From the NCBI GenBank assembly GCA_913020495.1, contig CAJWBJ010000036.1, positions 1 through 36,438 of the forward strand: a DNA stretch of 36,438 nucleotides, read 5' to 3'. The translations under genes were made by a program, and so were the position numbers. Position 1 is the first letter of the stretch. The number at the start of each line of letters is the position of its first letter. Positions 1 to 36,438 of the stretch are shown in pieces. The notes under the pieces are model-generated. The model did not search any database. It saw only the letters and a list, made by a program, of their open reading frames with translations, and was not told where the DNA came from. The stretch is from an uncultured Oleiphilus sp. (GTDB lineage: Bacteria > Pseudomonadota > Gammaproteobacteria > Pseudomonadales > Oleiphilaceae).

Positions 1-732
1 ACCATTCGAGATGGCACGACACTTCTAAGTGTCTCAGGTGAAGTGGTTGGACAAATCAACGCATTGTCAGTGTTAACTACTGGCGGTGTTGAATTTGGTA
101 TGCCTAATCGCGTCACTGCAAATTGTTATTTTGGTGATGGTAGTATTACTGATATTGAGAATAGCGCTAAACTAGGTGGTAATATTCACACTAAAGGCGT
201 ATTAATTTTGTCTTCATATTTATCAACGTTGTTTGCTAAAGAAGATGAAATGCCATTATCTGCAAGTATTGCTTTCGAACAATCTTATGGTGAGGTTGAT
301 GGGGATAGTGCCTCATTAGCTGAACTTTGTGCATTGATTTCCTCATTGTCGGGTGTACCAATTTTGCAACAATATGCGATGACCGGTTCTGTCAATCAAT
401 TTGGTGAAGTACAACCCGTTGGTGGTGTTAATGAAAAAATAGAAGGCTATTTCTCTGCATGTAAAATACTAGGCTTATCAGGTAATCAAGGTGTACTACT
501 ACCGGTTGGAAATGTGCATAATCTAATGTTAAATAAAGAAGTTCTTGATGCGGTTAAAAAAGGCCGGTTTAAAATTTATGCGATCAAGCATGTTAACGAT
601 GCTTTAGAAATATTAACGGGTAAGCATCCCGGTCAGTTGCAAGCTGATGGTCAATATCCTGCCGATAGTGCATTTGGCCTTATCCATCAAAAATTTACAG
701 AACTTCGAGATAAAGAAGAGGACGAAAACTAG
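1..732 (+). CDS. Lon-family ATP-dependent protease, C-terminal part (5' truncated by window edge)
   Basis: The reading frame is open from base 1, so the gene begins upstream; the GTG at 43 is only an internal codon. What is visible is the Lon proteolytic domain. The nucleophile Ser lies in GDSAS (codon 307-309), and the general-base Lys lies in GGVNEKIEG (codon 436-438), the usual Lon Ser-Lys dyad. The conserved GSVNQFGEVQPVGGVNEK stretch before the Lys resembles the LonB/YcbZ-type proteases of gammaproteobacteria, which degrade proteins in the cytoplasm using an upstream AAA+ module. That module is not in the window, so the subtype is inferred. The C-terminal tail after residue 215 is short and acidic. 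The next gene starts 2 bases after the stop, suggesting cotranscription. Confidence 0.9.
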   Translation, partial: TIRDGTTLLSVSGEVVGQINALSVLTTGGVEFGMPNRVTANCYFGDGSITDIENSAKLGGNIHTKGVLILSSYLSTLFAKEDEMPLSASIAFEQSYGEVDGDSASLAELCALISSLSGVPILQQYAMTGSVNQFGEVQPVGGVNEKIEGYFSACKILGLSGNQGVLLPVGNVHNLMLNKEVLDAVKKGRFKIYAIKHVNDALEILTGKHPGQLQADGQYPADSAFGLIHQKFTELRDKEEDEN

Positions 733-734
733 TT

Positions 735-1625
735 ATGAAACCTGTGTTTAATGTTGTTTTTTTTATGGCTGCTTTTTGTTGTTTAAGTACGAAACTCTAT
801 GCAGATACACCCTTAACTAATGAGACCAAAGTTAATAATACTGCCGAAGTTACTGACTCTACCAGAGCTATAAAAGGCATTAATTTAATTGGAAAATTAA
901 CACAGGGCTCTTTGATTACTGGCAAGGTTGAAAAAGGGCTAAGTATTTTTTTAAATGATACCGCTGTGAAACTAGACCCTGAAGGTAATTTTGTTATTGG
1001 TTTTGGTCGTGATGCCGACTTGCAACAAGTGCTAACGCTAAAAAGCCAAGACCTAACGCTTTTTAGAAAAGAAATTATGTTGTCTAAAAGAGAGTACAAA
1101 ATTCAGCGTGTAGAAGGGGTGCCTAAAAAGATGGTAAATCCAGACCCAAGTAAAACTGCCAGAATACAGTCAGATGCGCTATTGGTTAGAACTGCACGTA
1201 AAAACAATCTGGAATTAGACTACTTTCTTCAAGATTTTGTTCGACCATTAGATGCACCTATAACAGGTGTTTATGGGAGCCAGCGTTTTTATAACGGGAC
1301 ACCTAAGCGTCCACATTTTGGGCTTGATTATGCTGCCCCTGTTGGAACAATTATTTATGCGCCTGCTAGTGGCGTCGTTACGCTGAATCATGATGATATG
1401 TACTATTCTGGTGGTACATTAATAATTGATCATGGTTATGGTGTTTCTTCTACTTTTCTTCACTTAAGTGAGTTATTAGTGAAAAAAGGAGACAAAATAG
1501 CTCAGGGTGATGTTATTGCTAAAGTGGGAAGAGGCGGGCGCGCAACGGGCCCGCATCTTGATTGGCGTATTAATTGGTTTGATGTGCGAATAGACCCGCA
1601 ACTTGTTTTAGAGCGTTATCAATAA
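735..1625 (+). CDS. Secreted M23-family (LytM-like) metallopeptidase
   Basis: The 296-residue protein begins with a signal peptide (residues 1-23, ending LYA-D). A linker of about 140 residues follows, then an M23 peptidase domain (about 175-290). M23 enzymes cut peptidoglycan cross-bridges or activate amidases in the periplasm. Zinc and catalytic positions visible are H194 and D198 (HFGLD), H243 (HLS) and H274 (GPHLDW). In classical LytM enzymes the last motif is HxH with the second His binding zinc; here that place is D276. I recall HLDW-type motifs in other proteobacterial M23 proteins, so this may be a subfamily trait and not inactivation. The gene follows the Lon-like protease by 2 bases and converges on the glycosyltransferase gene. 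Whether it is a hydrolase or a regulator cannot be decided from sequence. Confidence 0.88.
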   Translation: MKPVFNVVFFMAAFCCLSTKLYADTPLTNETKVNNTAEVTDSTRAIKGINLIGKLTQGSLITGKVEKGLSIFLNDTAVKLDPEGNFVIGFGRDADLQQVLTLKSQDLTLFRKEIMLSKREYKIQRVEGVPKKMVNPDPSKTARIQSDALLVRTARKNNLELDYFLQDFVRPLDAPITGVYGSQRFYNGTPKRPHFGLDYAAPVGTIIYAPASGVVTLNHDDMYYSGGTLIIDHGYGVSSTFLHLSELLVKKGDKIAQGDVIAKVGRGGRATGPHLDWRINWFDVRIDPQLVLERYQ

Positions 1626-1684
1626 ATAAAATCACTATTTGTAATTTGTTATATATAGGGTGATTTACACAACTTAAACCCCTG

Positions 1685-1713
1685 TTATTCCGGTCGTTTT
1701 TGAGCCGGAATCC
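1685..1713. repeat. Intergenic hairpin repeat, copy 1 (possible bidirectional terminator)
   Basis: ATTCCGG at 1687-1693 is complementary to CCGGAAT at 1705-1711, with a T-rich loop. It lies between two convergent genes, and T-rich DNA follows on the plus strand (CTTTTATATT). Its reverse complement carries CCGGAATAACAGGGG, which recurs nearly intact near 32505. This suggests a dispersed intergenic repeat family that here could end transcription from both sides. Confidence 0.55.
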
Positions 1714-1758
1714 AGCTTTTATATTGCTGTTTAGTCAAACGGCTGTCGTACTAAACGC

Positions 1759-3585
1759 TCAAATAGATGCTTGATTCGTAATAGGTCCAAGTGAGCTCTG
1801 GAAAGCTTCTTCCATATGTTTCGTAAATTGCTTTGCATTACAAATATCTGATTGCTGCATTCGTTCTCTCATATCTGCTCGAAGTTCAATCAGTTTTTCA
1901 GCGTTATTTGCTAAGTCAATTGAGTATGTCTTGAATGAACTCAAGTCATCTGAAACCAACTCAATAAAACCAGCGTGCGTCATGATACTAGCGCCAACTC
2001 GTGCAGCATGCCTATCACCCGTAAATGTCATCGTGGGAACGCCCATCCACATTGCTTCACAAGTAGTTGTTGTACCATTATAAGGAAAGGTATCTAAAGC
2101 AATGTCTATTTGATCATAAACTTGAAGGTGGTTTTCTAATGATTGAATTACCTCCAGTAGTGTAATTCGGTCAGGTGTAATACCAACACTCTGGAAATAG
2201 CCAAGATAACGTTCACGTAGTGACTTCTCTTCCATTTGTCTTGATTTGATGATCATTCTGGAATTAGGTACGGCTAATAAAATCTCAGCCCAGGTTTTAA
2301 TAACGCTGTCAGTGACTTTAGCAAGGTTATTGAAACTACCGAAAGTAATATAACCATTCTTAATAGAGGGTGGTTCTTTTTGGTATGGAATGCTTGTATC
2401 ACCTTCAAAACATAAAAAACCTTTTGGAAGGCGAATAAGTTTTTCAGAACTTAATTTATCAGAACTTAAGGTAGGGTCTGTGATTTCATCGATGATCCGA
2501 ATATCCATTTCTGGAATTCCTGTTGAATGAGGGTAACCCAACCAGCTGATTTGGATCGGAGCAGCTCTTCTTGAAAAAACTGATAAACGGTTGTGTGATG
2601 TATGACCTGACAGGTCGACGAGAATATCAATTTCATTTTTGGAAATGAGCTGTGCAACTGCTTCATCACTTAATGAGTGAATCATTTCCCAGTGATCGGC
2701 AAGTGACTCAAACTTATGTGTGACTCGATCAACCTTCTCGCCATTATAAAAGCAATAGATTTCAAATTTTTCTCGGTTGTGATTGCTTATTAGAGGAATA
2801 AGGAAAGAAGCAACAGAATGGATCCGAAAATCAGCAGAGACATACCCGATTCGAATCTTATTATTTGGTTTTGCCTTATATTCAATTGTTTGCTTCTTTT
2901 TAGGGAAGTGGTCGGCGGCGAGAATATGCTTTTGAGAAAGCGCTTCTGCACTTAAACTTTCCATATAGTTGGAGTTAAGCAGAATATCAGACAGTAAACC
3001 TAAAGATGTTGTGTCCTGTTCATGGGCGCGTAAATAAAACTCATTGGCTTGCTCTATATTACATAAAGCTAATTGAGCATTCCCCATATTATTGAGTGAA
3101 GGCAAATGATCAGGTTTTAACTTCAATGCACTTTCAAAGCACTCAACAGCCTTCAGGATAGATTTTTGCTTAAAGTAAGCAGTGCCTAAGTTCTGAATAG
3201 CTTCAAGTTGTTTTGGAGCAACTTTGACTGCTTTTTGAAGTACGATAACGGCTTTGTCAAACTGGCTTGTTTGTAAAAGCAAAATACCAAGGCCTACCAG
3301 GTATCTTGGCTCGATGGGACTAACCTGTACTGCTTTTGATAATAGTGCTTCACCTTGTTCATGTAAGCCTGCATGTGAAACAAGCAAACCAAATAGGAAA
3401 TTTGTTTCTGCATGAGAGGGTCGATCAGCTAAAATCTGTTGATAAAGATTCTTGGCCTGATTGAGGTCGCCTTTTTGATGGAGGGAATAGGCAAGCTGTA
3501 GCTTATTTGCTTGTTCTGATGATAATGGTTTTTGTTTACGGAGACTTAGCTTCTGCCCCGTGTTCTTAGTTTTTTTTTTAGCCAT
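1759..3585 (-). CDS. TPR-containing O-linked N-acetylglucosamine transferase (SPINDLY/OGT type, GT41)
   Basis: The protein transfers a sugar, typically GlcNAc from UDP-GlcNAc, to Ser/Thr of target proteins; it is probably cytoplasmic. With the chosen start (MAKKKTKN) it has 608 residues. About five TPR repeats (roughly residues 25-185) precede the catalytic part (about 240-600). Hallmarks are GYVSADFRIHSV (catalytic-type His), DLSGHTSHNRL, QISWLGYPHSTG, FGSFNNLAKV, the KSR nucleotide-binding region and DTFPYNGTTTTCEAMWMGVP. An in-frame ATG at 3642 would add 19 residues, but a TATTAT-like element lies inside that extension and neither start has a clear Shine-Dalgarno; MAKKK is preferred. The fourth to sixth codons lie in a run of ten A. 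The gene stands alone, so targets are unknown. Confidence 0.9.
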   Translation of the reverse strand: MAKKKTKNTGQKLSLRKQKPLSSEQANKLQLAYSLHQKGDLNQAKNLYQQILADRPSHAETNFLFGLLVSHAGLHEQGEALLSKAVQVSPIEPRYLVGLGILLLQTSQFDKAVIVLQKAVKVAPKQLEAIQNLGTAYFKQKSILKAVECFESALKLKPDHLPSLNNMGNAQLALCNIEQANEFYLRAHEQDTTSLGLLSDILLNSNYMESLSAEALSQKHILAADHFPKKKQTIEYKAKPNNKIRIGYVSADFRIHSVASFLIPLISNHNREKFEIYCFYNGEKVDRVTHKFESLADHWEMIHSLSDEAVAQLISKNEIDILVDLSGHTSHNRLSVFSRRAAPIQISWLGYPHSTGIPEMDIRIIDEITDPTLSSDKLSSEKLIRLPKGFLCFEGDTSIPYQKEPPSIKNGYITFGSFNNLAKVTDSVIKTWAEILLAVPNSRMIIKSRQMEEKSLRERYLGYFQSVGITPDRITLLEVIQSLENHLQVYDQIDIALDTFPYNGTTTTCEAMWMGVPTMTFTGDRHAARVGASIMTHAGFIELVSDDLSSFKTYSIDLANNAEKLIELRADMRERMQQSDICNAKQFTKHMEEAFQSSLGPITNQASI

Positions 3586-3767
3586 GGCAAATAGGGATTT
3601 CTTTAGGAATATTAAGCGTATAATATCGTCGACATTACCCATTTTGCAATTGATTCTTTGAGATTACGCTAAGAATCTGAACAGGTTATACAAATATAAT
3701 CTGAGTCAATTTAAATGCTCAGTGAAAGCTATAAATAACATTTTATTTTTATATATGAGGGCGAAGT

Positions 3768-4193
3768 ATGAGTACTATTTTAGGGCTAATGAAGCAAAAT
3801 CACCGGGAGTGTGATGAACTTTTTTCTTCAGCAGAAGATGCTGCATCAACAGGAGATTGGGTAAAAGCCAAAGCTGATTGGGCTGCTTTTACAGATGAGT
3901 TAGAGCAACATATTACTGTCAAAGAAGAAGGTATCCTGTTTCCTGCTATTGAGTCAGTGAATGGTCCAATGGGGCCAACACAGATGATGCGGGCTGAGCA
4001 TGAACAGATGCGAGCGTTGGTTTTGCAAATCGATGCAGCAGTGGCTGCTCAAGATACACAGAAGTATCTCGGTTTATCAGAAACCTTGATGATGTTGATG
4101 CAGCAGCATAATATGAAAGAAGAGCAGATCCTCTATCCTATGATCGATCAATTTGTACCTAATGGTGCACAATTACTACAAGAAACTGTTTAG
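3768..4193 (+). CDS. Hemerythrin HHE-domain protein
   Basis: A 141-residue all-helical protein with the di-iron ligand pattern of hemerythrin HHE domains: H12 (NHRECDE), H48 with E53/E54 (QHITVKEEGILFP), H78 (RAEHEQM) and H114 with E118 (QQHNMKEEQILYP). Such proteins bind O2 or NO, or protect and repair iron centres, in the cytoplasm. GAGGGCG a few bases before the ATG serves as the ribosome binding site. It is the first gene of a tight operon with a DUF2249 protein and a membrane protein, a combination I associate with nitrosative or oxygen stress. I looked for an FNR-type site upstream and found none convincing. Confidence 0.9.
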   Translation: MSTILGLMKQNHRECDELFSSAEDAASTGDWVKAKADWAAFTDELEQHITVKEEGILFPAIESVNGPMGPTQMMRAEHEQMRALVLQIDAAVAAQDTQKYLGLSETLMMLMQQHNMKEEQILYPMIDQFVPNGAQLLQETV

Positions 4194-4198
4194 ACTCG

Positions 4199-4483
4199 AT
4201 GTTAGTTGAACATCAACTGGATGCTCGTGAAATGATGCATCCAGAACCTTTTGAAAAGTCGACAGCTATACTTCAAGCTCTACGCTCCGGCGAATATTTA
4301 CGTATGCTGCACCGACGTATACCATACCCACTTATTGACTATTGTAAGGCACTAAATCTCAATTTTTTAGTTGATGCGATTAGTCAAAATAGTTATGAAA
4401 TTATTATTTATTTTCCCACTGATATTGAAGATTTAAATCAAGAAAGTATTTTGAAAGTAAAAGGGAAGAGAGTAGATCTATGA
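4199..4483 (+). CDS. DUF2249 domain-containing protein
   Basis: A 94-residue soluble protein. The opening LDAREMMHPEPFEKSTAILQ, followed by a hydrophobic strand-helix pattern and a short terminal strand (SYEIIIYFP), matches the DUF2249 fold, a SirA/TusA-like small domain. DUF2249 is often found with hemerythrins and denitrification or NO-handling genes; its biochemical role is not settled. It starts 5 bases after the hemerythrin stop and overlaps the next gene by 4 bases (ATGA), so the three are probably translationally coupled. The CxP sulfur-carrier motif of TusA is absent. Confidence 0.8.
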   Translation: MLVEHQLDAREMMHPEPFEKSTAILQALRSGEYLRMLHRRIPYPLIDYCKALNLNFLVDAISQNSYEIIIYFPTDIEDLNQESILKVKGKRVDL

Positions 4484-5784
4484 AAATGGAAGGTCTTTCG
4501 TTTGATAATGTACCTGCTATTCATATTCCTTTCCGCTTTTTTAACACAGCACCCTGGATGGGGCTCTTTGCTGCGGTTATTTTATTTTTTTCTGGCGCTG
4601 AAGCGTTTGATTCTCAATGGACACCCCAACTCTTAGCAATTACGCACTTACTGACGCTTGGATTTATGGTGATGGTAATGTTTGGTGCATTGTTTCAATT
4701 ATTACCGGTTATTAGCGGTATAACGATTCCTAAAGCCCGAGTAATCGCGCCGTTAATCCATATAGCGCTGGTACTGGGTGTTGCCTTGCTAGTTGTTGGC
4801 TTTTTACGCTTTCAATACCATTTATTTTTCTATGCATTGCCTTTGTTGGTAGCCGCGTTTGTATTTTTTCTTGTAGCTCTGGGTTCACGTTTGCGACATA
4901 ACATTCGCGGTGGTGATTCTATTTATGTTATTCGTTTTGCTGCATTATCCTTAATGGTCACCATTGTATTGGGGGTTGTTCGAGTTTTAACTTATCTTGG
5001 ATATAATGATTTTTTTGTAATTCAGTCGATTACGAATTTGCATTTGGGGTGGGGGCTGGCTGGCTGGAGCTTATTAGTTGTGATGGGAGTGAGTTATCAA
5101 GTCATTCCCATGTTTCATATTACGCCTTGTTATTCGAAAAAAATAACCAAAACAGTGCCCGCATTACTTTTCTTCTGTTTGTTAGGCCTATCATTTATTC
5201 AAGGTGAAGTACTATCAAAAATGCTTATCATTATAATATGTTTGGTCATGGCTTTTTATGCCACATATTCATTATTTTTACTTAGTAAGCGCAAACGAAA
5301 AATTAGAGATTTAACCGTATATTTTTGGCGTTTAGCTTTTATTTGTCTGGGGGGAGGAGCTTTTCTATTAGCTATAAACCAGTTCTTTGAATTGTCAGGT
5401 AGGTTCAATACCACCTTAGGCGTGCTGGCTATCTATGGTTTCTTTATTAGCGTTATTATGGGAATGCTACTTAAAATCATTCCATTTTTGACGTATCTGC
5501 ATCTTCAGCGTCAATGTATGACTCGTTATGAATTACTACCTAGTTTACCAAATATGCGTGAGATAATTAGTGAAAACCAAGCTGTCTGGCAGTTCAGGTT
5601 ACACGTTATATCTCTGCTTTTGTTATTATTTTGTACTGTATTCTCACAGGCCGCATCAATAGCAGGCTTGGCGATGTTATTAGATTTTATGTGGCTGGGC
5701 ATCAGTGTAACCAAAGCTTCAAAACTTTATTATCAGCATTCAAGACGCATTATCAATACTGCGCCCGTAGTATGCGATTCGTAA
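4480..5784 (+). CDS. Polytopic membrane protein, haem-copper oxidase subunit I-like / NnrS-like
   Basis: The protein has 434 residues and about 12 hydrophobic segments. His residues sit in or beside helices in HLLTLGFMVMVMFGALFQLL and in NLHLGWGLAGW...YQVIPMFHITP. These resemble NnrS and the haem-copper-oxidase-I-like proteins found with NO-response genes. The full set of oxidase haem and copper ligands is not evident, so I do not call it an oxidase. It overlaps the DUF2249 gene by 4 bases, and with the hemerythrin gene forms one operon, suggesting membrane-side NO or O2 handling. The family match rests on memory of these motifs; a profile search would settle it. Confidence 0.7.
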   Translation: MKMEGLSFDNVPAIHIPFRFFNTAPWMGLFAAVILFFSGAEAFDSQWTPQLLAITHLLTLGFMVMVMFGALFQLLPVISGITIPKARVIAPLIHIALVLGVALLVVGFLRFQYHLFFYALPLLVAAFVFFLVALGSRLRHNIRGGDSIYVIRFAALSLMVTIVLGVVRVLTYLGYNDFFVIQSITNLHLGWGLAGWSLLVVMGVSYQVIPMFHITPCYSKKITKTVPALLFFCLLGLSFIQGEVLSKMLIIIICLVMAFYATYSLFLLSKRKRKIRDLTVYFWRLAFICLGGGAFLLAINQFFELSGRFNTTLGVLAIYGFFISVIMGMLLKIIPFLTYLHLQRQCMTRYELLPSLPNMREIISENQAVWQFRLHVISLLLLLFCTVFSQAASIAGLAMLLDFMWLGISVTKASKLYYQHSRRIINTAPVVCDS

Positions 5785-6023
5785 CGTTTTGTTAAGACAG
5801 GTTTAATTCTCTCCAAAAATCGACATATACTAAATAGACTATTTTTTAACCAGTAAACTTATTCAAAGGATGATTAATAAAGTTAGATACTAAAATTATG
5901 CGTTTCCTCAATATAAACGCGACGAGGTTATCACCTTTTACAGCTCGTTAATTGTCTGAGTTTCAATGGCCACAAGCTAATAAAAACTCAAGCGACTGTA
6001 AGTTATTTGAGAGGACTTTTGCC

Positions 6024-7061
6024 ATGTTTGAAATACTGGATCAATACCAGGTCAATGAGCTGCACGTCAGAAATGATGCTGTCAGCGGTCTTAAAGCAAT
6101 TATTGCTATTCATAACACCCATTTCGGTCCTGCATTAGGGGGCTGTCGCTTTATTCAATACAACAATGACCAAGATGCAATGAATGATGCCATACGTTTG
6201 GCACGGGGCATGAGTTATAAAGCGGCTCTGGCTGGCGTTAATCAAGGTGGCGGCAAAGCCGTTATCATGAAACCGGATGGCTACTATGATGCTAAATTAT
6301 TATTTTCAGAGTTCGGTCGATTTGTAGAATCGCTTCAAGGCAGGTATATCACTGCGATTGACTCCGGTACGACAGCAAAAGAAATGGATATCATTCAGCA
6401 GCATACCTCCTATGTTACTAGTACGAGTGACACCGAAAATCCCTCTATATATACAGCTAAAGGTGTTTTTGAAGGTATTAAAGCCTCTGTAAAACACAAG
6501 CTAAATCGTGATGACTTGCAAGGGTTGAGAATCGCGATACAAGGTGTAGGTAACGTAGGCACAGCATTAGGTCATATGCTGGATAAAGCTGGCGCTTATG
6601 TCATTGTTTCAGATATCTGCCAAGCAAATATTGATACCGCCATGAGTGAGTTTGCCTCAGAAGTTGTTGCGCCCGACGATATCTATCATACACCGTGTGC
6701 GGTGTTTTCTCCTTGTGGCCTGAGTAATGTCATAAATAAGGAAACTATCGAAAAGCTTGGCTGCATGATTATTGCCGGCTCTGCCAATGTACAGTTAGAA
6801 AACCACCTGTTAGGAAGGAGTTTGCATGAAAAGGGTATTTTATATGCGCCTGATTACGTCATTAATGCCGGAGGGTTAATCTACGCATCATCAGATTATC
6901 AAAATCATTCAAAAACAGTTGCTATGGATAAAGTTTCAAATATCTATTACACCTTGAGTGAGATCTTTGAACAATCAAAATTAACCAACACTGCCAGTAG
7001 CTACATCGCAGATGAATTAGCTCGTTCCAAGTTATATGGTGCTATCAACCAAGCGGCCTGA
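6024..7061 (+). CDS. ldh: Leucine dehydrogenase (Glu/Leu/Phe/Val dehydrogenase family)
   Basis: Oxidatively deaminates leucine, and usually valine and isoleucine, with NAD+ to give the 2-oxo acid. The start at MFEILDQYQ is chosen because AGAGG lies about 9 bases upstream; a TTG at 5952 would add 24 poorly conserved residues. The 345-residue length fits leucine dehydrogenases. Visible hallmarks are GLKAIIAIHNTHFGPALGGCR, catalytic Lys residues K66 (GMSYKAALAG) and K78 (GGGKAVI), and the nucleotide-binding GVGNVG near residue 174. The next gene, E1 alpha of a 2-oxo acid dehydrogenase, starts 10 bases later, so the product is passed directly to the next pathway step. Leucine is the likely substrate from context, but Phe or Val specificity is possible. 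Confidence 0.9.
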   Translation: MFEILDQYQVNELHVRNDAVSGLKAIIAIHNTHFGPALGGCRFIQYNNDQDAMNDAIRLARGMSYKAALAGVNQGGGKAVIMKPDGYYDAKLLFSEFGRFVESLQGRYITAIDSGTTAKEMDIIQQHTSYVTSTSDTENPSIYTAKGVFEGIKASVKHKLNRDDLQGLRIAIQGVGNVGTALGHMLDKAGAYVIVSDICQANIDTAMSEFASEVVAPDDIYHTPCAVFSPCGLSNVINKETIEKLGCMIIAGSANVQLENHLLGRSLHEKGILYAPDYVINAGGLIYASSDYQNHSKTVAMDKVSNIYYTLSEIFEQSKLTNTASSYIADELARSKLYGAINQAA

Positions 7062-7071
7062 GGAGAGTGTG

Positions 7072-8187
7072 ATGACCACTGTAACGAGTAATTCGATAAA
7101 TAAAGAACAATTAAATTTTAGTATTTCACGTTATTCACTTTTAAATAATAAAGGTGAACTAAGTGAAGAATTACCTGAATCTATTGCAGACATGAAACAA
7201 GCATTACATGCCTATAAAACCATGGTGCTGGGAAGGGCGTTTGATAAAAAAGCAATTGCTTTACAGCGCACTGGTAAGCTTGGGACCTATCCTTCCATAC
7301 TAGGACAGGAGGCAATTAGTACCGCAATAGGTGTAGCGCTTGATGAAAAAGATATTTTTGCCCCTTATTATCGTGATTTGACGGCGCAATATTTAAGAGG
7401 CGTGAGCTTAAAAGAAATGTTGCTCTATTGGGGGGGGAGTGAGCAGGGAAGTAATTATCAAAACTGTAAAAAAGATTTCCCTGTCTGTATTCCTATCGCA
7501 ACACAGCTTAGTCATGCAGCAGGCGCGGCTATTTCTCTAAAAGTTCAAGGTATACATCAGGCAGCATTAGTCACATGTGGTGATGGTGCCACTTCTAAAG
7601 GTGATTTTCTAGAAACTTTGAACTTGGCGGGTGCATGGCAGTTACCCTTGGTTATGGTTGTTAATAACAACCAGTGGGCGATTTCGACACCCAGAAGTGT
7701 TCAGTGTGCAGCGCAAACCATTGCTCAAAAAGCAATTGGTGCGGGCATAGAAGGTGTTGTTGTAGATGGGAATGACTATTTTGCAGTGTTGTTCGCAATA
7801 AAAGAAGCTTTGGTGAAAGCCTATTCGGGAAAGGGTGCAACTTTAATTGAAGCTGTTACCTATCGTCTTGGGGATCATACCACTGCAGATGATGCAGACC
7901 GTTATCGAGACCCGAAAGAACTTAAACAAGCCTGGAAAAATGAACCTATTAAACGTTTGCAGAACTACCTTTTGAAACATAACTTATGGAATGAAGATAA
8001 AGAACGTAAATTAATAGAGTTAGTCGCATCAGAAATAAATGAATCAGTTCAAGCGTATTTGGATGAGCCAAAACAAGGTCCTGAATCAATGTTTGAATTT
8101 TTATATGAGTCGATTCCTGAAAATTTGTATGATCAGTATGCAGAAGCCAAATATCAACGTTTCCAAACCGAGATAGATAAAATGTAG
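7072..8187 (+). CDS. 2-oxo acid dehydrogenase E1 component, alpha subunit
   Basis: With E1 beta it decarboxylates a 2-oxo acid using thiamine diphosphate and passes the acyl group to lipoyl-E2. ATG 7072 is preferred because AGGAGAG lies just upstream; an earlier in-frame ATG at 7036 lies inside the previous gene. The 371-residue protein carries the ThDP motif from GDGATSKGDF (about 170-179) to VVNNNQWAIS (about 197-206). It also has the phosphorylation-loop-like HTTADDADRYRDP found in PDH/BCDH alpha chains. Linkage to leucine dehydrogenase favours branched-chain 2-oxo acids (BCDH); pyruvate cannot be excluded, as relatives in Legionella or Coxiella are often labelled pdhA. A run of eight G at 7430-7437 lies in frame. 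Confidence 0.9.
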   Translation: MTTVTSNSINKEQLNFSISRYSLLNNKGELSEELPESIADMKQALHAYKTMVLGRAFDKKAIALQRTGKLGTYPSILGQEAISTAIGVALDEKDIFAPYYRDLTAQYLRGVSLKEMLLYWGGSEQGSNYQNCKKDFPVCIPIATQLSHAAGAAISLKVQGIHQAALVTCGDGATSKGDFLETLNLAGAWQLPLVMVVNNNQWAISTPRSVQCAAQTIAQKAIGAGIEGVVVDGNDYFAVLFAIKEALVKAYSGKGATLIEAVTYRLGDHTTADDADRYRDPKELKQAWKNEPIKRLQNYLLKHNLWNEDKERKLIELVASEINESVQAYLDEPKQGPESMFEFLYESIPENLYDQYAEAKYQRFQTEIDKM

Positions 8188-8241
8188 GGGTTATAGCTTA
8201 AAAAAGTACGGATATTATTAATAAGCATAGAGGTGATAAAG

Positions 8242-9267
8242 ATGAGTGAATCTCATGTAAAGACCTTAGAACTGACATTAATTGAATCCATTAATCTTGC
8301 GTTAAATAGGGCGATGATCTTACATCCAGAGATGGTTGTTTTAGGTGAAGATGTAGGCGTTAATGGTGGGGTTTTTCGTGCAACAGAAGGCTTGAGAGAC
8401 AAGTTCGGCCTTAAGCGCGTCATGGATACTCCGCTTGCTGAAGCACTGATTGCAGGCATTACAGTAGGTATGGCAGCGCAAGGCTTAAGGCCGGTTGCTG
8501 AAATACAATTCATGGGCTTTATTTTTGCGGCTATGGAACAACTAGCCACTCATGCTGCCCGTTTACGAAATAGAACAAGAGGGCGGTTGAGTTGTCCTAT
8601 GGTTATCAGGGCACCTTATGGAGGCGGAATTCATGCGCCAGAACATCATAGTGAAAGTACAGAAGCTTTATTTGCTCATATACCAGGGCTTCGTGTTGTG
8701 ATCCCAAGCTCACCTGTTAGAGCTTATGGTTTGTTATTGTCGGCCATTGAATCAAATGACCCTGTAATTTTTCTTGAACCTAAACGAATATATCGTTTAA
8801 CGAAAAGCAATGTCATCGATAATGGAAAAAGCTTACCTTTGGATAGCTGTTTCATATTGCGCGAAGGTAAAGATATGACCTTGGTTTCATGGGGAGCAAT
8901 GATTACAGAAACCATGCAAGCTGCTAAGATATTAGCGTCAAAAGACATTGATTGTGAAGTGATTGACCTTGCAACAATATCTCCTTTTGATCGTGAAACA
9001 ATTGTTCATTCAGTCAAAAAGACGGGTCGATGTTGCATTATTCATGAGGCTTCTCGCAATTGTGGTGTGGGGGCAGAGATTGCTGCTTGTGTTTCAGAGT
9101 TTGCATTCCCTTACCTTAAAGCACCCACTTCCAGAATATGTGGTTACGATACCATCATGCCGTACTTTCAAAATGAACAAGATTACTTGCCATCGGTTGA
9201 AAAGATTGTTGATACCGTCGTGGCGAGTTATGCCTCAAAAAAGGAGGCGGCTTATGCAAACATTTAA
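8242..9267 (+). CDS. 2-oxo acid dehydrogenase E1 component, beta subunit
   Basis: The partner of the alpha subunit in the ThDP-dependent E1 heterotetramer. ATG 8242 is chosen because AGAGGTG sits about 7 bases upstream; a GTG at 8233 overlaps that site. The 341-residue sequence is typical: EDVGVNGGVFRATEGL, DTPLAEALIAG, the helix FIFAAMEQL, APYGGGIHAPEHHSES and DPVIFLEPKRIYR. The last resembles the branched-chain and Gram-positive PDH beta chains. It is separated from the alpha gene by 54 bases and overlaps the E2 gene by 14 bases, indicating translational coupling. Confidence 0.92.
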   Translation: MSESHVKTLELTLIESINLALNRAMILHPEMVVLGEDVGVNGGVFRATEGLRDKFGLKRVMDTPLAEALIAGITVGMAAQGLRPVAEIQFMGFIFAAMEQLATHAARLRNRTRGRLSCPMVIRAPYGGGIHAPEHHSESTEALFAHIPGLRVVIPSSPVRAYGLLLSAIESNDPVIFLEPKRIYRLTKSNVIDNGKSLPLDSCFILREGKDMTLVSWGAMITETMQAAKILASKDIDCEVIDLATISPFDRETIVHSVKKTGRCCIIHEASRNCGVGAEIAACVSEFAFPYLKAPTSRICGYDTIMPYFQNEQDYLPSVEKIVDTVVASYASKKEAAYANI

Positions 9268-10468
9268 ATTACCTGATTTAGGAGAAGGGTTACAAGAAGC
9301 TGAGATCATTGAGTGGCTGGTTAAAGAAGGCGATACGGTTCATGTTGATCAGCTAATGGTACTCGTTGAAACAGCTAAAGCGGTGGTAGAAATACCATCA
9401 CCGGTCGATGCTGAGATTACAAAAATCTGTGCGTCAGAAGGAGATATCATTCATGTTAATGAAGTGCTTGTTGAATATGAAGGTGAAAGTACAGAAACTG
9501 CTGAGAAAAGTGTTTCTGTTGTAGGGGAATTAATAACAAGTACTGAAATGAATCAAGGTGAAGAATTCATTATTGGTTCAGACAGAGGGAAAAGAGCGGA
9601 TAGGAAGATAAAAACAAATCAACATGGTTCAACCGTCGAATTTGCGGCACCACCAAGCATTATTGCTTTTGCAAAGAAGCTTGGGATTGAGCAAGAATTA
9701 AATAAATCTGAGTTTGGTTGTATCACACACAAGGACTTAATAAGGATATTCGAAAAGAAATATAAAACGGCGGCAGCCAACCATAATGAATGTAGTTCAA
9801 ATCAGATTAATTCAGAAAATAAACTGATTAAATTGTCGGGTGCAAAGAAGGTTATGGCACAAACAATGAGTAAGTCATGGCAGCAGGTGCCTGCAGTGAC
9901 TCTATTTGATGATGCAAATATATCAGCTTGGCATGAAGAGGAAGATATAACACTACGGCTATTAAATGCTCTTATTGCTGCATGTACTGCTATGCCATTG
10001 TTAAATGCATGGTTTGATGAAGAAAACCTCACTGTTCAAATGTTTAAAGATATCAATATCGGTGTAGCAGTTAATACTGATGAAGGGTTATATGTACCTG
10101 TCATACGAAAAACTCAAAACCTGTCAGTCAATGAAGTAAAAAGCACGCTAAGTACTTTAATTCAGCAAGTTAAGGCAAAAAAAATATCTCCGCAAAATAT
10201 GCTGGGGGCGACGATTAGCTTAAGTAATTTTGGGACCTTAAGTGGTCGGTATGCAACACCCATTGTGGTGCCGCCACAAGTTGCTATCATTGGTGTTGGA
10301 AAAATACGACAAGAGGCAGTTGTTGTTGATGATAAGATTGAAGTTGGTCGTATATTACCAATATCTTTAACATTCGATCATCGTGCTGCAAGTGGTGCAG
10401 ATGCCTCTGCATTTCTTGAAGAGTTTATTGCTAATATTCAAAGAGTATCAATTTTAAATAAACATTAA
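9254..10468 (+). CDS. 2-oxo acid dehydrogenase E2 component (lipoyl dihydrolipoamide acyltransferase)
   Basis: Carries the acyl group from E1 to CoA as the core of the complex. The start MQTFKLPDLGEG follows AGGAGG (about 7 bases), inside the end of the E1 beta gene. Domain order in 404 residues is: one lipoyl domain (1-80, lipoyl Lys K42 in VETAKAVVE), a peripheral-subunit-binding domain (about 132-168, AAPPSIIAFAKKLG) and the acyltransferase core (about 180-404). The core's catalytic HRxxDG motif reads H376-R-A-A-S380-G, with Ser for Asp. The His is retained. Substitutions at that Asp occur in related E2s, so activity may persist. No E3 gene follows, so lipoamide dehydrogenase must come from elsewhere. 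Confidence 0.92.
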   Translation: MQTFKLPDLGEGLQEAEIIEWLVKEGDTVHVDQLMVLVETAKAVVEIPSPVDAEITKICASEGDIIHVNEVLVEYEGESTETAEKSVSVVGELITSTEMNQGEEFIIGSDRGKRADRKIKTNQHGSTVEFAAPPSIIAFAKKLGIEQELNKSEFGCITHKDLIRIFEKKYKTAAANHNECSSNQINSENKLIKLSGAKKVMAQTMSKSWQQVPAVTLFDDANISAWHEEEDITLRLLNALIAACTAMPLLNAWFDEENLTVQMFKDINIGVAVNTDEGLYVPVIRKTQNLSVNEVKSTLSTLIQQVKAKKISPQNMLGATISLSNFGTLSGRYATPIVVPPQVAIIGVGKIRQEAVVVDDKIEVGRILPISLTFDHRAASGADASAFLEEFIANIQRVSILNKH

Positions 10469-10564
10469 TTGAACGTTATTTCGCGTGTGTAATTGTGATC
10501 AAATAAAGGTAAACTTCGGCCTGATTCCATATCATGTATTACTAACAACAAATAACAGGTTTCC

Positions 10565-10933
10565 ATGAAACATTTAGCCCTTATCGCAATAGCTGGTGCA
10601 GTCGGTGCTATGGCGCGTTATACCCTGGTCAACTTAGTTGGAGGGCGTGCTTTTCCTTGGGGAACCATGACAGTAAATATAATTGGCTCATTTTTGATGG
10701 GTATTGCCTATATTGTTATTGTCGAAAAATCATTAATATCACCCGAAATGAAACCTCTCTTTATGACCGGTTTTCTAGGTGCCTTTACAACATTCTCTGC
10801 TTTTTCTTTAGAAGCATGGGAGTTATTAGATAGAGGTGAGCCCCTGCAAGCGCTTACTTATGTCGCTGGTTCTGTTATATTTTGTCTAATTGCCGTGATG
10901 GCTGGTGTGTTTTTTACCCGTGCAACATTTTAA
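10565..10933 (+). CDS. crcB: Fluoride ion channel CrcB/FluC
   Basis: Exports fluoride as a dual-topology dimer in the inner membrane. The 122-residue protein has four hydrophobic segments and the family signatures GAVGAMARY, NIIGSFLMG and GFLGAFTTFSAFSLE (the Phe-box region and Na+-site Thr/Gly). It is of normal length. No fluoride riboswitch fold was recognised in the 96 bases upstream. It precedes serS by 61 bases, a neighbourhood I recall from other gammaproteobacteria. Confidence 0.95.
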   Translation: MKHLALIAIAGAVGAMARYTLVNLVGGRAFPWGTMTVNIIGSFLMGIAYIVIVEKSLISPEMKPLFMTGFLGAFTTFSAFSLEAWELLDRGEPLQALTYVAGSVIFCLIAVMAGVFFTRATF

Positions 10934-10970
10934 CTGTTTAAATAGCGGTCTATTATACAGACCAAATTAA

Positions 10971-12272
<1,302 letters not shown>

Positions 12273-12309
12273 AATCATTGTCTAGAGTACACGTAGAACT
12301 CGAACTTAT

Positions 12310-12341
12310 GTCATTTCGGCTGCATAGCGCAGCGGAATGAC
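12310..12341. repeat. Palindromic intergenic repeat (GTCATT...GAATGAC)
   Basis: GTCATTTCGGCTGC pairs with GCAGCGGAATGAC with one mismatch and one bulge, a near-perfect hairpin of about 13 bp with a short loop. It looks like the GTCATTCCG-type repeats scattered in many proteobacterial chromosomes. It lies 38 bases after serS and 87 bases before cysG on the same strand, where it could attenuate read-through or stabilise the serS mRNA. No T-tract follows, so it is not a classical terminator. Confidence 0.6.
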
Positions 12342-12427
12342 AAAGTAGTAAAAGAAACAACCACAGTACAACGTTCTCAAAATATTTATTCATCCGAAGT
12401 GCTCAATCAATCATTTAAGGTTTTAAT

Positions 12428-13810
12428 ATGGATTTCCTACCACTTTTCTTTGATTTAAAACAAAGTACGGCACTTGTCTTTGGTGCTTCAGATGCTGCTG
12501 CTAGAAAAGTTGAAATCTTGCTTAAAGCAAATTGTCGAGTAGTACTTGTCACGGAAACGCTCAACACAAGCCTTAAAGGCTATTTAGACTCGCCACTATT
12601 TGAACATTATTTGGCCCTGAATGACTCCTTATGGGACTCAGCAAATATTGTGATTGCTGCAACGGATGATGCCAGTGTTGATGAGCAGATATCCGATCAG
12701 GCAAAGTCTCTAAAAATACCTGTTAATGTGGTTAATCGAGCCGACTTAAGTAACTTTGTATTCCCTTCCATTATTGACCGCTCTCCTATTATTGCAGCCG
12801 TCTCAAGTAGTGGTGAATTACCTGTTCTTACTCGTTTGTTGCGTAATCGTCTTGAAGCCAGTATCCCCCATGCTTTTGGTCGTTTAGCGATCATTGCGAG
12901 AAAATATCGTAACGAAGTTAAACAGCAGATTACTGCAATTAATACTCGTCGTCAGTTTTGGGAAAGCGTGTTAGAGGGCCGTTTTGCAGACTTGGTTTTT
13001 TCCGGTCAAGAAGAGGCAGCAGAAGATGAATTAAAGGCCAAGCTTAATCAGCAGTTAAGTGATAAAAATCAGGTGGATGGTGAGGTTTATCTGGTCGGTG
13101 CTGGCCCTGGTGACCCAGACCTACTCACTTTCAAGGCATTACGTTTAATTCGACAAGCGGATATTGTTTTATATGACCGCTTAGTTTCAGAGCCAATTTT
13201 AGCATTAGTTCGACAAGACGCTGAAAAAGTTAATGTAGGTAAAGAACGATCAAATCATTTAGTGCCGCAAGACTCAATCAATGAATTACTCGTTCAATAT
13301 GCAAAAGAAGGGAAACGCGTACTTAGACTAAAAGGTGGTGACCCTTTCATTTTTGGACGTGGCGGAGAAGAAATTGAAACTCTCGCAGAGCAGGGGGTAT
13401 CATTTCAAGTTGTACCAGGAATTACTGCTGCATCTGGTTGCGCTGCCTATTCTGGTATCCCTCTTACGCACCGTGATTACTCGCAGTCAGTGCGTTTTGT
13501 TACTGGGCACCTTAAAAATGATACGTGTGATCTACCTTGGAGCGAGTTTGTTCAAGAGAACCAAACGTTAGTTTTTTACATGGGGTTAACGGGCTTACCA
13601 ACAATTTGCCGGTCATTAATAGAGCATGGTATGAGTGAGAACAAGCCTATTGCTTTGATTTCTAAGGGAACAACACGGTTTCAAAAAGTACTTTCTGGAA
13701 CATTAGCGACAATTTCCGAACTAGCTGACCAAGAACAAATAAGTGCACCAACACTCATTATCATTGGCGATGTGGTCAATCTTCGTGAAAAATTACAATG
13801 GTTTTCTTAA
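12428..13810 (+). CDS. cysG: Siroheme synthase CysG-type fusion (SirC/Met8-like N half, uroporphyrinogen-III methyltransferase C half)
   Basis: In full CysG proteins the C-terminal half methylates uroporphyrinogen III to precorrin-2, and the N-terminal half oxidises it with NAD+ and inserts iron to make siroheme. The 460-residue length and domain order are normal. The methyltransferase half (about 215-455) is intact: VGAGPGDPDLLT, RLKGGDPFIFGRGGEE, PGITAASGCAAYSGIPLTHRDY. The N half departs from the consensus. The nucleotide-binding GGGDVAERK reads GASDAAARK, and the proposed catalytic Asp (D104 of Salmonella CysG, in NVVD) is Asn103 (codon AAT at 12734-12736). The rest of that half (PSIIDRSP, VSSSGELPVLTRLLRNRLE) is well kept. 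It may have changed or lost dehydrogenase/ferrochelatase activity. Confidence 0.93.
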   Translation: MDFLPLFFDLKQSTALVFGASDAAARKVEILLKANCRVVLVTETLNTSLKGYLDSPLFEHYLALNDSLWDSANIVIAATDDASVDEQISDQAKSLKIPVNVVNRADLSNFVFPSIIDRSPIIAAVSSSGELPVLTRLLRNRLEASIPHAFGRLAIIARKYRNEVKQQITAINTRRQFWESVLEGRFADLVFSGQEEAAEDELKAKLNQQLSDKNQVDGEVYLVGAGPGDPDLLTFKALRLIRQADIVLYDRLVSEPILALVRQDAEKVNVGKERSNHLVPQDSINELLVQYAKEGKRVLRLKGGDPFIFGRGGEEIETLAEQGVSFQVVPGITAASGCAAYSGIPLTHRDYSQSVRFVTGHLKNDTCDLPWSEFVQENQTLVFYMGLTGLPTICRSLIEHGMSENKPIALISKGTTRFQKVLSGTLATISELADQEQISAPTLIIIGDVVNLREKLQWFS

Positions 13811-14107
13811 ATAGGGATAACCTGAATGGCACTTTTTTAAGGGAAAACGCTCAATAATTCAGTATATTGTTTTTTAAGTAGGTCAGAATTTAGGGCCTGC
13901 CCCGCGAGTGGAGTGAGTGCTTTGGGTATACCGACAGATATAGAAAATTTCGCGACATTTTTTGTAAGTCGCTAGTCGTTATAGCTGAGTTTATCATCAC
14001 TTACTTAGTATCGCGTTAGAGTGAGTTTCGATATAGATGACTAAGTCTTTGAAATTACACAGCTTTTAATTTAAGTAAATACTTTCAGATAAAACCTAAT
14101 CATCTCT

Positions 14108-14218
14108 TCAAATAACCTGTTGAATTAAAAAACCGACCATAATACTACTGATCGCAGTTGCTAATACGATGTCTATAAAGGTAAAAGGCTTGCTTTCTTG
14201 TCTCATACTCATGCTCAT
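14108..14218 (-). CDS. Putative small single-pass membrane protein (36 aa)
   Basis: A short open frame with a polar N-terminus (MSMSMRQESKPF) and then one hydrophobic helix from about residue 14 to 36 (IDIVLATAISSIMVGF...). GAGAG precedes it with a spacing of 6 bases to the second of three in-frame ATGs, so translation may begin at 14212 or 14206, not 14218. A charged head plus one clean helix is typical of real bacterial miniproteins and uncommon in random frames. No family is recognised. It is transcribed away from the hydrolase gene, with a palindromic control-like element between them. Conservation in relatives is the decisive test. Confidence 0.45.
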   Translation of the reverse strand: MSMSMRQESKPFTFIDIVLATAISSIMVGFLIQQVI

Positions 14219-14268
14219 CTCTCATTAGGCTCTTAAGGATTTAATAGGCTCTATTGTAACGAAAGTTG

Positions 14269-14295
14269 TTCAAAGTGTTACCGTAACAATTTGAA
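14269..14295. promoter_or_regulatory. Compound palindrome, candidate operator
   Basis: TTCAAA, TGTTAC, GTAACA and TTTGAA occur in order, each separated by a single base, giving two nested perfect inverted repeats about one centre (14282). A further GTAAC lies at 14256-14260. The centre has room for only one to three unpaired bases, so a protein-bound operator is more natural than an RNA hairpin. It lies between the divergent miniprotein frame and the hydrolase gene, and could control both. Confidence 0.45.
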
Positions 14296-14403
14296 ACATT
14301 GTAAAAAGATTCAATGGTTTGTGGTTAAACCAAAGAACTGTATTAGCCTTAATGAGTATTAATATAATAAGAAAACAATTACCTGTATCAGATTAGAACT
14401 AGA

Positions 14404-15378
14404 ATGGTGAAGAAAAATATGAATTGGGATCGTGATCGTCTATTAATGGAATTAAGTAAATTCTCTTTTCGAGCAAAACCAAAAGTTAAAGGTGAGGTCG
14501 TTAAGTATTACGATTTTTATGGTATGAATTTCTATTCAGAATTTGAGGGTTTAGAGCAACGTTTAGGCTGGATAGATACCAAAGATTTTAGAATCGTTCT
14601 TCAAAGCTTTAAACCAATAGATTCAATAGGGACCGTTTTTCTATTTCATGGTTATTTTGATCACGCCGGAATATATCAGCACCTGATTCGTTTCCTTCTT
14701 AAGTCAAATTTTTCTGTAGTAATTTATGATATGCCTGGGCATGGACTTTCCAGTGGAAAGCCGACAGCCATCAAATCATTTGAGCAGTATCAAGATGCTG
14801 TCGATTCTTGCCTAGCTGTTTGTACTGGGCAGTTTAATGAACCATTTCACTGTGTTGGTCAAAGTACCGGTGCAGCCGTATTAATTGACCGATTAATTAA
14901 AAATGAAAGTAACGCTGGTGAACAGTGCGGTATATTTGACAAAGTTGTGTTACTTGCGCCCCTTGTTAGACCAAAAGGCTGGGAGTCAATTAGTTTAATA
15001 CATTTTGGAATCAAACCCTTCTTCAAAATATGGCATCGTTCATTTTCAACAAATAGTTCAGATTTGGGCTTCGTTAAATTTCTAAAAGAACATGACCCTC
15101 TACAGTCCAAATGGATGGCAGTAGACTGGATTAGCGCTTTAAAAGAGTGGATACCAAAAATTGAAAATGGTCGGCGTTTAAAACGAAAAATATTAGTGAT
15201 ACAAGGAACTGCCGATGAAACAGTCGACTGGCCTCATAATATTGAAGTATTAAAGCGTTTATTTAAAGAGTTGAAAATTGCCTATATAGATGATGGAAAG
15301 CATCACCTTGTTAATGAGTCACTTGATAAAAGAAACTCTATTTTTAAAGTACTGCTTTCGGAGTTACAACAAACATAG
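14404..15378 (+). CDS. Alpha/beta hydrolase, lysophospholipase / monoacylglycerol lipase-like
   Basis: A 324-residue hydrolase with no signal peptide, so cytoplasmic. The canonical elements are FLFHGYFDH (oxyanion region, about 79-87), YDMPGHGLSSG, nucleophile S154 in GQSTG, acidic residue near 272 in QGTADETVDW, and His near 301 in GKHHLVNE. This is the serine aminopeptidase S33 (Hydrolase_4) pattern of lysophospholipases and monoglyceride lipases; the substrate is unknown. ATG 14404 is given; ATG 14419 is also possible because GGTGAAG lies 6 bases before it. TATAAT at 14363 is a plausible -10. It faces a similar hydrolase fold at 16544 across one unrecognised gene. Confidence 0.85.
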   Translation: MVKKNMNWDRDRLLMELSKFSFRAKPKVKGEVVKYYDFYGMNFYSEFEGLEQRLGWIDTKDFRIVLQSFKPIDSIGTVFLFHGYFDHAGIYQHLIRFLLKSNFSVVIYDMPGHGLSSGKPTAIKSFEQYQDAVDSCLAVCTGQFNEPFHCVGQSTGAAVLIDRLIKNESNAGEQCGIFDKVVLLAPLVRPKGWESISLIHFGIKPFFKIWHRSFSTNSSDLGFVKFLKEHDPLQSKWMAVDWISALKEWIPKIENGRRLKRKILVIQGTADETVDWPHNIEVLKRLFKELKIAYIDDGKHHLVNESLDKRNSIFKVLLSELQQT

Positions 15379-15729
15379 CCTGAATAAAAAGCAGCTTGTT
15401 CAATACAAATAAAACAAAAACTGATTTAGTTTTGGCTGTATTTCAATGTGAAATAGTTCACATGAATTACAAATACATTCGTTAGTCAATGATATTTCAT
15501 GTTGATCAATACATTATGTAATCAAATGCCCCTTAAAAAATAAATATAACTCTTATTAAGAGGCTTTTGCACGGCAGTCATATGACTAACTACACCATCA
15601 TTACTGTGTGCTCTAAACCGGAATGTAGGTGGAGTCATGCATAGAACCTAATGGTTAATAAGTTTAATAAAATATAACCTTCTCTAGTTAATAACCAGTA
15701 GAACTCAGAGCTAGCTAAATGGAGTTACT
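15379..15729. other. 351-base control region before the unrecognised gene
   Basis: No open frame of note. It contains a consensus CRP-like site (15447-15462), a weak stem CTCTT/AAGAG at 15550-15562 and a perfect 12-base palindrome AGTCATATGACT at 15576-15587. The long distance from the CRP-like site to the next start codon (about 268 bases) implies a long leader or a further upstream transcript. Confidence 0.55.
15447..15462. promoter_or_regulatory. CRP/Vfr-like binding site
   Basis: TGTGA-AATAGT-TCACA is an exact match to the TGTGA-N6-TCACA core, flanked by AA on the left and T on the right as in the full symmetrical consensus. It lies after the hydrolase stop and before the gene at 15730, whose direction it fits. 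Whether the host has a CRP-family protein cannot be seen here. Confidence 0.6.
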
Positions 15730-16428
15730 ATGCTAAAGCGACTATTCAGCTTTAAAAAACAAAAAAAAGATGCTCACTTTATCTCGTACAATAACCTTAG
15801 AGCAATTTCAAACAGAAAAGCCGTAGCTTCTAAAGAGAAAACAAAATCCTGGATGAAGGCTGAAGACGCTTTGAAGGTCAATATAATACACACAAATAAA
15901 AATAGCGGACTACGAACCCATATCAGTAAACTATCAGCACGACCACTATCAAGTCCGGTAGATGATGAGGTGTACGATAAACCGATTGTTGTGTCGGAAC
16001 TGGATCAGAATCCTCCATTTTATAATACAAACCCCTTTCCGCTCACTATCATTAATTCAGAATCAAAACTATTAGTTAAGGGTGGCTTACCTAAAAGCCT
16101 TGGCATTTTTTCAGATGTTAAAATACACTCGGAAATGATTAAATCTGAACTGAAACAACATGATATTTCAGTAAAATATTTTATTCACCCTAAGACTTTT
16201 ACCGCAGATAACTATTCAGTATTTGACGATATTTCTGCCTGGATTATTTATTTGTCTGACGAGGTGGATGAGGTCTTCTTAGATAAAATTATTGATAGGT
16301 ATATTGATAAACCCACCTTATTCTTATGTGCGAAAACCAACCGAATTAAAACAACGCAAAAGATTAACCAGTTTGTTTTAGATAATCATTTAACGGTGAA
16401 TCAACTGGATTATAATAAATATTTATAA
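15730..16428 (+). CDS. Protein of unknown function (232 aa)
   Basis: I do not recognise this protein. The start is well supported by GGAG 7 bases upstream. It has no signal peptide or membrane helix. The first 45 residues are very basic (MLKRLFSFKKQKK...), and a low-complexity linker runs to about residue 110. From about 118 to 225 there is an alternating strand-helix pattern: SLGIFSDV, then a helix, VKYFIHP, AWIIYLSD, then a helix, TLFLCAKTN, then a helix. That recalls a receiver-like (CheY/flavodoxin-type) fold, but the acidic pocket and Lys of a true receiver are not evident. A degenerate receiver or ligand-free regulatory domain is a possibility only. A CRP-like site lies upstream. Confidence 0.75.
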   Translation: MLKRLFSFKKQKKDAHFISYNNLRAISNRKAVASKEKTKSWMKAEDALKVNIIHTNKNSGLRTHISKLSARPLSSPVDDEVYDKPIVVSELDQNPPFYNTNPFPLTIINSESKLLVKGGLPKSLGIFSDVKIHSEMIKSELKQHDISVKYFIHPKTFTADNYSVFDDISAWIIYLSDEVDEVFLDKIIDRYIDKPTLFLCAKTNRIKTTQKINQFVLDNHLTVNQLDYNKYL

Positions 16429-16543
16429 AAGTTGTTTTTAAATCTGATCCAGACTTTATTTATGTTGGTTCGAACTTCATAACCAGTTTAATGAGTCTTG
16501 ACCGTATATAAATGCAGATAACGATTGAACATATTGAAACTTT

Positions 16544-17617
16544 ATGATTATTCAAAACCATTTTAAATATTATTTTAAACAAAACCTCCCTGAAAATGAA
16601 CGGCTTATTTTTGTCTGTTTACTCTTTTGTTATCTCTTCCTGAATGGTTGTACCGCGCCACAAACTCAAAAAAGTTCAGGCATAATTCAGGCGCCTGAGC
16701 TTACACTAAGCCAGTTTATTGCTGATGATGGATATCGTCTTCCTCTTACTAGCTTTTGGCCTGATCCTAATATTACCCCTAAAGGTGTTGTTCTAGCTTT
16801 ACATGGTTTTAATGATTACAACCAAGCTTTCGAGGGAATGTGCCAGTTTTATGTAGCAAAAAATCTGGCATGTATTGCATACGATCAACGTGGTTTTGGT
16901 GGTACCGAGATGGTGGGAATATGGCCAGAAGAAGGGCGCTTACAAAAAGATTTGCAAGCTATTGTAAAACAGCTTCGACAGCAGAACCCACATTTGCCTA
17001 TTTTTCTGGTCGGAGAGAGTATGGGCGGGGCTGTTATTATGACTGCTATGGCAGATTCGAGTTTATCATTAGAAGAATACGTAAGTGGCGTTCTCTTATA
17101 CGCACCAGCTGTTTGGGCGCGAAGTACACAACCATGGTACCAGCAATTGTCGCTTTGGATAGCTGTACATACCTTTCCTGATTGGATGCCTACAGGAGAA
17201 GGTTTAGGGGTTCAAGCAACGGATAATATTGAAGCACTTAGAGCGATGGGAAGAGATAAAAAGGTTATAAAAGCAACTAGAATCGACGCGATATATGGTT
17301 TAACCAATTTAATGGATGCGGCATTACTTGCTTCCAAAGATGTATCAATTAAAACAATGGTTTTTTACGGAGATAAAGATCAAGTTATTCCAAAAAAGCC
17401 CACGTGTGAAATGCTCAAGAAAATGAAATTGATTGATAAAAGTATCGTATTTATTAATTACACTGATGGTTATCATATGCTGACACGAGACTTACAATCT
17501 GCTCGTGTATTTAATGACAGTCTTACTTGGATCTCTGGTACCCCAAAAGCTAAATTACGTTTTGATGCTTTAGAGCTCAAGAAGGAAGAGTCTTTAAGTT
17601 ATTGTGATGAGTACTAA
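16544..17617 (+). CDS. Alpha/beta hydrolase lipoprotein, monoacylglycerol lipase-like
   Basis: A 357-residue protein with an unusually long n-region, a hydrophobic segment (about 20-33) and a lipobox FLNGC (C36). It is thus probably a membrane-anchored lipoprotein facing the periplasm. The catalytic pattern is LALHGFND (about 85-92), YDQRGFGGTE, nucleophile S159 in GESMGG, Asp in GDKDQVIP and His in DGYHMLTRD. This resembles monoglyceride lipases and lysophospholipases (S33/Hydrolase_4). The start is uncertain because no clear ribosome binding site precedes it; no later ATG keeps the signal sequence. It converges with the next gene, their stop codons overlapping at 17614-17617. Confidence 0.87.
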   Translation: MIIQNHFKYYFKQNLPENERLIFVCLLFCYLFLNGCTAPQTQKSSGIIQAPELTLSQFIADDGYRLPLTSFWPDPNITPKGVVLALHGFNDYNQAFEGMCQFYVAKNLACIAYDQRGFGGTEMVGIWPEEGRLQKDLQAIVKQLRQQNPHLPIFLVGESMGGAVIMTAMADSSLSLEEYVSGVLLYAPAVWARSTQPWYQQLSLWIAVHTFPDWMPTGEGLGVQATDNIEALRAMGRDKKVIKATRIDAIYGLTNLMDAALLASKDVSIKTMVFYGDKDQVIPKKPTCEMLKKMKLIDKSIVFINYTDGYHMLTRDLQSARVFNDSLTWISGTPKAKLRFDALELKKEESLSYCDEY

Positions 17618-18264
17618 CGCTTGATCGTATCAATTAATAACGTGTCTTCGATATATGGGTTTCCATTACCTTGGATTGCTTTAATTGCCTTGTTTCGTTT
17701 CTTTTCTTTTGAGTCAGGCATATCGTTATTATTCCAAAACTTTAATAAGGATAGGCTTGTATTTAAGGGCAAATGATACCGAGTGTGCATGTACATTAAA
17801 ATACGTGCAATGTCGCCTTTTAAATGGTCTGCTGGCTCAAGAATATGATGTTTTTTTCGTATGCCACACTCATTAGGTTCGACAGTTTTATCTAGTGTTC
17901 CATACATAGAGTTTTTACGTTTGAATTCAAAATAAGCATCAGAAGGTACTATGTTGTGCAGGTCTGAAATTATTTTGTTGTAATCCGGATTGTTTTTCTT
18001 GCACTGTCTTTTGGTTCCGCAATCTAAATATTCTCGAATCCACGTACTTGAATAAATATAACTTTCGGAAATTAATGGGCCTTTCTTTTTGAAAGGTTTA
18101 TTGCAGTAAAAAGTTTCGCCACCATTTTTATAGAGCATGCCCCAAAAGTCGCGATCAATAACGTCTTTACTAGCAGCGAAACTAAATGAAGAGAAACTAA
18201 CAAATAGTATTGATAGAAAATATGACTGGAGTGTTAAGGAAATTGAAACTGTGTTGTTGCGCAT
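17614..18264 (-). CDS. Endonuclease I (EndA/NucM)-family protein lacking the catalytic Glu-His pair
   Basis: A 216-residue exported protein with signal peptide (1-30, SFA-AS). Family features are the STWIREYLDCGTKRQC region, the core motif SDLHNIVPS (about 100-108), the NSMYG region (118-122) and the C-terminal GDIARILMYMHTRYHLPL and GNGNPYIED blocks. In active relatives the segment before xxSW reads EH(I/V), giving a metal-binding Glu and the general-base His. Here the aligned residues are S68-Y69 in SESYIYSSTW. The fold seems complete but the active site does not, so it may be a non-nucleolytic relative or use a shifted Glu67. It overlaps the convergent hydrolase stop by 3 bases and lies downstream of holA. 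Confidence 0.78.
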   Translation of the reverse strand: MRNNTVSISLTLQSYFLSILFVSFSSFSFAASKDVIDRDFWGMLYKNGGETFYCNKPFKKKGPLISESYIYSSTWIREYLDCGTKRQCKKNNPDYNKIISDLHNIVPSDAYFEFKRKNSMYGTLDKTVEPNECGIRKKHHILEPADHLKGDIARILMYMHTRYHLPLNTSLSLLKFWNNNDMPDSKEKKRNKAIKAIQGNGNPYIEDTLLIDTIKR

Positions 18265-18455
18265 TGTGTGTAAGACCTCTGCCTTTTAAAACACGTCACT
18301 TTCGAGAAAGTGCACTAAACCCGTACAACATTATCGAGTGCTTATATATTGACCCTAGCAGAACATTGGTTACTTTTCCCTCAAAATGTACGAATAGAAT
18401 TTTTTTTTTGCTAATAAATGTAAGTAATGTATTTTATTATTTCTAAAATAACGCT

Positions 18456-19472
18456 TTATGAAACCGGCGACCCTGACAAACCGAGAGATATATCCAACAA
18501 TAAATCCCATGGATTTACTCCCTTCTCTACACCTTTAATAAGATCATCAGTTTGCTTACATTTACTTAAAAGTATTTTGAGGTTAGCTGCTTTGTGTCGT
18601 TTTGCTGCTTGTGTTAAAACGGCTTGTCGCTTTTGGAAGATACCGTACTGTTTGAAGATAGATTGAGGAGGGAGGTTTTTTTGGAAAGCATGAGTAAGGG
18701 CAAGGACAGTTCGTACTTCTTTACTGAGTGCCCATAATGCATAAGTTGGTTCAAGGCCTTCTACTTTTAAACTGGACACTATTTTGGCCGTAAGCTTAGC
18801 GTTTCCACTTAAGCTGGCATCCGTGAGATTGAAAATATCGTATTTTGCTGAGTCGGATACACTGGCGAGCACCATGTCTGTATTTATCTTGGTCCCATCA
18901 CTTAATAACTTAAGTTTCTCTAGCTCTTGTTGTGCTGCGAGTAGGTTGCCTTCAAGTCTGTCTGAAAGTAATGAAATCGCTTCACGCTCGATCTGCAAGC
19001 CCATTTTATTAGCTCTTTGAGAAATCCATTGAGGCATCTCATTTAAGCTGATAGGCCAGACTTGTATGATTCCACCAACTTTATCAATTGCTGAACACCA
19101 TTTGCTTTTAAGTGTTGCTGCATTCAGCTTTGCTGCACTAATTAGTAATATTTTATCTTCAGGGAGTTGTTGGCAATAAAGTTGAAGCGCTTTTCCGCCA
19201 GGGATTCCTGGTTTTGATGCTCCAAGTCTGAGTTCAGTTAGTGTGCGTTCGGCAAAAAGAGATAAACTGTTAGCTTCATTGTTAAGGTTTCCCCAGTCAA
19301 ATTTTCGGTCAACATCGAGAATTTTCCGTTCATCGCAGCCTGAGTTTCTACTTGCTAATCGAATACTATCTAGCGCTTCCTGAACTAATAGTGGTTCGTC
19401 GCCAGTTACAAGATAAACAGGAAGTAGTTTGGTTTTTAATTCTTTGTCTAGTTGTTTGGTTTGAATGCGCAT
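18456..19472 (-). CDS. holA: DNA polymerase III subunit delta
   Basis: The clamp-loader subunit that opens the beta clamp. The start MRIQTKQLDKEL is preferred over a TTG nine bases upstream. The 338-residue length matches HolA (about 340). LLPVYLVTGDEPLLVQEALDSIR is the typical N-terminal AAA+-like signature without a Walker A. SLFAERTLTELRL and the C-terminal helical domain (YALWALSKEVRTVLALTHAF) also match. It follows lptE by 11 bases in the leuS-lptE-holA order. Unlike E. coli, nadD does not follow; the next gene downstream is the endonuclease I relative. Confidence 0.93.
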   Translation of the reverse strand: MRIQTKQLDKELKTKLLPVYLVTGDEPLLVQEALDSIRLASRNSGCDERKILDVDRKFDWGNLNNEANSLSLFAERTLTELRLGASKPGIPGGKALQLYCQQLPEDKILLISAAKLNAATLKSKWCSAIDKVGGIIQVWPISLNEMPQWISQRANKMGLQIEREAISLLSDRLEGNLLAAQQELEKLKLLSDGTKINTDMVLASVSDSAKYDIFNLTDASLSGNAKLTAKIVSSLKVEGLEPTYALWALSKEVRTVLALTHAFQKNLPPQSIFKQYGIFQKRQAVLTQAAKRHKAANLKILLSKCKQTDDLIKGVEKGVNPWDLLLDISLGLSGSPVS

Positions 19473-19483
19473 AAGGTTCAAAT

Positions 19484-20026
19484 TTAATCTGAGTCTAAGG
19501 ACTGCTGAATGCGTTGATGGTCAAATACACTGAGCTGTCTAAAAATAATATCTGCTATTTCCTGGTTCAACTTGACTTGAATTTCATCTTGTTCACGTTC
19601 TTTTGCAATGAGTGCGGATGACTGATGGCGGTAACTTTGACTTACTTTAACAGTTTGACTGCTTATTTGTTTGCGGGTAGCGGAGTGAATTAACTGGTAG
19701 TGAACCGAGTGAATTAAACCAAATTCAGCCGTTGATGCATCATTATTAATAGAGAGTGATCGTTGTTCTTTATGATCATTTGATATTGTAAGCGTCATTT
19801 CAGCTTGGTCGCTAAGTTCGATTTGGTGCAGTTGAAACTCTTTACTTAATTGGCGGCAGATGTCCCAGATTTTCTCATTCGCACATTTAAAGTTAATTGA
19901 GCTTAAACTAGCCGGAAGTGCTTGAGTACTTCTTAACTGAAATCCGCAGGAGGCTATTAACAAACTTAAACACAGCGTGCAAAAAATGCGTGCTGTATTT
20001 AAGTTTAAGTTATGTTTAATAGTCAC
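19484..20026 (-). CDS. lptE: LPS-assembly lipoprotein LptE
   Basis: An outer-membrane lipoprotein that plugs LptD and helps deliver lipopolysaccharide to the surface. The 180-residue protein has a signal sequence with lipobox LIASC (C27) and the characteristic start of the mature chain, GFQLRS. Mixed strand-helix content and a C-terminal helix (QVKLNQEIADIIFRQL) are typical. It lies 3 bases after leuS and 11 bases before holA, the conserved gammaproteobacterial order, which supports the name beyond its weak sequence conservation. Confidence 0.92.
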   Translation of the reverse strand: MTIKHNLNLNTARIFCTLCLSLLIASCGFQLRSTQALPASLSSINFKCANEKIWDICRQLSKEFQLHQIELSDQAEMTLTISNDHKEQRSLSINNDASTAEFGLIHSVHYQLIHSATRKQISSQTVKVSQSYRHQSSALIAKEREQDEIQVKLNQEIADIIFRQLSVFDHQRIQQSLDSD

Positions 20027-20029
20027 AGC

Positions 20030-22702
<2,673 letters not shown>

Positions 22703-22711
22703 TTAATCGGG

Positions 22712-24286
22712 CTAACGCAGTTTATAAGATCTATATAAATGCCATAAAATAAAAGCGAAGCAAAGAAAAAATAAAGGGTAAGAGCCTGTTAATGAGAATG
22801 GAGTTCGCCCCGACCTTATTTGAATTTTTGACTCTAGAACTGTTTCTATGAACTGTTCAGATTGAGACATAATGTTGCCTCTCTCATCAATAATGGCACT
22901 TATCCCATTATTCGTTCCTCTAACCATATAACGTGAGTTTTCAGCGGCTCGCATTTGAGCCATCTCAAGGTGTTGCAGTGGCCCTAGAGAATTACCAAAC
23001 CAGCTATCGTTACTGATGGTCAATAAATAATCGGCATTTATTGCATTTGTTGCAACAAAGTCAGGATAGACGACCTCATAACAAATGAAGGGCGCAACCA
23101 ATAGCCCTTGAGATTCTAGAAGGGCTTGATTTTCCGGGCCTTTTCGGAAGTCTGACATAGGGAGGTCAAAGAAGGCAATTAGTCCGCGAAGTATGTCTTG
23201 TAGTGGTACATATTCGCCGAAAGGTACTAACTTTTGTTTGTGGTAGAGGCCACTACCAGCACCGATACTGGTAATGCTGTTGTGGACAGTAGTTTGGCCT
23301 GTTTCTTTGTTAATGCCACGATAGGGGATGCCACTAATAATATTACTATCGTGAGCGCTCGCAAGTGCCGACATTTTATTCAAAAATGGTTGTGCTTGAT
23401 TATATAGCAAGGGGATGGCTGTCTCAGGCCAGATAATTAAATCATTTTGCCAATATTCACGCGTTAATTTTTCTAATAACTTGAGTGTCTTTCGTCGTTG
23501 AGCAGGTTGCCACTTTAACTCTTGAGGAATATTAAGCTGTACTAGAGCAACACTTAGTTGTTTGCCTTCAGTCTGTGACCAGTTTATTTGATTAAGTCCC
23601 AGGCCTGTTAACCAAGTTGCAGTAATAAAAATGATGGCACCAAGTTTCAATTGTTTTGGCGTGTGATTTATTATTAGGGCAATACCAATGCCAGTCGCCA
23701 CGGTAATTAGGGTTAGACCATATACACCTATTACTGGAATCCAGCCAGAAAGAGGGCTGTGTAGATGTCCGTAACCTAAAAATAACCATGGGAAACCGGT
23801 TAAAAATTCAGTTCTAAATGCATCACCCAATACCCATAAACATAAAAAAAGTATGGCATTTATAAATTGGTTGTATTTGGAATTGCTAGAGTCTTTGAGT
23901 TTGAAATATAACCAAAATACTAGTGCTGGAAATGCGGATAGAACTAGTACAAAGGCAAGCGTTAAAACCGCTGCGAGTGCTGGACTGGCATAACCATAAG
24001 TATGGATGCTGACATATATCCATGAAGCCCCAGAACCAAATAGCCCTAGACCGAATAATCCACCATAAATATGACCATGATTTTTGTGCTTTGCATTGCT
24101 TGTATTGAGTTGGCTGTTGCTTAACCCATTTGTTATATAGAGAATTAAAGCTATAGATAAGGGACCTAAAATCCAAAAATCAAAAGGCGCTATCGCTAGC
24201 GTTTGCATTGCGCCAGCAACAAGTAGACCGATCACTACCAATAGTTTAGTTTGAGGTTTTGATGTTAAAGGTAAAAGGTTCTGCAT
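22712..24286 (-). CDS. lnt: Apolipoprotein N-acyltransferase
   Basis: An inner-membrane enzyme that adds the third acyl chain to lipoproteins. The 524-residue protein has about six N-terminal and one C-terminal membrane segments around a nitrilase-like periplasmic domain (about 240-490). The catalytic triad is visible: E288 (WPETAIP), K352 (YHKQKLVPFGEYVP) and C402 (PFICYEVVYPD). Length and order are normal. It follows corC by 6 bases. The window encodes several lipoproteins (LptE, the hydrolase at 16544, the DUF2459 protein) that would be its substrates. Confidence 0.96.
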   Translation of the reverse strand: MQNLLPLTSKPQTKLLVVIGLLVAGAMQTLAIAPFDFWILGPLSIALILYITNGLSNSQLNTSNAKHKNHGHIYGGLFGLGLFGSGASWIYVSIHTYGYASPALAAVLTLAFVLVLSAFPALVFWLYFKLKDSSNSKYNQFINAILFLCLWVLGDAFRTEFLTGFPWLFLGYGHLHSPLSGWIPVIGVYGLTLITVATGIGIALIINHTPKQLKLGAIIFITATWLTGLGLNQINWSQTEGKQLSVALVQLNIPQELKWQPAQRRKTLKLLEKLTREYWQNDLIIWPETAIPLLYNQAQPFLNKMSALASAHDSNIISGIPYRGINKETGQTTVHNSITSIGAGSGLYHKQKLVPFGEYVPLQDILRGLIAFFDLPMSDFRKGPENQALLESQGLLVAPFICYEVVYPDFVATNAINADYLLTISNDSWFGNSLGPLQHLEMAQMRAAENSRYMVRGTNNGISAIIDERGNIMSQSEQFIETVLESKIQIRSGRTPFSLTGSYPLFFLCFAFILWHLYRSYKLR

Positions 24287-24292
24287 GATGCT

Positions 24293-25144
24293 TTAAACTT
24301 TTTCTATTTTTAGCAACCGGATTGTTCGGTTGTCAGCATTCAAAACGGTTGCTTTAAACCCATAAAATTGTGTTGTATCACCACGACGAGGCAATCTACC
24401 AAATTGTTTTAACGCTAAGCCACCTATTGTGTCAAATTCATGATCAGGAAAATCAACAGTAAAGTAGTCATTGAATTCTTCAACAGGGGTGATCGCTTTA
24501 ACATTATATTCGCCATTCGATAATTGCTTGATCATAGCTTCATCATCTATGTCATGCTCGTCATCTATTTCACCGACGATTTGTTCAAGTATATCTTCGA
24601 TGGTTACTAAGCCTGAGATCCCGCCATATTCATCAATAACTATGGCCATGTGGTTGCGTGTTTGTTTAAACTCTTTTAGCAGCTGGTTGAGACGTTTGCT
24701 TTCAGGGATGATGGTTGCCGGGCGTAATAATTCAGAGACGTCGCCTTTTTTAAGGTTGCCTTTGAGTGCAAGTGGCAGTAGGTCTTTGGCAAGTAAAATA
24801 CCAATTATATCGTCTGGAGAATCACCTATAACAGGAAAGCGGGAGTGTGCTGATTCGATAATGTTATGTATATACTGTTCGGGTTCTTGGTTGGACTTAA
24901 CGGTAATCATTTGTGGTCGTGGAATCATTACTTCACGAACTTGCATATCGGTGACTTGGATTGCCCCTTCAATAATACTGAGAGAATCTGGATCTATGAC
25001 ATCACGAACTTCAGCTTCACGAAGAATCTCCATAATATCTAGAAGAGACTGTGGTTCAATCGATAATAGTTGAGATATTTTTGTAAACCATTTCTTTTTT
25101 GCAGGGGGGTGTGTCACAGTTTTGCTCGACTTTTCATCACTCAT
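24293..25144 (-). CDS. corC: CorC/YbeX-type protein with CBS domains and CorC_HlyC transporter-associated domain
   Basis: A 283-residue soluble protein with a hydrophilic N-terminus, paired CBS domains (about 70-190: DMQVREVMIPRPQM, SRFPVIGDSPDDIIGILLAKD, HMAIVIDEYGGISGLVTIEDILE) and the acidic linker VGEIDDEHD into a CorC_HlyC domain (about 205-283). YbeX/CorC has been linked to Mg2+/Co2+ efflux and more recently to ribosome/RNA metabolism; the role is not settled. It sits between ybeY and lnt, 3 and 6 bases apart, as in E. coli, so it is very likely cotranscribed. Confidence 0.93.
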   Translation of the reverse strand: MSDEKSSKTVTHPPAKKKWFTKISQLLSIEPQSLLDIMEILREAEVRDVIDPDSLSIIEGAIQVTDMQVREVMIPRPQMITVKSNQEPEQYIHNIIESAHSRFPVIGDSPDDIIGILLAKDLLPLALKGNLKKGDVSELLRPATIIPESKRLNQLLKEFKQTRNHMAIVIDEYGGISGLVTIEDILEQIVGEIDDEHDIDDEAMIKQLSNGEYNVKAITPVEEFNDYFTVDFPDHEFDTIGGLALKQFGRLPRRGDTTQFYGFKATVLNADNRTIRLLKIEKV

Positions 25145-25147
25145 AAG

Positions 25148-25624
25148 CTAGTTATTCTTTTCCTCAATTAGGTACGGGTTTTGGAAACCAAGCGTGTTTA
25201 GAATCTTGATTTCCAAAGCTTCCATTGCTTCGGCTTCATCATCTTCTATATGGTCGAAACCTTGTAGATGCAAAGTACCATGAACTACCATGTGAACCCA
25301 ATGTGAAATTTCCGATTTTTCCTGCTCTTTTGCTTCTCTTGAGACAATAGGCGCACAAATCACTAAATCTCCTAACAAATTTAGTTCTATTTGAGCAGGG
25401 GATTCAAAAGGAAACGATAATATATTCGTGGGCTTATCTTTTCCTCTGTATTGTTTATTTAAAGATTGGCTCTCTTGTTCATCAACAATACGGATCGTAA
25501 GCTCTTGATCTTCTTTCTCATCCATTTCCTGGAGAGAAGATTCAACCCAAAGTTTAAGTTGTGAAACACTTGGGCAGCGAGTGTGCTCACTGGCTATTTG
25601 TAAATCAATGGTGGCTAATGTCAT
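25148..25624 (-). CDS. ybeY: Endoribonuclease YbeY
   Basis: A metal-dependent RNase involved in 16S rRNA 3' maturation and ribosome quality control. The 158-residue protein has the zinc motif HxxxHxxxxxH as H115, H119 and H125 (HGTLHLQGFDH), and the conserved R60 in YRGKDKPTNILSFPFE. Length is normal. Its start overlaps the end of the phoH-like gene by 20 bases, which implies translational coupling, and it leads into corC after 3 bases. Confidence 0.96.
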   Translation of the reverse strand: MTLATIDLQIASEHTRCPSVSQLKLWVESSLQEMDEKEDQELTIRIVDEQESQSLNKQYRGKDKPTNILSFPFESPAQIELNLLGDLVICAPIVSREAKEQEKSEISHWVHMVVHGTLHLQGFDHIEDDEAEAMEALEIKILNTLGFQNPYLIEEKNN

Positions 25625-26597
25625 ATTTGTTATAGGCTTCTACAATTCGTTGAACAATGGGGTGTCTGACAACATCAGAGGCAATAAAATGCGTACTACC
25701 TATGCCTTTAACATTATCTAGTACATGAAGTGCTTGTGATAAACCAGATTTAGCCCCTTTGGGTAAATCTGTTTGTGTTAAGTCGCCAGTGATGACCGCA
25801 GTAGATCCAAAGCCAATACGGGTCAGGAACATTTTCATCTGTTCCGGGGTGGTATTTTGGCTTTCATCCAGAATGATAAAGGCATTATTTAAAGTTCGAC
25901 CTCGCATAAAGGCGAGCGGGGCGATTTCAATGACGCTTTTTTCGATTAAGCGAGCGACTTGTTCAAAGCCCAGCATTTCATATAAAGCATCGTAAAGTGG
26001 ACGCAGGTATGGGTCAACTTTTTGAGCTAAATCACCAGGAAGAAACCCTAGCTTTTCACCCGCCTCAACAGCGGGACGCACTAACAAAATACGCTTAACT
26101 TCTTCATTTGTTAAGGCTTCGACAGCGCAAGCGACAGCTAAGTAGGTTTTTCCAGTTCCGGCTGGGCCTATTCCGAAGTTTATGTCATGTTTTGAGATAC
26201 CTTCTACATAAGCGCTTTGATTGCCACCGCGTGGCTTAACGGAGGTACGAGGTGTTTTTATTAACTTGGTCTCTACAGGGAAGTCACCATTCGAAGATTC
26301 AATACCAAACTCTTGAATAAACAAATGAACCATCTCTAAACTTATAACGCCGTTATCTTCGGTTTCTCGATAAAGGTGACGCAAAATTTCGATGGCAGAC
26401 TGGCAGAACGCAGCTTTGGCGGAGCTGACCTTGAAGGTATTGCCTCGATAAGAAATGCGTACACCTAAACTATTTTCAAGGTATTTAATATTTTCATCAA
26501 ACTGTCCACATAATAACGCCAAGCGTTTATTATCAAATGGTTCAAGTCGTGTTTCTTTGATGGTATTGGTCGCGGTACTAGTAGTCTTGGTCATCAA
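25605..26597 (-). CDS. ybeZ: PhoH-like ATPase (YbeZ/PhoL)
   Basis: A cytoplasmic P-loop ATPase thought to act with YbeY in RNA metabolism. In 330 residues there are an N-terminal region (about 25-125), Walker A GPAGTGKT (K150) and Walker [10 protein letters not shown] (about 240-248). [18 protein letters not shown] and [11 protein letters not shown] complete the RecA-like core. Two adjacent ATGs (26597, 26594) are possible starts. It overlaps miaB by 20 bases upstream and ybeY by 20 bases downstream, a strongly coupled arrangement. Confidence 0.95.
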
Positions 26598-27930
26598 TTC
26601 TATCTCCGCGTAAGGAGTTAGGGAAAGCTGTTGTTATCTTTATGTCAATGAACCTGCCGATTAAAGCACTATCTGACCGATCTTGTTTGGCTTTGAAGTT
26701 AACGACTCTGTTATTTTCAGTTCTGCCCTGAAGCTCTCCCGGGTCCTTCTTTGAAAAACTTGTTACTAGTACTCGTTGAGTGGTATCAACCATTTTTCGG
26801 CTTATATCTAAAGATTGTTGTGCGATACGTTGCTGAAGAATGGATAAGCGCTGTTTTTTAGTATCTTCAGTCGTGTCGTCTGCCATATCAGCAGCGGGAG
26901 TACCTGGGCGAGCACTGTAGATAAAACTAAATGAAGCATCAAAGCCAACGTCATTAATGAGTTTCATTGTATCTTCAAAATCTTTCTCTGTTTCACCAGG
27001 AAAACCAATGATAAAGTCGGAAGAAATACTTATGTCAGGGCGAATCTTTCTGAGTCGTCTAATTTTAGACTTATACTCTAGCGCCATATGACCACGCTTC
27101 ATCTCTGCAAGAATTCGGTCGGAACCACTTTGAACCGGGAGATGTAGATGACTAACAAGCTCAGGCACATCTGCATATACATCAATCAATGAGTCTGTAA
27201 ATTCGACGGGGTGCGATGTTGTAAATCTGATCCTATCGATGCCATCTATTGCCGCGACTAAAGTAATTAACTCAGCCAAATCCATCATGTCGCCATCATG
27301 AGTTTCACCTTGGAAGGCGTTTACGTTTTGCCCAAGTAAATTTACTTCACGAACACCCTGAGAGGCCAGATGCGCTATTTCAGCAATTACATCATCGACA
27401 GGGCGACTGACTTCTTCGCCACGAGTGTAAGGTACGACGCAAAATGTACAGTATTTGCTACAGCCTTCCATGATTGATACAAAAGCTGATGGCCCATCAA
27501 TGCCAGGGGCGGGTAGGTGGTCAAATTTTTCGATTTCAGGAAAACTAATATCAATAACACCACGTTGCCCTTGCTTTGAGGCATCAATCATTTCAGGTAA
27601 ACGGTGCAGCGTTTGCGGGCCAAATATGACATCAACGAATGGTGTGCGTTTTTGAATTGCTGCACCTTCCTGGCTTGCAACACAGCCACCAACACCTATG
27701 GTGATTTCAGAATTGTTATCTTTAAGCTTTTTCCAGCGACCTAATTGATGAAAAACCTTGTCTTGAGCCTTCTCACGAATAGAGCAAGTATTGAGTAATA
27801 ATATATCAGCTTCTTTTTCATTTTCGGTTAGTTCAACATCGTGGCTGTCGCGTAAAAGGTCTGTCATGCGAGATGAGTCATATTCGTTCATCTGGCAACC
27901 ATGTGTCTTAATAAATAGTTTTTTGGTCAT
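26578..27930 (-). CDS. miaB: tRNA-2-methylthio-N6-dimethylallyladenosine synthase
   Basis: A radical-SAM methylthiotransferase that completes ms2i6A at tRNA position 37. Of the 450 residues, the N-terminal UPF0004 domain supplies cluster ligands C12 (KTHGCQMN), C49 ([10 protein letters not shown]) and C83 (GGCVAS). The radical SAM CxxxCxxC is C157-C161-C164 (CSKYCTFC). A C-terminal TRAM domain (about 385-445) binds RNA. Length is normal. It is the first gene of the miaB-ybeZ-ybeY-corC-lnt series; the promoter should lie in 27931-28011 or further upstream. Confidence 0.97.
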
Positions 27931-28011
27931 TTAGCTCAAAGTCTTCAAAAAGATAATTAAAGTTGGAATAGATATTATACCTTGAGATCATCTTATCTTG
28001 TAGCTGAAAAT

Positions 28012-28722
28012 TCATTGTTCAAAATCAAGTATCCAATCTACAGATTTAAAGTGCTCGGGGTTTTCAAATCGTTTTTTCATTGTTGTCATTGAAGTGAAGA
28101 ATACGTTTTCTATCAACCAGTTAACAAGAAATGAAGGGATTAACCCGCCAGGGTCATTATGACCTTGCCAGATTAGTTTTGTTGAATTCTTCTCGTAGGG
28201 TATGAGTAAAAATTCTGTATTTAGCCGAGGAATCCGTATTACTCCATCAGTAATCGGGAGTGTGTCGCCTTCATACCACTCTCTTATTGTGACTATTTTG
28301 GTTATAGTATTTTGGTTTACACTCTGGCCAGAAACAATATCTCTATCTTTTAATGGCCATGGGAGGTTCATTCTCAAATAAATTTTACGAGCCTGGCTTT
28401 TGTCAAAAGGCTCTATAACGTAACCTTCCTCAGCATCTTTAACCCACTCAGGGAAAGAAGCAATATCAATAAAATTGCCAAGAATATTTGAGAGAGATGA
28501 GTTGATTGTCTGAACGCCTTTAATCGCCACGAAATCACTACCGGGCCATTCTCTGGTAAACACCTGAATATCATTTTCGTCCAGCATTAAATTCCATCCT
28601 GAGTCATCAAGGGCGTTAGGTAGTTCGGTTCGATACGTTTCAGCTACTGTTGCGCTAGATATAAAGCAACATAAGACGATTTGCATAAGGTCGATGATTA
28701 AACGGAAAGAAGGTGACGTCAT
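28012..28722 (-). CDS. Exported START-domain lipid-binding protein
   Basis: A 236-residue protein with an N-terminal hydrophobic signal sequence (about 1-27, ATVAE) and then a START/SRPBCC fold: GWNLMLDENDIQVFTREWPGSDFVAIKG, the central NLPWPLKDRDIV and a long C-terminal helix (SFLVNWLIENVFFTSMTTMKKRFE). START proteins hold a lipid or sterol in a cavity. PWPLKDRD is a signature of the bacterial START group. It is transcribed divergently from an MMPL transporter and LolA-like protein, which suggests a shared lipid-transfer role. No strong ribosome binding site precedes the ATG. Confidence 0.87.
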   Translation of the reverse strand: MTSPSFRLIIDLMQIVLCCFISSATVAETYRTELPNALDDSGWNLMLDENDIQVFTREWPGSDFVAIKGVQTINSSLSNILGNFIDIASFPEWVKDAEEGYVIEPFDKSQARKIYLRMNLPWPLKDRDIVSGQSVNQNTITKIVTIREWYEGDTLPITDGVIRIPRLNTEFLLIPYEKNSTKLIWQGHNDPGGLIPSFLVNWLIENVFFTSMTTMKKRFENPEHFKSVDWILDFEQ

Positions 28723-28832
28723 TGTGCTTGGAAGGAATATACCTAGAAAAAATCATTGATGAATATCTATCATGGCATTGCTGGAGACTAATGACATGCA
28801 ATGGTTCTTTTATGTGTTCGGAGTGTGAGTAT

Positions 28833-28850
28833 GTTCACGCTTTTGTGAAC
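28833..28850. promoter_or_regulatory. Inverted repeat GTTCAC-N6-GTGAAC, candidate operator
   Basis: Perfect six-base arms, separated by GCTTTT, lie in the divergent control region of the START gene and the MMPL operon. Size and symmetry suit a TetR-family operator; several fatty-acid regulators of that family bind GTGAAC-like half-sites. No regulator gene is adjacent. Confidence 0.4.
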
Positions 28851-28861
28851 GTTTATATTTG

Positions 28862-28886
28862 AAACTATATCTAGTTTAGAAACTAG
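28862..28886. promoter_or_regulatory. Alternating half-site array AAACTA / TAGTTT / AAACTA
   Basis: Half-sites at 28862-28867, 28872-28877 and 28880-28885 alternate in orientation, giving two overlapping inverted repeats with spacers of 4 and 2 bases. The second extends to CTAGTTT/AAACTAG. It lies 12 bases from the GTTCAC repeat. It may be a second operator in the same divergent region. Confidence 0.4.
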
Positions 28887-29003
28887 TCTTTACATGATAG
28901 TGTTGAGCAATCTGAATGATGTTAAGTTACATAAAGAATAATACTATTTATAAGTATCGTTGATTGAAGTCATCTTCTGCTGAAGATCATTAAGGAGTTC
29001 ATT

Positions 29004-31616
29004 TTGCAGTCTGTTCTATCTAAGTTTAACCATTTTTTTGAAGCAGCCCCTCAACGATTCTTACCATGGCGTTGGTCAATCATCACGCTTTTTTTTGCGA
29101 TTTCAGCCTTTATGATTTATGGCATGATGACGCATTTTACTATGGATATGTCGCTAGAGAGCTGGTTTCAGGAGGATGACCCCACAAAGCTATCCTTAGA
29201 TAAATTTCGCTCGGAGTTTGGCAGTGATGATGGGATTTATTTGGTTTATGAGGCAAGCGATGGAGATGTATTTTCTGAGAAGTCATTATCTGTATTGCGG
29301 CAACTACATACCGAGCTTGATAATGCGCGAGTTGGACTGCAGTTAGACGGAAAGACTGATCTTGCTATTGAGAGCATGTTACCCCGAATCGAACGCGTTG
29401 ATAGTTTATATAATGCACGATACCAAATCGCAGAAGGCGATACTTTAATTTCAAATAAACTAATAGCCGTCGATTTTCCAAAAACGTCATCTGAACGAGA
29501 ACAGCGGCGTGAGCTGGCCCTAACTCAAGAGAATTTAGAACTCAGTTATTATTCAAAGAATTTTCATTTTGGCGGAATCATCCTGAAGACTGATTTTGGT
29601 GTTGTACCTGTTTCAAATGACCAAGCGATAGATAACAACAGTATTGACTTACTAAGTGAGGACGAGTTTGAAGCTGATGCAGTATTCTCCGTTGATACAA
29701 ACCTTCAAACAGAGAAGATTGAATTCCAAGATATGCAGATGGATGAATACTTGAATTTTATGACTGAGCTTCGTGACATTACAGGAAAGCCCGCTTATCA
29801 GCATTTCAATTTCTACTTCACCGGTAATGCAGCCATGATGGAATTTGCTTTGAATAATATGAAGCAGTCAGCATGGTTATTAGGCTTGATGGTTTTGGCA
29901 GTGGTTGCATTGCTATGGATATTGTTTAAGTCGTGGAGTGCCGTTATCTGGCCGATTTTAGTTATTGCATGCTCCGCTTTTTGGGCGATTGGATTTATGA
30001 GTTGGCTAGGCATTACACTTTCAACTATGGTGAGCCTATCATTTATGCTGATTTTAGCCGTTGGAACAGCCGACTGTGTGCATGTGATGAGCGCTTATAT
30101 ATTGTACCGAAAAGAAGGGCTTGATCACCGTAAAGCGATGATTAATGCCTACCGAAAAACAGGGCTTCCTATTTTTCTCACTACAATTACAACCATGGCG
30201 GGAATGTCTGCATTAATGATTAGTGACTTACCCCAGATTGCCATTTTTGGGTTTAATTCGGCATTAGGTGTTGGTGTTGCTTTTATTTTTACGATATTCC
30301 TTTTACCTGTACTGCTTGATATTTGGCATCCTTATAATTCAAAAAAAGAGAATAAGAAGAAATATAAACAAAACGGCCAAAAACAAAATTCGCATAAAGG
30401 CTGGCTGCAATCTTTACTGGACACCATTCCTCACTTTGTAAAACCTCGATCAAAACTCATTGTATTAACTTATTTATCGATCTTTGCCGCTTTTGTTTAT
30501 GGCGCAACTAATGTCAGGGTAGATACAAACCTTGCTGAACTGACGAAAGAAGATAGCGAAATAAGAGTTACATATAATGTTGTCGATGAACAAATGATGG
30601 GCGGCCAAAATCTTGAGTTTATGCTTGATTTAGGAGAGACCGATGCACTGAAACAACCGCTTGTGCTACAAACTATTGCAAACCTCCAAGATTATATTGA
30701 AGTTACTTATCCAGACTTTGTCGTAAAAACATTTTCCCTTGCAGACTTTGTCAAAGATACAAATCAAGTGATGCATGAAGGGCAGGAAAGTTATAAGCGT
30801 ATCCCTCAAGACCCTAGGCTCTCAGCACAACTACTCTATCTTTTTGATAATGCCAACCCAAGAGACCGACGTAACATTGTTAATGATGACTACTCGAAAA
30901 GCCATATATCTATTCAATTACGCAATAAAGGGTCATATGAATACACTCAGTTTTTTGAATCAGTACAGCAGGATTTAGAACAGCATTTTATACCGCTCAA
31001 AGCACAGTATCCTGATATGGCACTGAATGTAACGGGTGGGTTATCACTAATGATGGAGTTGATAGACCACATTAGCTGGGCACAAATAAAGAGTTTTGGT
31101 TTTGCACTTACGATAATAACCATACTTATGGTTATTTCTCTTAGCTCGCTTCAAGCAGGCTTGATTTCTATGGTGCCAAATTTATTACCCGCATTTTTTA
31201 CTTTTGGAGTGATGGGCTTATTAGGAATCCCTTTAGATACCGATACTTTGATTATCGCACCGTTAATTATTGGTATTGCGGTTGATGATACCATTCATTT
31301 TATTGCACATTACCGCGATGCATGGTTTGAATTGGGGGATGTAGACGAAGCACTAAAAAGTACAATCAAAGAAGTAGGGCAGGCGGTGACTTTTACGACA
31401 TTGGTGTTGGCAATTGGTTTCTCAATGCTCGCTTTCTCTGACTATTTAGGTCTGGCTAAAACAGGCATATTTGGATCTTTGGCGATTGTTGTCGCCTTAT
31501 CTTCTGACTTGTTACTACTACCAGCCATAATTCATTGGTTTAAACCCGATCTGGGGCGACGGCGGTATCTGGCTAAAAAAGCAGAAAAACCAACAGGAGA
31601 TGTTTCATGCAATTAA
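29004..31616 (+). CDS. MMPL/RND-family transporter (lipid-exporter type)
   Basis: An 870-residue inner-membrane protein of two RND halves. Each has one helix (about 25-45; about 487-507), a large periplasmic loop and a five-helix bundle (about 287-430; about 690-850). Signature segments are LAVGTADCVHVMSAY in the first half and IGIAVDDTIHFIAHYRDA in the second. The start is TTG at 29004, supported by AAGGAG 6 bases upstream; the first ATG falls inside the first helix. Relatives move lipids, sterols or hydrophobic molecules to the periplasm. It overlaps the LolA-like gene by 10 bases and faces a START-domain gene, supporting a lipid substrate. Confidence 0.9.
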   Translation: MQSVLSKFNHFFEAAPQRFLPWRWSIITLFFAISAFMIYGMMTHFTMDMSLESWFQEDDPTKLSLDKFRSEFGSDDGIYLVYEASDGDVFSEKSLSVLRQLHTELDNARVGLQLDGKTDLAIESMLPRIERVDSLYNARYQIAEGDTLISNKLIAVDFPKTSSEREQRRELALTQENLELSYYSKNFHFGGIILKTDFGVVPVSNDQAIDNNSIDLLSEDEFEADAVFSVDTNLQTEKIEFQDMQMDEYLNFMTELRDITGKPAYQHFNFYFTGNAAMMEFALNNMKQSAWLLGLMVLAVVALLWILFKSWSAVIWPILVIACSAFWAIGFMSWLGITLSTMVSLSFMLILAVGTADCVHVMSAYILYRKEGLDHRKAMINAYRKTGLPIFLTTITTMAGMSALMISDLPQIAIFGFNSALGVGVAFIFTIFLLPVLLDIWHPYNSKKENKKKYKQNGQKQNSHKGWLQSLLDTIPHFVKPRSKLIVLTYLSIFAAFVYGATNVRVDTNLAELTKEDSEIRVTYNVVDEQMMGGQNLEFMLDLGETDALKQPLVLQTIANLQDYIEVTYPDFVVKTFSLADFVKDTNQVMHEGQESYKRIPQDPRLSAQLLYLFDNANPRDRRNIVNDDYSKSHISIQLRNKGSYEYTQFFESVQQDLEQHFIPLKAQYPDMALNVTGGLSLMMELIDHISWAQIKSFGFALTIITILMVISLSSLQAGLISMVPNLLPAFFTFGVMGLLGIPLDTDTLIIAPLIIGIAVDDTIHFIAHYRDAWFELGDVDEALKSTIKEVGQAVTFTTLVLAIGFSMLAFSDYLGLAKTGIFGSLAIVVALSSDLLLLPAIIHWFKPDLGRRRYLAKKAEKPTGDVSCN

Positions 31617-32485
31617 CGCCGATTTTATTGCTGGTGATGGTTTTTTCATTTTCCCTAGTACAAGCAAATGAAACGTTAAGTGCCCGTAGTATTATGGACA
31701 AAGTGGATGCTCAACAGCGTGAAGCAGCCGATGCAACACTGAGTAAATCCCGACTATCTTCATGCTCATTTGTGATTAAAAATAGGAAAGTAGTTTGTAC
31801 TGAAGCGCCGCGTGTCAAACTAATGGAGTCTGTATCACGACAATTAGGTCCAGATAAAAAAGACAATCAAACGATCTCTATTATTTTAGAGCCTGCGAGT
31901 GAGCGTGGTATAGGAATGCTCACTTATAGTTATGATGATGCACAAAAAGATACCGAGTCATGGTTGTACCTTTCTGCGTTAGGAAAAGTAAAGCGTATGG
32001 CAAGTGGTTCGGGTGAAGATCAAGAACCTGTGTCACTGTTTGGTTCAGAGTTCACAACTGAAGATATGGAGTCAGGAAAAACCGATGAATATGATTACAA
32101 AATACTTCAGGAAGGCCCATACTCAGGTAATCAAGTTTGGGTAATAGAAGCGACCCCTAAGCCAATAAGGCTTAAAAAAACAAATTATAGTCGCCTATTG
32201 ATTTGGGTTGATCAAACACGACTTCTTGCATTAAAAGTTCAAGCTTATGATAAACGAGGCGCATTACATAAGCGCACTGTGTTCAAACAATTTGAAAAAA
32301 TTGAAGAAACGTGGATATCAAGAGATTTAACGGTTTACAACCTAAAAATAAAACGACTTTCGAAGATGAAAACCGAGAAGCTTGCAATGAATATTGATGT
32401 GGAAAATTCATTTCTGACTCAACGAAGCTTGACCGATTTTGCCTATCGTGAAAAAACTTTAGCGGCTCTGAGAAAGTTCTTTTAA
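31607..32485 (+). CDS. LolA-like outer-membrane lipoprotein-sorting-type periplasmic protein
   Basis: A 292-residue protein with signal peptide (1-20, VQA-NE) and a LolA-like open beta-barrel pattern: SWLYLSALGKVKRMASG, GSEFTTEDM, YSRLLIWVDQTRLLALKVQAYDKRGALHKRTVF. Such proteins are regularly found after MMPL transporters and probably carry the exported lipid across the periplasm. Against related sequences, a segment at about 46-75 (SSCSFVIKNRKVVCTEAPR) looks like an insertion with two cysteines that could pair. The start lies inside the end of the transporter gene (10-base overlap), so expression is coupled. Confidence 0.87.
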   Translation: MQLTPILLLVMVFSFSLVQANETLSARSIMDKVDAQQREAADATLSKSRLSSCSFVIKNRKVVCTEAPRVKLMESVSRQLGPDKKDNQTISIILEPASERGIGMLTYSYDDAQKDTESWLYLSALGKVKRMASGSGEDQEPVSLFGSEFTTEDMESGKTDEYDYKILQEGPYSGNQVWVIEATPKPIRLKKTNYSRLLIWVDQTRLLALKVQAYDKRGALHKRTVFKQFEKIEETWISRDLTVYNLKIKRLSKMKTEKLAMNIDVENSFLTQRSLTDFAYREKTLAALRKFF

Positions 32486-32498
32486 TCTGAAGTGCAGA

Positions 32499-32521
32499 GT
32501 CATTCCGGATAACAGGGGGGG
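32499..32521. repeat. Intergenic repeat, partial copy 2
   Basis: GTCATTCCGGATAACAGGGG matches the reverse complement of the 1685-1713 hairpin (CCGGAATAACAGGGG) apart from a one-base difference; the second arm is missing. A run of seven G ends it. It appears to be a degenerate copy of the same dispersed element, at the end of the MMPL/LolA-like operon. Confidence 0.45.
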
Positions 32522-32548
32522 ATGAAGAACTGAAAAGACATGTTGAAT

Positions 32549-32566
32549 TTTCTGATATGTCAGAAA
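32549..32566 (+). terminator. Possible terminator of the MMPL/LolA-like operon
   Basis: TTTCTGA and TCAGAAA pair perfectly with loop TATG, about 64 bases after the LolA-like stop; the following bases are T-rich but lack a clean U-tract. The AT-rich 7 bp stem is weak, so this is tentative. Confidence 0.35.
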
Positions 32567-32762
32567 TTTACTTATTCTGGGTTTAGCTTTTGATGAATCA
32601 GATCTTAACTGACTAAAACAGGTTAGCTTGGCTGCTGTAGTCACCCTAAAGTGGTCCAAATTTAATACACATTATTTCATGTGGAGTTTTGTTAGGTTTG
32701 GACCTCCCATACTAAGGTAGAGACCTTCATAGCTGCTGTTAAATCAAGCGGAGATGAGATCC

Positions 32763-33440
32763 ATGTGCAGGCATTCAATGCTTAAATTTTTTCTACTAGC
32801 TATCTGTTTTATATCAGGCTGTTCCTCAAAGCCTTATGTTGTAGATCGTCCCAAGGAGGGTTTTGTAGGTGGTCTAAACCAAGTTTATGTTGTGAGGCAT
32901 GGGTGGCACACAGGGTTTGTTATTCCTGCTGTTGATATTCACAAAAGTGTACCTGAGTTAAAGAAAAGATTTCCACATGCTCGAAATATTGAATTTGGTT
33001 GGGGAGATAAAGGCTTCTATCAAGCAGAAGAAATTACTACAGGTATAACCCTTCAGGCAATGTTTTGGCCAACTGAATCAGTAGTTCATGCCGTTGCTGT
33101 GCCTAACGATGTAGAGCGCTATTTTTTCGGAAGTAATATTGAAATTTTGTGTTTAAGTGTTAGTGAATATTTATCACTAATTAATTTTATCTCAAATAGT
33201 TTTGCAAGAAATGAAGCGGGTGACGTTGTGCCACAAAAAAGTGGTATTTATGGAAATAGCCAGTTTTATCAAGGTGTTGGAAGTTTTTATTTTATGAATA
33301 CTTGTAACAAGTGGACTGCAAAAGGTTTAAGAAGTGCAGGGTTAAGTATCGCGCCAATGTTTAAACTAACTGCCGGAAGTATAATTAATTACTTAGGTAG
33401 TCAAGGTCAAGCCCTAACAAAAAACTGCTCCGGTTTTTGA
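32763..33440 (+). CDS. DUF2459 (TIGR02117-type) lipoprotein
   Basis: The family is uncharacterised. The start at MCRHSMLKFF is preferred because GGAG lies 9 bases upstream; ATG 32754 would leave no spacing, and ATG 32778 is also possible. A hydrophobic signal ends in lipobox FISGC, so a membrane-anchored lipoprotein is expected. DUF2459 hallmarks are VYVVRHGWHTGFVIP, EFGWGDKGFYQ and, near the C-terminus, FYFMNTCNKWTAKGLRSAG. The conserved His (HGWHTG) and Cys (NTCNKW) residues recall a Cys-His papain-like arrangement, but no activity is established as far as I know. It stands alone between the lipid operon and the iron locus. Confidence 0.85.
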   Translation: MCRHSMLKFFLLAICFISGCSSKPYVVDRPKEGFVGGLNQVYVVRHGWHTGFVIPAVDIHKSVPELKKRFPHARNIEFGWGDKGFYQAEEITTGITLQAMFWPTESVVHAVAVPNDVERYFFGSNIEILCLSVSEYLSLINFISNSFARNEAGDVVPQKSGIYGNSQFYQGVGSFYFMNTCNKWTAKGLRSAGLSIAPMFKLTAGSIINYLGSQGQALTKNCSGF

Positions 33441-33706
33441 AAAGCTGACAACTTTATAAGTTATGAGTAACTTTCGCATAATGAAATAAGAGCAAACCCT
33501 CCTTGAATTACAAGTCCTAATAAGCATCATCCTAGAACCTAATTTATATGCTATCAAAAGTGAGGATGTACAGCTTACAACTTCTTAAAAGTCTATGTGT
33601 GTAGTTGATGAGTTGTCCATAGCGCTTCATCTTACCTATTTATACCTACTAGGAAGTACCTCTTATATTTTATTTAGTACAAGCTATCATAAAGTGTTTT
33701 TTTATG

Positions 33707-33725
33707 TATAATGCGAATCATTATC
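33707..33725 (+). promoter_or_regulatory. Fur box with embedded -10 (iron-regulated promoter)
   Basis: The 19-base stretch beginning TATAATGCG and ending AATCATTATC matches the classical Fur box at 16 of 19 positions (mismatches at positions 1, 8 and 9). Its first six bases, TATAAT, are a perfect -10 hexamer, so Fur-Fe2+ binding would block the promoter directly. It lies 39-57 bases before the preferred start of the next gene. Confidence 0.75.
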
Positions 33726-33763
33726 ATGTAGATTTGTGTTTTTATACTTTTATTGAGGTTATG

Positions 33764-35797
33764 ATGCTTTTAAAGAATAAACTAAGTATTGCTGTTTCAT
33801 TAATTATTACTGCGGGTACGAGCATAAGTACGGGGCTGCATGCAGACCAAAAAGTAACGGTGCTAGATAAAACACTTAAGCCTGCTGCAAATTTTCTAGC
33901 TTATACAGAGTTCGAGTTATCGGGCGAGCCATTGGCAGAATCATTAGGTTTGGACTTGGATGTTCTTGATCCTAACCAAACAAATGCACCAACGGCTTTT
34001 GACTTCAGCGCGGGTATTGAGAGCTATGAGTACTCAGAAGAAGCGATGTATGCTTTGAATTATCAGTCAACCATGGGGCCTCATTTAGTGAATGGGCCAT
34101 TAAATTCGATACGTGGTGGCAAGCTAGAAAATTTAGGAAATCGATTTGTTGAAATGGCAAAATCGGTTGGTTTTTCAGCCACTGAAATTCCATTAAATAT
34201 GTACCCCATTTCATTACCTTATTTTGCCGGTATACCTGAATTAGCGCAAAAGGCTGATATAACGAGTATAAATGGAGATGAGCTTGAGGTATTAACTGCA
34301 AAAGGTGTAGCTTTAAAGCAACAAGCAATCATTCCTGCCTACTATCGTGACTACAAAACACTTTCATGGGACACCACTCGTTTTCAGAGAGTTATAAATC
34401 CTGCAAGTCTTGGGGGAATATTTTTAAAAGAAGTGATGTGGTCTCAGGATTTTCTGGGGGGAATGCATGTAACTAAAAGCAATGAGGAAGTTGAAGCTGA
34501 ATCCTCTACAATGGACCAAGATGGCAAGCACAGCTTAGGTGTTTCTGCCGCGGATGGGTTTAATGGCATGGTATTGACTGAGCTATCAGTTGACAAATTA
34601 TTGATTCTACAAAACCAACTTGGCTTTGATGGTGAAAAGCTTGGAATCACTTTTAACCCTAACTACGATCCAAAGAAAAAGCCTGTATGGTTTGCTCACA
34701 AAGTAGCTGTTAAAGAAGGCATGAATAATGGTGTTAATTCAATTGATTCATTGAGTATTGTTGATGGCTCATCTCAACTTGAAGATATTTGGCTAATGTT
34801 ATGGCCAGTGAGTGAGTTTTTTGCCTATACCGACCAGCGTAATGCAAATACGGCACAGAATCCCGCGTTTTTATCGGTCTTTGATGGTGCCCCCTTTGCG
34901 GCAAGTCCAAAAAATAATACAGATAACAATTTTAATAACGATGTAATTGGCGATGACGCATTTTCGTTGGCAAACAACATCAGTAACTTAACTTTCAAAA
35001 ATTTAGAAGCGCTTCATTTCAATAGTACTGAAGGTACTTTAGTAACTGAATTTGTGGATGGCAAGCAAGGAAAAAATGTTAAAACCTTCGATGCAGCATA
35101 TTCTTTAGTCGCATTATCTATCTTTCAGCGTGCTCAAGACGCATTACCTGTTGGCTATGCTTCAGCAGATGGTGGTGATGTAGATTTAAAAACTGAAAAA
35201 GGTAAGACTGCCTTGATGATGATCAAGGCACAAGCTGACTTTATTCTTCAGAATCTAATTGCTAAGAATGGTCTTGTTTACGATGGTTTGACTTTGGGTG
35301 GAGACGTAAACAGTAAAACTTCGTTAGATACTCAGTTCTCAACAATACGAGGCTTGGTTTCAGCCTTTTTGGCAACGAGTGATTTACGTTATAAAACAGC
35401 CGCTCGCTCAATTTATCTTTCTGTAGAAAAGCACATGTTTGATAAAAAGATCAATACTTGGGCAGAACAACCTGGCAAAGCAACCATTCATACACCTTAT
35501 ACTGCAGCAGCTATATCTGGTGGATTACGTGAAACTATTTTACACCTAAAAAATGAAGAGGGAGAAAGTGCCGCAGCGCTTGAACTTGAGTCACTAATTG
35601 GTCGTTATGTTAGTTGGTTTAAAGGTGTCATAAATGGCGGGATGCAACTTTCTGAATGGTTAGGTGATTCGGGAGAAAACTTAATCAAAGGGTCTAATAC
35701 AGTAGATTCAGATGAAGACGGTGTTAAGCAACTGACTGCCTCTGGCGGAAAGTTTGGTACCGCCATGGTAATGGCGAACAAGGTAAGCGTTGAATAA
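33764..35797 (+). CDS. Fur-controlled secreted protein of unknown function (677 aa)
   Basis: I do not recognise this family. An ATG at 33704 would place the Fur box inside the gene, so the start is taken at 33764 (33761 equally possible), after GAGG. The signal peptide is MLLKNKLSIAVSLIITAGTSISTGLHA-DQK. The mature chain has no cysteine, hence no c-type haem. Residues about 30-400 are mixed. About 410-640 are helical with features of an alpha/alpha barrel (STIRGLVSAFLATSDLRYKTAARSIYLSVEKHMFD, HTPYTAAAISGGLRETILHL). A DSDEDG loop near residues 648-653 resembles an EF-hand/dockerin-type Ca2+ loop. Context (Fur box, FTR1 permease downstream) suggests periplasmic iron capture or delivery; that is inference. 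Confidence 0.8.
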   Translation: MLLKNKLSIAVSLIITAGTSISTGLHADQKVTVLDKTLKPAANFLAYTEFELSGEPLAESLGLDLDVLDPNQTNAPTAFDFSAGIESYEYSEEAMYALNYQSTMGPHLVNGPLNSIRGGKLENLGNRFVEMAKSVGFSATEIPLNMYPISLPYFAGIPELAQKADITSINGDELEVLTAKGVALKQQAIIPAYYRDYKTLSWDTTRFQRVINPASLGGIFLKEVMWSQDFLGGMHVTKSNEEVEAESSTMDQDGKHSLGVSAADGFNGMVLTELSVDKLLILQNQLGFDGEKLGITFNPNYDPKKKPVWFAHKVAVKEGMNNGVNSIDSLSIVDGSSQLEDIWLMLWPVSEFFAYTDQRNANTAQNPAFLSVFDGAPFAASPKNNTDNNFNNDVIGDDAFSLANNISNLTFKNLEALHFNSTEGTLVTEFVDGKQGKNVKTFDAAYSLVALSIFQRAQDALPVGYASADGGDVDLKTEKGKTALMMIKAQADFILQNLIAKNGLVYDGLTLGGDVNSKTSLDTQFSTIRGLVSAFLATSDLRYKTAARSIYLSVEKHMFDKKINTWAEQPGKATIHTPYTAAAISGGLRETILHLKNEEGESAAALELESLIGRYVSWFKGVINGGMQLSEWLGDSGENLIKGSNTVDSDEDGVKQLTASGGKFGTAMVMANKVSVE

Positions 35798-35814
35798 TTT
35801 GCTTATTTAAACCG

Positions 35815-35838
35815 AGGGTGCGAGAGATAAAGCACCCT
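35815..35838 (+). terminator. Hairpin within the iron operon (attenuator or partial terminator)
   Basis: AGGGTGC and GCACCCT form a perfect 7 bp stem with a 10-base loop, followed by TACTCTTTT. It lies 18 bases after the 677-residue gene and 34 before the next start on the same strand. The interrupted T-tract suggests incomplete termination, which would make the secreted protein more abundant than the membrane parts. Confidence 0.5.
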
Positions 35839-35871
35839 TACTCTTTTATATCTGTTTTGCAATGAGTTTTT

Positions 35872-36396
35872 ATGGAAGCAAATGCCAATGTTCAGCATTT
35901 AACAGGTAAACCTTTAATCACTGTGACTCAGATATCTGAACTATTGAAAGATTGGTGGAAGGCGCGTGCTTACAAGCATAAATTTGCTGAAACAGTCTTA
36001 TATTTAATGTTTTTGAGTGGTTTATTTGTTTGGGCCTGGCTTGACTTTTCTTGGCAAATTCAAAGAATCATGTTGTTTGTTCATGTTGTTGCAGGGTTAT
36101 TTGTTTTTCCTATATCAGTAGTCCCTTTCTGGCTATCTCACCGAAGCCTTATCAATCGTAGTCAAAAAAAATTCTTCAATCGAACAGGGCTGTTACTGGA
36201 TTACCTATTAGCATTTTGTTTCTTGAGTGGCCTGTATTTGGTTTTTTGGGGGGCGCCAGGAAATGATTTTGGTTGGTTGGTACAGAATATCCACTTCTAC
36301 ACATCATGGCTGTTAGTGCCATTAGTTTTTGCACATGCACTCCGTTGGAGCGTGTTAAATCTGCGTCGATATATTCAAGTACATTTTCTAAGGTGA
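35872..36396 (+). CDS. Four-helix membrane protein, probable b-type cytochrome
   Basis: A 174-residue protein with four membrane segments (about 44-62, 68-88, 105-125, 138-160). Histidines lie at helix positions suited to haem: FVHVVAG in helix 2, WLSHRS at its end, and IHFYTSWLLVPLVFAHALRW in and beside helix 4. This resembles small b561/b6-like or DUF4405-type cytochromes, but no exact family is recognised. It ends 4 bases before an FTR1 permease gene and follows the Fur-controlled secreted protein. It may pass electrons for iron reduction or oxidation during uptake; that role is inferred from context. The ribosome binding site is weak (GAG). Confidence 0.75.
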   Translation: MEANANVQHLTGKPLITVTQISELLKDWWKARAYKHKFAETVLYLMFLSGLFVWAWLDFSWQIQRIMLFVHVVAGLFVFPISVVPFWLSHRSLINRSQKKFFNRTGLLLDYLLAFCFLSGLYLVFWGAPGNDFGWLVQNIHFYTSWLLVPLVFAHALRWSVLNLRRYIQVHFLR

Positions 36397-36400
36397 TTTT

Positions 36401-36438
36401 ATGTTAGCGAGTTTTCTGATTACTTTCAGAGAAGGTCT
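36401..36438 (+). CDS. FTR1-family high-affinity iron permease, first 12 codons (3' truncated by window edge)
   Basis: Only MLASFLITFREG, plus two bases of a further Leu codon, is visible. That is the characteristic opening of FTR1/EfeU iron permeases, whose first helix carries the iron-binding REGxE motif; REG and the start of the following Leu are seen here. It begins 4 bases after the cytochrome-like gene, with AAGGTGA overlapping that stop as ribosome binding site. FTR1 permeases take up ferric iron coupled to an oxidase or other redox partner. The call is strong despite the short length because the motif and the upstream Fur box agree. Confidence 0.75.
   Translation, partial: MLASFLITFREG

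Follow-up and report, generated by a model that had tools for sequence, protein, structure and literature searches.

How electrons are coupled to bacterial FTR1 permeases, and in which direction they flow, is an unsettled question. It is raised by a locus at the end of the window, a complete contig (C36) of 36,438 bases. The original prediction was of a distinct, Fur-controlled FTR1 uptake system, in which a large secreted protein stands in for the periplasmic iron binder and a small membrane cytochrome for the redox partner. We found that the three genes it named, here called BIG, CYTB, and FTR1, belong together, and that a six-heme cytochrome (MHC) and three further operon genes were missing from its set. 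The window holds the truncated start of a seven-gene, apparently iron-regulated operon, which runs off the assembly because the window is a whole contig. Our best reading, which as a whole we hold tentatively and short of probable, is that an iron-acquisition operon under Fur control, equipped with its own envelope electron-transfer chain, has its promoter and leading genes here.

A predicted Fur box at the head of the operon

A Fur-box-like sequence, TATAATGCGAATCATTATC, lies upstream of BIG (Table 1) and was scored against the 19-position Fur consensus. It is the only site in the window with at least 16 matches (0.02 expected from 100 dinucleotide-model shuffles), and none of 100 shuffles of the region upstream of BIG reached its score. 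Its first six bases form the −10 element TATAAT, so the Fur box with a perfect −10 that had been described is indeed there. A Fur box at the promoter is the mark of a Fur regulon member, and the predicted site over the −10 provides one.

Table 1. Features of the operon start at the end of the window
Feature	Position	Strand	Basis
Fur-box-like site	33707-33725	+	16/19 match, overlaps TATAAT −10
BIG, secreted, cysteine-free, 677 aa, (alpha/alpha) barrel	33764-35797	+	ORF, AlphaFold2, fold matches
CYTB, membrane protein, 174 aa, probable di-heme b-type cytochrome	35872-36396	+	ORF, alignment
FTR1 permease, first 12 codons, cut by contig end	36401-36438	+	translation MLASFLITFREG; PF03239 FTR1 after CYTB in Photobacterium operon

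Among 43 representative loci, hand-picked with one or a few per genus, a site of at least 14/19 precedes BIG in 21, compared with 25 of 180 control genes from the same loci; the Mann-Whitney p of 6e-8 for this comparison is not one for independent rows, because the 43 loci are related. The best site upstream of BIG scores just 11-13/19 in Pseudoalteromonas, Colwellia, Pseudovibrio, and all 23 Aeromonas loci, 13/19 in a Photobacterium locus (L008), and 11/19 in Sulfurimonas (L075).

Seven families recur together in relatives

Relatives of BIG are encoded in 152 confirmed stretches, of which we analyzed 80 loci. The full operon in relatives encodes BIG, CYTB, MHC, FTR1, a flavoprotein (FAD), a small helical secreted protein (SYSYA), and a polytopic glycosyltransferase-like protein (GTMEM). 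Judged by their sequences, these seven families do recur together: all seven are present in 29 of the 80 loci, and 12 hold only BIG, CYTB, and MHC, some of these ending at a contig edge. A gene missing from this map may reflect a contig end (for example in L061, L072, and L073). When 1010 crudely called neighboring ORFs from the 80 loci were clustered, the operon families appeared in 16 to 34 genera. No recurrent extra partner stood out: the groups ranking below, in at most eight genera, comprised regulators, ABC ATPases, one FeoB-like group, and frames that are spurious.

The association extends to whole genomes. Of 159 Vibrionaceae genomes, 15 carry BIG, always with FTR1 at a distance of 626-672 bp, and MHC is present in exactly these 15. 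Among 58 relatives, BIG and MHC again coincide, in 6 genomes that include the window's own; the expected linkage of BIG, CYTB, and FTR1 is likewise conserved. Where BIG stands alone, as in all three fetched Aeromonas genomes and in MAG SZUA-336, the other six families lie together elsewhere in the genome. The operon is found in many marine and aquatic bacteria of two phyla, Pseudomonadota and Campylobacterota, and has apparently moved between marine bacteria. Among the open-access literature matches listed, no title or abstract start describes it.

A secreted protein with a carbohydrate-type barrel

The original prediction recognized no family for BIG, and this held. The ORF contains no cysteine codons, its signal peptide was called by eye, and an alternative in-frame start at 33704 would lengthen the protein to 697 aa. 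Sequence and profile searches of Pfam, NCBIfam, PADLOC, and PDB returned nothing above cut-off or significant, which excludes BIG from known families by sequence.

The AlphaFold2 model (pLDDT 91.4) has sugar epimerases and glycoside hydrolases as its nearest folds. VIA-align superposed 339 of the 677 residues on 5x32 (Z 21.2, rmsd 2.7) and Foldseek matched 3wkf at E 1e-7; Foldseek TM-scores by query length are low (maximum 0.35 in the 50 rows shown) because the match spans about half of BIG. In the model, an (alpha/alpha) barrel like those of sugar epimerases and glycosidases makes up about half of BIG, and this is not a known iron-binding fold. The barrel part has the fold common to AGE epimerases and the GH76 and GH105 glycosidases, but BIG is only about 10% identical to these proteins, is much longer, and does not join them by sequence. 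GlcNAc_2-epim matches in 2 of 52 BIG members (best E 0.076) fall short of Pfam membership and, like C5-epim_C matches in 5 of 52 (best E 0.073), are unconvincing. Alignment A1, with these 52 rows, combines the window with loci picked by hand to span the 80; L081 was omitted because its stretch holds a stop. The BIG tree adds L003, L004, L005, and L007 and leaves out L006, since this is apparently the same record as L066.

Could BIG bind iron in the periplasm and hand it to FTR1, as first suggested? BIG is secreted, comes first in the operon, and has many invariant Asp and Glu residues and three invariant His. However, a barrel of the carbohydrate-active kind leaves this role without structural support, and BIG persists in genomes that have no FTR1, so we consider it very unlikely. 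The absence of an iron-binding precedent for BIG, and a fold that points to carbohydrates, also count against our own best reading, as do the lower-scoring sites upstream of BIG in several lineages and the BIG genomes that lack FTR1.

FAD belongs to the PRK07208 family and matches UDP-galactopyranose mutase weakly (54.8 bits against a cut-off of 303.75), and GTMEM matches a cell-surface glycopolymer family weakly (18.1 bits against 150). SYSYA has a confident helical model (pLDDT 92.9), which VIA-align paired with generic bundles at Z scores no higher than 11.2; an EfeO/EfeM-like iron protein was rejected for it, as Foldseek gave no significant match to EfeM (E 0.5) or EfeO (E 1.1). The nearest folds of BIG, the two weak matches, and the occurrence of GTMEM ORFs in 38 loci and FAD ORFs in 36 would suit a Fur-regulated envelope glycan system, with BIG modifying a glycan built by GTMEM and the flavoprotein, and with the cytochromes and FTR1 serving it or riding as passengers. 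Such a system is quite unlikely in our view: CYTB and MHC ORFs occur in 55 loci each, and 12 loci, some of them cut at a contig edge, are reduced to BIG, CYTB, and MHC.

A candidate electron-transfer chain

The small protein after BIG is His-rich, as had been noted, with four helices judged by eye and four His residues (H71, H90, H141, and H155) that are invariant in 14 of 14 aligned sequences and conserved among 34 sequences at a 95% cut. Four membrane helices with four conserved His are the pattern of di-heme b-type cytochromes, and CYTB is probably such a membrane cytochrome, with heme binding predicted. Its family matches are below cut-off: for DUF4405 (PF14358; cut-off 26.7), CYTB of the Photobacterium locus L010 scores 16 bits and the window's CYTB is not listed, and the sole NapH match scores 12.6 bits against 213.

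MHC is a secreted six-heme cytochrome c (signal peptide called by eye) with an N-terminal YVTN-type beta-propeller. The window's own genome has an MHC of 907 aa with six CXXCH motifs. Its ORF runs from base 1 of contig C4, with the N-terminus missing at the contig end, and is the expected last gene of the window's operon. Exactly six CXXCH motifs are present in 47 of the 55 MHC ORFs, the other eight being cut by the locus end or split (L081). Pfam heme domains accompany the motifs and signal peptide, as in a multiheme c-type cytochrome, with MtrC/MtrF-like and c554-like matches and an ExtKL match far below cut-off (54.8 against 250). MHC thus has CXXCH heme domains in common with ExtKL, c554, and MtrC-type cytochromes, but differs from them in its propeller and in being fused or linked to CYTB. 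CYTB and MHC form one ORF in several lineages (L056 and L075, for example), a fusion that would place MHC on the periplasmic side of the inner membrane. The apparent quinone-to-heme chain is sometimes contained within one protein.

FTR1 is optional in BIG operons

The 12 codons of FTR1 at the window's end, from the ATG at 36401, resemble the starts of relatives' FTR1 genes (for example MLPSFLITLREGLEAF, MFASFLITFREGLEAF, and MLASFLITFREGLEAF), which bears out the claim that a permease opens here; the Aurantimonas start is more divergent. The FTR1 gene that follows CYTB in L010 scores 148.8 bits for PF03239 against a cut-off of 25.3, and a 95% cut on 28 sequences leaves two motifs, REGLE and REGxE. 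PF03239 with two REGxE motifs, the signature of the FTR1/EfeU family, is thus found in relatives, the window's copy being 12 codons long. For the EfeU equivalog NF041756, the L010 protein scores 204.3 bits, below the 255 required.

FTR1 was present in all 16 genomes chosen for an FTR1-bearing operon, as the sole FTR1 gene in 15. We also examined 25 genomes, half of the 50 loci where the operon map sees no FTR1: in 15 of the 25, it is absent genome-wide. Four of five further BIG-bearing relatives also lack FTR1, giving 19 FTR1-free BIG genomes. No FTR1 gene was found elsewhere in the window's assembly (completeness 83%). Three relatives with single-contig chromosomes keep BIG, CYTB, MHC, FAD, SYSYA, and GTMEM and have no FTR1. 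FTR1 is optional in BIG operons, and BIG is tied more closely to CYTB and MHC than to FTR1. FeoB was rejected as a general substitute, since just 5 of the 19 FTR1-free genomes have FeoB_C; the survey took in 22 genomes, counting G064, the window's own, and a relative with FTR1. The other 14 retain BIG, mostly with CYTB and MHC.

These observations bear on two other readings. In yeast, the multicopper oxidase Fet3 passes Fe(III) to Ftr1; here, MHC would oxidize Fe(II) and hand the Fe(III) to FTR1, with CYTB carrying the electrons to the quinone pool. The gene content is equally compatible with this, both REGxE motifs are kept, and the direction of electron flow is not set by sequence. However, channeling from oxidase to permease would require FTR1, which the 19 genomes do without and which the three single-contig chromosomes lack beside the other six families. 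Oxidative coupling is therefore improbable, in our estimation. Alternatively, the operon may encode a respiratory or extracellular electron-transfer module that serves some other acceptor in the periplasm or outside the cell and responds to iron for a different reason. The six hemes of MHC and its domain matches, weak ExtKL among them, agree with this, as does the retention of BIG without FTR1 and FeoB_C. Yet iron scarcity should lower the expression of a heme-rich respiratory protein, not derepress it, and FTR1 lies beside BIG in all 15 BIG-bearing Vibrionaceae. We regard this alternative as unlikely.

Comparison with known FTR1 systems

A Pfam scan of the window's BIG and CYTB, together with the remaining six operon proteins from L010 (CYTB among them), showed no EfeO/EfeM (M75), EfeB (DyP), P19 (PF10634), or cupredoxin domain. 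The usual FTR1 partners are thus missing from the scanned proteins, as foreseen, and the system looks distinct. EfeUOB and EfeUOB-M also encode an FTR1-family permease (EfeU) with an envelope redox partner. Unlike EfeUOB, the scanned operon has neither M75 nor DyP proteins, its candidate redox partner is a chain of b-type and six-heme c-type cytochromes, and its permease is optional. FtrABCD, known from Bordetella and Brucella, combines an FTR1-family permease with an inner-membrane redox protein, as here, but the scanned operon has no P19-like FtrA, cupredoxin FtrB, or ferredoxin FtrD. FetMP is a system of the P19-FTR1 type, and PF10634 does not accompany FTR1 among the scanned proteins. P19-FTR1 clusters are reported to carry a thioredoxin or an FMN protein proposed to reduce iron (PMC6083913; PMC8238504), a precedent for our best reading. 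As described in PMC6083913, such clusters (Campylobacter jejuni 1649-1656) share with the operon a Fur box, FTR1, and envelope redox proteins; the scanned proteins differ in that none matches P19, an ABC-type permease, thioredoxin, or an FMN-binding domain. Another paper (PMC9012536) contains both FTR1 and multiheme cytochromes.

A possible route for iron

Under our best reading, iron limitation would derepress the operon. CYTB, with its two b hemes, would draw on the quinol pool and pass the electrons to MHC. MHC would then reduce ferric iron, either as such or in a complex that BIG supplies or processes, and the iron released would enter through FTR1 where the gene is present. BIG, FAD, GTMEM, and SYSYA may handle a sugar-containing iron ligand or an iron-holding glycan, which is the weakest step. 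That quinol electrons reduce ferric iron in the envelope by way of CYTB and MHC, with FTR1 as permease where present, is a function we infer and consider a serious possibility, if not a probable one. More doubtful is the full scheme of a seven-gene reductive iron-acquisition system in Pseudomonadota and Campylobacterota, in which electrons would run from the quinone pool through b-type CYTB and the propeller-bearing six-heme MHC to ferric iron, the barrel would open or deliver carbohydrate-held iron, and FTR1 would be exchangeable.

Iron uptake may be wired differently where a permease is paired with a membrane-anchored electron-transfer chain and an unnamed secreted barrel. Because FTR1 and an apparently complete quinone-to-heme chain share one Fur-boxed operon, deleting genes in cultivable laboratory strains offers a test of how FTR1 is coupled to electrons and in which direction. 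Moreover, the operon gives a context to a conserved, unnamed family of 677-residue secreted proteins and to further unnamed proteins. In favor of our best reading, FeoB-like genes, named by eye, occur near the operon in L071 and L081, and L071 also carries a Fur-like gene there.

An operon at the end of the window

The iron locus proposed from the sequence is a real feature, and it extends into a conserved operon whose start occupies the final 2.7 kb of the window. Its Fur-box-like site, scored against the 19-position consensus, is the only one at the 16/19 level in the window (0.02 expected). The window is all of contig C36, from a source genome of 188 contigs and 83% completeness, and no second FTR1 iron permease was found elsewhere in that assembly. 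Immediately upstream of the operon lies a DUF2459/TIGR02117 protein gene (32754-33440). At 28012-32485, genes for a START-domain protein (opposite strand), an MMPL/RND-type transporter and a LolA-like protein adjoin and resemble a lipid-export set.

Features of the operon start (window coordinates)
Feature	Position	Strand	Remarks
Fur-box-like site	33707-33725	+	16/19; TATAAT is its first six bases
BIG	33764-35797	+	ORF, 677 aa, cysteine-free
CYTB	35872-36396	+	ORF, 174 aa
FTR1 permease, first 12 codons	from 36401	+	cut by contig end

One scan of species genomes identified 152 stretches with relatives of the secreted protein BIG. We examined 80 of them and mapped seven families onto these loci: BIG, CYTB (a probable di-heme b-type cytochrome), FTR1, MHC (a six-heme cytochrome c with a beta-propeller), FAD (a flavoprotein), SYSYA (a small secreted helical protein) and GTMEM (a polytopic glycosyltransferase-like protein). 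Judged by gene arrangement, the seven families form an operon across BIG loci. All seven were present at 29 of the 80 loci, and the proposed linkage of BIG, CYTB and FTR1 holds as part of a larger set. The remainder carried BIG alone (27, 23 of them Aeromonas), BIG, CYTB and MHC only (12), everything except FTR1 (6) or other subsets (6); part of these losses are contig ends. The order is BIG, CYTB, FTR1, FAD, SYSYA, GTMEM, MHC in Vibrionaceae, Moritella, Ferrimonas, Endozoicomonas and XeTr1; BIG, CYTB, MHC, FTR1, FAD, SYSYA, GTMEM in alphaproteobacteria and some others; and FTR1, FAD, SYSYA, GTMEM, BIG, CYTB, MHC in L071 and L081. XeTr1 (Oceanospirillales) has two BIG copies in one genome, one in a full operon (L017) and one alone (L025).

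The window's own genome has an MHC orthologue, 73% identical to the Photobacterium protein, which starts at base 1 of another contig, C4; its first residue matches position 60, and the long gene after it is on the opposite strand. This placement agrees with the Vibrionaceae gene order if an assembly gap accounts for about 4.5 kb, a length taken from the Photobacterium layout (L010).

Predicted iron control

Sites of at least 14/19 lie upstream of BIG at 21 of 43 representative loci, versus 25 of 180 control genes, and the operon is predicted from these sites to be under iron/Fur control. The site scores 16/19 in two FTR1-free relatives (L003, L005). Of the 11 Campylobacterota rows, 10 have sites of 14-16/19 and one, L075, has 11. 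Best sites are weak (11-13/19) in Photobacterium L008, in Pseudoalteromonas, Colwellia and Pseudovibrio, and in every one of the 23 Aeromonas rows. Most of the Aeromonas rows, though, share a conserved site, which lies about 70 bp upstream and scores 13/19, a level few shuffles reach. Inspection by eye places FeoB-like genes close to the operon at three loci (L071, L081, L018); L071 also has a Fur-like gene nearby. A second match in the window (5217-5235, 15/19) falls within ORF 4480-5784, which by eye encodes a multi-helix membrane protein downstream of a hemerythrin-like gene; since its position is coding, it is perhaps a chance match.

FTR1 is an optional member

BIG was found in 15 of 159 Vibrionaceae genomes and MHC (E <= 1e-100) in the identical 15, including G182, where a stop interrupts MHC, and G241, where the BIG match is limited to the C-terminal part. 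The FTR1-BIG distance is 626-672 bp in all 15. FTR1 is more widespread, matching in 34 of the 159. Among the window's genome and relatives, BIG and MHC occur in the identical 6 of 58. FTR1 was found in all 16 genomes picked for an FTR1-containing operon (across two stops in L049), as the sole copy in 15. In genomes with a lone BIG gene, the six remaining families are grouped at another site (3 of 3 fetched Aeromonas regions and MAG SZUA-336); FTR1 is also present in two further Aeromonas genomes.

FTR1 was absent from 15 of 25 examined genomes whose fetched BIG locus lacks it, and from 4 of 5 additional relatives. Three single-contig relatives from the window's own family keep BIG-CYTB-MHC-FAD-SYSYA-GTMEM without FTR1. 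Could FeoB be the substitute permease? FeoB_C is present in only 5 of the 19 FTR1-free BIG genomes; in the 14 where FeoB is also missing, this explanation fails. These results run against a simple FTR1 system. The "distinct FTR1 system" of the original prediction is partly upheld: the operon is conserved, but 19 of the BIG genomes tested have no FTR1.

Across a tree built from 56 BIG sequences, linkage to FTR1, with separate-locus and contig-end cases scored as not linked, switches 11 times, 9 of them forced by well-supported branches. The window's BIG groups in a supported 11-row set (97/93) with Moritella, Vibrionaceae, Ferrimonas, Pseudoalteromonas and Colwellia. This grouping, apart from its three family relatives, suggests horizontal transfer.

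Partner proteins and a possible function

BIG was originally cast as the iron-binding partner, a role that its predicted fold leaves unsupported. The AlphaFold2 model (52 sequences; pLDDT 91.4, pTM 0.91) contains an (alpha/alpha) barrel like that of sugar enzymes, with matches spanning about half of the 677 residues. Foldseek matched cellobiose 2-epimerase (E 1e-7), with low TM-scores by query length (<=0.35 among the matches listed). VIA-align gave D-mannose isomerase (Z 21.2, rmsd 2.7, 339 residues), GH105 (20.9) and GH76 (18.9). Sequence profiles give just a hint of the same barrel families, and by sequence BIG belongs to no named family. Beyond the first 30 residues, 50 of 52 rows have no cysteine.

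MHC, secreted as judged by eye, combines a YVTN/YncE-like propeller with six CXXCH motifs and shows c554, c7 and MtrC-like domain matches; exactly six motifs occur in 47 of 55 ORFs, the other 8 being split or truncated at a locus end. CYTB matched no known family above cut-off, and its four His are invariant in 14 of 14 aligned sequences. In Pseudovibrio L056 and in Sulfurimonas L075, a single ORF encodes both CYTB and MHC, from which we infer that the MHC hemes face the periplasm at the inner membrane. FTR1 (PF03239, 148.8 bits) scores under the EfeU equivalog cut-off, and FAD belongs to the PRK07208 family (695.7 bits, cut-off 380). GTMEM, polytopic by eye, weakly matched a cell-surface glycopolymer family. 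SYSYA has a confident predicted helical model with no significant match in a fold search.

We favor a reading in which quinol electrons would pass through CYTB-MHC to reduce ferric iron, FTR1 being one possible permease. An optional FTR1 fits better with a reductase than with a ferroxidase channelled to FTR1, because a reductase could serve several permeases. According to two papers, FTR1-P19 clusters include thioredoxin or FMN proteins proposed as iron reducers (PMC6083913, PMC8238504). A role for BIG, FAD and GTMEM in using iron bound to a sugar would be guesswork.

The window's genome also has a second cytochrome module. Each of two tandem genes on contig C3 (28280-32248; L094 4281-8249) fuses a multi-helix membrane domain with an MHC-related multiheme c domain, and next to the pair is encoded a large protein in which VCBS/ASPIC-like repeats were recognised by eye.
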